Shown in pieces: positions 1 to 54,786 of a stretch of DNA of 54,786 nt. A program made the position numbers and the translations under genes. The DNA is taken from NCBI GenBank assembly GCA_027624175.1, contig JAQBXT010000009.1, forward strand, positions 1-54,786, in the 5' to 3' direction. This DNA is from Pseudomonadota bacterium (GTDB lineage Bacteria; Pseudomonadota; Gammaproteobacteria; Burkholderiales; SG8-39). Numbering within the stretch: the first letter of the stretch is position 1; every line of letters starts with the position of its first letter. The notes below the pieces were generated by a model. That model saw only the letters and a list, made by a program, of their open reading frames with translations, made no database searches and had not been told where the DNA came from.

Positions 1-59
1 ATCGTTGGCGCAGACCAAATCAAGTGTTACGCAGATTATGCTGCATTACTTAAGACGCC

Positions 60-887
60 ATGTTTAGAAAATCGAAATCTTCTCTCACTTCGCCTGGACC
101 AGTTTTTTCACGCGGGTCACTTGCCGAGATTGACGAAGCCGATACCGCGGTCACCGCGCGGCGCGTCGAGCCGCAGGGCGTGCTGAAGGTCGCGCTGCCG
201 GCCTCCTTCGGGCACAAGCACATCGCGCCGCTGATCCCGCGCTTCGCCGCACGCTTTCCGAAAATCGAACTTGCGCTTTCCCTCTCCGACCGCTCGATCA
301 ACCTGATCGAGGAGGGATTCGACCTCGCCATCCGCATCGCGGAACTCAAGGATTCGTCGCTGGCCGCGAGGAAGCTCGCGCCCAACCGGCGCGTGGTGTG
401 CGCGAGCCCGGGCTACCTGCGCGAGCATGGCTCGCCCAGGACGCCGCAGGACCTCGCCAAGCACAATTGCCTTGTGGCGAGCTGGGACCATGGGTTCGCC
501 ATGACCTGGGAGTACAAGAGCCCGGTGGGCAAACGCGGCTCGGTGCGCGTCACCGGCCGCTATGCCTGCGACAACTGGGAGGTGCTGCGCGAGTGGGCGG
601 TGGCGGGATTGGGCGTGGCGCTCAAATCCACCTGGGACGTGCGCAAGCATCTCGAGGATGGCACACTGGTGCCGCTGCTGCCGGGCTACGATTTCAGCAC
701 GGACGTGGGCATCTATGCCGTGTATCCGCATCGCCGCTGCCTGCCGGCGAAGACGCGTGTCTTCATAGATTTTCTCGCCGAATCCTTCGGGTCCGAGCCG
801 TACTGGGACCTGCCGACGGTCCCGGCGCCGGCAGCCGCAGGCGCCGACAAGCCTGCGCCGCGAACCAAGTCGCGCGCGGCCGTCTAA
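60..887 (+). pseudogene. LysR-family regulator, effector-binding domain only (HTH missing)
   Basis: The protein from about residue 20 to 250 is a LysR substrate-binding domain: the linker segment LAEIDEADTAV is followed by GVLKVALPASFG, then VVCASPGYL and GLGVALKSTWDV, all typical of the family. A complete LysR protein has about 60-90 residues of winged HTH before this linker. Here those residues are replaced by a short unrelated stretch (MFRKSKSSLTS), and an in-frame TAA lies at 51-53. The first ~115 bases are clearly poorer in GC than what follows. As it stands the product could bind an effector but not DNA. The gene is either truncated or joined to foreign sequence at the window edge. It lies 39 bp upstream of the oxidoreductase gene, in the same direction. 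Confidence 0.7.
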
Positions 888-926
888 TGCTGTGGTAGAA
901 CGCGATTGCGACGTGGAGGCCAAACA

Positions 927-3900
927 ATGAACGCACCGGCAGACCTGGCCCGGGTTTCTCTCGACGACAAGTACACGCTCGACAAGGGCCGCGTATTCCT
1001 CACCGGCACGCAGGCGCTGATCCGACTGCTGCTGCTGCAGCGCGAGCGTGACCAGCGCGCCGGGCTCAATACCGCCGGCTGCGTTTCGGGCTACCGCGGC
1101 TCGCCGCTCGGCGGTCTCGACCAGTCGCTGTGGCGCGCGCAGCAGCACCTTGAGTCTCACCACGTCAAGTTCCAGCCCGGCGTCAACGAGGATCTTGCCG
1201 CCACCGCGATCTGGGGTACGCAGCAGGTGGGCATGTTCCCGGGTGCAAAGTACGACGGCGTGTTCGGCATGTGGTACGGCAAGGGGCCGGGCGTGGATCG
1301 CTGCGGCGATGTGTTCAAGCACGCGAACTCGGCGGGCACCTCGAAGCACGGCGGCGTCCTGGTGCTCGCGGGCGATGACCACGCGGCCAAGTCTTCGACG
1401 CTCGCCCACCAGAGCGAGCACATCCTCAAGGCCTGCTGCATCCCGGTACTCAACCCCTCGAACGTGCAGGACTACCTCGATTTCGGGCTGCATGGCTACG
1501 CCATGAGCCGCTACTCGGGCTGCTGGATCGGGTTCAAATGCGTCACCGATGTCGTGGAATCCGGCGCCTCGGTGATCGTCGACCCCGAGCGCGTGCAGGT
1601 GAAGCTGCCCGTGGACTTCGCCATGCCGCAGGGCGGCCTGAACATCCGCTGGCCGGACGGCTTCCTCGAACAGGAGATGAGGCTCCTCGACTGGAAGGTG
1701 TACGCGGCACTTGCCTACGTGCGCGCCAACGGCATGGACCGCATCGTGTGGGATTCGCCGCGCGCCAGATTCGGCATCATCACTACGGGCAAGAGCTTCG
1801 GCGACACGATGCAGGCGCTCGCCGACCTCGGCATCGACGAGCGCGTGGCGCGCGACATCGGGCTGCGCGTCTACAAGGTGGCCATGTCCTGGCCGCTGGA
1901 GCCGCAGGGCGCGCGGCGCTTCGCGCAAGGGCTGGAGGAGATCCTGGTGGTCGAGGAAAAGCGCCAGCTCATCGAGTACCAGATCAAGGAAGAGCTCTAC
2001 ACCTGGGACGCCGCGAGGCGCGCGCCGCGCGTGGTCGGCAAGTTCGACGACAACGGCGAATGGAGCCGCGCCGAAGGCCAGCCTGCCGGAACCTGGCTCC
2101 TGCCCGCGCATTACGAGCACAACTCTTCGATCGTGGCGCGCGCGATTGCCAAACGGCTGGAGAAAGTGGGACTCGCGGCGCAGCTCGGACCGCAATTCAA
2201 GGAACGCCTGGCGTTTCTCGATTTCAAGGAAAAGGCGCTCGCCAAGCCGCGCGTCACCGCCATCCGGCAGCCGTACTTCTGTTCAGGCTGCCCGCACAAC
2301 ACCTCCACGCGCGTGCCAGAGGGCAGCCGCGCCACTGCCGGCATCGGCTGCCATTACATGGCGGTGTGGATGGACCGCAGCACCTCGACCTTCACGCACA
2401 TGGGCGCCGAAGGCGCGCCCTGGATCGGGCAGGCGCCGTTCACCGAGGAAAAGCACATCTTCGCCAACCTCGGTGACGGCACCTATTTCCATTCCGGGTT
2501 GCTCGCAATCCGCGCCGCCGTCGCGGCCAAGGTCACCATGACCTACAAGATCCTGTACAACGACGCGGTCGCGATGACCGGCGGCCAGCATCACGACGGG
2601 CCGCTCGACCCGGCGATAATCTCGCGCCAGATCGCCTCGGAGGGCGTGCAGCCGATCGTGATCGTCACCGACGAGCCGGAGAAGTATCCACGCGGCACCA
2701 ACTGGGCGCCGGGCGTCACCATCCGCCATCGCGACGAACTCGACGCAGTGCAGCGCGAACTGCGCGAGTTGCCCGGTGTTTCGGCGCTGATCTACGACCA
2801 GACCTGCGCCTCGGAAAAACGCCGGCGCCGCAAGCGCAATGCCTATCCCGACCCCGCCAAGCGCGCGGTGATCAACGAGATGGTGTGCGAAGGCTGCGGC
2901 GATTGCAGCACGAAGTCCAATTGCCTCTCGGTCGAGCCGCTGGAGACCGAGTTCGGCAGGAAGCGCACCATCAACCAGTCCAACTGCAACAAGGACTTTT
3001 CCTGCGTCAAGGGTTTCTGCCCCAGCTTCGTCACCGTGGAAGGCGGGCAGTTGAAGAAAGGCAAGTCGGGCGTGCGTGCCGGCGGCGGAGACTTTCCCGC
3101 GTTGCCGGAGGCAGCGCCCGCTTCGCTGCAGGAGCCCTGCGGCATTCTCGTCACCGGCATCGGCGGCACCGGCGTCATCACCATCGGCCAGATTCTCGGC
3201 ATGGCGGCGCATCTCGAGGGCAAGGGCGTATCGGTGCTCGACATGTCGGGCCTGGCGCAGAAGTACGGCGCGGTGATGTCGCATGTGAAGATCGCCGCGA
3301 ACGCCAGTGAGTTGCACGTGGCGCGCCTGGGCACGGGCGACGCGCGGCTGGTCATCGGCTGCGACCTGGTGGTGAGCGCGAGCAATGACGCGCTGGAAAA
3401 GATGAGCGCCGGACGCACCCGCGCCGTGCTGAACGCGACGACCTCGCCCACCGCGGACTTCGTGAAGAACCCGGACTGGCAGCTGCCGGGCTCGAATCTG
3501 CACCACGACATCGCCGAAGCCTGCGGCGGCAAGGGCGTCGATTTCGTCCCGGCAGCGGAAATCGCCACGGCGCTGATGGGCGACTCCATCGCCACCAACA
3601 TGTTCATGCTCGGCTACGCCTGGCAGAAGGGCTGGGTGCCGCTCGGGCGCGAGGCGATCGAGCGCTCCATCGAGCTGAACGGCGTTGCGGTCGAGTTCAA
3701 CATGAAGAGCTTTCTCTGGGGGCGGCGCGCCGCGGTGGATCTGGAGCGCGTGCGGCGCATCGCCATGCCTGCCGACGTGATCCGGATCGAGCAGCATTTC
3801 TCGCGCAACCTGCAGGAACTGGTGGAGCGGCGTGCGCAGTTCCTCACGGAGTATCAGAACGCGGCCTACGCCACGCGCTACCAGGTGCTCGTCGGGCGGG

Positions 3901-4457
3901 TGCGCATCTCGGAGCAGGACAAGGTCGGCGGCACCAGGCTCGCCGAGGCCGTGGCGCGCTATTACGCCAAGCTCCTGACCTACAAAGACGAGTACGAGGT
4001 GGCGCGCCTTTACGCCTCGGGCGAGTTCATGAAGAAGATCGAAGGCATGTTCGAGGGCGACTACAAGGTGAACTTCCACCTCGCCCCGCCGCTGCTCGCC
4101 AGGCCCGATCCGCTGACGGGCGAACCGAGGAAGATGCAGTTCGGCCCGTGGATCATGCGCGCCTTCGGCCTGCTGGCGAAACTGAGGTGGCTGCGCGGCA
4201 CGCCGCTGGACATCTTCGGGCGCAGCGAAGAACGGCGCATGGAGCGCACGCTGATCGAGCACTATGAGTTAATGGTGGATACGCTGCTCGAAGGCCTCAC
4301 GCGCGAGAACCTCGAACTGGCGATCGAGATCGCGTCGCTGCCCGAATCGATCCGCGGCTACGGCCACATCAAGGCGCAGAGCGTGGCAGCGGCGCGCAAG
4401 AAGCAGGCGGACCTGCTCGCGCGTTATCAGGCGGCCCCGGTGCGTGCCGCCGCCTGA
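927..4457 (+). CDS. fused indolepyruvate:ferredoxin oxidoreductase
   Basis: This 1176-residue single-chain 2-oxoacid oxidoreductase decarboxylates arylpyruvates from aromatic amino-acid transamination to arylacetyl-CoA and passes electrons to ferredoxin. Residues ~1-400 form the alpha-like part (GYRGSPLGGLDQ near residue 55). The thiamine-diphosphate region has GIGCHYMAVWMD near 471 and NLGDGTYFHSG near 514. A cysteine-rich iron-sulfur segment (CEGCGDC, then CNKDFSC) covers ~653-700. The gamma domain begins with GILVTGIGGTGV near 740. The length is usual for proteobacterial fusions. I chose the ATG at 927 because GGAGG sits 7 nt upstream; a TTG at 906 in the same frame is less likely. paaK and paaG nearby fit a role in arylacetate metabolism. 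Confidence 0.93.
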   Translation: MNAPADLARVSLDDKYTLDKGRVFLTGTQALIRLLLLQRERDQRAGLNTAGCVSGYRGSPLGGLDQSLWRAQQHLESHHVKFQPGVNEDLAATAIWGTQQVGMFPGAKYDGVFGMWYGKGPGVDRCGDVFKHANSAGTSKHGGVLVLAGDDHAAKSSTLAHQSEHILKACCIPVLNPSNVQDYLDFGLHGYAMSRYSGCWIGFKCVTDVVESGASVIVDPERVQVKLPVDFAMPQGGLNIRWPDGFLEQEMRLLDWKVYAALAYVRANGMDRIVWDSPRARFGIITTGKSFGDTMQALADLGIDERVARDIGLRVYKVAMSWPLEPQGARRFAQGLEEILVVEEKRQLIEYQIKEELYTWDAARRAPRVVGKFDDNGEWSRAEGQPAGTWLLPAHYEHNSSIVARAIAKRLEKVGLAAQLGPQFKERLAFLDFKEKALAKPRVTAIRQPYFCSGCPHNTSTRVPEGSRATAGIGCHYMAVWMDRSTSTFTHMGAEGAPWIGQAPFTEEKHIFANLGDGTYFHSGLLAIRAAVAAKVTMTYKILYNDAVAMTGGQHHDGPLDPAIISRQIASEGVQPIVIVTDEPEKYPRGTNWAPGVTIRHRDELDAVQRELRELPGVSALIYDQTCASEKRRRRKRNAYPDPAKRAVINEMVCEGCGDCSTKSNCLSVEPLETEFGRKRTINQSNCNKDFSCVKGFCPSFVTVEGGQLKKGKSGVRAGGGDFPALPEAAPASLQEPCGILVTGIGGTGVITIGQILGMAAHLEGKGVSVLDMSGLAQKYGAVMSHVKIAANASELHVARLGTGDARLVIGCDLVVSASNDALEKMSAGRTRAVLNATTSPTADFVKNPDWQLPGSNLHHDIAEACGGKGVDFVPAAEIATALMGDSIATNMFMLGYAWQKGWVPLGREAIERSIELNGVAVEFNMKSFLWGRRAAVDLERVRRIAMPADVIRIEQHFSRNLQELVERRAQFLTEYQNAAYATRYQVLVGRVRISEQDKVGGTRLAEAVARYYAKLLTYKDEYEVARLYASGEFMKKIEGMFEGDYKVNFHLAPPLLARPDPLTGEPRKMQFGPWIMRAFGLLAKLRWLRGTPLDIFGRSEERRMERTLIEHYELMVDTLLEGLTRENLELAIEIASLPESIRGYGHIKAQSVAAARKKQADLLARYQAAPVRAAA

Positions 4458-4548
4458 GCGTCAGCGGCGGCGGAACCGCGGCTGGGGGCGCTCGACCGAC
4501 GAGCCGACGGTGATGGGTGCCGAAGGTTCGAGATACGAGCTGTAGGGC

Positions 4549-5204
4549 ATGGTCCCGCGCACAGCACTTCTCGTTGGCGCCACGGGACTCATCGGGTCCT
4601 TTTGTTGCAGCGGCTGCTGGAATCAACGCGGTACTCGCGCGTGGTTGTATGGGCGCGTCGCGATATCGGCAAGGCGCACCCGAAGCTCGAGGTGGAGGTG
4701 GTGGATTTCGAACGGCTGGGCGATCGGCAGGTCGACGCCGAGGACGTGTACTGCTGCCTTGGCACCACGATCAAGGTGGCGGGATCGCAGGAAGCGTTCC
4801 GCCGCGTGGACCACGACTACCCGGTGGCGCTGGCTCGTGCCGCGGCGAAAGGAGGCGCCAAGCGCTTCCTCGTGGTCTCGGCCCTCGGCGCTGACCCGCG
4901 CGCAAAGGTGTTCTACAGCCGCGCCAAAGGCGAGATGGAGGCTGCGGTTCGTGCCGCGGGCGTGCGCGGGACGTACATCTTCCGGCCGTCGCTCTTGTCC
5001 GGTCCGCGCACAGAGAAACGGCTCGGGGAGAAAGTGGGATTGGTGGTCGGCGCCGTACTGGGCCCGCTGCTGGGGAAATACCGACCGATCCATGCCGACC
5101 TGGTCGCCGCAGCGATGATCACAGTAGCGGCGCAGAGCCCGGCGTCAGCCGCATTCGATTCGCATGAGATCAGGATGGCTGGCGGGCCGGCGCCTGTCCT
5201 CTGA
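4549..5204 (+). pseudogene. NAD(P)-binding oxidoreductase, NmrA/HTATIP2-like, one frameshift
   Basis: The first 18 codons read MVPRTALLVGATGLIGSF, a Rossmann-fold GxxGxxG start. The frame is then lost, and the expected continuation LLQRLLESTRYSRVVVWAR is found in another frame from 4602 to 5204. Adding one T to the TTTT run at 4600-4603 would restore a single ~219-residue protein. Further typical features are VYCCLGTTIK, the FLVVSALGAD strand and YSRAKGEME, which supplies the catalytic-type Tyr/Lys. The substrate cannot be told. The defect is either a homopolymer error or a recent inactivation. The 3' end overlaps the convergent EamA transporter gene by 35 bp. Confidence 0.72.
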
Positions 5205-6099
5205 GAAAGATATTGTTCGCCACCAGCGCCCCGATCACTGCCGCCGCCCCCACCAGCTCGACTGCCTCGTAGCTGCGCCCCAGCCAGGCCTCGATCGCGA
5301 ATACGATCACCGGGAGGAGGTTCAGCATCAGCATCGTGTTCAGCGCGCCGAGGTACTTCACGCCGTTATTGAATCCAAGCACGCCGAGCACTACGGTAAA
5401 AACAATGAAGTAGGCGACTTGCCATTTCACCGACCACACCGCCTCGAACGTCGGCAGTTCCGAGTACCCCAGCCCGATTGCCGCGGCATTGATCGCCACC
5501 AAGCCAATCGCCCCGGGGATCGCCGTGAGCACGGTCATGCGCAGGGGCGACCAGCCGGAGAAATGCCAGCCCGCCATGGTGTAGATCACCCAGCTCACCG
5601 CGCCGAGGAACACGAGCAAATCGCCAAGCAGCGATCCGCCCGCGAACACTCCGGTAAAGCTGCCCTTGGTCACCACCAGCAGCACGCCACCGATCGCCAC
5701 TGCGACGCAGGCAATGGTGAACGGCTGTGGACGTTTGCCTTGTGTGAGCCATACCGCGAGCGCCGTCATCGGCGCTTGCAGCGCCATGATGATCGCGGCG
5801 TGCTCGGGCCGTGTGAAGGAAAGACCCCACCAAACCAGCAGATTGAAGCCGCAGAAGCCGATCATCCCGAACACCGCGGCCGGCGCGAAGCGCCCGCCGT
5901 AGCGCAGCGCCTGCCGGCCCTCGACTGCCCAGAGGATGGCGATGAAGATCAGCACGCCGAAGGCGTAGCGCACCGAACCGAGGAAAAACGCGTCCAGCAC
6001 CGGCAGCGTGCGCTTCGCCACCGAAAACATCGCGCCCCAGGAAGCGATGGCGATACCGAGCCAGGCGAGGCCCTTGAAGAGTTCCGTGCGTGGCGTCAT
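5170..6099 (-). CDS. EamA/DMT-superfamily membrane transporter
   Basis: The 309-residue protein has ten predicted hydrophobic helices arranged as two EamA repeats (about residues 10-145 and 160-300). Landmarks are IASWGAMFSVAKRTLP in the first repeat and GVKYLGALNTMLMLNLLPV in the second. Such proteins export metabolites across the inner membrane; the substrate is unknown. The ATG at 6099 lies only 3 nt beyond the end of a 56-bp perfect palindrome, so no free Shine-Dalgarno is visible: AGGT occurs inside the hairpin arm about 14 nt upstream. The gene follows fadD on the same strand and converges on the frameshifted oxidoreductase gene. Confidence 0.88.
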   Translation of the reverse strand: MTPRTELFKGLAWLGIAIASWGAMFSVAKRTLPVLDAFFLGSVRYAFGVLIFIAILWAVEGRQALRYGGRFAPAAVFGMIGFCGFNLLVWWGLSFTRPEHAAIIMALQAPMTALAVWLTQGKRPQPFTIACVAVAIGGVLLVVTKGSFTGVFAGGSLLGDLLVFLGAVSWVIYTMAGWHFSGWSPLRMTVLTAIPGAIGLVAINAAAIGLGYSELPTFEAVWSVKWQVAYFIVFTVVLGVLGFNNGVKYLGALNTMLMLNLLPVIVFAIEAWLGRSYEAVELVGAAAVIGALVANNIFLRGQAPARQPS

Positions 6100-6102
6100 T
6101 GC

Positions 6103-6158
6103 AAATGGGGACAGACCTCATTTTTCTCATTTGAGAAAAATGAGGTCTGTCCCCATTT
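6103..6158. repeat. perfect 27-bp inverted repeat, copy 1
   Basis: The arms 6103-6129 and 6132-6158 are exact reverse complements separated by 2 bases (TT). The core reads GGGGACAGACCTCATTTTTC. A second copy is at 18888-18937. Relative to the downstream gene (here the minus-strand EamA gene) both copies have the same orientation and both end 3 nt before the ATG. The sequence resembles short palindromic REP-like repeats. It is followed at 6152-6177 by a 13-bp tandem duplication. Confidence 0.95.
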
Positions 6159-6177
6159 ATGCCACCCATTTATGCCA
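6152..6177. repeat. tandem 13-bp direct repeat beside the palindrome
   Basis: CCCATTTATGCCA occurs twice without a gap (6152-6164 and 6165-6177). The first unit overlaps the outer end of the palindrome arm, and the second ends 2 bp before the fadD stop codon. It looks like a slippage product or an insertion footprint of the palindromic element. Confidence 0.9.
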
Positions 6178-6178
6178 T

Positions 6179-7852
6179 TTATATCTTACGCGGTTTTTTC
6201 TCGTCGCGCAGGGCGCGGCGCAGGATCTTGCCGACGTTGGTCTTGGGCAGCTCGGTGCGGAACTCGACGTGCTTCGGCCGTTTGTAGCCGGTCAACTGCG
6301 CCTTGCAATGCTCGAGGACGTCGTTTTCAGTGAGCGCCGGGTCCTTTTTCACGATGAACAGCTTCGGCACCTCACCCGAATGCTCATCGGGCACGCCGAT
6401 GGCCGCCACCTCAAGCACCCCCGGGTGCATCGCCACCACCTGCTCGATCTCGTTCGGGTACACGTTGAAGCCCGACACCAGGATCATGTCCTTCTTGCGA
6501 TCCACGATGCGCACGAACCCCTTGTCGTCCATGATGCCGACGTCGCCGGTGTAGAGAAAGCCGTCGGGCCCGATGACCGTTGCCGTTTCGTCCGGGCGCT
6601 GCCAGTAGCCCTTCATCACCTGCGGGCCCCGAATGCAGATCTCGCCCGGCTCGCCGAGTTTCACATCCTGCTTGTTGTCGTCGCGGATCGCGATCTCGGT
6701 CGAGGGCACCGGCAGCCCGATCGAGCCGCTGTAGCTGGCGAGGTCGATCGGGTTCATGGTCGCCACTGGACTGGTCTCGGTCAGCCCGTAGCCCTCCAGC
6801 AGGGTGCTGCCGGTCATCTGCTTCCACTTGTCGGCGACGGCCTTTTGCACCGCCATGCCGCCGCCGCCGGTGAGCTTCAGCGAAGAGAAATCGAGCTTGG
6901 CGAACTCGGAATTGTTGAGCAGCGCGTTGAACAAAGTGTTCACGCCGGTGATCATGTTGTAGCGGTGCTTGCCGAGCTCCTTGACGAAGCCGGGAATGTC
7001 GCGCGGGTTGGTGATCAGGATGTTGCAGCCGCCCCCTTGCATCATCAGCAGGCAATTCACCGTCAGCGAGAAGATGTGATAGAGCGGCAGCGCCGTGACG
7101 ATCATGCCGGGCTCGCCCTTCAGTGCGGAAAGCAGCCATCCGTCCATCTGCTCGATATTGGCAAGGATGTTGCGGTGGAGCAGCATTGCGCCCTTGGACA
7201 CGCCGGTGGTGCCGCCGGTGTACTGCAGGAAGGCGATGTCCTCGTGTCCGACCTCGACCGGTTTCATCTCCTTGCCGGCGGCCTCGGCGAGCAGGGCGTT
7301 GAAGCGGATCGCTGCGGGCAGCTCGAAGGCCGGAACCATCTTCTTCACGTTGCGCACCACGAAGTTGACGATCAGGCCCTTCACGCCGAGCAGGTCACCC
7401 AGCGAAGCCACCACCACGTGCTTCACGAGCGTGCGCGGCAGCACTTCCTCGAGCGTGGTCGCGAAGTTCTCCAGGATCACGATTACTTCGGCGCCGGAGT
7501 CCTTCAGCTGGTGCTCCAGTTCCCTGGGGGTATACAGCGGGTTGACGTTCACCACGATTCCGCCCGCGCGCAAAGTGCCGTAGAGCGCGACCGGATACTG
7601 CAGGCAGTTGGGCATCATGATCGCCACCCGCGCGCCCTTGCCATAGCCTTTCGATTGCAGCCAGGCGCCGAAAGCGCGCGTCATCCGGTCGAGATCACCG
7701 AAGCTGATGGTCTTGCCCATGCTGTGGAACGCCGGGCGGTCGCGGAACTCCACGACTTTCTTATCGACCAGGTCGCCCACCGATTTGTACTGCAGCTTGC
7801 CGACTTCGGCGGGCACGCCTGCGGGATAGCTCTTCAGCCAGATGCGTTCCAT
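6179..7852 (-). CDS. fadD: long-chain fatty acid-CoA ligase
   Basis: The 557-residue AMP-forming acyl-CoA synthetase activates fatty acids to acyl-CoA at the inner membrane for beta-oxidation. The ANL-superfamily motifs appear in order: P-loop-like [12 protein letters not shown] near residue 213, [10 protein letters not shown], the TGD motif (YTGDVG), [10 protein letters not shown], and the C-terminal catalytic lysine in [10 protein letters not shown]. The length matches proteobacterial FadD. The ATG at 7852 is preceded by a strong GGAGGAGG Shine-Dalgarno. An enoyl-CoA hydratase gene lies upstream on the same strand across a 171-bp gap, which suggests a fatty-acid degradation group. Confidence 0.94.
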
Positions 7853-8023
7853 GGGGACCTCCTCCTCCGGACTGGATGATACTAGCGCGCGGCCCGCAAT
7901 AGCCTAACGATCAGCGATGCGGCGAGGCAGCCGGGGGGGGCGATTGCTGCAGTGCCTCAAACTCAGGCTGCTGGCTGGCGCCCCCGCACCCCCCCCGGGG
8001 GGCAGGGGCGGCGCCGATCAGGT

Positions 8024-8800
8024 TCAGCGATGCTTGAACGTCGGTTTCCTCTTCTCCACGAACGCGGCCATTCCTTCCTTCTGGTCTTCCAGCGCGAATT
8101 GCGAGTGGAACACGCGCCGCTCGAACAGCACGCCCTCCGCCAGGCTGGTCTCGTAGGCGCGATTGATGGACTCCTTGATCATCATCACCACCGGCAGCGA
8201 GTAGCCGGCGATCTTCTCCGCCATCGCCAGCGCTTGTTCCATCAGCGTATCCACCGGTACCACGCGTGACACCAGTCCCGCGCGCAGCGCCTCCTGCGCA
8301 TCGAGCATGCGCGCGGTGAGGCACAGGTCCATGGCGATCGCCTTGCTGGTGAAGCGCGGCAGCCGCTGCGTGCCGCCGGAGCCCGGCATGATGCCCAGGT
8401 TGATCTCGGGCTGGCCGAACTTCGCGTTCTCCGCGGCAATGGCGAGATCGCACATCATCGTCAGTTCGCAGCCGCCGCCCAGCGCGTAGCCCGCCACCGC
8501 AGCGATCACGGGCTTCCTGATCTTGCGCAGGTGCTCCCAGTCGCGCGTAATGTAGTCGGACTTGTAGGCGTCCATGTAGCTGTAGTCCTTCATGGCGGCA
8601 ATGTCGGCGCCCGCGGCGAAGGCCTTGTCGTTGCCGGTGATCAGGATGCAGCCCACGCCCTCGTCCGCGTCGAATGCGTACAGCGCCGCGGCCATTTCCT
8701 GCATCACCTTGGCATTCAGCGCGTTCATCTGCTTGGGGCGGTTGAGCGTGATCAGGCCGACGCGGCCCTTTTTCTCGCTGAGGATGAATTCGTAGGTCAT
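8024..8800 (-). CDS. enoyl-CoA hydratase (crotonase family)
   Basis: The 258-residue crotonase-fold enzyme probably hydrates trans-2-enoyl-CoA in beta-oxidation. The oxyanion-hole segments are AFAAGADIAAM near residue 60 and AGYALGGGCEL near residue 105. The glutamate pair of true hydratases is present in CEL and in the GQPEINLGIMPGSGGTQRL segment near 130-147. The C-terminus AFVEKRKPTFKHR is typical of PaaF/EchA-type hydratases. The gene lies upstream of fadD and diverges from paaG, whose product belongs to the same fold but carries an isomerase-type active site. Confidence 0.93.
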   Translation of the reverse strand: MTYEFILSEKKGRVGLITLNRPKQMNALNAKVMQEMAAALYAFDADEGVGCILITGNDKAFAAGADIAAMKDYSYMDAYKSDYITRDWEHLRKIRKPVIAAVAGYALGGGCELTMMCDLAIAAENAKFGQPEINLGIMPGSGGTQRLPRFTSKAIAMDLCLTARMLDAQEALRAGLVSRVVPVDTLMEQALAMAEKIAGYSLPVVMMIKESINRAYETSLAEGVLFERRVFHSQFALEDQKEGMAAFVEKRKPTFKHR

Positions 8801-8889
8801 TTTGTGCGTGTCCTGAGTTCGGAGAGGAGGATAGCCCCGGGGATGTCGATGCGCTTGGGATTGGGTCGGATTTTAGCTAAGCTTTGCCC

Positions 8890-9669
8890 ATGCCCTCCGT
8901 CCTTGTTTCGACTGAAGCGGGCGTGATGACCCTCACGCTGAACCGCCCCGACAAGCTGAACGCCTTCGTTGGCGAGATGCACGGACTGCTGCGCGAGGCG
9001 ATGGCCGTGGCGGAATCGGATGCCGCGATCCGGGCGCTGCTTCTGACCGGCGCCGGCCGCGGCTTTTGCGCCGGACAGGACCTCTCCGAGCGCAACTTGA
9101 ACGACCCCAGGCTCGACCTCGGCGCCGGTCTGGACGCCCACTACAACCCGTTCATCCGGCGGCTGCGCGCGCTGCCCAAGCCCGTGGTCTGCGCCGTGAA
9201 CGGCATCGCCGCCGGCGCCGGCGCCAACATCGCTCTGTCCTGCGACCTGGTGCTCGCCGCGCGCTCGGCCTCGTTCCTGCAGGCCTTTGCCAAGATCGCG
9301 CTGGTGCCCGATTGCGGCGGCACTTATTGGTTGCCCAGGCTCGCCGGCACCGCGCGGGCGATGGGCATGGCGCTGCTCGCCGATCGCGTAAGCGCCGAGG
9401 ACGCGGAGCGCTGGGGCCTGATCTGGAAGTGCGTAGACGACGACAAGTTGATGGAGGGGGCGCACAAACTTGCCCAATCGCTCGCCGCCGGCCCGACCCA
9501 CGCCTACGGCACGATCAAGAAAGCGATTTACGCCTCGGCCACCAACACGCTGGATGCGCAGCTCGACCTGGAGCGCGATTCCCAGCGCGAGGTCGGCCGC
9601 CACCAGGACTACCGCGAGGGCGTGGCCGCGTTCCTCGAGAAGCGCAAACCGAATTTCACCGGCAAATGA
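8890..9669 (+). CDS. paaG: 2-(1,2-epoxy-1,2-dihydrophenyl)acetyl-CoA isomerase-type crotonase
   Basis: PaaG converts the ring-epoxide of phenylacetyl-CoA to the oxepin form in aerobic phenylacetate degradation. The protein (259 residues) has the family marks GRGFCAGQDLSER near residue 57 and VPDCGGTYWLPRL near 140, where the aspartate of PDCGG replaces the second hydratase glutamate. The C-terminus FLEKRKPNFTGK is also typical. I chose ATG 8890 over TTG 8884; neither has a clear Shine-Dalgarno. Its stop overlaps the paaK start (ATGA), so the genes are translationally coupled. The oxygenase genes paaABCDE are not in this window, so a broader role is possible. Confidence 0.86.
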   Translation: MPSVLVSTEAGVMTLTLNRPDKLNAFVGEMHGLLREAMAVAESDAAIRALLLTGAGRGFCAGQDLSERNLNDPRLDLGAGLDAHYNPFIRRLRALPKPVVCAVNGIAAGAGANIALSCDLVLAARSASFLQAFAKIALVPDCGGTYWLPRLAGTARAMGMALLADRVSAEDAERWGLIWKCVDDDKLMEGAHKLAQSLAAGPTHAYGTIKKAIYASATNTLDAQLDLERDSQREVGRHQDYREGVAAFLEKRKPNFTGK

Positions 9670-10970
9670 AAGCCAGGCGGTTTCCCGTGAAGCAAGGGTT
9701 CCCCTTGGAGCCGATCGAGAAGGCGTCCCGCAAGAAGCTCGCCGCACTGCAGCTCCAACGCCTCAAGTGGTCGCTCAAGCACGCCTACGAACACGTACCG
9801 CACTACCGGAAGAAATTCGACTCTGCGGGTGTGAAGCCGAAAGACCTGAAGTCGCTCGCCGACCTGGCGAAATTCCCTTTCACCGCCAAGGCCGACCTGC
9901 GCCAGAACTATCCCTTCGGCATGTTCGCCGTGCCGATGGACCGGATCGTGCGCATCCACGCCTCCAGCGGCACCACCGGCAAGCCGACGGTGGTCGGCTA
10001 CACGCAGAAGGACATCGACACTTGGACGCACGTCATGGCGCGCTCCATCCGCGCCGCCGGCGCGCGCCCCGGCGACAAAGTGCACGTCGCCTACGGCTAC
10101 GGGTTGTTTACCGGGGGCCTGGGCGCGCACTACGGCGCCGAGCGGCTCGGCCTCGCCGTCATCCCGGTTTCGGGCGGCATGACCGAGCGCCAGGTGCAGC
10201 TGATCCAGGACTTCAAGCCCGAGATCATCATGGTGACGCCGTCCTATATGCTGGCGATCGCCGACGAGATGGAAAAACAGGGCCTCGACCCGAAGAAGGC
10301 GTCCTTGCGCATCGGCATCTTCGGGGCCGAGCCGTGGACCAACGAGATGCGCAAGCAGATCGAGGCGCGGACGTCGCTGAATGCCATCGACCTCTACGGC
10401 CTGTCGGAAGTCATCGGGCCGGGCGTGGCGCAGGAGTGCGTGGAGACCAAGGACGGCCTCACCATCTGGGAGGACCACTTCTATCCCGAGATCGTCCACC
10501 CAGAGACAGGTGAAGTGCTGCCCGAGGGCGAGCAGGGCGAACTCGTGTTCACCTCGTTGACGAAAGAGGCGATGCCGGTGATCCGCTACCGCACGCGCGA
10601 CCTCACCCGGCTCCTGCCGCCCACCGCGCGCTCGATGCGTCGCATGGAGAAGATCACCGGCCGGTCGGACGACATGCTGATCATTCGCGGCGTGAATGTG
10701 TTCCCGACGCAGATCGAGGAGCTGATCCTGAAACGGAAGGAGCTCGCGCCGCACTACGTAATGGAAGTAAGCAAGGACGGCCCGATGGATCACCTGACGG
10801 TGTTGGTGGAACTCGCTCCGGGCGCCGTGGACGCGAAGTCCGCGGCCTCGCTGCAGCACGCGATCAAAGCCTACGTTGGCGTCACCGCGGATGTGAAGGT
10901 CGTTCCGTTGTCTTCGATCGAGCGTTCCATCGGCAAGGCCAAGCGCGTGATCGACAAGCGACCAAAATGA
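9666..10970 (+). CDS. paaK: phenylacetate-CoA ligase
   Basis: The 434-residue ligase forms phenylacetyl-CoA from phenylacetate, CoA and ATP. It shows the PaaK adenylation motif SSGTTGKPTVVGYT near residue 100, the GAEPWTNEMR segment, DLYGLSEVIGPGV, and RSDDMLIIRGVNVFPTQIE followed by the C-terminal AMP-binding subdomain ending KAKRVIDKR. The length matches the family. It overlaps paaG by 4 nt upstream and the dehydratase gene by 4 nt downstream, so the three genes form one operon. Together with the ferredoxin oxidoreductase further upstream it suggests use of phenylalanine or aryl acids. Confidence 0.95.
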   Translation: MKARRFPVKQGFPLEPIEKASRKKLAALQLQRLKWSLKHAYEHVPHYRKKFDSAGVKPKDLKSLADLAKFPFTAKADLRQNYPFGMFAVPMDRIVRIHASSGTTGKPTVVGYTQKDIDTWTHVMARSIRAAGARPGDKVHVAYGYGLFTGGLGAHYGAERLGLAVIPVSGGMTERQVQLIQDFKPEIIMVTPSYMLAIADEMEKQGLDPKKASLRIGIFGAEPWTNEMRKQIEARTSLNAIDLYGLSEVIGPGVAQECVETKDGLTIWEDHFYPEIVHPETGEVLPEGEQGELVFTSLTKEAMPVIRYRTRDLTRLLPPTARSMRRMEKITGRSDDMLIIRGVNVFPTQIEELILKRKELAPHYVMEVSKDGPMDHLTVLVELAPGAVDAKSAASLQHAIKAYVGVTADVKVVPLSSIERSIGKAKRVIDKRPK

Positions 10971-11929
10971 TCCTCGGCCTCACCCGCAAGCAGCTCGAAG
11001 ACGGCGCGCAACTCGTGCACGCAACGGTGGCGGCCACACCGCAGTACAGCTGGCCGCTCCTGAACGAGCGCGCGGGCACGGAGATCTGGGTCAAGCACGA
11101 GAACCACACTCCCATCGGCTCGTTCAAGGTGCGCGGCGGGCTGACCTTGATCGAGCATCTCAAGCGCGAACATCCGAAACTTGCCGGCGTGATCAGCGCG
11201 ACGCGCGGCAACCACGGGCAGTCGGTCGCTTTCGCCGGGCGGCGCCATGGCCTTCCCAGCGTGATCGTGGTGCCGCATGGCAACAGCAAGGAAAAGAACG
11301 CCGCCATGCGCGCCTGGGGCGCCGAGCTGATCGAGCACGGGCGCGACTACGACGAGGCGCGCGAGCAAGCGGCGAAGCTCGCCGCAGAACAGGGCTTGCA
11401 CCACATCGGGCCGTTCGACCGCAATCTGGTAACGGGCGTGGGCAGCTACGCGCTGGAACTCTTCTCGGCGGTGCAGGACCTGGACGAGGTCTACGTGCCG
11501 GTCGGCTGCGGTTCGGGCATCTGCGGCGTGATCGCCTGGCGCGACGCGCTGGGCCTGAAGACGCGCGTGGTCGGCGTGGTGTCGGAAAACGCGGCGTGCT
11601 ACGCGATTTCGTTCGCCGCGGGCAAGCCGGTGGAAACAAAAAGCGCAATCACCTTCGCCGACGGCGTCGCCGTGCGCGTGCCGGTGCCCGAGGCGCTGGA
11701 GGCGATCCTCGCCGGTGCGGAACGCATCGTGCAGGTGAGCGACGACGAGGTGAAGGCGGCAATGCGCGATCTCTACCGATGCACGCACAACATCGCCGAG
11801 GGCGCTGGCGCGGCGCCGCTCGCCGCGCTCCTCAAGGACAAGGGGCGTGCGGGCAAGCGCTTCGCGGTGATCCTCTCGGGCGGCAATATCGACCGGGAGG
11901 TGTATTTGGAGGCGCTGGGCAGGGGCTAG
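10967..11929 (+). CDS. threonine/serine dehydratase, PLP-dependent
   Basis: The 320-residue fold-type II PLP enzyme deaminates threonine or serine to the 2-oxoacid. The PLP lysine is K54 in GSFKVRGG. The asparagine loop is TRGNHGQS, and the phosphate-binding glycine loop is GCGSGICG near residue 181. The C-terminal ACT regulatory domain of biosynthetic IlvA is absent, so this is a short catabolic-type or related dehydratase; beta-hydroxyaspartate or diaminopropionate substrates cannot be excluded. The ATG overlaps the paaK stop (ATGA). Its 3' end converges with the ceramidase-like gene, overlapping by 4 bp. Confidence 0.87.
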   Translation: MILGLTRKQLEDGAQLVHATVAATPQYSWPLLNERAGTEIWVKHENHTPIGSFKVRGGLTLIEHLKREHPKLAGVISATRGNHGQSVAFAGRRHGLPSVIVVPHGNSKEKNAAMRAWGAELIEHGRDYDEAREQAAKLAAEQGLHHIGPFDRNLVTGVGSYALELFSAVQDLDEVYVPVGCGSGICGVIAWRDALGLKTRVVGVVSENAACYAISFAAGKPVETKSAITFADGVAVRVPVPEALEAILAGAERIVQVSDDEVKAAMRDLYRCTHNIAEGAGAAPLAALLKDKGRAGKRFAVILSGGNIDREVYLEALGRG

Positions 11930-12699
11930 CGCCGCGTGCGCTGCTTGAGCGATCTCAGGAGCACCCAGATCCCTGCGGCCGCCGCGAAGTGTTTCAGCGT
12001 GTGGCCGCTCAACCACTGTCCAAAACCGAAGATCTCGCGATCGAAGACCTCGAAAACCTTGGCGATGCCGTAGGCGGCAGCAAGGGCGAAGATGACGCCG
12101 CCGTGCGTGTAGCGGGAACGGAACAGGGCGGCAATCGCAAGAATGACCGCGATCGAGCCGAATTGCACCGCCAGGTAGGGACGCAGGTTCTCCATCCCGG
12201 CGAGCGCGCTCCAGCGCCAATAGACCACGCTCGCGAGGCCGAGCAGCACCAGCGGCGCGAGAAGGAGATTCCCGGCGCGCACGCCGATGCCCTCGGCCAC
12301 CACGGCCGCGAGCAGCGACATGAAGGCGATGGTCATCGGCAGGCGGTCCCAGACCAGGCGCGCGTCGTCCGGGGCGAGGTGGTACCAGGCCGAACCGACG
12401 CTCGTCAGCGCCACGCCGGCGAAGAACACCCAGTAGGGGTGCATTTCCTGCGGCGACGCGAAGCGCGCCAGCGCGCCCGCGGCGCGCTCGCGCCATAGAA
12501 AAGCCAGGCCCAGGCCGCCGACCAGCAGAAACGCGAGGTTCGACAGCGTATCGGCGGCGTTCTCGATCGAGAGCAGCGCGCGCGTGTCGGCAAACAGGTG
12601 GTACGCCTGCGCCTGCAGCAGCGGCGTGGAAAAGAGGCCCCACGCCGCGGCGAGCACGGCGAGGGCGATCGGCACGGAGGTCTTCAGGCTATTCGTCAC
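11926..12699 (-). CDS. alkaline-ceramidase-like membrane hydrolase (CREST superfamily)
   Basis: The 257-residue integral membrane protein has about seven hydrophobic helices and the zinc-site pattern of the CREST superfamily: GSAWYHL (Ser and His), WDRLPMT (Asp), and GHTLKHFAA near the C-terminus (HxxxH). Eukaryotic relatives hydrolyse ceramides in membranes; for bacterial members the substrate is mostly unproven. I chose the GTG at 12699 because GAGGGAGAA precedes it. An ATG at 12741 in frame would add 14 poorly conserved residues. The start overlaps the small upstream gene by 11 nt, which couples it to the lipoprotein/Slam-like operon. Confidence 0.78.
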   Translation of the reverse strand: MTNSLKTSVPIALAVLAAAWGLFSTPLLQAQAYHLFADTRALLSIENAADTLSNLAFLLVGGLGLAFLWRERAAGALARFASPQEMHPYWVFFAGVALTSVGSAWYHLAPDDARLVWDRLPMTIAFMSLLAAVVAEGIGVRAGNLLLAPLVLLGLASVVYWRWSALAGMENLRPYLAVQFGSIAVILAIAALFRSRYTHGGVIFALAAAYGIAKVFEVFDREIFGFGQWLSGHTLKHFAAAAGIWVLLRSLKQRTRR

Positions 12700-12898
12700 T
12701 GTCTTCTCCCTCGAGTAGGAATTCTGCCAGGGCATCGGCATTGACGTAGGCCGCCATCGCCATCGCCCCGCCGCCTACCGTGCTGGCGAACGCGTCGCCG
12801 CCCGGGGGAACGAGCGTCGGCGCGGCCCGAAACTCGAGCACGAGCAGCGAGGCGGCAAGGATGGCGCCGGCGGTGCGATAGACGATGGATTTCATCAC
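12689..12898 (-). CDS. small secreted or membrane protein, unknown function
   Basis: The 69-residue protein starts MMKSIVYRTAGAILAASLLVLEFRA in effect: a basic start followed by a hydrophobic stretch of about 15 residues that can serve as a signal peptide or anchor. A Gly/Ala-rich middle (GGGAMAMAAYV) and an acidic tail (EGEDSDE) follow. I do not recognise a family. It starts 7 nt after the corrected stop of the Slam-like gene and overlaps the start of the ceramidase-like gene, so it is an internal gene of the same operon. Confidence 0.6.
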   Translation of the reverse strand: MMKSIVYRTAGAILAASLLVLEFRAAPTLVPPGGDAFASTVGGGAMAMAAYVNADALAEFLLEGEDSDE

Positions 12899-12905
12899 CT
12901 GTGCC

Positions 12906-14079
12906 CTAGTCCACGATCACCGAAAGATTCGCCTTGCGGTAGCTGAAGAATTCGATGCTGGAGCGGTTCTCCTCTACGGAGCCGACCAGCGCGAACTGCC
13001 AGTCGCGCCAGCGCCAGTTTTTGTTGCCGAGCGTGAGCTCGAGCCGGGCGCGCGCATCTTCGCGCACGCGACCGAAGAGCGGGTCCGGGGCATCGTACTT
13101 GCGCTCCCCGTACAACGCATTCGCGCCGAGTGTGTAGGCTCTGGCCGGCCAGAGCACGTTCACCCCGGGGCTCAGATCCCAGCCTTTGTAGGAGTACGGC
13201 TCCTCGGCTGCATGTGAGCGCTCGACCCCCCACGCGCAGCGACCCGGCGCTCGAGGCCGTCAGCCTGCGGCGCACCGCCAGCGCGGCACTCGCAAAATCG
13301 GCGTCGAGATAGTCGAAGTCGGCGAAGCGCACCTTGCCAATCTTTGTTTCGCCCGTCAGGCGCCATAGCGGCGCTTGCGCCAGCACGGCGTCCAGCCCGA
13401 GATACGGAAAGTCGTACAGCCGGTGACCACCGAAGGTACCGGCCTCGACGCCGGCCTTGCCCCGCACTCGCCCCGAGTCCGTGAGCGCCTGCACCACGCC
13501 CAGGTCGAGCGTCATCCGGTCGATCTCCTGGCCGGGGAAATCGCTGTAGGCCGCGGAGACGTAGCCCGCGGTACGCCCCGAGGCGGAGAACGGGCGCCAG
13601 CCGCGCAGCGCATAGCGCAGGCCCCACACCTTTTCCGGTGCCTCGGTCGGCGTGACGCGCAAATTGCCGATCGAGAACTCTTCCTGCGGTGCGAGGTTGC
13701 GCGGATTGGAGTCCGAGACGACTGTGACGCCGAGCTTGAGGTAACCCGTGCGTTCCTCGATGTCAGTCACGAAGTTGGCGATGTTGTCGCGCACGCGCCA
13801 GAGCGTGCCAGCTTGCACAGACACCTCCCGGAATAGCGCCTTCGCTTCCTCCAGCTTGCCTTGGGCGTAGAGCGAGCGCGCGAGCTCGAGTTTCACCCTC
13901 GCGCTGTCGGTGCGCTCCAGCATCGCGCGGAAAACGCGCTCGGCCTGCGCCGCCTCGCCCGCCTGCAGGTGCTGCATGCCTTCGACGAAGCCGCGCTGCA
14001 GAGTATCGGGCTGCTGCGCGATCGCCGGAATCGAGGCGAGCGCGAGCATGAACCACAGGGAGAGGGCGAGGCGGCGCAT
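12906..14079 (-). pseudogene. Slam-like surface lipoprotein assembly modifier (TPR + beta-barrel), one frameshift
   Basis: The start MRRLALSLWFMLALASIPAIA is a signal peptide. Residues ~22-110 form TPR-like helices (GMQHLQAGEAAQAERVFR, ARSLYAQGKLEEAKALFR). The rest is an alternating, aromatic beta-barrel beginning near YLKLGVTVVSDSNPRN, as in DUF560/Slam proteins that move lipoproteins to the cell surface. The frame breaks in the six-C run at 13226-13231 (six G on the coding strand). Removing one base joins AGSLRVGVERSHAAEEP in frame to the barrel end FFSYRKANLSVIVD and gives a ~390-residue protein. The uncorrected frame runs on to 12895. The gene begins 7 nt after the lipoprotein stop codon. 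A generic TPR outer-membrane protein is the alternative. Confidence 0.66.
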
Positions 14080-14086
14080 GGCGGCA

Positions 14087-15310
14087 TCAGCGCTTCGCGC
14101 CGTAGGCGCCGACAAATTCCTCGACGCCTTTTGGCGCGTGAAGTACGAACATGCCGCCGAGCTCTTGCACCGCGGGACCATAGAACTGGCCGAACGACGT
14201 GCCGCTCATGGTGCCGCCAGCGTTGACGAGCGTTCCGGTGAAGGAGCTCGATCCAGGCGAGTAAGTCAGCGTGCCGCTCACGTCGAGATGCGGAGCTGCG
14301 CTCACCGCTGACAGATCGCGCGAGAGGCTCATGCCGCTCGAGGCAAGATTCAGCGTGCGCTGGCTAAAATCGACGTGGACGTTCAGATTCGCCGCAGCCA
14401 TCGATCCCTGACCCGAGGGGTGGACATACATGCCGGCCAACTTGCCAGCAAACGTGGCGGAGCCGCTCGACTGGACCGCTGCACCGGGCGTGGCGGAACC
14501 GAACGAATTTGCATGGAGGTATTCGGCGGTGGTCCCCTCAGGCTTGGTCCAGACCCCGAAAGACTGGTAGTCCCAACCCAGTTCGAATGGATTCGCAACC
14601 AGCGCGATTCCGTCTGTCGGAGTGCTGGTGAATGCTGTTCTCCCCGCGTTGGACGTAGACCAGGCCACGTCGATTCCGGGCTGGTCGGACAGCGCGGATG
14701 AACCTGAACGCGAAACGTAGTTGAGCTCGTACGCGTTCAGTTCACGCAACCCCCCCGACCACTCGTAAGACAGAGTGGCGGTCTGAAAGCGGTACAGGTA
14801 ACCCGCGAGGGCGAAGGAAACGGTGTTTCCGTCACCTGAACGACTGGTAGACAAGATTGCCCCCGGACCGGTGGCCGTCACGCCGATGCCATTCCGATGG
14901 TTCTGCCAGCTGGAAAATTCCACAAGCGGCGAGACGGCAATGGCGCCTGGCAGCGGGGTAATCAGGGTCGCGGCGTCGACCGGAGTGGTCGGCTTCGCGC
15001 TCCCGCTGGTATGCGTCACAGGTGCGGCCGAGGCCGCCGTAGGAGTGGTCTCGCTGGTCGTCGTCGACGTCGCGGTCCCGCTGGACGTGGTCGAGTTTGT
15101 GACTTGCGTTGAAGCGGTCGTGTCATTGGGACAACCACTACCTCTGCACCCGACGAAGTAGCAGGCAATGAGATACAGCGTCTCTCCCAGTGAACCGGGG
15201 TTGCTCTGGCCTTCTTGGTCCGATTGACCCCTGGAACCTCCAGAGCTCGCGCAGCCGGCCACCATCGCCGCCGCTGCGACGGCAATTGCTGTCTTCGTTA
15301 ATATTTTCAT
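14087..15310 (-). CDS. TbpB-like surface lipoprotein with Ser/Thr linker
   Basis: The 407-residue lipoprotein has a type II signal with lipobox VAGC at residues ~17-20. A cysteine-bearing segment (CYFVGCRGSGC) and a Ser/Thr-rich linker of about 50 residues follow. The C-terminal ~300 residues are beta-rich, and the last repeat-like strands end GMFVLHAPKGVEEFVGAYGA, as in transferrin-binding-protein-B-like or factor-H-binding-like barrels. Such proteins are the usual clients of Slam translocons, and the Slam-like gene follows after 7 nt. ATG 15310 was chosen because it begins the signal peptide; AAAGGAG precedes it. The ligand is unknown. Confidence 0.72.
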   Translation of the reverse strand: MKILTKTAIAVAAAAMVAGCASSGGSRGQSDQEGQSNPGSLGETLYLIACYFVGCRGSGCPNDTTASTQVTNSTTSSGTATSTTTSETTPTAASAAPVTHTSGSAKPTTPVDAATLITPLPGAIAVSPLVEFSSWQNHRNGIGVTATGPGAILSTSRSGDGNTVSFALAGYLYRFQTATLSYEWSGGLRELNAYELNYVSRSGSSALSDQPGIDVAWSTSNAGRTAFTSTPTDGIALVANPFELGWDYQSFGVWTKPEGTTAEYLHANSFGSATPGAAVQSSGSATFAGKLAGMYVHPSGQGSMAAANLNVHVDFSQRTLNLASSGMSLSRDLSAVSAAPHLDVSGTLTYSPGSSSFTGTLVNAGGTMSGTSFGQFYGPAVQELGGMFVLHAPKGVEEFVGAYGAKR

Positions 15311-15324
15311 GGCATCCGCTCCTT

Positions 15325-15558
15325 TCAAATTTCCCCGAACAACTTCAGCTCCACAGCGCGCATCACGACCGCGGCGCCCGAGCGCACGCCGAGCTTTCGA
15401 TACGCGTTTTTGATATGCGTCGTGACCGTGTGCAGCGACACGCCGAGCCGGTCCGCGGCCTGCGCATAGGTGCAGCCCCGCGCGACCAGGTGCAGTACGT
15501 CGGACTCCCGAGGGGTCAGGCGGATTGCTTCGGTAATCGCATCGATCTGGCCGTTCAT
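15325..15558 (-). CDS. stand-alone LuxR-type HTH protein
   Basis: This 77-residue protein consists of almost nothing but a GerE/LuxR helix-turn-helix: LTPRESDVLHLVARGCT, then AADRLGVSLHTVTTHIKNAY and RKLGVRSGAAVVMRAV. There is no receiver or autoinducer domain. AGGGAG lies about 7 nt before the ATG at 15558. It is the first gene of the operon running to the ceramidase-like gene: its stop is 14 nt before the lipoprotein start, and a sigma-54 promoter lies about 35 nt upstream. It may act as a feedback or secondary regulator of the operon; this is inferred from position. Confidence 0.87.
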   Translation of the reverse strand: MNGQIDAITEAIRLTPRESDVLHLVARGCTYAQAADRLGVSLHTVTTHIKNAYRKLGVRSGAAVVMRAVELKLFGEI

Positions 15559-15593
15559 GGCTAGCTCCCTTAATGGGATCGCATTCTTTACTG

Positions 15594-15609
15594 AGCAGCC
15601 GGCGTGCCA
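15594..15609 (-). promoter_or_regulatory. sigma-54 (-24/-12) promoter of the lipoprotein operon
   Basis: Read on the minus strand the site is TGGCACGCCGGCTGCT, which matches the consensus TGGCACG-N4-TTGCW in every defined position except one (C for T at the first T of TTGC). The invariant GG and GC are correctly spaced. Transcription would start near 15582, giving a leader of about 25 nt before the LuxR-type gene. The divergent gene encodes a sigma-54 activator. Confidence 0.8.
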
Positions 15610-15634
15610 TGATCCTAAGTCGTTGTTTTTGCAG

Positions 15635-15697
15635 TTTCTTCATCAGAAATATGGACTATTGGTCGACACATCTCTAGCATTTCCTGCTGCTCAGGAA
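15635..15697. promoter_or_regulatory. candidate activator-binding inverted repeats
   Basis: Two perfect short inverted repeats, each with a 5-nt spacer, lie upstream of the -24/-12 promoter: TTTCT-N5-AGAAA at 15635-15649 and TTCCTG-N5-CAGGAA at 15681-15697. Their distances from the inferred start (about 55-65 and 100-115 nt) suit an enhancer-binding protein, and the second lies just before the activator's own start codon, so autoregulation is possible. The arms are short and no binding has been shown. Confidence 0.4.
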
Positions 15698-15709
15698 TAC
15701 ATTTCATGC

Positions 15710-17188
15710 ATGCCATCCCCGCGTATAGCCCCAGCGGAGCGAGAGTTCTTCTCCGCCCTCGCGGACGTCGTCTACGGCAATGTCTTCTCCGCGAACCGCG
15801 CCGATGTCATCGCCGGGCTCCTGCCCGGCACCCGGTCCGAGGACCTGAACAAAGATCCGGAGGCGCTCGCGCGCCTGGTCACGCCGCGCCTCGAGCCCTT
15901 CCTGCGCGCGGGCGGGCTCAATGCGACCGGCCTGAGCGACGCCGACCGGCGGCTGCTGGAGCCCGCGTTCCTCTATGTCTGCTATATCCGCGCCGTGCCG
16001 CAGCTCGACGCGCTGATCGAGCGCCAGACCGGCAAAGGCGGCGAGCCGCTGCCCGCACCCTTCGCGGACGAGGTCATCGGCGATCTGATGCGCTGCGGCT
16101 TCGACGAGGAGCGCTCGCTGCGCTACTTCGCGCTGTACTTCCAGTTACGCCGCGGCTTCTACTTCATCCGCCTCGGGCTCGCCGGCAAGTGCGACTCCAT
16201 GCGTCGGCTGCGCGAAGCACTGTGGAACAACATCTTCACCCACGACATGCGCGGCTTCGAGACGGCGCTGTGGGGCCGCATGGAGGACTTCTCGACGTTG
16301 CTGCTCGGCGAAACCGGCACCGGCAAGGGCGCGGTGGCATCAGCCATCGGCCGCTCCGGATTCATTCCCTACGATCGCGCGCGGCGCCGCTTCGCCGCCA
16401 ACTTCACCGAGACCTTCATCGCCATCAACCTGTCGCAGTATCCGGAGACGCTGATCGAGTCGGAACTGTTCGGCCACCGCAAGGGCGCCTTCACCGGCGC
16501 TATCGACCACCACGAGGGCGTGTTCGAGCGCTGCAACGAGCACGGCGCGCTGTTCCTCGACGAAATCGGCGAGGTCTCCATCCCGGTGCAGATCAAGCTC
16601 CTGCAGGTGCTGCAGGAGCGCACTTTTACCCCGGTCGGCGGCCGCGAGAAGCGGCGCTTCGGTGGGCGTGTCATCGCCGCCACCAATCAGCCGCTCGGCG
16701 CGCTGCGCCGCGGGGGGCGCTTTCGCAACGACTTTTTCTACCGCCTGTGCTCGGACGTGATCGAGGTGCCGACGTTGCGCCAGCGAATCGCCGAGTCGCC
16801 CGCCGAATTGGAGCTGATGGTGCGCCTGCTGGTTTCACGCATCGCCGGCGCGGAGGTCCCCGATCTTGTGACCCTGGTACTGGAAGCGCTCGAAGCCAAC
16901 CTGCCCCAGGGCTATCCCTGGCCCGGGAACGTACGCGAACTGGAGCAGGCGGTCCGCCGCATCCTGCTCACGGGTCGTTACGCGGGCGAGACCGCGCCGG
17001 CGGCCGTCGACGAAGAAGACGCGCTCGCGGAGAAGCTGCGCGCGGGAGACCTCAGCGCCGACGAGCTATTGGCCCGCTATTGCGCCCTGCTGCACCGCAG
17101 GCTGGGCACCTACGCGGAGGTCGCCAAGCGCACCGGGCTCGATCCCCGCACGGCGCGCAAGTACGTGGAGAGCGCAACATCCGGATAG
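15710..17188 (+). CDS. sigma-54-dependent enhancer-binding transcriptional activator
   Basis: The 492-residue AAA+ activator has a non-receiver N-terminal region (~1-190, unrecognised sensory domain). The AAA+ core follows, with Walker A GETGTGKG (200-207), the sigma-54-contacting loop GAFTGA (259-264), Walker B ALFLDEIGE (280-288) and arginine-finger segment FRNDFFYRL. It continues with YPWPGNVRELEQA and ends in a Fis-type HTH (YAEVAKRTGLDPRTARKYVE). The extra stretch after Walker A (GRSGFIPYDRARRRF) is unusual for NtrC-like proteins. I chose ATG 15710; AGGAA lies 13 nt upstream. Because it diverges from a sigma-54 promoter, it very probably activates the lipoprotein operon. Confidence 0.92.
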   Translation: MPSPRIAPAEREFFSALADVVYGNVFSANRADVIAGLLPGTRSEDLNKDPEALARLVTPRLEPFLRAGGLNATGLSDADRRLLEPAFLYVCYIRAVPQLDALIERQTGKGGEPLPAPFADEVIGDLMRCGFDEERSLRYFALYFQLRRGFYFIRLGLAGKCDSMRRLREALWNNIFTHDMRGFETALWGRMEDFSTLLLGETGTGKGAVASAIGRSGFIPYDRARRRFAANFTETFIAINLSQYPETLIESELFGHRKGAFTGAIDHHEGVFERCNEHGALFLDEIGEVSIPVQIKLLQVLQERTFTPVGGREKRRFGGRVIAATNQPLGALRRGGRFRNDFFYRLCSDVIEVPTLRQRIAESPAELELMVRLLVSRIAGAEVPDLVTLVLEALEANLPQGYPWPGNVRELEQAVRRILLTGRYAGETAPAAVDEEDALAEKLRAGDLSADELLARYCALLHRRLGTYAEVAKRTGLDPRTARKYVESATSG

Positions 17189-17220
17189 ATTTGCTCCGCC
17201 CGGCCCGCTAAAGTGCCGCC

Positions 17221-18033
17221 ATGGAAAACGTCATCGCCAAGGCGCGCAGCTACCTCGACATGCACAGAGGAGAGCGCATCTCCCTCACGCAGCTGGCGCG
17301 CGCGGTAGGCGCCAGCCCCTTTCACCTGCAACGGCGGTTCAAGGAGTCCCTCGGGCTGTCGCCCGGCGACTACCAGCGCGAGGCGCAGCTCGAGGATGCC
17401 AAGCGCCACCTGAAGAACGGCGGCCGCGTCACGGACGCGCTGTTCGAGGCCGGCTACGGTTCGGTGTCGCGCTTCTACGAGAAAGCGGCCGCGCGCCTGG
17501 GCATGCCGGCGCGCGCGTACCGCAACCGCGGCAAGGGAACGCGGATCTTGTACGCCACGTTCGCCTCGCCGCTAGGCGCGGTCCTGATCGCCGGCACCGA
17601 GCGCGGCCTGTGTTCGGTCAAGCTGGGCGACGGCGCGAAGAAGCTCCTGTCGGAGGAATTCCCCGAGGCTGAAGTCGTGGCGGACGCAAAAGCCCTGGCG
17701 CCGATCAGGAGCGCGATTCTGGAATTCATGCACGGCGACGCCTCCCTCGCGAAGATTCCCCTCGACATCCGCGGCACGGTGTTTCAGAGGAGGGTCTGGG
17801 ATCAGCTGCGCCGCATCCCCGCGGGCGAGACGCGCAGCTACGGGCAGATCGCGCGCGCCATTGGCGCACCGCGCGCGGTGCGTGCGGTGGGCAGCGCCTG
17901 CGGCGCCAATCCCGTGGCGCTGGTCATCCCCTGCCACCGTGCCCTGCGCGCCGACGGCACGCTCGGCGGCTATGCTTGGGGCCTCGCGAAGAAGAAGAAG
18001 CTCCTGGAGATCGAGAAACGCGCGCGTAAATGA
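17221..18033 (+). CDS. AraC-HTH / O6-alkylguanine-DNA alkyltransferase (Ada-type without N-Ada)
   Basis: In this 270-residue protein residues ~5-100 are an AraC-type double HTH (LTQLARAVGASPFHLQRRFK, then LFEAGYGSVSRFYEKA). Residues ~108-265 are a methylated-DNA-[protein]-cysteine methyltransferase with acceptor C238 in IPCHR and the RAVGSACGANP segment. It removes alkyl groups from O6-guanine in a suicide reaction. The zinc-binding phosphotriester domain that switches Ada on is absent, so the usual Ada induction circuit cannot operate unless another protein supplies it. The stop overlaps the start of the EamA gene (ATGA). Confidence 0.92.
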   Translation: MENVIAKARSYLDMHRGERISLTQLARAVGASPFHLQRRFKESLGLSPGDYQREAQLEDAKRHLKNGGRVTDALFEAGYGSVSRFYEKAAARLGMPARAYRNRGKGTRILYATFASPLGAVLIAGTERGLCSVKLGDGAKKLLSEEFPEAEVVADAKALAPIRSAILEFMHGDASLAKIPLDIRGTVFQRRVWDQLRRIPAGETRSYGQIARAIGAPRAVRAVGSACGANPVALVIPCHRALRADGTLGGYAWGLAKKKKLLEIEKRARK

Positions 18034-18884
18034 AGGCGGCCGACTACGGCCGCCTGGTCGCGCTGGCCGCGCTCTGGGGCGCGGCATTCATCTTCATGCG
18101 CGTCGCCGCGCCGGTGCTGGGGCCGGTGTGGACGCCGGAATTCCGCGTCCTGATCGGCGGGCTCGCGCTGCTGGCCTGGTTTCGCATCGTCGGTTTCGAT
18201 CCCGGCCTGCGCACGCATTGGCGCTTCTACCTGCTGATCGGCACGGTGAACATCGCCGTGCCCTTCGTGCTTTACTCCTTTGCGGCGATGCACGCGCCGG
18301 CGTCGTTGCTGTCCATCACCAATGCCACTTCGCCGATCTTCGGCCTGGCGTGGGCGGCGGCCTTCGGCGACGAGCGCGTCACGCTGCGCAAGGCGGCCGG
18401 CCTTGGCCTGGGCATCGCGGGCGTGGCGCTCATCGCCCAACCCCCTGGCGTCGCATCAGAGCCGCTGTTCGGCTGGGCGGTGGCGGCTGCGCTCGGTGCC
18501 TGCTGCGCCTACGGGCTCGCCGGCCCGCTCATCAAGCGCTACAGGGGCGACACCTCGCCGCGCGGCATGGCCGTCGGCAATCAGCTTGCCGCCGCCGTAG
18601 TACTGATTCCGTTTCTTCCTTTTGCCCCGCCGCTCGCCGCGCCTTCGGCGCTGGTGATCGCCAACGTCCTCGCGCTCGCGCTGCTGGCGAGCGGCGTGGC
18701 GTTCCTGCTCTACTTCCGGTTGATCGCCGATGTCGGTGCGACGCGCGCACTTACCGTGACCTACCTGATCCCGCTGTTCGGCATCTTCTGGGGCTGGCTG
18801 TTTCTCGGCGAGGCGCTCCCGGCCAGCGCGCTCGCCGGCGGAGTTTTGATCCTCGGCGGGACGGTGCTGGTCACCCGCAGCTAG
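18030..18884 (+). CDS. EamA/DMT-superfamily membrane transporter
   Basis: The 284-residue protein has ten hydrophobic segments in two EamA repeats. Diagnostic stretches are LAALWGAAFIFMRVAAP at the start, SITNATSPIFGLAWAA, and the C-terminal TYLIPLFGIFWGWLFLGE, which is the proline/glycine-rich helix 9 signature. It probably exports a small metabolite; the substrate is unknown. It is translationally coupled to the alkyltransferase gene by a 4-nt overlap. A perfect palindrome follows its stop codon within 3 bp and precedes fadH. Confidence 0.9.
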   Translation: MKAADYGRLVALAALWGAAFIFMRVAAPVLGPVWTPEFRVLIGGLALLAWFRIVGFDPGLRTHWRFYLLIGTVNIAVPFVLYSFAAMHAPASLLSITNATSPIFGLAWAAAFGDERVTLRKAAGLGLGIAGVALIAQPPGVASEPLFGWAVAAALGACCAYGLAGPLIKRYRGDTSPRGMAVGNQLAAAVVLIPFLPFAPPLAAPSALVIANVLALALLASGVAFLLYFRLIADVGATRALTVTYLIPLFGIFWGWLFLGEALPASALAGGVLILGGTVLVTRS

Positions 18885-18887
18885 AAT

Positions 18888-20941
<2,054 letters not shown>

Positions 20942-20943
20942 GC

Positions 20944-21807
20944 GTGAACGCTGCGACGCTTGCCGGCTGCGCCGCAATCCTGCTCTGGTCGACGCTCGCG
21001 CTGCTCAGCGCGGGCGCAACGCGCATTCCGCCGCTGCAGTTGCTCGCGCTCTGCTTTGCCGTCGCCAGCGTGCTCGGCCTGGCTTACGCCGCCCTGCGCC
21101 GCGTCAACCTGCTGCGCGCGGCACGCGCGCACCGCGGCGCGCTGCTTCTCACCACCGCGGCCCTGGGCGCCTTTCATTTCTTCTATTTCGTCGCGCTCGC
21201 CAACGCGCCCGTGGTGGACGCGAGCCTCATTGCCTATCTGTGGCCGGTGCTGATCGTGGTGTTCGCCGGCGCGTTCGGCGGCGCGCGCGTCACGCGCTGG
21301 CACCTGGCTGGCGCGGCGCTGGGCCTGGTCGGCGCCTGGGTCGTGATCGCCTCGCGCGGCGCACTCGCCGCTTCGCCTCGCTATCTTCTTGGCTACGCCG
21401 CCGCGCTCGCCTGCGCCTTCATCTGGTCGGGCTACTCGGTCGCCAACCGCCGCCACGCCGGCGCGCCGACCGCGCTGGTCGCCCTCGCCTGCGTCGCGGT
21501 GACGCTCGCCGCCTCGGCGGCGCACGTGATGTTCGAAACGACCGTGCAGCCTTCGGGCCGCGAATGGCAGGCAATCCTGCTGCTCGGGTCCGGGCCGGTG
21601 GGCGCAGCGTTCTTCCTCTGGGACCACGGCACCAAGCGCGGCCGCCTGGCGCTGCTTGGCGCGTTCGCCTATGCCGCGCCGGTGCTCTCCACCGTGTTCC
21701 TGATTGCCGCCGGCGATGCGGCAGCCACATGGCACGTCATCGCGGGCTGCCTCCTCGTCGCGGGCGGCGCGGCGCTCGCCGCGCGCGCCGAGCGCGGCGT
21801 GGGCTAA
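20944..21807 (+). CDS. EamA-family exporter, YddG-like
   Basis: The 287-residue, ten-helix DMT protein resembles the aromatic amino-acid exporter YddG: AILLWSTLALLSAGATRIPPL near the start, HFFYFVALANAPVVDASLIA for helices 3-4, and LAYLWPVLIV-type and YAAPVLSTVFL segments later. It probably exports amino acids or analogues from the cytoplasm. A TTG at 20938 would overlap the fadH stop (TTGA); I prefer GTG 20944, but the choice is open. It directly follows fadH and precedes the SDR gene by 1 bp, so it is likely co-transcribed. Confidence 0.83.
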   Translation: MNAATLAGCAAILLWSTLALLSAGATRIPPLQLLALCFAVASVLGLAYAALRRVNLLRAARAHRGALLLTTAALGAFHFFYFVALANAPVVDASLIAYLWPVLIVVFAGAFGGARVTRWHLAGAALGLVGAWVVIASRGALAASPRYLLGYAAALACAFIWSGYSVANRRHAGAPTALVALACVAVTLAASAAHVMFETTVQPSGREWQAILLLGSGPVGAAFFLWDHGTKRGRLALLGAFAYAAPVLSTVFLIAAGDAAATWHVIAGCLLVAGGAALAARAERGVG

Positions 21808-21808
21808 C

Positions 21809-22546
21809 ATGTCCGCAATGGACAAACTGCCGGTCGCCGTCATCGCCGGAGTGGGAGAAGGCCTGGGCTTCGCGCTCGGCAAGCGTTTCTCGCGCGCGGG
21901 CTACATGGTTGCGCTCACGGCGCGCAGCGCGGAACGCATTGGGCGCCTTGCCGGGCAGATCGTGCAGAGCGGCGGCCAGGCGTTCGCCGCGCCCACCGAC
22001 CTGCGCGAGGAACAGGAGGTCAAGGCACTGTTCGATGCGCTGGAATCCGAACATGGCCCGGTGGAAGTGGCGGTGTTCAACGCCGGCGCCAATTTCCGCG
22101 CCCCGATCCAGGACACCCCGGCCGACATGTTCGAGAAGATCTGGCGCCTGGGCTGCTACGCGGGATTCCTGTTCGGGCGCGAGGCCGCGCGGCGCATGAC
22201 GCCGCGCGCCAAGGGCACGATCCTGTTCACCGGCGCCACCGCCTCGATCCGCGGCGCCTCGCATTTCGCCGCCTTCGCCGCGGCCAAGAACGGCCTGCGC
22301 GCGGTGGCGCAATCCATGGCGCGCGAGCTCGGACCGAAAGGCATCCACGTCGCGCACGTGGTCATCGACGGCATGATCGATACCGCCGCGGTGCGCGCGC
22401 GCTTTCCGGAACGCGTGAAGGACCTCGGTCCGGACGCGATGCTGGGCACCGACGCGCTCGCCGAGCTTTTCTACCAGATCCACGCGCAGCCGCGCTCGGC
22501 CTGGACCTTCGAGGTCGACGCCAGACCCTGGTCGGAGAAGTTCTAG
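21809..22546 (+). CDS. short-chain dehydrogenase/reductase-like protein, Tyr-to-Phe variant
   Basis: The 245-residue Rossmann protein has a nucleotide-binding start VAVIAGVGEGLGFALG and the NAG motif (FNAGANF). The catalytic-region helix reads HFAAFAAAKNGLRAVA. In classical SDR enzymes the YxxxK tyrosine sits where this protein has Phe, while the Lys is kept. The downstream segment GIHVAHVVIDGMIDT marks a particular SDR subfamily in which, as far as I recall, this Phe is common. Its reaction is therefore uncertain. Two nearby ATGs (21809, 21818) could serve as start. It lies between the YddG-like and MoxR genes. Confidence 0.82.
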   Translation: MSAMDKLPVAVIAGVGEGLGFALGKRFSRAGYMVALTARSAERIGRLAGQIVQSGGQAFAAPTDLREEQEVKALFDALESEHGPVEVAVFNAGANFRAPIQDTPADMFEKIWRLGCYAGFLFGREAARRMTPRAKGTILFTGATASIRGASHFAAFAAAKNGLRAVAQSMARELGPKGIHVAHVVIDGMIDTAAVRARFPERVKDLGPDAMLGTDALAELFYQIHAQPRSAWTFEVDARPWSEKF

Positions 22547-22551
22547 CCCGC

Positions 22552-23415
22552 ATGCAGGCCCCGGAGGCGCAACAGCTGTTCGGGCGCATCGCCGCCAACA
22601 TCGAGAAAGTGATGCGCGGCCAGCACGCGCAGGTGAGAAAACTGCTCGCCGCCTCGATCGGCGCGCGCTTCGCGCGCGTGCAGTTCACCCCGGATCTGCT
22701 GCCCTCGGACATCCTCGGCGTGTCGGTGTTCAACCAGCGCGACCAGAGCTTCGAGTGCCGCGAGGGCCCGGTATTCACCAGCATCCTGCTGGCCGACGAG
22801 ATCAACCGCGCCTCGCCACGCACGCAATCGGCGCTGCTCGAAGTGATGGCCGAAGGCCAGGTGTCGGTCGAAGGCCGCACCCACGTGATGGATCCGCTGT
22901 TTTTCGTGGTGGCGACACAGAACCCGGTGGAGTTCCGCGGCACCTATCCGCTGCCGGAAGCGCAGATGGATCGATTCGCCCTGTGCCTCGCGCTCGGCTA
23001 CGTGGACGCGGATACCGAAGTGGCGGTGCTCAACGCCCAGGACCTGGGCCACCCGCTGGAATCCATCGGCCCGGTGGCTTCGCGCGAGGAAGTGCTGGCG
23101 CTCAAGGACGCTGCGCGCAGGGTGCGCGTGGCCGAGGAGCTGAAGCATTACGTGGTCGAGCTGGTGCGCCGCACGCGCGCGGCGCCGCAGGTGCTGCTGG
23201 GCTGCGGGCCACGGGCCTCGATCGCCCTCACGCATACGGCCAAGGCCCTGGCGCTGTTCGACGGCGAGGAGTACGTGCGCCCCGAGCACTTGCAGGAACT
23301 CGCGGTGGCGACGCTCGCGCACCGCATGGTGCTCGATCCCCAGGCGCGCTTCGCCGGCGTCTCCGCGAAGACGCTGGTCGCCGACATCCTGCGCGAGGTG
23401 AAAGTCCCGGCTTGA
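22552..23415 (+). pseudogene. MoxR-type AAA+ ATPase with P-loop deleted
   Basis: The 287-residue protein matches MoxR ATPases from end to end except for one gap. VMRGQHAQVRKLLAA is followed at once by SIGARFARVQFTPDLLPSD. In homologues about 26-27 residues with the Walker A loop (GxPGTGKT) lie between these segments. Walker B (ILLADEINRASPRTQ), sensor 1 (VVATQNPVEFRGTYPLPEAQ) and the lid domain are intact. The missing piece, about 80 bp near 22645-22655, leaves the frame open. Without the P-loop ATP binding should fail. MoxR proteins act with a partner such as the DUF58 protein encoded next, and that gene is also broken. Confidence 0.8.
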
Positions 23416-23741
23416 AAAGGCTCGTCTACGCGTTGCTGCGCGCGGTCAGCGCGCTGGATCACAGGCTGCGCCAGCGGCTCACCCCCGCCGGATGGCTGGC
23501 GTTGGGTGCAGCGGGCGCTGCCGGGGCCGCGGGCCTGGACACCACGCAGAATTCGAGCTACCAGGCGGCAACGCTGCTCGCCGCATTGCTGCTGCTCGCC
23601 TGGGGGTCGAGCCTGTTCTTTCGGGTGCGCGTGCAGGCCGAGCGGGAGCTGCCGCGCTACGCCACCGCCGGCGAGCCCTTCAGCTACGCCGTCGCGGTCG
23701 CCTGGCCGGGCTGCCGCCTGCGCAGGCGGTGCAGCGCGTGA
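23412..23741 (+). pseudogene. DUF58-family protein, N-terminal fragment
   Basis: Translation starts at TTG 23412, overlapping the MoxR stop (TTGA). The fragment has the two adjoining hydrophobic segments of DUF58 proteins (GWLALGAAGAAGAAGLDTTQ and ATLLAALLLLAWGSSLFF) followed by RVRVQAERELPRYATAGEP. The homology ends near AVAVAWPG (about 23705), and the frame closes at 23741. A complete DUF58 protein has ~300 further residues including a von Willebrand-like domain; these are absent. The break coincides with a 16-bp perfect palindrome, CCGCCTGCGCAGGCGG, at about 23714-23729. Confidence 0.7.
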
Positions 23742-23902
23742 TGCAGCACTTCTCTGGATTTTCGTACTCGCTGTGGCGCGATGCGCCGCCGCCCGCGGGC
23801 GTGACGCAGGGCGAGGGTTACGTACGCTGGTGTTTCGCGGCCGACGAAGAAAAGCTCGCCGAGGGCGTCGCCCGATTGCGGAGAGCGCTCGATTCGAAGT
23901 AG
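23700..23902 (+). pseudogene. C-terminal fragment of a class I/II aminotransferase
   Basis: In the frame ending at 23902 the last ~60 residues, with GEGYVRWCFAADEEKLAEGV and RLRRAL, look like the small-domain tail of PLP-dependent class I/II aminotransferases (typical GxGYxRxCFA...L.EGV pattern). The large domain and the PLP lysine are missing. The fragment is fused to the broken DUF58 gene in another frame and has no start of its own, so it is not expected to give a working enzyme. The left boundary is approximate. Confidence 0.5.
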
Positions 23903-23923
23903 TGCGCCCCCAAAAGGTGCTCA

Positions 23924-23953
23924 CGCACCAAGTTCGTGCGCCGGCGTGGTGCA
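23924..23953 (+). promoter_or_regulatory. two NtrC-like binding sites upstream of urtA
   Basis: Against the NtrC consensus TGCACCA-N3-TGGTGCA, CGCACCAAGTTCGTGCG (23924-23940) keeps GCACCA and GTGC with the 7-nt spacing. TGCGCCGGCGTGGTGCA (23937-23953) keeps the whole right half and TGC-CC of the left. They overlap by 4 bp and sit about 40-70 bp upstream of a perfect sigma-54 promoter. A further GGTGC-N4-GCACC repeat is at 23916-23929. Confidence 0.62.
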
Positions 23954-23993
23954 GCGGCGCCGGTTTTCACTTTTCTTTCAAGCACTAAGTCCC

Positions 23994-24009
23994 TGGCACG
24001 GTCGTTGCT
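23994..24009 (+). promoter_or_regulatory. sigma-54 promoter of the urt-ure locus
   Basis: TGGCACGGTCGTTGCT matches the -24/-12 consensus TGGCACG-N4-TTGCW at every defined position. Transcription is expected to start near 24020, leaving a leader of about 35 nt with AAGGGA before the urtA ATG. With the NtrC-like sites upstream it indicates nitrogen-limitation control of urea uptake and urease. Confidence 0.88.
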
Positions 24010-24054
24010 TTTCCTCTCGTGCGTAGTCCATTCAATCAACCAAGGGAAGCACAC

Positions 24055-25344
24055 ATGAAGCGCCGTGGCGTATTGAAATTGCTCAGCATGTCGGCCGCGA
24101 TCGCGGCCATCGGGCTCGGGTCTTCGAGCCTGTATGCGCAAGCCAAGACCGTGAAGGTCGGCATCCTGCATTCGCTCTCGGGCACGATGGCGATCAGCGA
24201 GACCGTGTTGAAGGACACCGTGCTGATGGCGGTGGAGGAGATCAACGCCAAGGGCGGCGTGATGGGCTACAAGATCGAGCCCGTGGTGGTGGATCCGGCC
24301 TCCAACTGGCCGCTGTTCGCCGAGAAGGCGCGCCAACTCGTCACGCAGGACAAGGTGGCGGTGGTATTCGGCTGCTGGACCTCGGTCTCTAGGAAATCCG
24401 TGCTGCCTGTGTTTGAGGAGCTGAACAGCCTGCTGTTCTATCCGGTGCAGTACGAAGGCGAAGAAATCTCGAAGAATGTGTTCTACACCGGCGCCGCGCC
24501 CAACCAGCAGGCGATCCCGGCGGTGGAGTACCTGATGTCCAAGGACGGCGGTTCGGCGAAGCGCTGGGTGCTGCTGGGCACGGACTACGTGTATCCGCGC
24601 ACCACCAACAAGATCCTGCGCGCGTTCCTCAAGTCCAAAGGTGTCGCTGACGCCGACATCATGGAAGACTACACCCCCTTCGGCCATGCGGACTACCAGA
24701 CCATCATCGCCAAGATCAAGAAGTTCGCTGCCGAAGGCAAGAAGACGGCGGTGGTCTCGACCATCAATGGCGACTCGAACGTGCCGTTCTACAAGGAACT
24801 GGGCAACCAGGGCCTGAAGGCGACCGACGTGCCGGTGGTGGCGTTCTCGGTGGGTGAGGAAGAGTTGCGCGGCGTGGATACCAAGCCGCTGGTCGGCCAT
24901 CTGGCCGCCTGGAACTATTTCATGTCGATCAAGGCGCCGGCCAACGACGAGTTCATCAAGAAGTGGGGCGGCTACGCCAAGGCGAAGAACATCGCCGGCC
25001 ACAAGGACAAGCCGCTGACCAACGACCCTATGGAAGCGACTTACATCGGCATCTACATGTGGAAGCAGGCGGTGGAAAAGGCCAAGAGCTTCGACGTCGC
25101 CAAAGTCACTGCGGCGATGGCCGGGCAGACCTTCACCGCGCCCTCGGGCATCACTTCCACGATGGATGCGAAGAACCACCACCTGCACAAGGCCGTGTTC
25201 ATCGGCGAAGTGAAAGCCGACGGCCAGTTCAACGTGGTGTGGAAGACCAAGGGCCCGGTCAAGGCCCAGCCCTGGAGCCCGTTCATCGCGGGCAACGACA
25301 AGAAGAAGGACGAGCCCGCGCTGATGGCGGAAAAGAAGAAGTAG
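24055..25344 (+). CDS. urtA: urea ABC transporter, substrate-binding protein
   Basis: This 429-residue periplasmic binding protein of the Leu/Ile/Val-type family captures urea for the UrtBCDE importer. The N-terminus has a twin-arginine-like signal (KRRGVLKLL, then a hydrophobic stretch to YAQA). The mature part opens VKVGILHSLSGTMAISE and contains FGCWTSVSRKSVLPVFEE and LFYPVQYEGEE, both characteristic of UrtA. ATG 24055 is preceded by AAGGGA. It is the first gene behind the sigma-54 promoter. A UUCG-capped hairpin separates it from urtB. Confidence 0.96.
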   Translation: MKRRGVLKLLSMSAAIAAIGLGSSSLYAQAKTVKVGILHSLSGTMAISETVLKDTVLMAVEEINAKGGVMGYKIEPVVVDPASNWPLFAEKARQLVTQDKVAVVFGCWTSVSRKSVLPVFEELNSLLFYPVQYEGEEISKNVFYTGAAPNQQAIPAVEYLMSKDGGSAKRWVLLGTDYVYPRTTNKILRAFLKSKGVADADIMEDYTPFGHADYQTIIAKIKKFAAEGKKTAVVSTINGDSNVPFYKELGNQGLKATDVPVVAFSVGEEELRGVDTKPLVGHLAAWNYFMSIKAPANDEFIKKWGGYAKAKNIAGHKDKPLTNDPMEATYIGIYMWKQAVEKAKSFDVAKVTAAMAGQTFTAPSGITSTMDAKNHHLHKAVFIGEVKADGQFNVVWKTKGPVKAQPWSPFIAGNDKKKDEPALMAEKKK

Positions 25345-25368
25345 TGCTCGGGTAATGTGATAGAAGAG

Positions 25369-25390
25369 GAGGGTCGGTTCGCCGGCCCTC
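25369..25390 (+). other. urtA-urtB intergenic hairpin with UUCG loop
   Basis: GAGGGTCGG (25369-25377) pairs with CCGGCCCTC (25382-25390) around the stable tetraloop TTCG, with one G-U pair. No T-run follows, so it is not a full intrinsic terminator. Such hairpins between a binding-protein gene and its permease genes often protect the upstream mRNA and raise the level of the binding protein. The urtB ATG follows 7 nt later, so it may also limit urtB translation. Confidence 0.65.
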
Positions 25391-25397
25391 TTCACGT

Positions 25398-26966
25398 ATG
25401 AGAAGCCTTGCACTCGTGCTGCTCCTGTCGATCGCCGGTGGCGCGCTGGCGATCGACAAGGCGGCAGTCGACAAGCTCGCCTTTGGCGATGGCGACGAGA
25501 GAATCGCCGCCATCGGCGCGCTGGTGGCCGAGGCCGACCCGCGCGCCGTCGAAGTGCTCAAGGCGCTCGGCGAGGGCGAGATGCAGACCGCCGGCAAGCG
25601 CGTGCTGATCGTGCGTGGCGAGTTGGGCATTGACGCGTTCACCGGCGAGAAGGTCGCGCCGCTGCCGGCGGAACGCGAGGACGTAGTGGCCAACAACCGG
25701 CTGCGAGGCGCGATCGGCGACGCGCTCGCCGCCTTGCGGCTGCTCTCGCCCGAGCGCGCCATGCGGCTCGCCGCGGCAAAGGAGCTCGCCACCGGGGTCG
25801 ACGCCTCGATGCTGCCTTTGGTGAACAAGGCGCTGGAGCAGGAAACCGACGCAGGCATCCGGCCGCTGCTCGAGCTGGTGGTGGCCTCCATGCAGATGAA
25901 AGGTGGCGACAAAGCGCAGCGCCTCGCCGCCATTCGGATGCTCGGCGAGTCCACCAGCCCGAACAGCAAGACGCTGCTCGCTGAAGCCGCGCGCGACACC
26001 GACGAGGAGATCCGCGGCGAGGCGCAAAAAAGCCTGCGCGCTGTGGAGGGGCGGCTTGCCTGGGGGGAGCGCTTCGGCCTCCTGTTTGCCGGGGTGTCGC
26101 TCGGTTCGATCCTGCTGCTCGCCGCGCTCGGGCTGGCCATCACCTACGGGCTGATGGGCGTGATCAACATGGCGCACGGCGAGCTGATCATGATCGGCGC
26201 CTATGCCACCTACGTGGTGCAGAACCTGTTCCGTGCTTATCTCCCGGGCGCCTTCGACTGGTACCTGCTGGCGGCGGTGCCGGCGGCCTTTGTCGTCTCG
26301 GCCTGCGTAGGCATGATTCTTGAGCGCATGGTGATCAGGTGGCTGTACGGCCGGCCGCTCGAGACGCTGCTCGCCACCTGGGGCATCAGCCTGATGCTGA
26401 TTCAGCTCGTGCGCACGCTGTTCGGCGCGCAGAACGTGCAGGTGGAGAACCCCGCGTTCATGTCGGGCGGCATCCAGGCGCTGTCCAACGTCGTGCTGCC
26501 CTGGAGTCGCGTGATGATCATCGCCTTCACCGGCCTGGTACTCACCGGGACTTGGCTGCTGCTTACGCGCACGCGCCTCGGCCTGTTCGTGCGCGGCGTG
26601 ACGCAGAACCGCGACATGGCTTCCTGCGTCGGCGTGCCCACCGCCCGCGTGGACACCTGGGCCTTCGGCTTGGGCTCGGGCATCGCGGGCCTTGCCGGCT
26701 GCGCGCTCGCCCAACTGGGCAACGTCGGGCCCGATCTCGGCCAAGGCTACATCGTGGACTCGTTCATGGTGGTGGTGTTCGGCGGCGTGGGCCAGCTCGC
26801 CGGCACGGTGTACGCGGCCCTCACTTTGGGTTTCGCCAACAAGTTCCTCGAGGCCTGGTCGGGCGCGGTGCTGGCCAAGATCGCGCTGCTGGTGTTCATC
26901 ATCATCTTCATCCAACGCCGGCCGCAGGGCCTGTTCGCGCTGAAGGGCAGGTCGGTGGAAGCATGA
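25398..26966 (+). CDS. urtB: urea ABC transporter, permease UrtB
   Basis: The 522-residue inner-membrane permease has a signal-like start, then a ~190-residue periplasmic alpha-helical region with HEAT-like character (ARDTDEEIRGEAQKSLRAVE), then a LivH-type permease domain from about residue 230. That domain shows ITYGLMGVINMAHGELIMIG, ATWGISLMLIQLVRTLFG and QLAGTVYAALTLGFANKFLE. The long N-terminal region is normal for proteobacterial UrtB. The stop overlaps the urtC start (ATGA). Confidence 0.95.
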   Translation: MRSLALVLLLSIAGGALAIDKAAVDKLAFGDGDERIAAIGALVAEADPRAVEVLKALGEGEMQTAGKRVLIVRGELGIDAFTGEKVAPLPAEREDVVANNRLRGAIGDALAALRLLSPERAMRLAAAKELATGVDASMLPLVNKALEQETDAGIRPLLELVVASMQMKGGDKAQRLAAIRMLGESTSPNSKTLLAEAARDTDEEIRGEAQKSLRAVEGRLAWGERFGLLFAGVSLGSILLLAALGLAITYGLMGVINMAHGELIMIGAYATYVVQNLFRAYLPGAFDWYLLAAVPAAFVVSACVGMILERMVIRWLYGRPLETLLATWGISLMLIQLVRTLFGAQNVQVENPAFMSGGIQALSNVVLPWSRVMIIAFTGLVLTGTWLLLTRTRLGLFVRGVTQNRDMASCVGVPTARVDTWAFGLGSGIAGLAGCALAQLGNVGPDLGQGYIVDSFMVVVFGGVGQLAGTVYAALTLGFANKFLEAWSGAVLAKIALLVFIIIFIQRRPQGLFALKGRSVEA

Positions 26967-28006
26967 TGCGGCTCTATGGACCGAAGGCCTGGATCGCGCT
27001 GGGCGTGGCCGCGGTCCTCATATCCGTGCTGCCGCACTTTCTGTCGTCGTACTGGGTGACGCTGATCGGCAAGATCATGTGCTACGCCATCGTCGCCATC
27101 GCCATGGACCTGATCTGGGGCTATTGCGGCATTCTCTCGCTCGGACACGGCCTGTTCTTCGCGCTCGGCGGCTACGCGATGGGCATGCACCTGATGCGCC
27201 AGATCGGGCGCGAGGGCCAGTACCAGTCGGACCTGCCCGACTTCATGGTGTTCCTCGATTGGAAGGAGCTGCCCTGGCAATGGTGGAACACCGACCAGTT
27301 CTGGTGGGCGATGCTGCTGGTGGTGGCGGTGCCGGGGCTGCTGGCCCTGGTCTTCGGCTACTTTGCCTTCCGCTCGCGCGTGAAGGGCGTGTACTTCTCC
27401 ATCATCACGCAGGCACTCACCTTCGCGGCGATGCTGTTGTTCTTCCGCAACGCCACCGGCTTCGGCGGCAACAACGGCTTCACCGACTTCAAGCGTATCC
27501 TCGGCTTCACCATTACATCGCCCGAAACCCGCGCGGCGCTGTTTGCCGTCACCGGCGCAGTGCTGATCGCGACGCTGCTGCTGGCGCGCTGGATCGTGAC
27601 CTCGAAACTCGGCCGTGTGCTGACCGCAATCCGCGACGCCGAGACGCGCGCCGCGTTCTGCGGCTACAACACGGTGCACTACAAGGTCGCGGTGTTCACA
27701 CTGTCCGCGGTGCTGTGCGGCATCGCCGGCGCGCTCTACGTGCCGCAGGTCGGGATCATCAACCCGAGCGAGATGTCGCCCGCCAACTCGATCGAAATCG
27801 CCATCTGGGTGGCGCTGGGCGGCCGCGGCACGCTGATCGGCCCGATCCTCGGCGCCGGCGTGGTGAACGGCGCAAAGAGCTTCTTCACCCAGGCGTTTCC
27901 CGAATACTGGCTGTATTTCCTCGGGCTGCTGTTCATCCTGGCCACGCTATTCCTGCCGCAGGGCATCGCCGGCCTCGCGCAGCGCTGGAAGGACAAGCGC
28001 GTGTGA
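26963..28006 (+). CDS. urtC: urea ABC transporter, permease UrtC
   Basis: This 347-residue LivM-type permease is the second channel subunit. Evidence includes IAMDLIWGYCGILSLGHGLF, the long FRSRVKGVYFSIITQALTFA segment, GFGGNNGFTDFKRILG, and the coupling-loop region AIRDAETRAAFCGYN. WVALGGRGTLIGPILGAGVV near the C-terminus is typical of UrtC. Two successive ATGs (26963, 26966) could start translation; the first overlaps the urtB stop. The end overlaps the urtD GTG. Confidence 0.95.
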   Translation: MMRLYGPKAWIALGVAAVLISVLPHFLSSYWVTLIGKIMCYAIVAIAMDLIWGYCGILSLGHGLFFALGGYAMGMHLMRQIGREGQYQSDLPDFMVFLDWKELPWQWWNTDQFWWAMLLVVAVPGLLALVFGYFAFRSRVKGVYFSIITQALTFAAMLLFFRNATGFGGNNGFTDFKRILGFTITSPETRAALFAVTGAVLIATLLLARWIVTSKLGRVLTAIRDAETRAAFCGYNTVHYKVAVFTLSAVLCGIAGALYVPQVGIINPSEMSPANSIEIAIWVALGGRGTLIGPILGAGVVNGAKSFFTQAFPEYWLYFLGLLFILATLFLPQGIAGLAQRWKDKRV

Positions 28007-28815
28007 GCGCCACCCCGGTCGCCGTCAACGAGAGCGGGTTACTCGGCCGCGTCAGCACCGGCGGGCTGGATACCACCCATGGCGCGGTGCTGTACCTGGA
28101 AGAGATCTCGGTCAGCTTCGACGGCTTCCGGGCGCTGAACCAGCTCTCCCTGTCCATCGACGTGGGCGAGTTGCGCTGCGTGATCGGCCCCAATGGCGCG
28201 GGCAAGACCACCATGATGGATGTGATCACCGGCAAGACGCGGCCCGACGCGGGTACCGCCTTCTTTGGCCAGACCATCGATCTGACGAAGTTGACCGAGG
28301 CCGAGATCGCGCACGCCGGCATCGGGCGAAAGTTCCAGAAGCCCACCATCTTCGAGCAGCACACGGTGTTCGAGAACCTGGAGCTGGCGATGAAGGCGGA
28401 CAAGCGCGTGCGCCGGACGCTGCTCGCCAAGCTAGCTTCCGTCCAGCGCGACCGCATTGCGGAGACGCTGCGCCTGATCCGCCTGCAGGACGCAGCGCAC
28501 CGGGTGGCCGGGCTGCTGTCGCATGGCCAGAAGCAATGGCTGGAGATCGGCATGCTGCTGATGCAGGAGCCGAAGCTGCTGTTGCTCGACGAGCCGGTGG
28601 CGGGGATGTCCGACGAGGAGACCGAGCGCACCGCGGAATTGTTCCTGTCGCTCGCCGGCAAGCATTCGCTGGTGGTGGTCGAGCACGATATGGCTTTCAT
28701 CGAGAGAATTGCGCGCAAGGTCACGGTGCTGCACGAGGGCGGCGTGCTCGCGGAAGGGTCGATGGCGCAGGTGCAGGCCGACCCGCGCGTGATCGAGGTG
28801 TACCTCGGCCGATGA
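28003..28815 (+). CDS. urtD: urea ABC transporter, ATP-binding protein UrtD
   Basis: The 270-residue LivG-type ATPase has an N-terminal extension of ~28 residues, Walker A GPNGAGKTT, the QKPTIFEQHTVFENLELAM segment typical of UrtD, signature LSHGQKQWLEIGMLLM, Walker B LLLLDEPVAGM and the switch histidine in VVVEHDM. It works with UrtE to power urea import. The start is GTG at 28003, overlapping the urtC stop (GTGTGA). The end overlaps urtE (ATGA). Confidence 0.95.
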   Translation: MSATPVAVNESGLLGRVSTGGLDTTHGAVLYLEEISVSFDGFRALNQLSLSIDVGELRCVIGPNGAGKTTMMDVITGKTRPDAGTAFFGQTIDLTKLTEAEIAHAGIGRKFQKPTIFEQHTVFENLELAMKADKRVRRTLLAKLASVQRDRIAETLRLIRLQDAAHRVAGLLSHGQKQWLEIGMLLMQEPKLLLLDEPVAGMSDEETERTAELFLSLAGKHSLVVVEHDMAFIERIARKVTVLHEGGVLAEGSMAQVQADPRVIEVYLGR

Positions 28816-29507
28816 ACCTCTCCGTCTCCGGCCTGAACCAGTACTACGGCGGCAGCCACATCCTGCGCGAGCTCGCTTTCGACGTGCCGGCGGGCAAGGT
28901 CACGGCGCTGCTCGGCCGCAACGGCGTGGGCAAGACGACCCTGCTGAGAACGCTGATGGGCCTCGTGCCGGCCGAGCGCGGCAAGGTTCTTTTCGGCGGC
29001 AAGAATCTCACCCGTGCCGCGCCCTACGAGCGCGTGCGCGCCGGCATCGGCTATGTGCCGCAGGGGCGCGAGATCTTCCCGCGCCTGACGGTGGCGGAAA
29101 ATCTGCAGATGGGCCTTGCCACGCTGCCGCGCGGCGCGTGTGTCCCGGCGCGCATCTTCGACATGTTCCCGGTGCTTGGCCAAATGATGCGCCGGCGTGG
29201 CGGCGACCTCTCCGGCGGCCAGCAGCAGCAGCTCGCCATCGGCCGCGCGCTGGCCATGGGCCCGAAGCTGCTGATCCTCGACGAGCCTACCGAAGGCATC
29301 CAGCCCTCGATTATCAAGGACATCGAGCGCGCCATCCGCGCGCTTGCGGCGACCGGCGAGATGGCGATCCTTTTGTGCGAGCAGTACTACGATTTCGCCC
29401 GCTCGCTCGCGGACCAGTACCTGGTGATGGAACGCGGCCAGATCATCGCGCGCGGCGCCGGCGCCGACATGGAACGCGACCGGGTAAAGGCCCTGCTGGC
29501 GGTATGA
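28812..29507 (+). CDS. urtE: urea ABC transporter, ATP-binding protein UrtE
   Basis: The 231-residue LivF-type ATPase has Walker A GRNGVGKTTLLRT, the family Q-loop region GIGYVPQGREIFPRLTVAEN, signature LSGGQQQQLAIGRAL, Walker B LLILDEPTEGIQPS and a switch region LLCEQYY in which glutamine replaces the usual histidine, as is common in UrtE/LivF. It completes the five-gene transporter. Only 7 nt separate it from ureD, so uptake and hydrolysis of urea are in one transcription unit. Confidence 0.95.
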   Translation: MNLSVSGLNQYYGGSHILRELAFDVPAGKVTALLGRNGVGKTTLLRTLMGLVPAERGKVLFGGKNLTRAAPYERVRAGIGYVPQGREIFPRLTVAENLQMGLATLPRGACVPARIFDMFPVLGQMMRRRGGDLSGGQQQQLAIGRALAMGPKLLILDEPTEGIQPSIIKDIERAIRALAATGEMAILLCEQYYDFARSLADQYLVMERGQIIARGAGADMERDRVKALLAV

Positions 29508-29514
29508 TCGAGCC

Positions 29515-30327
29515 ATGCAACTCGCCGAACCTGTCGCCCAATCCTGGAAGGCCGAGTTGCGCCTCGGCTTCGAGAATCGCGACGGCAGGACGGTGCTCGC
29601 GCAACGGCGTCACGACGGTCCGCTGGTGGTGCAAAAGGCGCTATACCCGGAAGGCGACGCCGTGTGCCACGCGATCGTGGTGCATCCGCCGGCGGGGATC
29701 GCGGGCGGCGATGAGCTGGAACTGAATGTGCGCGCCGGTGCCGGCGCGCACGCGCTGCTGACCACGCCAGGCGCGGGCAAGTGGTACCGCTCGGCGGGAC
29801 CATGGGCCGCGCAAAGCTTGCGCTTCGAAGTGGCGGGCGCGCTGGAATGGCTGCCGCAGGAGACTATCGTGTTCGATGGGGCGCTGGCGCGGCTGGACAC
29901 GGAAGTGCGTTTGCAGGGCGATGCGCGCTATCTGGGCTGGGAGATCCTGTGCCTGGGACGGACCGGATCCGGCGAGCGTTTTGGCAAGGGGGAAATCCGC
30001 TTGCACACCAGGCTCTATCGCGACGGCAAGTTGTTGTGGATAGAACGCGGCCGCATCGAGGGCGGCGGCGCATTGCTCGATTCACCCGCCGGGCTGCAGG
30101 GGCAGCCGGTGTGCGGAACGCTGGTCGCCGCCGGACCGGCGGCGGATCTCGCCGCGTGCCGCGAGATCGAAGGAATCGCGGTCACGCAATTGCCAGGCGT
30201 GCTGGTCGCAAGGGTCCTGGGCGATTCGAGCGAACGGGCGAAGAAGTTGTTCGCGAAGCTGTGGAGCGTATTGCGGCCCGTGGTGTTCGGGCGCGAAGCG
30301 CAGATGCCCCGCATTTGGAGTACGTGA
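29515..30327 (+). CDS. ureD: urease accessory protein UreD
   Basis: This 270-residue protein first binds apo-urease and forms the UreDFG nickel-delivery complex. It shows the family pattern: RHDGPLVVQKALYPEGDAVC near residue 33, HPPAGIAGGDELEL, then LLTTPGAGKWYRS, and WLPQETIVFDGA in the middle. The length agrees with other UreD proteins. It ends one codon before ureA: the ureD TGA is followed directly by ATG 30328. Confidence 0.95.
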   Translation: MQLAEPVAQSWKAELRLGFENRDGRTVLAQRRHDGPLVVQKALYPEGDAVCHAIVVHPPAGIAGGDELELNVRAGAGAHALLTTPGAGKWYRSAGPWAAQSLRFEVAGALEWLPQETIVFDGALARLDTEVRLQGDARYLGWEILCLGRTGSGERFGKGEIRLHTRLYRDGKLLWIERGRIEGGGALLDSPAGLQGQPVCGTLVAAGPAADLAACREIEGIAVTQLPGVLVARVLGDSSERAKKLFAKLWSVLRPVVFGREAQMPRIWST

Positions 30328-30630
30328 ATGGAACTGACGCCGAGAGAGAAAGACAAGCTGCTCATCTTCACCGCCGCACTGCTCGCCGAGAGGCGCAAGG
30401 CGAAGGGCCTCAAGCTCAACTATCCGGAGTCGGTGGCGCTGATCAGCGCCGCGATCATGGAAGGCGCGCGCGAGGGTAGGAGCGTTTCCGAGCTGATGAG
30501 CTGGGGCGCAACCCTGCTGAAGCGGGAAGACGTGATGGAGGGCATTGCCGAAATGATCCCGGACATCCAGGTCGAGGCCACGTTCCCCGATGGAACGAAG
30601 CTGGTCACCGTGCACAACCCGATCCCATGA
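30328..30630 (+). CDS. ureA: urease gamma subunit
   Basis: The 100-residue small structural subunit starts [20 protein letters not shown] and contains [18 protein letters not shown] and the [18 protein letters not shown] segment, all nearly invariant in UreA. It associates with UreB and UreC to form the (alpha-beta-gamma)3 enzyme in the cytoplasm. The stop overlaps the ureB start by 4 nt. The separate small subunits are the usual bacterial arrangement, unlike the fused form of Helicobacter. Confidence 0.97.
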
Positions 30631-30935
30631 TCCCGGGCGAGATGCAGGTCGCCGCGGGGGACATCGAGCTGAACAAAGGCAGGAAGACGGTGACCGTGGG
30701 GGTCACCAATTCCGGCGACCGGCCGGTGCAGGTCGGCTCGCACTACCACTTCTTCGAGTGCAACGAGGCGCTCAAGTTCGATCGCCAGAAGGCCTACGGT
30801 TTTCGCCTCAACATCGCCGCCGGCACCACGGTGCGCTTCGAACCCGGACAGACGCGCACCGTCGAGCTTGTCGCGCTCGCCGGAGACCGCAAGATCTACG
30901 GCTTCGCCGGGAAAGTGATGGGGGCCCTGAAATGA
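30627..30935 (+). CDS. ureB: urease beta subunit
   Basis: The 102-residue subunit begins [19 protein letters not shown] and has [19 protein letters not shown], the [20 protein letters not shown] stretch and [16 protein letters not shown], all diagnostic. It forms the beta-sandwich that packs against UreC. It overlaps ureA by 4 nt and ureC by 4 nt, which implies coupled translation and fixed stoichiometry. Confidence 0.97.
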
Positions 30936-32629
30936 AGATCGCGCGCCAGGCCTATGCGGAGATGTTCGGCCCGACCACGGGTGATCGCCTGCGCCTCGCC
31001 GACACGGAATTGTGGATCCAGGTGGAGAAGGATTTCACCGTTTACGGCGAGGAGGTGAAGTTCGGCGGCGGCAAGGTGATCCGCGACGGGATGGGCCAGA
31101 GCCAGGGCCTGTCCAAGGACGTCGCCGACACCGTGATCACCAACGCGCTGATCATCGATCACTGGGGCATCGTCAAGGCCGACATCGGCCTGAAGGACGG
31201 CCGCATCTGGAAGATCGGCAAGGCCGGCAACCCCGATATCCAGCCCGCGATCACCATCCCGATCGGCGCCGGCACCGAGATCATCGCGGGCGAAGGCAAG
31301 ATCGTCACTGCCGGCGGCATCGACTCGCACATCCATTTCATCTGTCCGCAGCAGATCGAAGAAGCGATGATGAGCGGCGTCACCACCATGCTGGGCGGCG
31401 GCACCGGTCCGGCGACCGGAACCTACGCCACCACCTGCACGCCGGGGCCCTGGCACCTGTTTTCCATGCTCTCGGCGGCGGAAGCTTTCCCGATGAACCT
31501 GGGTTTCCTTGGCAAGGGCAATGCCTCGCTGCCCGGGCCTTTGCGGGAACAGGTGAAGGCGGGGGCCATCGGCCTGAAGCTGCACGAGGATTGGGGCACC
31601 ACGCCCGCCGCGATCGACAACTGCCTCGACATCGCCGACCAGATGGACGTGCAGGTGGCGATCCACACCGACACGCTGAACGAATCGGGTTTCGTCGAGA
31701 CTTCGGTGAAGGCGATGAAGGGCCGCGCCATCGCCACCTTCCACACCGAGGGGGCGGGCGGCGGACACGCGCCGGACATCATCCGCATCTGCGGCGAGCC
31801 GAACGTGCTGCCGTCTTCGACCAACCCGACCATGCCCTACACGGTGAACACCGTCGCCGAGCACCTCGACATGCTGATGGTGTGCCACCACCTCGATCCG
31901 GCCATCGCCGAAGACGTGGCCTTCGCCGAGTCGCGCATCCGCAAGGAAACCATCGCCGCCGAGGACATCCTGCACGACCTGGGTGCTTTTTCGATGATGT
32001 CCTCCGACTCGCAGGCCATGGGCCGCGTGGGCGAGGTGATCATCCGCACCTGGCAGGCGGCGCACAAGATGAAGATCCAGCGCGGCGCGCTGAAGGGCGA
32101 CCCCAAGACGCACGACAACGCGCGCGTGAAGCGCTTCATCGCCAAGTACACGATCAACCCGGCTATCACGCATGGCATATCGCACCTCGTCGGCTCGATC
32201 GAGGAAGGCAAGCTCGCCGACCTCGTGCTGTGGAAGCCCGCCTTCTTCGGCGTGAAGCCCTCGCTGATCCTCAAAGGCGGCATGATCGCCGCCGCCGCGA
32301 TGGGCGATCCCAACGCCTCGATCCCGACGCCGCAGCCGGTGCACTACCGGCCGATGTTCGGCGCCTTCGGCAAGGCGCTGCGCACTTCGGTCAGCTTCGT
32401 GTCGCAGGCCTCGTTGAAGAACCCGGCGCTGCTGCGGCTCGGGCTGCAGCGGCCGCTGGAAGCAGTGAAGAATACGCGGAGCATCGGCAAGAAGGACATG
32501 GTGCACAATTCGTGGCTGCCGAAAATCCAGGTGGACCCCGAGACCTATGAAGTGCGCGCCGACGGCGAGCTGCTGGTGTGCGAACCGGCCAAGGTGCTGC
32601 CTATGGCGCAAAGGTATTTTCTTTTCTGA
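30932..32629 (+). CDS. ureC: urease alpha (catalytic) subunit
   Basis: This 565-residue amidohydrolase hydrolyses urea to ammonia and carbamate using two nickel ions. The metal ligands are visible: H133 and H135 in SHIHF, the carbamylated K216 in GLKLHEDWG, the histidines of [13 protein letters not shown] and [14 protein letters not shown], the active-site flap MVCHHLDP, and the aspartate of [12 protein letters not shown]. The length is standard. ATG 30932 overlaps the ureB stop. The stop overlaps the ureE ATG by one base (TGATG). Confidence 0.98.
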
Positions 32630-33150
32630 TGCTCGAGATCAAAGCCAAGCTGAAGGTCGCGCACGGCGCGTACAAGGTCGAGGTCAAGGGACAACTGAAG
32701 CTGCCCTTCGATTCACGCCAGAAAAGCCGCCTCAGGACGCAGCTCGTTTCCGGTGAAGAGGTGGCGCTGCTGCTGCCGCGCGGCGAGATCCTGCGCGGTG
32801 GCGACCTGGTCACGGCTTCGGATGGACGCGTGATCGAGGTGCTGGCCGAGGCGGAAAAGCTGCTGCACATCGAGTCCGCATCCCTCGCGAAGCTCGCCTA
32901 CCACCTGGGCAATCGCCATGTGCCGGTCCAGGTGGGGCAGGCATTCCTGCGCATCGCAGAGGACCATGTGCTGGAAGAAATGCTGAAGAAGCTCGGTGCG
33001 AAGGTGTCGCGCGTCGAAGCGCCATTTGAACCCGAGGCGGGCGCCTACGCCGGCGGCCACCACCAGCACGACGAGATGGGCCATGGCGGGAAGATCCACG
33101 ATCACGGCGATCACGATCATCACGATCATGACCACGAACACAAGCATTGA
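32629..33150 (+). CDS. ureE: urease accessory nickel metallochaperone UreE
   Basis: The 173-residue protein has an N-terminal UreE domain ([35 protein letters not shown]) and a C-terminal metal-binding domain with [15 protein letters not shown] histidine-rich tail follows ([12 protein letters not shown], then alternating DH/HD to the end), which stores or passes nickel to UreG. The tail is encoded by the bases that also hold the ureF start, because ureF begins at 33128, 23 nt before this gene ends. Confidence 0.95.
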
Positions 33151-33751
33151 TCCACGTTTGTTGCAGTTGGCCAGCCCCATGCTTCCTGTGGGCGCCTACA
33201 GCTATTCGGGCGGGCTGGAAGCCGCGATCGAGGTTGGACTGGTGACGAATGCGCCAAGCGCGCAGCGCTGGATCGGCGACGTGCTGGAACATTCCGTGGC
33301 GCGCATGGAAGCGCCGCTGCTGCTCAACATGATCCAGCGACCGGATGCGCTATTGAACGAAATGTTCCTCGCCAGCCGCGAGACGGCGGAATTTAGGGCC
33401 GAAACGGTGCAGATGGGCTACTCGCTCAACCGCCTGCTGCCCGAGCTGGGCGTCGAAGCCTGCTTGTTCGAGGAACCATCGTTCCCGGCGGTATACGCGC
33501 ACGCCGTGCGCGCCTGGGGAATCGCGCCGCGCCAGGCGCTCGTCGCCTACCTGTGGGCGTGGCTCGAGAACCAGGTGATGGCGGCGCTGAAGGCGGTGCC
33601 GCTCGGCCAGACCGACGGGCAGAAGATGCTGCTTGCGCTCGGCGCGCGGTTGCACGAGGTGAACGAGGAGGAGCCGGGAAATTTCGCGCCTGGCCTGGCG
33701 ATCCTTTCCTCGCGCCACGAAACGCAGTACTCGCGGCTGTTCCGCTCGTGA
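33128..33751 (+). CDS. ureF: urease accessory protein UreF
   Basis: This 207-residue alpha-helical protein controls the GTPase activity of UreG in the UreDFG complex. Typical features are [21 protein letters not shown] near residue 12-32 (split here by position), [20 protein letters not shown], and the C-terminal [18 protein letters not shown] 33128 is the only start that keeps the conserved N-terminus. It lies inside the His-tail codons of ureE, in another frame, so ureF translation probably depends on ureE translation. Confidence 0.93.
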
Positions 33752-33761
33752 AGCTTCAGCT

Positions 33762-34379
33762 GTGACCCTACGAGTCGGCATTGGCGGCCCGGTGGGCTCC
33801 GGCAAGACCGCGCTCACGCTCGCCTTGTGCAAGGCGCTGCGGGACAGGTACGACATCGCCGCGGTCACCAACGACATCTATACCGAGGAAGACGCGCAGT
33901 TCCTGGTGAAGAACGAGGCGCTCGCGCCCGAGCGCATCATCGGCGTGGAGACCGGCGGCTGCCCGCACACCGCGATCCGCGAGGACGCTTCGATCAACCT
34001 CGAAGCGGTGGCGCGGCTTACGCGCCGCTTCCCCGGTCTGGAGCTGATCTTCATCGAATCGGGCGGCGACAACCTCGCGGCCACCTTCAGCCCCGAGCTG
34101 TCCGATTTGACGCTGTACGTGATCGACGTCGCCGCCGGCGACAAGATTCCGCGCAAGGGCGGCCCCGGCATCACCAAGTCGGACCTGCTGGTGATCAACA
34201 AAATCGACCTCGCGCCAATGGTCGGCGCCTCGCTCGAAGTGATGGAGCGCGATTCGAAGAAGATGCGCGGCGCACGGCCGTTTGTGTTCACAAACCTGAA
34301 GACCGGGCAGGGCCTGGAAAGCATCATCCGTTTCATCGAAACCGAAGGGATGCTTTGCACCGCGCAAAAAGGAGTCTGA
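33762..34379 (+). CDS. ureG: urease accessory GTPase UreG
   Basis: The 205-residue SIMIBI GTPase has P-loop [10 protein letters not shown] (residues 9-18), the metal-binding CPH motif in [15 protein letters not shown], the [17 protein letters not shown] switch segment, and base recognition by NKID. It delivers nickel to urease on GTP hydrolysis. The start is GTG 33762. The last codons (AQKGV, then TGA) fall in an A/T-flanked palindromic element at 34366-34389, so the extreme C-terminus may have been altered by that element or terminator. Confidence 0.96.
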
Positions 34380-34389
34380 CCCCTTTTTT
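34366..34389 (+). terminator. palindromic element / probable terminator at the end of ureG
   Basis: AAAAAGG (34366-34372) pairs with CCTTTTT (34382-34388), with GTC/GAC inside and one mismatch, and a run of six T follows on the + strand. The ureG TGA lies in the loop region. It can act as a bidirectional intrinsic terminator. Its core GTCTGACCCC also resembles the GGGGACAGACC core of the two palindromes elsewhere in the window, so it may be a related dispersed repeat. Confidence 0.6.
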
Positions 34390-34502
34390 CTAATGCAGGC
34401 TCGGCTTCTTCAGGAAGTCGCTGCGATCCGCTGAGGTCAGCCGCACCTCCATCCTCGCGCCGGAGCCGCGCGATGGTGAGCGGCACGTCGCAGCCCGCGG
34501 CG

Positions 34503-34524
34503 CTATACGCCTTCTATACGCCTT
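34503..34524. repeat. tandem 11-bp repeat
   Basis: CTATACGCCTT occurs twice in succession (34503-34513, 34514-34524). The second unit supplies the TAG stop of the small minus-strand gene ending at 34514. The 130 bp between ureG and this repeat hold no gene I recognise. A minus-strand frame there ends LTSADRSDFLKKPSLH at 34390 but has no recognisable relatives. Confidence 0.85.
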
Positions 34525-34816
34525 CAGCCGCAATCCATCGAATCTTCTGTCCCTTGGATTCAAGCGCGCTCTTGCGACCTCTCTTTTTTCGTACAAATCC
34601 GAGCGCAGCCTGCAACGTTTGCAGACCCTGCAGATAGGCGCGAAAGCCATTGGCGAGAAATCGTGCAGTCCATGGGTCAATAGGCCGTCTACTTTCTACC
34701 TGCTCGCACATGTGGCACAGCAAGCGACGCACATCGTCAGGCGCGGCATGACCCATCTCCGCAAGCATCGCAAGACGTTGGGCTTCTTCCGGTGAGAGTT
34801 CTTCCGTGGCATTCAT
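34514..34816 (-). CDS. hypothetical protein of the integrase module
   Basis: The 100-residue soluble protein starts MNATEELSPEEAQRLAMLAE and has a central helix-rich part (DVRRLLCHMCEQVESRR) and a basic C-terminal segment (GFVRKKRGRKSALESKG). I recognise no family. ATG 34816 has AGGGA 7 nt upstream. A TTG at 34927, overlapping the stop of the next gene upstream (TTGA), would extend the protein to 137 residues. The cysteine pair CHMC could bind metal, but this is only a possibility. Confidence 0.5.
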   Translation of the reverse strand: MNATEELSPEEAQRLAMLAEMGHAAPDDVRRLLCHMCEQVESRRPIDPWTARFLANGFRAYLQGLQTLQAALGFVRKKRGRKSALESKGQKIRWIAAEGV

Positions 34817-34923
34817 CGCGCATCCCTTCACACTCACTCTTGATTCAGGGGCTACGCCAGGCCCGGCAAGAGTTTCCGCCTTTTCGGGGGTCAGCCTAGG
34901 CGCGGCAGATATCTGCTTCGGCC

Positions 34924-35214
34924 TCAAGTTTTGGGGGCCGTGGAAGCAATTAGTTGTGCCATAGCGCGATGCTGGTTAGAGACTTCCGCTAGAACGTGAT
35001 GGGTATTCGATTTGTAATTGGAAAGCACGGCTGACATTAAGAGCAGCGCTGCGAAAATCGGAAGTGAAAAGGACATCGCCGCTAGGCCACAGAGCAGTAG
35101 GAGACTCGCAATCATCATCCATACGGATGCCCTCGTTGTATGGCCTCTGTGCGCGTTCTCCGCTGAGAGTTCGAAATTCTTCAAGATTTCATTGGTAGAT
35201 AAGAGTTCAGACAT
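34924..35214 (-). CDS. small two-helix membrane protein, unknown
   Basis: The 96-residue protein has a soluble N-terminus (MSELLSTNEILKNFELSAEN), two adjoining hydrophobic stretches (ASVWMMIASLLLLCGLAAM and PIFAALLLMSAVL) forming a helical hairpin, and a short C-terminus. GGGGG lies about 8 nt before the ATG. Base composition is lower in GC than the chromosomal neighbours. No family is recognised. It is carried by the integrase module. Confidence 0.55.
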   Translation of the reverse strand: MSELLSTNEILKNFELSAENAHRGHTTRASVWMMIASLLLLCGLAAMSFSLPIFAALLLMSAVLSNYKSNTHHVLAEVSNQHRAMAQLIASTAPKT

Positions 35215-35269
35215 CTATGCCCCCATTTCCTCGCACAACTTCGGCCACGTTGTTAGTGACACGGAAGTG

Positions 35270-35482
35270 CTACGGCTGCCTATCCATCTCGGCTTGTCGC
35301 TCCTCGTCGGTCTGGAAGTTGTCTTTCACTCGTTGCTCAACGTCCTGCAATCGCGTGTCCAACTGATCGAGGATGGCGCCCAGGTTTGTCCCTAGGACGC
35401 CAACCATGCGGGGGGTCTTGCGTACGCCCGACCAAACGAATACCAGAAGAATCGCAATGGCGAGCAATAGTAGGTCTGTCAT
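35270..35482 (-). CDS. small single-helix membrane protein, unknown
   Basis: The 70-residue protein has one N-terminal membrane segment (LLLLAIAILLVFVWSGV) followed by a predicted coiled coil (ILDQLDTRLQDVEQRVKDNF) with heptad-like spacing. Its ATG overlaps the integrase stop codon (ATGA), so it is translated together with the integrase. The function is unknown. Confidence 0.55.
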   Translation of the reverse strand: MTDLLLLAIAILLVFVWSGVRKTPRMVGVLGTNLGAILDQLDTRLQDVEQRVKDNFQTDEERQAEMDRQP

Positions 35483-36540
35483 GTGGCCGTTCCGAAGTAT
35501 TTGCGCGTCATGCGCTCGACCACCGCGCCGGTGTGCTGGTCCGACAGGTGCGCGTATCGCTTCACCATCTGCAGCGTCTTATGCCCTAGCACCGCCGCCA
35601 GCTCGGGCACGGTCGCGCCGCTCATGGCGAGATAGGACGCTGCGGTATGGCGCAGATCGTGAAAGCGGAAGTCCTTGACCTTCGCCGCCTTCAGCGCCGC
35701 GTACCACTCGGCATCGAACCAGACCGGCCCGCTACCCTCGCCTGGGAAGATCAGCTCGGTATCGAGCCTGCGAACCTTGCCATGCTCGCGCAGCAGTTCC
35801 GCGACTTCGGGCACGATGGGCACGCTTCGCCGCTCGCTGTTCTTCGTCTTGTGAAGCACGGCAACGCGCCGCTCAAGGTCCACGTCCTGCCAGCGAAGCC
35901 CGAGAAGCTCACCGCGCCGCATCCCGGTCGTCATGGCAAAGAGCACGATCAGGCGCAGCGGCTTGTATTCCGATTTGGCGCAGGCATCGAGCAGCGCGGT
36001 GCGCTCGTCGTCCGAGAGATAGCGCACCCTGCCCGCCGGCTCTTTCATCTTGCTCACGCGCCGCAGCGGGTTATCGGTCAGCAAGTGCCACTCTTTAACC
36101 GCGTTGCTGAACGTCTTGCTGAGCGCCGACAGGTAGCGGTTGACGGTCGCGTTGCTCACGCCTTCATCGCCCTTGAGCTTGTCGCGGTAGCGGCTGAGCA
36201 GCTCGGGCGTGATCGCGGCGAGGGAGTAGTCGCCTAGCTTCGCCTTCCACCACTTCAGCATGACGCGCTGGCGCTCGTAGTCATGGGGGCGGTCAAGCTT
36301 CACAGCGTCTAGCTGGCGCTCGATCAGCTCGGCAAGCGTGCTGCGCTCGGCAGCGTGCTGCGGGAAGTAGCGGCGGCGGTCCATGTCGGCCTCGGTCGCC
36401 TTGGCCCACTTGTCCGCGTCCGTCTTGCGCTCGAAGGTCGCCGTTACCGGGGGAAAGCCGCGCTTACGAATCTGCACCCGATAGGTGGTGCACTGCCCGC
36501 CGTTCTTGTCCGTCCAGGTTCGCCGCTGAATCGCCGCCAT
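35479..36540 (-). CDS. tyrosine-family site-specific integrase
   Basis: The 353-residue phage-type integrase has an N-terminal arm-binding part (~1-60), a core-binding SAM-like domain (~65-165) and a catalytic domain with the expected residues in order: Arg in TTGMRRGELLGL, Lys in HKTKNSERR, HxxR in HDLRHTAASY, His in LGHKTLQMV and the nucleophilic Tyr in KRYAHLS. All are present, so the enzyme may be active. It lies with its 5' end toward tRNA-Thr, and two inverted repeats occupy the gap. The closest type is the P4/phage integrases that use tRNA genes. Confidence 0.92.
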   Translation of the reverse strand: MAAIQRRTWTDKNGGQCTTYRVQIRKRGFPPVTATFERKTDADKWAKATEADMDRRRYFPQHAAERSTLAELIERQLDAVKLDRPHDYERQRVMLKWWKAKLGDYSLAAITPELLSRYRDKLKGDEGVSNATVNRYLSALSKTFSNAVKEWHLLTDNPLRRVSKMKEPAGRVRYLSDDERTALLDACAKSEYKPLRLIVLFAMTTGMRRGELLGLRWQDVDLERRVAVLHKTKNSERRSVPIVPEVAELLREHGKVRRLDTELIFPGEGSGPVWFDAEWYAALKAAKVKDFRFHDLRHTAASYLAMSGATVPELAAVLGHKTLQMVKRYAHLSDQHTGAVVERMTRKYFGTAT

Positions 36541-36572
36541 GAGTGCGCCCCTCTACTGTGGATAACTGACGA

Positions 36573-36651
36573 TTTCCGGGGTTGATTGTGCCGGAAACGT
36601 GCCAGTGATCGCAAATCAGGCTCGGACGTTAGCGAGCACTACCGCTAAACG
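36573..36651. promoter_or_regulatory. inverted repeats between integrase and tRNA-Thr
   Basis: TTTCCGG (36573-36579) is repeated inverted as CCGGAAA (36591-36597) with an 11-nt spacer. CGTTAGCG (36627-36634) faces CGCTAAACG (36643-36651) with one extra A. They lie in the 132-bp gap before the integrase gene, where arm sites or the integrase promoter/operator are expected. Confidence 0.4.
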
Positions 36652-36672
36652 CCTTATTTCACATGGACTTTA

Positions 36673-36748
36673 TGGTGCCGGCTGACGGAGTCGAACCGCC
36701 GACCAACGGTTTACAAAACCGCTGCTCTACCAACTGAGCTAAGCCGGC
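36673..36748 (-). tRNA. tRNA-Thr (anticodon TGT)
   Basis: On the minus strand the gene runs from GCCGGCT at 36748 to the encoded CCA at 36675-36673 (76 nt). The acceptor stem GCCGGCT/AGCCGGC, the D-loop AGTTGGTAGA, the T-arm GGTTCGACTCC and the anticodon loop TTTGTAA with TGT all fit. TGT reads ACA threonine codons. The 3' end faces the integrase module, and the gene itself is intact. Confidence 0.96.
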
Positions 36749-36782
36749 ACTGGGCGAATTCTAGCCGCAGGCCGTGCACCCG

Positions 36783-36950
36783 CTACTTGATGCGGTACAC
36801 CCTGCCGCGCTTCTTGCCGCGCTGCGGCGAGCCCTTCTTCAGGAAAGAGCCGAAGTTGAAGCTGTTGTCGCCCTTTTCCTTGGCGGCCTCGCGCATGCGT
36901 TGCTCGGCGATCGATTCGCGCGCCAGTGCGGCGCCGTATTTCTTCTTCAT
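36783..36950 (-). CDS. small basic protein, unknown
   Basis: The 55-residue protein is rich in Lys and Arg, starts MKKKYGAALARESIAEQRMR and ends RGKKRGRVYRIK, with an internal NSFNFGSFLKKG. GGAG lies 6 nt before ATG 36950, and codon use follows the neighbours, so I take it as a real gene. It sits between sspB and tRNA-Thr, 27 bp after the sspB stop, probably as the last gene of the sspA-sspB unit. RNA or DNA binding is plausible from composition only. Confidence 0.55.
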   Translation of the reverse strand: MKKKYGAALARESIAEQRMREAAKEKGDNSFNFGSFLKKGSPQRGKKRGRVYRIK

Positions 36951-36977
36951 GATGACTCCAGAAAGTTTGCAGTATCC

Positions 36978-37433
36978 CTACTTCACGCGGCGCAGCGTGG
37001 GCTTGCCACCGCCGGGCTTTTTCGGCGCTTCGGAAGAATTCGCCGGCGCGGGCAGTGCGCCCGGCGCGTCTTTCGCCGCCGCCGGCTCGGCCTCCGCCAC
37101 CGTGTGTGTCGCCGGCTTGGCCGCGTCCACATCGAACGTCATGCCATGGCCCGTTTCGCGCGCGTACACCGCGTAGACATTGGCCACCGGCACCGAGATC
37201 TGCCGCGCCACGCCGGCGAAGCGCGCGGAGAACTCGATCATTTCGTTGCCCAGCTGCAACTTGTGCACCGCCGAGGGCGCCACGTTGAGCGTGATTTCGC
37301 CGTTCTTGACGTATTCCGAGGGCATCTGGGTCTTCGAATCCACCTTCACCGCTACGTGCGGCGTGTAGCCGTTGTCCACGCACCATTCGTAGAGCGCGCG
37401 CAACAGGTAGGGCTTGGTGGCGATCTCGCTCAC
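36978..37433 (-). CDS. sspB: ClpXP protease specificity-enhancing factor SspB
   Basis: The 151-residue adaptor delivers ssrA-tagged proteins to ClpXP. Residues 1-~108 are the SspB fold (PYLLRALYEWCVDNGYTPHV, then VNLNVA-type strand ITLNVAPSAVHKL and MIEFSARFAGVARQISVP). A flexible Ala/Pro-rich linker and the ClpX-binding tail GKPTLRRVK follow; the conserved LRVVK-type end is seen here as LRRVK. It follows sspA after 3 nt, the usual order. Confidence 0.94.
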   Translation of the reverse strand: MSEIATKPYLLRALYEWCVDNGYTPHVAVKVDSKTQMPSEYVKNGEITLNVAPSAVHKLQLGNEMIEFSARFAGVARQISVPVANVYAVYARETGHGMTFDVDAAKPATHTVAEAEPAAAKDAPGALPAPANSSEAPKKPGGGKPTLRRVK

Positions 37434-37436
37434 GGT

Positions 37437-38036
37437 CTACTTTCGCATTACCTTCTCGGAAGGCGTCAGCGCCTCGATGAATGCCGGGCGCGAGAAGATG
37501 CGCTCCGCGTATTTCATCAGCGGAGCCGCGGGCTTGCCGAGCTTGATGCCGTAGTGGTCCAGCCGCCACAGCAGAGGCGAAATGGCGACATCGAGCATGG
37601 TGAAGTCGTCGCCCAGCATGTGCTTGGTCCTGGTGAAGATGGGCGAGAGTTCGATCAGCCGGTCGGTGACCTGGGCGCGCGCCTTCTCCACCTGCCTGTC
37701 CTTGCCCGAGTCCAGCGCCTCGATCTGGCTGAACAACTCCGCTTCTATGTTGAACAGCATCAGCCGCGCGCGCGCGCGTATCACCGGGTCTGCCGGCATC
37801 AGCTGCGGGTGCGGGAAGCGCTCGTCGATGTACTCGTTGATGATGTTCGACTCGTACAGGATGAGATCGCGCTCCACCAGCACCGGCAGGCGGTTGTAGG
37901 GATTCATCACCGCCAGGTCTTCGGGCTTGTTGAACAGGTCCACGTCGATGACCTGGAAATCCATGCCTTTTTCGTACAGCACGAAGCGGCAGCGGTGGCT
38001 GAAGGGGCACGTGGTGCCGGAATACAGTTGCATCAT
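37437..38036 (-). CDS. sspA: stringent starvation protein A
   Basis: This 199-residue glutathione-transferase-fold protein binds RNA polymerase and tunes transcription under starvation. The thioredoxin-like N-terminal domain (LYSGTTCPFSHRCRFVLYEK, later NPYNRLPVLVERD) and the helical C-terminal domain (DFTMLDVAISPLLWRLDHYG) agree with SspA. The helix-start serine of classical GSTs is followed by the CPFSHR pattern, typical of SspA in beta-proteobacteria. It lies downstream of petABC on the same strand after a 70-bp gap without visible features. Confidence 0.94.
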   Translation of the reverse strand: MMQLYSGTTCPFSHRCRFVLYEKGMDFQVIDVDLFNKPEDLAVMNPYNRLPVLVERDLILYESNIINEYIDERFPHPQLMPADPVIRARARLMLFNIEAELFSQIEALDSGKDRQVEKARAQVTDRLIELSPIFTRTKHMLGDDFTMLDVAISPLLWRLDHYGIKLGKPAAPLMKYAERIFSRPAFIEALTPSEKVMRK

Positions 38037-38106
38037 GGTGCGGGGGTCCTGATGTAAAAGTCGGTCGGGATCGCCCGCCCGGCCTCGGGTTTGGTGCGGC
38101 GCGCGC

Positions 38107-38748
38107 TTACCTTACATCCTTCCAGAACGCCTTCTTCATGGCGTAAGCAAAGACGAACAGCACGCCCAGCACGAACAACACGACGATGCCGATCGACTTG
38201 CGCGACTGCGCCGACGGCTCGCCGACATAAACGAGGAAATTGACCAGGTCGCGCACCGTGATGTCGTACTGCACGGTGCTCTGCTCGGCCTGCAGCTTCC
38301 ACAGCACATGCGGCATGGCGACGTTGGGAAAGGCCTTGTTGTTCCAGCCGTTCGCGGACTTCTCATCGCGATAGAACGTGCGCAGGTACGTATACAGCCA
38401 GTCCGCGCCGCGCGAGCGTGCGATCACCGACAGGTCCGGTGGCGGCACGCCGAACCAGGCCTTGCCGTCCTTCGCGCTCATCGCCACCTTCATGGTCTCG
38501 CCGACCTTGTCGGCGCTGAACATGAGGTTGTCGAAGATCTGAGCTTCGGTCAGGCCGAGATCGGTGAGCCGGTTGTAGCGCATGTACTGCGCGCCGTGGC
38601 AGTTCATGCAGTAGTTGACGAAGGTGCGCGCGCCCGCCTGCAGGCTGACGAGGTCGCGCGGCTCGATCGGCGCCGGGTCCAGCGCATCGCCGCCGGCGGC
38701 GAGCAGCGTGGCGGGCGCGAACAGCAGGGCGGCAAGGAGCTTTCTCAT
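38107..38748 (-). CDS. petC: cytochrome c1 subunit of the bc1 complex
   Basis: The 213-residue membrane-anchored cytochrome has a signal peptide (MRKLLAALLFAPATLLA), heme-binding CMNCH at residues 47-51, the probable axial Met in NVAMPHVLW, and a C-terminal anchor (IGIVVLFVLGVLFVFAYAMK). It carries electrons from the Rieske protein to soluble cytochrome c. ATG 38748 gives the best signal peptide; a GTG overlapping the petB stop (GTGA) would add five residues. It is the last gene of petABC. Confidence 0.94.
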   Translation of the reverse strand: MRKLLAALLFAPATLLAAGGDALDPAPIEPRDLVSLQAGARTFVNYCMNCHGAQYMRYNRLTDLGLTEAQIFDNLMFSADKVGETMKVAMSAKDGKAWFGVPPPDLSVIARSRGADWLYTYLRTFYRDEKSANGWNNKAFPNVAMPHVLWKLQAEQSTVQYDITVRDLVNFLVYVGEPSAQSRKSIGIVVLFVLGVLFVFAYAMKKAFWKDVR

Positions 38749-38759
38749 GGTCGCGGCGC

Positions 38760-40043
38760 TCACATCGTCACCCGGTCGGGCACGGGCTTCACCTTGTCTT
38801 GCGCCGTGTACCAGGGCATCAGGATAAAAAAGGCGAAGTAGATCACCGTACACACGCGTGCCGCCCAGGTCGCGCGGTCCTTGGTGTCGAGGAAGAAGGC
38901 GTCGAAGCCGAACTGGCCCCACACCGTGGTCGGCTTGACGCCGAGGTAGCCCAGCACCAGAAACGCCACGATGAACATCGCCAGCGCGCTCTTGTAATAC
39001 ACGCCGCGGTAGCGGATCGACTTCACCGGCGAGCGGTCCAGCCACGGCAGCAGGAACAGGATCAGGGTGGCGATGCCCATCGCCGCGACGCCAGGGAACT
39101 GGGAATTGAACAGCGGCGGCACTGCGCGCAGGATCGAGTAGTACGGCGTGAAGTACCACAGCGGCGCGATGTGCTCCGGCGTCTTCAGCGGGTCGGCCGG
39201 GATGAAGTTGTTGTACTCGAGGAAATAGCCGCCCATCTCCGGCAAGAAGAACATGACGATGCAGAAGATGGCGAGGAACACCACCACGCCCACCGTGTCC
39301 TTCACCGTGTAGTAGGGGTGGAACGGGATGCCGTCCACCGGCCTGCCGTTGGCGTCCTTGTTCTTCTTGATCTCGACGCCGTCCGGATTGTTCGAGCCCA
39401 CGTCGTGCAGGGCAAGGATGTGCGCCACGACCAGACCCAGCAGCACCAGCGGCAGCGCGATCACATGCAGTGCGAAGAAGCGGTTGAGCGTCGCGTCCGA
39501 CACGACGTAGTCGCCGCGGATCCACAGCGCGAGGTCGGGGCCGATGAACGGCACCACACCGAACAGGTTCACGATCACCTGCGCGCCCCAGTAGGACATC
39601 TGGCCCCAGGGCAACAGATAACCCAGGAAGGCCTCCGCCATCAGCGCGAGGTAGATCAGCACGCCGAAGATCCACACCAGTTCGCGCGGCTCCTTGTACG
39701 AGCCGTAGAGCATGGCGCGGAACATGTGCAGGTAGACCACGAGGAAGAAAGCAGAACCGCCGGTGGAATGGAGGTAGCGGATCAGCCAGCCGCCCGGCAC
39801 GTCGCGCATGATGTACTCGACCGAGCCGAAGGCGAGCGCCGCGTCGGGCTTGTAGTTCATGGTCAGGAAGATGCCGGAGACGATCTGCACCGCCAGCACG
39901 AGCATCGACAGCACGCCGAAGTAGTACCAGAAGTTGAAATTCTTCGGCGCGTAGTACTCCGACATGTGCTTGCGGAATTCCTCGCCCACGCTGGGCATGC
40001 GCGAGTCGAACCAGTCCCACAGCGCCATCAGGCGGGAGGCCAT
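38760..40043 (-). CDS. petB: cytochrome b subunit of the bc1 complex
   Basis: The 427-residue membrane protein has eight helices and carries both b hemes: histidines in WLIRYLHSTGGSAFF and VVYLHMFR of helix II, and in FFALHVIALP and VVAHILALH of helix IV. GYLLPWGQMSYW is invariant. The quinol-oxidation motif PEWY is replaced by PLWY in HIAPLWYFTPYYSILR; other beta-proteobacteria also vary this glutamate position. The start is 3 bp after the petA stop. Confidence 0.95.
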   Translation of the reverse strand: MASRLMALWDWFDSRMPSVGEEFRKHMSEYYAPKNFNFWYYFGVLSMLVLAVQIVSGIFLTMNYKPDAALAFGSVEYIMRDVPGGWLIRYLHSTGGSAFFLVVYLHMFRAMLYGSYKEPRELVWIFGVLIYLALMAEAFLGYLLPWGQMSYWGAQVIVNLFGVVPFIGPDLALWIRGDYVVSDATLNRFFALHVIALPLVLLGLVVAHILALHDVGSNNPDGVEIKKNKDANGRPVDGIPFHPYYTVKDTVGVVVFLAIFCIVMFFLPEMGGYFLEYNNFIPADPLKTPEHIAPLWYFTPYYSILRAVPPLFNSQFPGVAAMGIATLILFLLPWLDRSPVKSIRYRGVYYKSALAMFIVAFLVLGYLGVKPTTVWGQFGFDAFFLDTKDRATWAARVCTVIYFAFFILMPWYTAQDKVKPVPDRVTM

Positions 40044-40046
40044 GGT

Positions 40047-40640
40047 CTACGCCCCCTTCTTGTCGTCGCCGATCAGCAGCGTACTGTCTGACAGGAAGGT
40101 GTGGGGCGGCACCGTCAGGTTGGTCGGCGCCGGCGCGCCGCGGAACACGCGCCCGGCGAAATCGAACTTCGATCCGTGGCAGGCGCAGTAGAAGCCGCCC
40201 TCCCAGTCCGCGCCCATTTCGGCCTTCGCCTCCGCGGTCTTGAGCTGCGGCGAGCAGCCCAGATGGGTACAAACGCCCTCGACCACCATGAACTCGGGCT
40301 TGATCGCGCGCAGCTCGTTTTTCGCGTACTCGGGCTGAATGGAGGAGTGCGAGGCGGGGTCGGTCAGGCTGGCCGTGACGGCCTTGAGCGAATCGAGCAT
40401 CGCCTTGGTGCGCCGGATCACCCACACCGGCTTGCCGCGCCACTCGAAGATGCCAAGCTCCCCCGGCGCAAGCCTGGAGAAGTCGACCTCGACCGGCGCG
40501 CCGGCCGCCTTGGCGCGTTCCGAGGGCAGCATGCTCGCCACGAAGGGGATCGCCGCTCCGATTGAGGCCGCGCCGCCAACCACCGAGGTCGCCACCACGA
40601 GGTTGCGCCGCGCCTTGTCAACTTTCTGGTTGTCGCTCAT
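40047..40640 (-). CDS. petA: Rieske iron-sulfur subunit of the bc1 complex
   Basis: The 197-residue protein has a Tat-type start (RRNLVVATSVVG), a single membrane helix, and the 2Fe-2S site CTHLGC (C124, H126, C129) and CACHGS (C152, C154, H155), with the disulfide pair C129/C154. It oxidises ubiquinol at the Qo site together with cytochrome b. It is the first gene of petABC, with a good sigma-70-type promoter at 40689-40717. Its Tat dependence fits the nearby tatABC genes. Confidence 0.96.
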   Translation of the reverse strand: MSDNQKVDKARRNLVVATSVVGGAASIGAAIPFVASMLPSERAKAAGAPVEVDFSRLAPGELGIFEWRGKPVWVIRRTKAMLDSLKAVTASLTDPASHSSIQPEYAKNELRAIKPEFMVVEGVCTHLGCSPQLKTAEAKAEMGADWEGGFYCACHGSKFDFAGRVFRGAPAPTNLTVPPHTFLSDSTLLIGDDKKGA

Positions 40641-40688
40641 GGAGTTGATTCAATGCTGGAAAGAGTGGGAGAGTGCAAAAGAGGCGCC

Positions 40689-40717
40689 ATTCTATAGAGC
40701 GAGCGCGGGAATGTCCA
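40689..40717 (-). promoter_or_regulatory. sigma-70-type promoter of petABC
   Basis: On the minus strand TGGACA (-35, 5 of 6 consensus bases) and TAGAAT (-10, 5 of 6) are 17 bp apart. The expected start lies near 40682, about 40 nt before the petA ATG. The same 135-bp gap must also hold the divergent promoter of the protease gene, which I cannot place with confidence. Confidence 0.6.
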
Positions 40718-40775
40718 CGATTTGCGGTCTAAGCGGTTCAATTTGCAGGGTTTTGTGCTAAATTAGGAATCCCCT

Positions 40776-41936
40776 ATGCTGCACCGCCTCTGGCTGATCT
40801 TTGCGCAGACCGCGACAATCTGCGTGGCCGCGCTATTCGTCGTCTCGACGCTCCGGCCCGAGTGGTTGCCGGCCAGGCTGGAGGCGCCCAAGCTGCCGGT
40901 CGCAGCTCCGGTGCAGCCCGCCCCGGCGCCAAGCGCCGCATCACCGCGGCCGGCGTCTTTCCACGACGCAGTGGGTCGCGCCACGCCTTCGGTGGTCAAC
41001 ATCTTCACGTCGAAGGAAGCGCCGCGCAATCCGCTGCTCAACGACCCGATCTTCCGGCGCTTTTTCGGCGAACAGTTCGGCGACGGGGCGCAGCGCACCT
41101 CCAGCCTCGGTTCCGGGGTGATCGTCAGCCCCGCGGGCTACATCCTCACCAACCACCACGTGGTCGAGGCCGCCGACGAGATCGAGGTGGCGCTGCCCGA
41201 CGGCAAGAAACTGCTCGCCAAGGTGGTGGGCAACGACCCGGACACCGACCTTGCGGTGCTGCGCGTCAACGCCGACAAACTGCCCGCCATCAGTTTCGGC
41301 CTGTCCGACGAACTGCGCGTCGGCGACATGGTACTGGCGATCGGCAACCCGTTCGGCGTCGGCCAGACCGTAACCTCGGGCATCGTGTCCGCGCTCGGCA
41401 GGAGCGGCCTGCACATCAACACCTTCGAGAACTTTATCCAGACCGACGCCGCCATCAATCCGGGCAACTCCGGCGGCGCCCTGGTGGACGCGCGCGGCAA
41501 CCTGGTCGGCATCAATACCGCGATCTACTCGCGCTCGGGCGGCTCGATGGGCATCGGCTTCGCCATCCCGGTGTCGACGGCGAAAATGGTGCTGGAGCAG
41601 ATCATCCGCACCGGCGCGGTGACGCGCGGCTGGATCGGCGTGGAAGTGCAGGAGATCACGCCCGCGCTTGCCGAATCGTTCAGAATGCCCGATGCGCGGG
41701 GCGCCATCATCGCCGGCGTGCTGCGCGGCGGCCCGGCGGACAAGGCGGGTGTGAAGCCCGGCGACGTGCTCACCGCGATCAACGGCGCAGCGGTGTCGGA
41801 CCCGTCAAGCATGCTCAATCTGGTGGCGGCGCTGCAGCCGGGCTCGAACGCCCGGATGCAGCTCCGGCGCCAGGCGCAGTCGCTCGATGTGTCCGTGACC
41901 GTCGGGCGGCGCCCGAAACCGCAGCCGCGGGAGTAA
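40776..41936 (+). CDS. DegS/DegQ-type trypsin-like periplasmic serine protease
   Basis: The 386-residue HtrA-family protease has an N-terminal membrane segment (LIFAQTATICVAALFVV), a Pro/Ala linker, and a protease domain with His in LTNHHVVEAA, Asp in DPDTDLAVLRV and Ser in INPGNSGGALVD. One PDZ domain follows (RGWIGVEVQEITPALAES ... GGPADKAGVKPGDVL). A single PDZ and a non-cleaved anchor point to DegS-like architecture and a role in envelope quality control. It diverges from petA, a common arrangement in beta-proteobacteria. Confidence 0.92.
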   Translation: MLHRLWLIFAQTATICVAALFVVSTLRPEWLPARLEAPKLPVAAPVQPAPAPSAASPRPASFHDAVGRATPSVVNIFTSKEAPRNPLLNDPIFRRFFGEQFGDGAQRTSSLGSGVIVSPAGYILTNHHVVEAADEIEVALPDGKKLLAKVVGNDPDTDLAVLRVNADKLPAISFGLSDELRVGDMVLAIGNPFGVGQTVTSGIVSALGRSGLHINTFENFIQTDAAINPGNSGGALVDARGNLVGINTAIYSRSGGSMGIGFAIPVSTAKMVLEQIIRTGAVTRGWIGVEVQEITPALAESFRMPDARGAIIAGVLRGGPADKAGVKPGDVLTAINGAAVSDPSSMLNLVAALQPGSNARMQLRRQAQSLDVSVTVGRRPKPQPRE

Positions 41937-42610
41937 TGCCCAAGGCGCGCCCGCTGCCGCGCGATGCGGCGAGCATCCGCAAGCTCGCGGCGCGTTCCAT
42001 GTTCGATCTGTTTTCGAGCATGAGCGAAGGCATGATGCTGGTGGATCGCTCCGGGCGCGTGGTCTGGATCAACGACAGTTACCAGCGCTTCCTGCCGGCG
42101 CTCGCGGCGGATGCGCTCAGGGGCCGCATCCGGCGCCTGATCCTCAACGACATCGGGCCGGAGCTCGGCCAGGCCGCGCTCGAGCGCATCCGCACCTACG
42201 CGGGCAACCCGCCTCAGTTCGACCGCCTGAGCGAGCTCGAGCGGTACTTTCGCACCGTCTACAAACCCTACGGCTGGATGTCCGACGAGCAGTGGTGCAG
42301 CCTGACCGAAACCTCGGCGCGGCGCACGGCGCAGGGCAAGCTCACGCCGCACTACGACCCGGAAATGGTGCTGCAGTTCACCCACCATCCGCGCGACTAC
42401 GACCAGTGGGACGCCTATGACGCGCTGGATGTCCCGACCTTGTGCCTGCGCGGCGCATCATCCGACCTCCTGCTGCCGGCCACTGCGGAGGCGATGCGCG
42501 CACGCGGGCCGCGCGCGGTGGTGGTGACCATTCCCGGCTGCGGGCACGCGCCCGCGCTCAACGTGCCGGATCAGTTCGCGATCGTCGAGCGCTTCTTCGA
42601 CGGCCGCTAG
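41936..42610 (+). pseudogene. chimera: PAS-domain regulator N-terminus fused to alpha/beta-hydrolase C-terminus
   Basis: Residues ~20-56 (FDLFSSMSEGMMLVDRSGR, VVWINDSYQRFLP) are the start of a PAS domain as found in sigma-54 regulators. From ~57 on, RIRRLILNDIGPELGQAA, YFRTVYKPYGWMSDEQW and PTLCLRGASSDLLLP ... GHAPALN are the second half of an alpha/beta hydrolase, including the catalytic Asp and His. The nucleophile elbow GxSxG and the whole first half of the hydrolase are missing, as are the AAA+ and HTH parts of the regulator. The frame is open across the junction (~42095-42120). The ATG overlaps the protease stop (TAATG). Neither activity should be intact. Confidence 0.75.
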
Positions 42611-43356
42611 ACCGCCGGATCCGCTTCCGTCTCCTCGGTGCGCTTGCCGACAAAGCGCGCGAGGTACAGCCCGGCCTCGTACAACAGGCACATGGGCACC
42701 GCCAGCATGAACTGCGAAATCACGTCCGGCGGCGTGACGACGGCCGCCACGATGAACGCGCCGACGACGAAGTAGGGACGCGCTTCGCGCAACTTTTCTA
42801 CGCTCACGACGCCGGAGCGCACCAGCACCAGCACGACGATGGGAATCTCGAAGGTGACGCCGAAGGCGAGGAACATGGTGATGACGAAGCTGAAATACGC
42901 TTCGATATCGGGCGCCGGTGTGATGGACTTCGGCGCGAAGTCGTTGATGAACGCGAATATCTTGCCGAACACGAGGTAGTAGCAGAACGCGACGCCGAGC
43001 ATGAACAGCACCGTGCTGGCGATGACGATGGGCAGCGCGAGGCGCTTTTCGCGGTCATAGAGGCCGGGCGCAACGAAGGCCCAGGCTTCGTACAGCACGT
43101 ACGGCAGCGCCACCAGGAACGCGACCAGTGCGGTCACCTTCATCGGCACCAGAAACGGCGTCACCACCCCGGTGGCGATCATCTTGGCGCCTTCGGGCAG
43201 CGCCTTCATCAGCGGCGCAGCGAGAAAGTCGTAAATCGGCCCGGCGCCCGGCCACAGGAAGATGGCGACGAACACGACGGCGAAGGCGATCAGCGGGCGC
43301 ATCACGCGCGTACGCAGCTCGATCAGGTGGGAGACGAAAGTCTCCTGCGTGCTCAC
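42607..43356 (-). CDS. tatC: Sec-independent protein translocase TatC
   Basis: The 249-residue six-helix membrane protein is the signal-peptide receptor of the Tat pathway. It starts with the conserved [17 protein letters not shown] and contains [17 protein letters not shown] (the cytoplasmic-loop motif), [18 protein letters not shown] and the ending region [17 protein letters not shown]. The stop overlaps the convergent chimeric gene by 4 bp. Its start overlaps tatB (ATGA). Confidence 0.96.
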
Positions 43357-43703
43357 GCTTCCTGCTTCTTATCGATCGCCGTCGCCGCTTGCGGCGGCGG
43401 CGAAACCTCGGCTTCCGCCTTCCCCTCGGCCACCGCATTCAACTCGGACTCGGTCTTATTCAGTTCGGACTGAACCGACGACTCGAACCCGCTCGCCGCC
43501 TCCTGCACCGAATCGCGCATCTTGCGCAGCTCGTCGAGCTCCACCTCGCGGTTGATGTCCGCCTTGACATCGGACACGTAGCGCTGCATCCGCCCGGCGA
43601 GGTGCCCGAGCGTGCGCGCCACGCGCGGCAGGCGCTCCGGGCCGATCACGATCAGCGCCACCAGCGCGATGAACATCAACTCAGTGAATCCGATGTCGAA
43701 CAT
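43353..43703 (-). CDS. tatB: Sec-independent protein translocase TatB
   Basis: The 116-residue protein has a short N-terminal helix ([20 protein letters not shown]), the hinge [17 protein letters not shown], an amphipathic helix and an acidic, unstructured tail. The glutamate in FTEL and the GPERLP hinge separate TatB from TatA. It binds twin-arginine signals with TatC. It lies 61 bp downstream of tatA. Confidence 0.95.
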
Positions 43704-43764
43704 GGGGGCGGCCGAGAAACAAAGGGCGCCCGTAGGCACCCGCGTCAGGCTGGGGGAAAGGCGT

Positions 43765-43992
43765 TCAGGCCTTCGATTCGGTCTTGCTCTTGACTTCGCC
43801 CTCGACCGTCTTGCCGGTGACTTGCGGCGCGCCCTCGGCCGCCTTGTCGCCGCCTTCGCGCACGCCATCCTTGAAGCCGCGCACCGCGCCGCCCAAGTCT
43901 GCGCCGATGTTGCGCAGCTTCTTGGTGCCGAACACCAGCATCACGATGACGAGAACGATCACCCAGTGCCAGATGCTGAACGAGCCGCCCAT
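43765..43992 (-). CDS. tatA: Sec-independent protein translocase TatA
   Basis: The 75-residue pore-forming subunit has one N-terminal membrane helix ([17 protein letters not shown]), the hinge [20 protein letters not shown] and a charged C-terminus. It oligomerises to let folded proteins pass. In this window the Rieske protein and UrtA carry Tat-like signals. It lies 9 bp after the HIT-family gene on the same strand. Confidence 0.95.
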
Positions 43993-44001
43993 GTTTGCCT
44001 C

Positions 44002-44361
44002 CTACTTTTGTCTCAGGATCATCGGACCCAGCGGATCCGGCCCACCGACCACGTGCATGTGCACATGATACACCTCCTGCAGCCCCACCCGGCCGGTGTT
44101 GATGATGCTGCGAAAGCCGTCGGACGCGCCCTGTTTCCTTGCCAGCTCGCCCGCGAGCGCCAGCATCTTGCCCAATGCCGGACGGTGCGCCTCGCCGGTG
44201 TCGTATAGCGTCGCCACGTGCGCCTTCGGGATGATGAGGAAATGCACCGGTGCCACCGGGTGGATGTCGTGGAAGGCAAGCACGTCGTCGTCCTCGTACA
44301 CCTTTTTCGCCGGGATATCGCCCCGCACGATCTTGCAGAACAGACAGTTCGCGTCGCTCAT
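44002..44361 (-). CDS. hinT: HIT-family nucleotide phosphoramidase, HinT-like
   Basis: The 119-residue histidine-triad protein begins with [20 protein letters not shown] and ends with the catalytic triad HVHMHVVGG. It hydrolyses AMP-amino or acyl-adenylate compounds in the cytoplasm. The start overlaps the hisE stop by 4 nt, and it stands between the his and tat genes as in other Burkholderiales. Confidence 0.94.
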
Positions 44362-44690
44362 CGCTTCTTGCGCGCCGCCTTCTCGTCGATGCCGGAGATG
44401 CCTTCGCGCCGGTGCAACTCGGCCAGCACGTCGCCCGGCCCCAGGCCGTGGCGCGCAAGCAGGATCAGGCAATGGAACCACAGGTCCGCGGTTTCGCGCA
44501 CCAGATGCAATCGGTCGCCGGATTTCGCCGCCAGCACCGTCTCGGTGGCCTCCTCGCCGATCTTCTTCAGCACGGCATCCTCATCGGGCCCGAGGAGGCC
44601 GGCAACGTAGGACCTTTTCGCGTCGCCGCCCTTGCGCTGCTCGATGGTGGCGGCGATGCGTTCCAGTGTTTCAGCCAGTCCGAGTTTCAT
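44358..44690 (-). CDS. hisE: phosphoribosyl-ATP pyrophosphatase
   Basis: The 110-residue all-alpha NTP-pyrophosphohydrolase catalyses step 2 of histidine synthesis (PR-ATP to PR-AMP). The metal-binding helices carry [18 protein letters not shown] and [18 protein letters not shown], with the family EExxE and ExxD patterns. ATG 44690 fits the conserved start [13 protein letters not shown] and overlaps the hisI stop. HisE and HisI are separate here, unlike the fused enterobacterial protein. Confidence 0.96.
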
Positions 44691-45076
44691 TGGTCGCCGT
44701 GGATGAGCTTCGGATCCTTCAGCACCGGATCCATGCTCACCCATCTCCCGTCTTCGAGTTTGCGGAAAAAACAGCTTTCACGGCCGGTATGACAGGCGAT
44801 GCCGCCCGCTTGTTCCACCTTGAGCAGAATCGCGTCGGCGTCGCAGTCCAGGCGCAGTTCCAGCACCTTCTGCACGTGTCCCGACTCCTCGCCTTTCTGC
44901 CACAGGCGCTTCCTGGAGCGCGACCAGTAGACCGCCACGCCCCGCTCCACGGTCGCCTGGAGCGCTTCGCGATTCATCCACGCCACCGTCAGCACCCGAC
45001 CGGTCGCCGCATCCTGCGCGACCGCGGCGACCAGACCCTGTTCGTCAAAGCGCAGCTGCTCGAACCACTGCATCAC
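44687..45076 (-). CDS. hisI: phosphoribosyl-AMP cyclohydrolase
   Basis: The 129-residue zinc enzyme opens the adenine ring of PR-AMP (step 3). The core contains [39 protein letters not shown], the Mg-binding DCDADA and the zinc cysteines in [11 protein letters not shown]. Starts and stops overlap with hisF and hisE by 4 nt, showing a compact operon. Confidence 0.97.
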
Positions 45077-45834
45077 AGACGCACCTCGATGCCGCGCGCC
45101 CGCATGTGCTCCTTTGCCATGCGCACCGTGAAATCGCCGAAATGGAATACGCTCGCCGCCAGCACCGCGTCGGCCTTCCCTTGCAGCACGCCGTCAGCGA
45201 GATGCTCGAGCGCGCCGACGCCTCCCGAAGCGATCACCGGCACGCCGACCGCCTCGGCGACGGCACGGGTGAGCGCCAGGTCGAAGCCGTCGCGGGTGCC
45301 GTCGCGGTCCATGCTGGTAAGGAGAATCTCACCCGCGCCGGCGCTCTGCATGCGACGCGCCCATGCCACTGCGTCCAAGCCCGTGGGTTTGCGCCCGCCG
45401 TGCGTGTACACCTCCCAGCCGCCGCCGGCCTTTCTCTTCGCGTCGATGGCCACCACGATGCACTGGTTGCCGACTTTGCCCGAGGCTTCCTCGACCAGGG
45501 CCGGGTTTTGCACCGCGGCGGTGTTGATGGACACCTTGTCCGCGCCGGCGTTGAGCAGGCGGCGCACGTCCTCGACCTTGCGCACGCCGCCGCCGACGGT
45601 GAGCGGAATGAACACCTGCGCCGCCACCGCCTCGATCACGTGCAGCAGGATGTCGCGTTCGTCCGAGCTCGCGGTAATGTCGAGGAACGTGAGCTCGTCG
45701 GCGCCTTCGCCGTCATAGCGGGCCGCGATCTCCACCGGGTCGCCCGCGTCGCGCAGTTCGACGAAATTGACGCCTTTCACGACCCGGCCCGCGGTGACGT
45801 CCAGGCAGGGAATCACGCGCTTGGCGAGGCCCAT
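45073..45834 (-). CDS. hisF: imidazole glycerol phosphate synthase, cyclase subunit
   Basis: The 253-residue TIM barrel forms the imidazole ring from PRFAR and ammonia supplied by HisH. It starts [20 protein letters not shown] (Asp11-type residue in CLDV) and has [24 protein letters not shown], the [11 protein letters not shown] loop with the second catalytic Asp, and IASGGVG. Its ATG overlaps the hisA stop by one base. Confidence 0.97.
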
Positions 45835-46580
45835 TACTTGCCGACCGCCTTGTCGGCGGCAGCCTGCGCCTTCTTGAAGTCGATCTTGCCCTCGTACAGC
45901 GCGCGCCCGGTGATCGCGCCGATCACGCCTTCGGGCACCAGCCGCTCGCACACCGTTTGCACGTCCTTGAGGCTGTTCAGCCCCCCCGAGGCAATGATCG
46001 GAATCTTGATCGCCTGCGCCAGCTTGAGCGTGGCCTCGATGTTGATGCCGGTCATCATGCCATCGCGGCCGATGTCGGTGTACACCAGGGCCTCCACCCC
46101 GAAGTCCTCGTACTTCTTCGCCAGGTCTGCGACATCGTGCCCGGTCATCTTCGACCAGCCATCGACGGCGACCTTGCCCTCCTTCGCGTCCAGCCCGGCG
46201 ATGATGTGGCCGGGGAAGGCGTAGCTCGCGTCCGACAGGAAGCCCGGGTTCTTCACCGCGGCGGTGCCGATGATCACGAAGGTGACTCCGGCGTCGATGT
46301 AGGCCTCGATGGTGTCGAGGTCGCGAATGCCGCCGCCGAGCTGGATCGGCATGCCCTCGCCGACCGCCTTGATCATCTCGCGGATCACCTTTTCGTTCTT
46401 CGGCCGGCCGGCCACCGCGCCGTTCAGGTCGACCACGTGCAGCCGGCGCGCGCCCTGCGCCGCCCAGTGCTTCGCCATGGCGACCGGGTCGTCACCGAAC
46501 ACGGTGGCCGTGGACATGTCGCCCTGCTGCAGGCGCACGCAGCGGCCGTCTTTCAGGTCAATTGCCGGGATGATCAGCAC
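45834..46580 (-). CDS. hisA: 1-(5-phosphoribosyl)-5-[(5-phosphoribosylamino)methylideneamino]imidazole-4-carboxamide isomerase
   Basis: The 248-residue TIM barrel is homologous to HisF and isomerises ProFAR to PRFAR. It shows [19 protein letters not shown] with the catalytic Asp, [23 protein letters not shown], the second Asp in [12 protein letters not shown] and [12 protein letters not shown]. The duplicated phosphate-binding GGG and SGG motifs are both intact. A 26-bp gap separates it from hisH. Confidence 0.97.
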
Positions 46581-46606
46581 TCGGTGCAGCGAGACGCCTT
46601 AGAAGG

Positions 46607-47227
46607 CTAGGGCCGCCATTGGACGAAGTTGGAGAGCAAGCGGAGCCCAACGGCTTGGCTTTTTTCCGGGTGGAACTGCACGGCGAAGATGTTATCGCGC
46701 GCAATCGCGCAGGTAAAGGCGACTCCGTAGTCGCAGGTCGCCGCGACCAGGCCGGCATCCGCGGGTGCCGGGTAGTAGCTGTGCACGAAATAGAAGCGCT
46801 CGCCGTTCGGAATGCCGGACCAGAGCGCATGCGGCCTGGCCTGGCGCACTTCGTTCCAGCCCATGTGCGGCACCTTCAGCCCGGCCATGCGCGCCGCCGG
46901 AAAGCGCGGCACGCCGCCGGCGAGCAGCCCGAGGCCGGGCGTGTCGCCCTCCTCGCCGCGCTCGAACAGCATCTGCATGCCGATGCAGATGCCGAGGAAG
47001 GGCTTGGTGCGGGCCGCCTCGATCACCGCATCGCGCGCCCCGCTGGCGGCGAGCTGGCGCATGCAATCGGGCATCGCGCCCTGGCCGGGTACCACCACCC
47101 GCTCGGAGGCTCGGATAACCGACGGGTCGGCGGTCACCGCGACACGTGCCTGCGGCGCCACGCGCTCGAGCGCTTTCGACACGGACCGGATGTTGCCCAT
47201 GCCGTAGTCCACCACGGCGATATTCAT
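46607..47227 (-). CDS. hisH: imidazole glycerol phosphate synthase, glutaminase subunit
   Basis: This 206-residue class I glutamine amidotransferase supplies ammonia to HisF. The start IAVVDYGMGNIRSVSKALE, the oxyanion strand VVPGQGAMPDCM, the nucleophile cysteine in FLGICIGMQMLFE, and the His/Glu pair in AVQFHPEKSQAVG are all visible. It is separated by 22 bp from hisB. Confidence 0.97.
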   Translation of the reverse strand: MNIAVVDYGMGNIRSVSKALERVAPQARVAVTADPSVIRASERVVVPGQGAMPDCMRQLAASGARDAVIEAARTKPFLGICIGMQMLFERGEEGDTPGLGLLAGGVPRFPAARMAGLKVPHMGWNEVRQARPHALWSGIPNGERFYFVHSYYPAPADAGLVAATCDYGVAFTCAIARDNIFAVQFHPEKSQAVGLRLLSNFVQWRP

Positions 47228-47249
47228 GGCACTGCCCGAAAGGATCCGG

Positions 47250-47840
47250 TTAGAGGGAACCTTTGGTCGAGGGAATGGCGCCGGCCGCGCGCGGGTCGGC
47301 CTCCGCCGCCATGCGCAGCGCGCGCGCGAACGCCTTGAAGATCGTCTCGCACTGGTGGTGCGCGTTGTCGCCCCGCAGGTTGTCGATGTGCAGCGTGACC
47401 AGGGCGTGATTGACGAAGCCCTGGAAGAACTCGTGCATCAGGTCGACGTCGAACTCGCCGATCAGCGCGCGCGTGAACTTCACGTGGTACTCCAGGCCCG
47501 GTCGGCCGGAGAAATCGATCACCACGCGCGACAGCGCCTCGTCCAGCGGCACGTAAGCGTGGCCGTAACGGCGCACGCCGGCCTTGTCGCCGATCGCTTT
47601 CAGAAATGCCTGCCCGAGCGAGATGCCGATGTCCTCGACCGTGTGATGCGCATCGATGTGCAGGTCGCCCTTGGCCTCGATATCGAGGTCAAGCATGCCG
47701 TGGCGCGCCACCTGGTCGAGCATGTGCTCGAGGAACGGCAGGCCGGTGCTGAGATTGGCGACCCCCTTGCCGTCCAGGTTGAGTTTCACCCGGATCTGGG
47801 TCTCATTGGTATTGCGGGTCACTTCGGCAGTGCGGTTCAC
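47250..47840 (-). CDS. hisB: imidazoleglycerol-phosphate dehydratase (monofunctional)
   Basis: The 196-residue manganese enzyme performs step 6. The two metal-binding repeats read [15 protein letters not shown] and [16 protein letters not shown], with [13 protein letters not shown] and FSGRPGL between. The phosphatase domain of enterobacterial HisB is absent, as usual outside enterics. I chose GTG 47840, which overlaps the hisC stop (CTGTGA); a GTG six codons further in is also possible. Confidence 0.95.
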
Positions 47841-48892
47841 AGCGCTTCTCGCATGGCGGTGAGCAGTATACGGTTTTCGCCGGGCGTGCCGACGGTGATA
47901 CGCAGGCAGTTCTTCAGGCCGGGGCCGTTCAGGTTCCTCACCAATACGCCCTGGCGCAGGAGCGCCTGGTAGGTGCGATCGGCATCTGGCACACGGACCA
48001 GAAAAAAATTCGCCGCCGACGGGTAGACCGTCACGCCGGGCAGCGCCGCCAACGCCTCGCCGAGCCCGGCGCGATCGGCGCACAACTGCGCCGCCTGCGC
48101 CTCCAGCACGTCCAGGCGCTCGAGCACGAAGGTCGCCGCCGTCTGGGTCAGCACGTTCACGTTGTAGGCCTGGCGCACCTTGTTGAACTCGCCGATCCAC
48201 TCCGGCCGCCCGACCAGGTAGCCGAGCCGGATCCCCGCCAGGCCGAGCTTGGACACGGTGCGCATCACCACCAGGTTCGGAAACTCGGGCAGCCGCGGCA
48301 TGAAGCTCTTGCGCGCGAACACATGGTAGGCCTCGTCCAGCACAACCAGGCCCCGGGCTGCGCGCAGTACCGCTAGCACGTCCTCTTCGGGGTACAGCAC
48401 GCCGGTCGGGTTGTTCGGATAGGCGATGAAGATCAGTGCGGGCTGCTCCGCCTTCACTCTCGCCACCATTGCCTCGCGGTCCAGCGTGTAGTCCTCGCGC
48501 AGTTCGTAGCGCAGCGCCTTCATGCCCGAGAGCGTGGCGTTCATCGCATACATGACGAACGTCGGCACCGGGAACATCATCGCCGCGCCAGGACGCGCGC
48601 AGGCGAAGGTAACGATCTGGATCAGGTCGTCGGAGCCGTTGCCGAGCAGGATTTCCATGCCCGCCGGCACCTGCATCTTCTTTGCCAGCAACTCGCGCAG
48701 CTTCCTGCCCGTAGGGTCGGGATAGCGGTTGAGATCTACTTGCGCGAGCACCTCCGCCAGCTCGCGGCGCAGTGCCACGGGCAAGGGGTAGGGGTTCTCC
48801 ATCGCGTCCAGCTTCACCATGCCTTCGGCTTCGGCAATGGCATAGGCCTTGAGCGCGAGGATCTCCGGGCGGATCAGCTTATCCGGGGTCAT
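47837..48892 (-). CDS. hisC: histidinol-phosphate aminotransferase
   Basis: The 351-residue class I/II PLP aminotransferase performs step 7. It has [11 protein letters not shown] near the start, [26 protein letters not shown] as [23 protein letters not shown], and the PLP lysine in [18 protein letters not shown]. The C-terminal [18 protein letters not shown] is typical. ATG 48892 overlaps hisD; the end overlaps hisB. Confidence 0.97.
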
Positions 48893-50172
48893 TTGAAGCG
48901 CATCTCGGCAGCGCGCGCGTGCGCCTGCAGGCCTTCGCCCTCGGCGAGCGTGGCTGCAAGCCGTCCCAGCGTGCCGGCCCCGCCCTGGGACACGCCGACG
49001 ATGCTCGTGCGTTTCTGGAAATCGTACACACCGAGGGGCGAGGAAAAACGCGCGGTGCCCGAGGTGGGCAGCACGTGATTCGGGCCGGCGCAGTAATCGC
49101 CGATGGCCTCCGAGCTCCAGCGCCCGAGGAAAATCGCGCCGGCGTGGCGCAGCTTGGGCAGCAGCGCCTCGGGGTCCTCGACCGACAACTCCAGGTGCTC
49201 GGGCGCGATGCGATCCGCGATGGCGCAAGCCTCGTCCAGGCTGCGCGTCTGGATCAGCGCACCGCGCGCCGAGAGCGAGGCCTCGATCACCTTGCGCCGC
49301 GGCAGCGTGGGCAGCAGCTTGACCATGCTCGCTTCGACCGCATCCAGGTACACCGCCGAGGGCGACAGCAGGATCGACTGCGCGATCTCGTCGTGCTCGG
49401 CCTGCGAGAACAGATCCATCGCGATCCAATCCGCGGGGGTCGTGCCGTCGCCGATCACCAGGATCTCCGAAGGCCCGGCGATCATGTCGATGCCCACCTG
49501 GCCGAACACCTGGCGCTTGGCGGCCGCGACGTAGGCGTTGCCGGGGCCGACAATCTTGTCCACACGCGGCACGGACTCGGTGCCATAGGCAAGCGCGGCC
49601 ACCGCCTGCGCGCCACCGATGGCGATCACGCGATCCACGCCGGCGAGCGCGGCTGCGGCCAGCACCAGGGGTTCCGCGTTGGGACTGACCATGATCACGA
49701 GGTTCACGCCGGCCACCTTGGCGGGAAGCACGTTCATCAGGACCGTGGACGGGTAGGCCGCCTTGCCGCCAGGCACGTAGACGCCAACCTTCTCCACCGG
49801 CGTCACGCGCTGGCCGAGGCGAGTGCCGTCGGCTTCCGTGTACTCCCAGGATTGCGACCGCTGGCGCTCGTGGAAGCTGCGCACGCGCGCAGCAGCCTCG
49901 CGCAACGCGGCCGCCTGCGCCGCCGGCAATCCCGCGAGCGCGGCATCCATCCTTGCTCGGGGCACTTCCAGGGCCTGCATCGAAGGCGCCTCGATGCGAT
50001 CGAACTTGCGCGTGTACTGCAGCACCGCCGCGTCGCCGCGCTTGCGCACGTCGGCGACGATGGCGCGCGCGGTCGCCTCGACCGCGTCGTCCTGCGCGGC
50101 GTCGTAGCGCGTGAGCGCGGCGAGCGCTGCGTCAAACCCGGCGTCCTCGGTCCTGAGGCGGCGCAGCTTCAC
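48889..50172 (-). CDS. hisD: histidinol dehydrogenase
   Basis: The 427-residue zinc enzyme oxidises histidinol to histidine in the last two steps. It contains [57 protein letters not shown], the [13 protein letters not shown] strand, the zinc region with AEHDEIAQ, and the catalytic Glu/His in APEHLEL plus NHVLPTSG. The start is GTG 50172, overlapping the hisG stop. Confidence 0.96.
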
Positions 50173-50813
50173 GGGTGTGTCGCCTTGGCGAACGCGTCGA
50201 TCAGCGGCTGTAACTGGCCGCGCCTGGTTTTCAGCGCCGCCTGGTTGACGATGAGTCGCGCGGACACTGGCATGATCTCCTCGACCGCCTCCAGCTTGTT
50301 CGCCTTGAGCGTATTGCCGGAGGACACCAGGTCGACGATGGCATCGGCCAGTCCCATGATCGGTGCCAGTTCCATCGAGCCGTAGAGGCGGATCAGGTCC
50401 ACGTGCACACCCTTGCCGGCGAAGAATTCGCGCGCAATCCTCACGTACTTTGTGGCGACGCGCAGGCGTGCGCCCTGGCGCACTGCGCCCGCGTAATCGA
50501 ATCCTTTTTTCACCGCGACCATCATGCGGCACCTGGCGATGCCCAGATCGAGCGGCTGGTACAGGCCCTCGCCGCCATGCTCGGCGAGCACGTCCTTGCC
50601 GGCGATGCCCAGATCGGCGGCGCCATGCGCGACGTAGGTGGGCGTGTCGGACGCACGCACCATCACCAGACTCACGTCACGGCGTGCCGTGCGGATGACC
50701 AACTTGCGCGAGCGCTCCGGGTCTTCCCTAGGGCTGAGGCCGACGCGAGCGAGCAGCGGCCCCGTCTCCTCGAGGATCCGTCCCTTCGACAGCGCGATGC
50801 CAATGCCGGTCAT
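50169..50813 (-). CDS. hisG: ATP phosphoribosyltransferase, short form
   Basis: The 214-residue enzyme catalyses the first committed step (ATP + PRPP). It starts [18 protein letters not shown] and has [17 protein letters not shown] and the PRPP loop [13 protein letters not shown]. The C-terminal feedback domain of long HisG is missing, so it is the short form, which normally needs HisZ; no hisZ is in the window. ATG 50813 is preferred to 50837, which lies inside a terminator hairpin. No Shine-Dalgarno precedes it other than the G-rich hairpin arm. Confidence 0.93.
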
Positions 50814-50823
50814 GGTGCAAATG

Positions 50824-50843
50824 AAAAAAGGCCCCAAAGGGCC
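50824..50843 (-). terminator. intrinsic terminator / possible attenuator between murA and hisG
   Basis: On the minus strand GGCCC-TTTG-GGGCC forms a GC-rich 5-bp hairpin followed directly by six T (50829-50824). It lies after the murA stop (50870) and only about 10 nt before the hisG ATG, so there is little room for a new promoter between terminator and gene. It may end murA transcription partly or work as an attenuator for the his operon. Confidence 0.75.
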
Positions 50844-50869
50844 CCTCCCGCTTGATTCGGAAGGAGATT

Positions 50870-52123
50870 TTACCGCACCCGGGCAATCTTGGCGCCGAGC
50901 CCGGCGAGCTTGCGCTCCAGCGCCTCGTAGCCGCGATCCAGGTGGTAGATGCGGTCGATCAGCGTCTCGCCCTGCGCGACCAGCCCTGCCACCACCAGGC
51001 TCGCGGAGGCGCGCAGATCCGTCGCCATGACGCTGGCGCCCTGCAGCCTGGCGACGCCCTGCACCACGGCCGTATTGCCCTGGATCGAGATGTCCGCGCC
51101 CAGGCGCTGCAGCTCCAGCGCATGCATGAACCGATTCTCGAAGATCGTTTCGGTGATCTCCGCCTTGCCGCGGGCCACGCAGTTCATCGCCATCAGCTGC
51201 GCCTGCATGTCGGTGGGGAAACCCGGGTAGGGCGCGGTGGTCACGCTCACCGACCCCGGTCGCCCGTCCATCTCGATCTCGATCATGTCCGCACGGCAGG
51301 AGATCTTCGCTCCCGCTTCCCGCAGCGCCTGAATGGTCGCCGCAACCGTTTCCGGCGCAGCAGCGCTCAGCCTGACCTTGCCGCCCGCGGCCGCCACCGC
51401 TGCGAGATAGGTCCCGGTCTCGATGCGATCGGGCATCACCCGATGCCGCGCTCCCGACAGGGCGTTCACCCCCTGGATACGGATGGCTTGCGACCCATCG
51501 CCCTCGATCTTCGCGCCCATGGCCCGCAGGCAGTGCGCCAGATCCACGACCTCCGGTTCGCGCGCCGCGTTCTCCAGCAGCGTCGTGCCCTCGGCGAGGC
51601 AGGCAGCCAGCATCAGATTCTCGGTGCCGGTCACGGTGACCAGGTCCATGGCAATACGCGCCCCCCTTAGTCTCTTGGCGGTGGCATGCATGTAGCCCTG
51701 CTCCACCGTGATCTCCGCGCCCATCGCCTGCAGGCCTCTGACGTGCTGGTCCACCGGGCGCGCGCCGATGGCGCAGCCCCCGGGCAGCGACACCTTCGCG
51801 CGACCGCAGCGCGCAAGCAGCGGCCCCAGCACCAGAACCGAAGCGCGCATGGTCTTGACCAGCTCGTAGCCGGCGACCGGGTTGGCGATGTTCGCGGCCT
51901 GCAGCTGCACGCGGCCGCCCTCCTGATCGCCGACTTCGACGCCCATTTGCGCGAGGAGCTTCGACATCGTGCGCACGTCCATCAGGCTGGGCACGTTATC
52001 CAGCGCGAGCGGCTGGTCGGTGAGCAGCGAGGCGCACATGATCGGCAGCGCGGCATTCTTGGCGCCGGAGACGCGCACCTCGCCGGCGAGCAGCCGCCCG
52101 CCGATGATCTGCAGCTTATCCAC
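50870..52123 (-). CDS. murA: UDP-N-acetylglucosamine 1-carboxyvinyltransferase
   Basis: The 417-residue enzyme transfers enolpyruvate to UDP-GlcNAc, the first committed step of peptidoglycan synthesis. It opens [20 protein letters not shown] and has [13 protein letters not shown], the catalytic (fosfomycin-target) cysteine in [15 protein letters not shown], and the [18 protein letters not shown] segment. The C-terminus [18 protein letters not shown] is usual. It overlaps bolA by 8 nt, so cell-wall and iron-sulfur/BolA genes are co-transcribed. Confidence 0.97.
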
Positions 52124-52355
52124 CGGCCTGGAACTCCTCCGGCGTCAGCGTTTTCATCGACAGGGCGTGGACTTCCTCGTGCATGCGATCGCCCAGCGCC
52201 GCATACACCAGCTGGTGGCGCTGGATGCGGCTCTTGCCGGCGAAGTGCTTCGACACCACCAGCGCCTGAAAATGCTGGCCGTCGCCGACCACCTCGACGC
52301 GCTCGCAGGCGAGGCCGGCGGCGATGCCGCTCTGGATGCTTTCGGGACTCACCAT
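52116..52355 (-). CDS. BolA-family protein, IbaG-like
   Basis: The 79-residue class II KH-like fold has the invariant core [19 protein letters not shown] and the [20 protein letters not shown] segment with the His used to share iron-sulfur clusters with monothiol glutaredoxins. Its position just before murA matches ibaG (yrbA) of other proteobacteria. ATG 52355 follows 2 bp after the permease stop. Confidence 0.93.
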
Positions 52356-52357
52356 GG

Positions 52358-53113
52358 TCAGGTCCTGATTTTGTATCCGGCCTTCAGCAACCGCAGCGTG
52401 AGCACGGAAAGAAGCGCCAAGCTTACCGCCACCACGGCGAAGCTGGCCGCCGGCGCAACGTCGGAGGCACCGAAGAAGCCGTAGCGAAAGCCGTCGATCA
52501 TGTAGAAAAAAGGATTCAGGTGCGAGATCTGCTGCCAGCGCGGTGTCAGGCTGTGAATCGAGTAAAACACGCCCGAGAGCATGGTCAGCGGCAGCACGAC
52601 GAAATTCTGGAACGCCGCGATTTGCTCGAATTTCTCCGCCCAGATGCCGGCCAGCAGTCCAAGTACCGCCAGCAGCGCGCTGCCCAACAGGGCAAAAGCG
52701 AGCGCCCACAGCGGCGCCGCGAACCGCAGCTCGACGAACCACGCCGTGACCGCCAGCACCCCCGCGCCCACCACCAGCCCCCGCGCCACCGACGCGAGGA
52801 CGTAGGCGCCGAAGAACTCGACGTACGAGATCGGCGTCACCAGCACGAACACCAGATTGCCGGTGATCTTCGACTGGATCAGGCTCGAGGCGCTGTTGGC
52901 GAAGGCGTTCTGCAGCATGCTCATCATGACCAGACCGGGCACCAGAAACGCGGAATACGGCACGCCCTCGAACACGCGCACGTGGGCGCCCAGTGCCTGC
53001 GCGAAGATGATGAGGTAGAGCAGCGCGCTCAGCACAGGCCCGCCCACGGTCTGGAACGCGACCTTCCAGAAGCGCAGCAATTCCTTGTACAGCAGCGTGT
53101 TGAAGCCGGTCAC
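52358..53113 (-). CDS. ABC-2-type transporter permease
   Basis: The 251-residue permease has six membrane helices of the ABC-2 type: LLYKELLRFWKVAFQTV at the start (amphipathic connecting helix), VPGLVMMSMLQNAFANSASS, and the final FVVLPLTMLSGVFYSI followed by HLNPFFYMIDGFRYGFFG. The start is GTG 53113, just after the ATPase stop codon. With the upstream ATPase it forms an exporter related to YadG/YadH; the substrate is unknown, perhaps a lipid or drug. Confidence 0.9.
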   Translation of the reverse strand: MTGFNTLLYKELLRFWKVAFQTVGGPVLSALLYLIIFAQALGAHVRVFEGVPYSAFLVPGLVMMSMLQNAFANSASSLIQSKITGNLVFVLVTPISYVEFFGAYVLASVARGLVVGAGVLAVTAWFVELRFAAPLWALAFALLGSALLAVLGLLAGIWAEKFEQIAAFQNFVVLPLTMLSGVFYSIHSLTPRWQQISHLNPFFYMIDGFRYGFFGASDVAPAASFAVVAVSLALLSVLTLRLLKAGYKIRT

Positions 53114-53115
53114 GG

Positions 53116-53847
53116 TCAGTGGCGTTGCATGATGTGGAGAAACACATCCTCGAGATCGGCCGGGTGCGGCCCGGCGAAGTTCGCGAGCAGGTTCTTCGTG
53201 GAATCGAGCGCCACGATGCGCCCTGCCTTGAGCATGGCGATGCGCTCGCAGTGCTCCTCGGCCTCCTCGAGGTAGTGGGTGGTCAGCACCACCGTGTGGC
53301 CGTCGCGGTTCAGCCGCCGCACGAACTGCCACAGCCCCTGGCGCAGCTCGACGTCCACGCCCGCGGTGGGCTCGTCGAGCACGATGACCGGCGGCTTGTG
53401 CACCAGCGCCTGCGCCACCAGCACGCGCCGCTTCATGCCGCCGGATAGCGAGCGCATGTTGGCGTCGGCCTTGGCCGTCAGGTCGAGATGGTGCATCACC
53501 TCGTCGATCCAGACGTCATTGCCGCGCAGGCCGAAATAGCCCGACTGGATGCGCAGGGTTTCGCGCACGGTGAAGAACGGATCGAATACCAGCTCCTGCG
53601 GCACCACGCCCAGCAGGCGCCGCGCGCGCCGGTAGTCGGCGACCACGTCGGCACCCATCACCGAAACGCTGCCGGCGCTCGCGCGCCCCAGCCCGGCGAT
53701 GATGCTGATGAGCGTGGTCTTGCCGGCGCCGTTGGGCCCGAGCAGTCCGAAAAACTCGCCCTGGCGCACCTCGAGCGACACCCCGGCGAGCGCCTGCAGC
53801 GCGCCGTAGCGCTTTTCCACGCCGCGCACTTCGATGGCGGGGATCAG
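53116..53847 (-). CDS. ABC transporter ATP-binding protein, YadG-like
   Basis: The ~243-residue ATPase has Walker A LGPNGAGKTTLIS, the Q-loop GVVPQELVFDPFFTV, signature LSGGMKRRVLVAQAL, Walker B VIVLDEPTAGVD and switch His in LTTHYLEEAEEH. The frame holds no ATG, GTG or TTG at the expected start. CTG 53847, overlapping the mlaB stop as CTGA, gives the expected N-terminus IPAIEVRGVEKRYG, while GTG 53829 would cut off the first beta-strand. A rare CTG start is therefore likely. Confidence 0.9.
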   Translation of the reverse strand: MIPAIEVRGVEKRYGALQALAGVSLEVRQGEFFGLLGPNGAGKTTLISIIAGLGRASAGSVSVMGADVVADYRRARRLLGVVPQELVFDPFFTVRETLRIQSGYFGLRGNDVWIDEVMHHLDLTAKADANMRSLSGGMKRRVLVAQALVHKPPVIVLDEPTAGVDVELRQGLWQFVRRLNRDGHTVVLTTHYLEEAEEHCERIAMLKAGRIVALDSTKNLLANFAGPHPADLEDVFLHIMQRH

Positions 53848-54134
53848 GTGGACGGGGCGTCCGGCGCCAGCAGCTGTGCCACGCCGTAGAGCTGCGCCAA
53901 CGTGAGCAAGTCCTGCGGCAGGCGCGAGAACGACAGCGCGCGCCCCTGCGCCTTGGCGTCGCGCATCCACCCGATGAGCACGGCGAGCAGGGACGAGTCC
54001 AGCTCCGTGACCTCGCCAAAATCGACCGTGCGCACGCTCGCGACGAGCACTCTCGATTCCTCGATCAGTTGCGCGGCATTGGCGAGGGTGGCCGGGCCGG
54101 ACACGTAGAGCCGGTCTCCTTCGACGCGGATCAT
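53844..54134 (-). CDS. mlaB: STAS-domain protein MlaB
   Basis: The 96-residue single STAS domain starts MIRVEGDRLYVSGPATLANA and has the helix-start motif ELDSSLLAVLIGWMRDAK, in which the Ser after Asp is typical of MlaB. It is the cytoplasmic regulatory subunit of the MlaFEDB phospholipid transporter. The start overlaps mlaC (ATGA). Confidence 0.92.
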   Translation of the reverse strand: MIRVEGDRLYVSGPATLANAAQLIEESRVLVASVRTVDFGEVTELDSSLLAVLIGWMRDAKAQGRALSFSRLPQDLLTLAQLYGVAQLLAPDAPST

Positions 54135-54760
54135 TTGCCGGCGGCCGCCTGCGCGGCGTCGAGCGATTTGTTCTTCGCCTCGAGCACGCCGATCAGGCCG
54201 TCGACGCCCTTGTCGCGCACGATGTTGGCGAACTCGGTGCGGTAATTCACCACCAGGCTGATGCCGGCCATGCGCACGTCGTAGACCTTCCAGCCGCGCG
54301 GCGTCTTCTCCATGTCGTAATCCACCGTCACCGGCTGCGCCCCGGATTGCAGCACGCGCACCTGCACCGTGACATCGGTGTCCTCGGGCTTGATGCGCAG
54401 CGGCCGGAATTCGAATTTTTGCTCGCCGAACGCGCTGAGCGAGCTGGCGTAGGTGCGCATCAGCAGCGCGCGGAAATCCTCCGCAAGACGCGCTTTCTGC
54501 TCCGGCGTGGCCTTGCGCCAGTGCACGCCCACCGCGAGCGCGGTCATGCCGAGATGGTTGAAGTGCGGCAGGGCCTTCTCCTCGATCAAGCGCATGGTCT
54601 TCTTGCGGTCGCCGCTTTGCAGGTCCTTGTCCTGGACGATGATGCGCTGGATGTCGAGCATCACACCCTTCACCAGCTCGTCGGGCGGGATCAGCTGGGC
54701 GTGCGCCGCGCTCGCGGCCAGCGCCAATGCCATGACCATACAGTCGAGCATGCGTTTCAT
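54131..54760 (-). CDS. mlaC: periplasmic phospholipid-binding protein MlaC
   Basis: The 209-residue lipid carrier moves phospholipids between the outer membrane and the MlaFEDB complex. It has a signal peptide (MALALAASAAHAQ) and then the Ttg2D/MlaC fold: PHFNHLGMTALAVGVHWRKA, FRALLMRTYASSLSAF, VTVDYDMEKTPRGWKVYDVR and GISLVVNYRTEFANIVRDKG. The start has GGAGAAATG-type spacing (GAGAA before ATG). mlaFED would lie just beyond the window. Confidence 0.95.
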   Translation of the reverse strand: MKRMLDCMVMALALAASAAHAQLIPPDELVKGVMLDIQRIIVQDKDLQSGDRKKTMRLIEEKALPHFNHLGMTALAVGVHWRKATPEQKARLAEDFRALLMRTYASSLSAFGEQKFEFRPLRIKPEDTDVTVQVRVLQSGAQPVTVDYDMEKTPRGWKVYDVRMAGISLVVNYRTEFANIVRDKGVDGLIGVLEAKNKSLDAAQAAAGK

Positions 54761-54786
54761 CGCATTTCTCCTCAGTCCGCCGGCCG

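Follow-up and report, generated by a model that had tools for sequence, protein, structure and literature searches.

Palindromic repeats at gene ends in a genus of uncultured betaproteobacteria: probable terminal-repeat dimers of a RAYT-like transposase

Described repeat systems and the present family

The transposases of IS200/IS605 and RAYT systems recognise folded single-stranded arms and move such units. In Rickettsia, palindromic elements occur as palindromes inserted in frame inside protein genes. The hairpin family identified here, in a genus of uncultured betaproteobacteria, is tied to a transposase; it resembles the Rickettsia elements in that 14 of 96 copies (census rows) lie inside open reading frames, and differs from them in that most copies lie outside genes and a related transposase gene could be identified.

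TIRtrons consist of TIRYT genes and dispersed families of their terminal inverted repeats (TIRs), some of which contain GGGGWSAS (Di Nocera 2013, PMC3733652). As far as the available part of that description goes, the likeness extends to a RAYT-like Y1 gene lying between TIRs with GGGGWSAS, a motif which GGGGACAG fits, to the dispersal of TIRs as single, dimeric or grouped copies, and to gene-flanking TIRs unrelated to GTAG, here in three of three sister genomes. Unlike the TIRtrons of that account, the present ones belong to a new genus and sequence family, and the transposase was not found at its place in the genome under study; beside the same account, stop-codon edges and empty sites are set out here in detail. 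The portion of a 2018 survey which deals with TIRYTs assigns 20 of 26 to TnpAREP subclass 2.1 (RAYT group 1), a match that it calls probable, and a C-terminal HTH domain is stated for those so assigned.

GTAG REPs (PMC3733652; Nunvar 2010, PMC2817692) are, in the parts of these papers that treat them, likewise transposase-flanking and situated mostly between convergent or tandem genes. The present elements lack their GT(A/G)G head, the edge being AAAT(G/A)GGG, and no GTAG or GTGG ending was present among the 25 commonest edge 5-mers. With REPINs (Bertels and Rainey 2011, PMC3116915), as partly outlined there, they share the inverted doublet as a hairpin unit, and the compensatory changes of the REPIN spacer recall the paired change found here; REPINs are doublets of REPs, whereas the arms here are TIRs and the commonest form is abutted, without a spacer. 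Since the TIRtron features looked for were found and the GTAG head of REPs is absent, the family is filed, from its sequence, with the TIRtrons as putative dimeric TIR repeats of a RAYT-like transposase.

The two window palindromes

The window, that is the whole stretch of 54,786 nucleotides analysed, is contig 18 of the source genome (G000), a 2.33-Mb assembly of 115 contigs that is 88.7% complete. It was compared with three sister genomes of the same genus (G001, G002 and G003) and with G006, which represents another genus of the same family. Two palindromic elements, neither assigned to a strand, were located at 6103–6158 (copy 1; a putative TIR dimer with a 48-nt core and AAAT/ATTT edges) and 18885–18940 (copy 2; likewise with a 48-nt core). 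Copy 1 is a perfect inverted repeat with 27-bp arms and a 2-nt centre. In copy 2, nucleotides 18888–18937 are perfect (24-bp arms, 2-nt centre), and 18885–18940 pairs at 26 of 27 positions (96%). A window-wide scan (arms of at least 15, loop of at most 20) returned these as the sole perfect inverted repeats, the longest arm in five order-1 Markov sequences of window length being at most 11 bp. RNA folding z-scores for the two hairpins were -8.9 and -9.5.

Copy 1 sits in a 79-nt gap between the upstream long-chain fatty-acid-CoA ligase gene (6179–7852, minus strand; NF005463, above its cut-off) and an EamA-family transporter gene (5170–6099, minus strand; PF00892). Copy 2 lies in a 59-nt gap between another EamA-family transporter gene (18030–18884, plus strand; PF00892), whose TAG stop abuts the element, and a gene for a FadH/old-yellow-enzyme-like oxidoreductase (18944–20941, plus strand; PF00724 and PF07992), for the product of which the best NCBIfam model scores below its cut-off. 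Both copies show the terminal order CCCCATTT, 3 nt (GCA in copy 1, ACC in copy 2) and ATG, the start codons being at 6099 on the minus strand (EamA) and at 18944 on the plus strand (FadH-like). These start codons look native: by eye, the first membrane segment of the EamA protein seems to begin no more than about 10 residues in, and the first 15 residues of the FadH-like protein are, we presume, close to the FadH N-terminus.

The placement of both palindromes 3 nt before these ATG codons, as reported in a first-pass annotation of the window, was confirmed, and the near-identity of the two copies was borne out at 91% across 57 nt. The compensatory base-pair change described there is real, arm position 17 (counted from the G of GGGGACAG) being T in copy 1 and A in copy 2 with both arms matched. 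It had also been remarked that no free Shine-Dalgarno sequence remains; in agreement with this, AGGT is located in the stem of both copies, and none of AGGA, GGAG, GAGG or AAGG is present at -16 to -5 of either start. The common direction of the copies relative to the downstream gene is weak evidence, since a palindrome reveals its orientation through nothing but the 2-nt centre and the bases at its edges.

The edge of copy 1 is present as two tandem 13-nt copies (CCCATTTATGCCA) at 6152–6177, without strand assignment, the first of which extends 3 nt into the arm. The site of copy 1 is occupied also in G003, where both flanks match, and in G001, where one flank matches and the contig ends; that of copy 2 is occupied in G002 with both flanks matching. 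At these shared sites the core length differs in each relative.

Neither copy reached the threshold of any Rfam family, and a search of solved structures by sequence gave no match. Sub-threshold miRNA matches on copy 2 were set aside as expected of any long hairpin. Two terminator-like matches in the 400 bases around copy 1, where 0.5 would be expected, are not persuasive, since one of them consists of an arm of that copy, the inner half of which serves as the tail. Elsewhere in the window, Rfam matched 5_ureB_sRNA (109 bits) at 31079–31364 on the minus strand, where the plus strand carries a long ORF, and a tRNA at 36676–36748, also on the minus strand.

Copy family, transposase gene and position relative to genes

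A 16-nt arm pattern with up to two mismatches gave 63 matches in G000 and none with the reversed control. Across the four genomes, 105 raw rows were reduced to 96 by dropping single-arm rows that overlapped a pair or a long row, leaving 35 loci in G000, 15 in G001, 21 in G002 and 25 in G003; these include 73 pairs and 17 single arms. One row classed as long, G000 C1:9991–10846, probably combines two independent half elements. For arms with GGGGACAGTCC, the count covers the retrieved loci alone. The distribution of the family is narrow: a 15-nt arm form was found in 9 of 81 genomes (all four of this genus, G000 among them, four from elsewhere in the family and one from another family). A 19-nt form was present in 3 genomes, G000 being one of the three, in a draw of 399 from the order that is without G001–G003. 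Eight viral contigs of IMG/VR carry a single arm each, with no second arm (up to two mismatches) within the stretch examined. Among the literature matches listed for two 10-mers of the arm, none was on bacterial repeats by its title.

The link to a transposase, a check proposed in the first-pass annotation, is supported. In all three sister genomes a Y1/HUH transposase gene of about 210 codons lies between family arms about 695 nt apart, which are alike over 27 nt, from G/A as far as CATTTG, with one to three differences; in G006 the Y1 gene is also arm-flanked, the arms being alike over a shorter stretch. Two of the sister proteins matched PF01797 (Y1_Tnp) at 36.8 and 36.5 bits (cut-off 23), and HVH is visible in the sequence. 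With NF047646 (REP-associated transposase) they scored 65.4 and 65.3 bits, below the cut-off of 80. A scan of the transposases against Pfam at E 0.001 revealed Y1_Tnp alone. The commonest palindrome, of 54 nt (25 of 73 pairs), equals one arm of the gene and its reversed copy, abutted; 18 of these 25 are within three substitutions of such a construct and three are exact. The window copies are 48-nt versions of this TIR dimer.

By Pfam search, Y1_Tnp was present in 49 of 81 genomes and absent from G000. The Y1 gene adjoins hppD and hmgA (Pfam-named) in G001 and G003, and lies at the corresponding position in G002, in which no match to the hppD stretch was obtained. In contig C2 of G000 (L256), the sequences that bound this block in the sisters stand at 8540 and 8573, some 30 nt from each other, with the transposase gene, hppD and hmgA all missing. 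A protein search of G000 detected one divergent Y1 homologue on C85 (L250, 1501–1893), missed by the Pfam search, which has counterparts in the other three genomes (L252, L253 and L254); no family arms were seen near these in the stretches examined, so that G000 itself offers no direct link between arms and a transposase gene. Because the cognate transposase is absent from its usual place, the G000 copies are probably orphans or relics, unless the gene is encoded in the portion of the genome that the assembly does not cover.

The two arms of an element change in step. They agree at position 12 in 68 of 73 pairs (37.9 expected) and at position 19 in all 73 (46.5 expected), and are nearly independent at position 1 (46 of 73; 37.1 expected). 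At five of seven sites compared between G000 and G003, position 12 differs in both arms, T in G000 and C in G003, which suggests a concerted change. The list of shared sites includes some at which only one flank abuts the element.

Genes were called with our own codon-usage ORF caller, so that single distances may be wrong, and the distance counts cover sides that face a called gene at up to 300 nt, with the 14 rows inside ORFs and six long rows set aside. Insertion at ribosome-binding sites, proposed from the two window copies, does not hold as a rule; the genome-wide landmark is the stop codon, which falls within -2 to +5 nt of the arm on 30 of 40 stop-facing sides in G000 and on 69 of 93 in the four genomes, orthologous sites being entered separately in all four-genome counts. 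It lies at exactly +2 on 15 sides (31 in the four genomes), as TAA in TAAAT|GGGG, and at -2 on six (24 in the four genomes), as TAG in AAAT|AGGG. Stop codons at elements are TAA in 17 cases, TAG in 10 and TGA in 6, against 16, 38 and 92 elsewhere in the same loci (p 1e-6 for TAA). Base 1 of the arm is A on 26 of 26 TAG-frame sides, which follows from how that frame is defined; of the other 149 sides, 36 have A there.

Among 29 copies in G000, 15 have a gene end on both sides, 12 are flanked by tandem genes and two by starts; the figures for 74 copies in the four genomes are 27, 43 and four. When the distance to the start codon was tabulated genome-wide, the exact 3-nt spacing recurred on only 3 of 14 start-facing sides in G000, two being the window copies and the third preceding TTG, and on 7 of 47 in the four genomes; a start lies 2–17 nt from the arm on 29 of these 47. 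Start codons are not a shared landmark, and copies lie mainly at gene ends, where they often form the stop codon. Placement is non-random, as the first-pass reading had supposed, but its regularity concerns stops and not starts. Closeness to stops partly reflects a compact genome, since convergent genes are closely spaced even without an element (median gap 8, n 12); the median for element-free tandem genes is 26 (n 59). The short spacing to starts fits insertion into very short intergenic gaps. For some elements the stop is 12 to more than 100 nt away, and AAAT edges are missing from one insertion (G003 C132).

In four of five comparisons of filled and empty sites the gene stops at the same codon. 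At C1:4376 the stop is TAA in G000, which has the element, and TAG in G002 and G003. At L135 2705 it is TAA in G002, TAG in G003 without the element and TGA in G000, which has half an element; at L135 1889, TAA beside a single arm in G002 and TAG in G003. At L214 1030 all three genomes have TAG, with possible remnants in G000 and G002. In the fifth comparison, the right-hand gene at C1:8412 is, by eye, about three codons shorter than in G003. Two more sites do not bear on the stop question, the element at L224 2270 being within the gene end without AAAT edges and the stop at L205 2516 being 13 nt away. Gene length is usually kept because the element edge rebuilds the stop.

Tandem duplications of the element edge, of 9–14 nt and ending 1–3 nt inside the arm, were present on 7 of 174 sides, including that at 6152–6177; the corresponding rates were 0.2% at random positions and 0.01% in shuffled flanks. 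This count kept the long rows and so has 26 sides at -2, against 24 in the distance census. Flank identity among 72 pairs gave no element boundary, being near the base-composition expectation at every position tested.

Origin of the palindromes

What has to be explained is a family of copies whose arms are those of a transposase gene, which sit at gene ends and change both arms together. The window palindromes are very probably non-autonomous TIR dimers of a RAYT-like Y1/HUH transposase, that is, of a TIRtron, without the gene. The left and right TIRs would have been joined directly with the gene left out, and the transposase would have recognised the folded single-stranded arm and moved the dimers. 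An edge giving TAA (TAAAT|GGGG) or TAG (AAAT|AGGG) would let the neighbouring gene keep a stop, and the 3-nt distance to the window starts would follow from insertion in very short gaps between genes. Arm pairing may be kept by template-directed correction, conversion between copies or selection.

More tentatively, the element may home on stop codons, inserting at the T of a stop so that its edge (AAAT, or AAATAG where base 1 is A) rebuilds a stop on either side, although we think this rather doubtful; from sequence, stop placement fits targeting as well as selection. Homing would allow entry where gene ends abut or overlap, with hardly any cost, as a miniature transposon adapted to compact genomes, and stop-rebuilding, if true, would explain the spread of such elements where intergenic space is almost nil. 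The four related genomes, with their shared and empty sites, form a natural test system for insertion of RAYT-like repeats and for gene-end placement.

Hairpins of this kind are easily misread as regulatory switches. A translational switch, with a hairpin next to the start codon governing how translation of the following gene begins, or, in a variant, joining the upstream stop to the downstream start for coupled re-initiation, would account for the strong folding and 3-nt spacing at both window genes; it would also fit the result that 27 of 29 genes starting 2–17 nt from an element have no Shine-Dalgarno 4-mer at the usual distance. The remaining window genes, however, also seldom have such a 4-mer, which the test located in 8 of 33 (p 0.09), and as a general rule the shared switch of the first-pass annotation fails on the 15 of 29 G000 copies between two gene 3' ends and on the rarity of the exact spacing; it also sits poorly with the variable core length between species at the same sites and the lack of an Rfam family at threshold. 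We regard it as very unlikely. In the case of the two window genes the hairpins may affect translation, though this would not be general, and the hairpin of copy 2 could join the upstream stop to the downstream start. That the elements are instead bidirectional terminators or mRNA stabilisers, kept by selection between convergent genes, is very unlikely: 27 of 74 copies lie between two stops and pairing is kept through changes in both arms, but 43 are between tandem genes and four between starts, 14 rows are inside ORFs, no T run follows the full stem of either window copy, and the arms shared with the transposase gene would be left unexplained. A secondary 3'-end effect may nevertheless exist.

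The covarying arms, the edge duplications on 7 of 174 sides and a loop that looks flipped at a shared site (L039/L134 against L208) are what would be expected of palindromes made in place by replication template switching, with transposition not involved. The same arm sequence is found, however, at unrelated sites in several species and also flanking the Y1 gene, and this origin is highly improbable; template switching may still maintain arm pairing. The loop in question is reversed in G002 (L208 2478) relative to G000 (L039 4038) and G001 (L134 2451).

In the penicillin amidase gene, G002 and G003 carry a family palindrome in frame directly before SNNW (L198, about 2280; L226, about 1598), the serine of which we take to be the autocleavage serine; the gene of G000 (PF01804) has a different palindrome at that place (L031 6600–6700, contig C1). 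A 222-nt variant, in which family arms enclose a second inner palindrome (CTCCG...CGGAG), occupies the same site in G000 (L031 4376–4597) and G001 (L123 2670–2891), and a piece related to it lies elsewhere on the same contig (L031 10688–10853).
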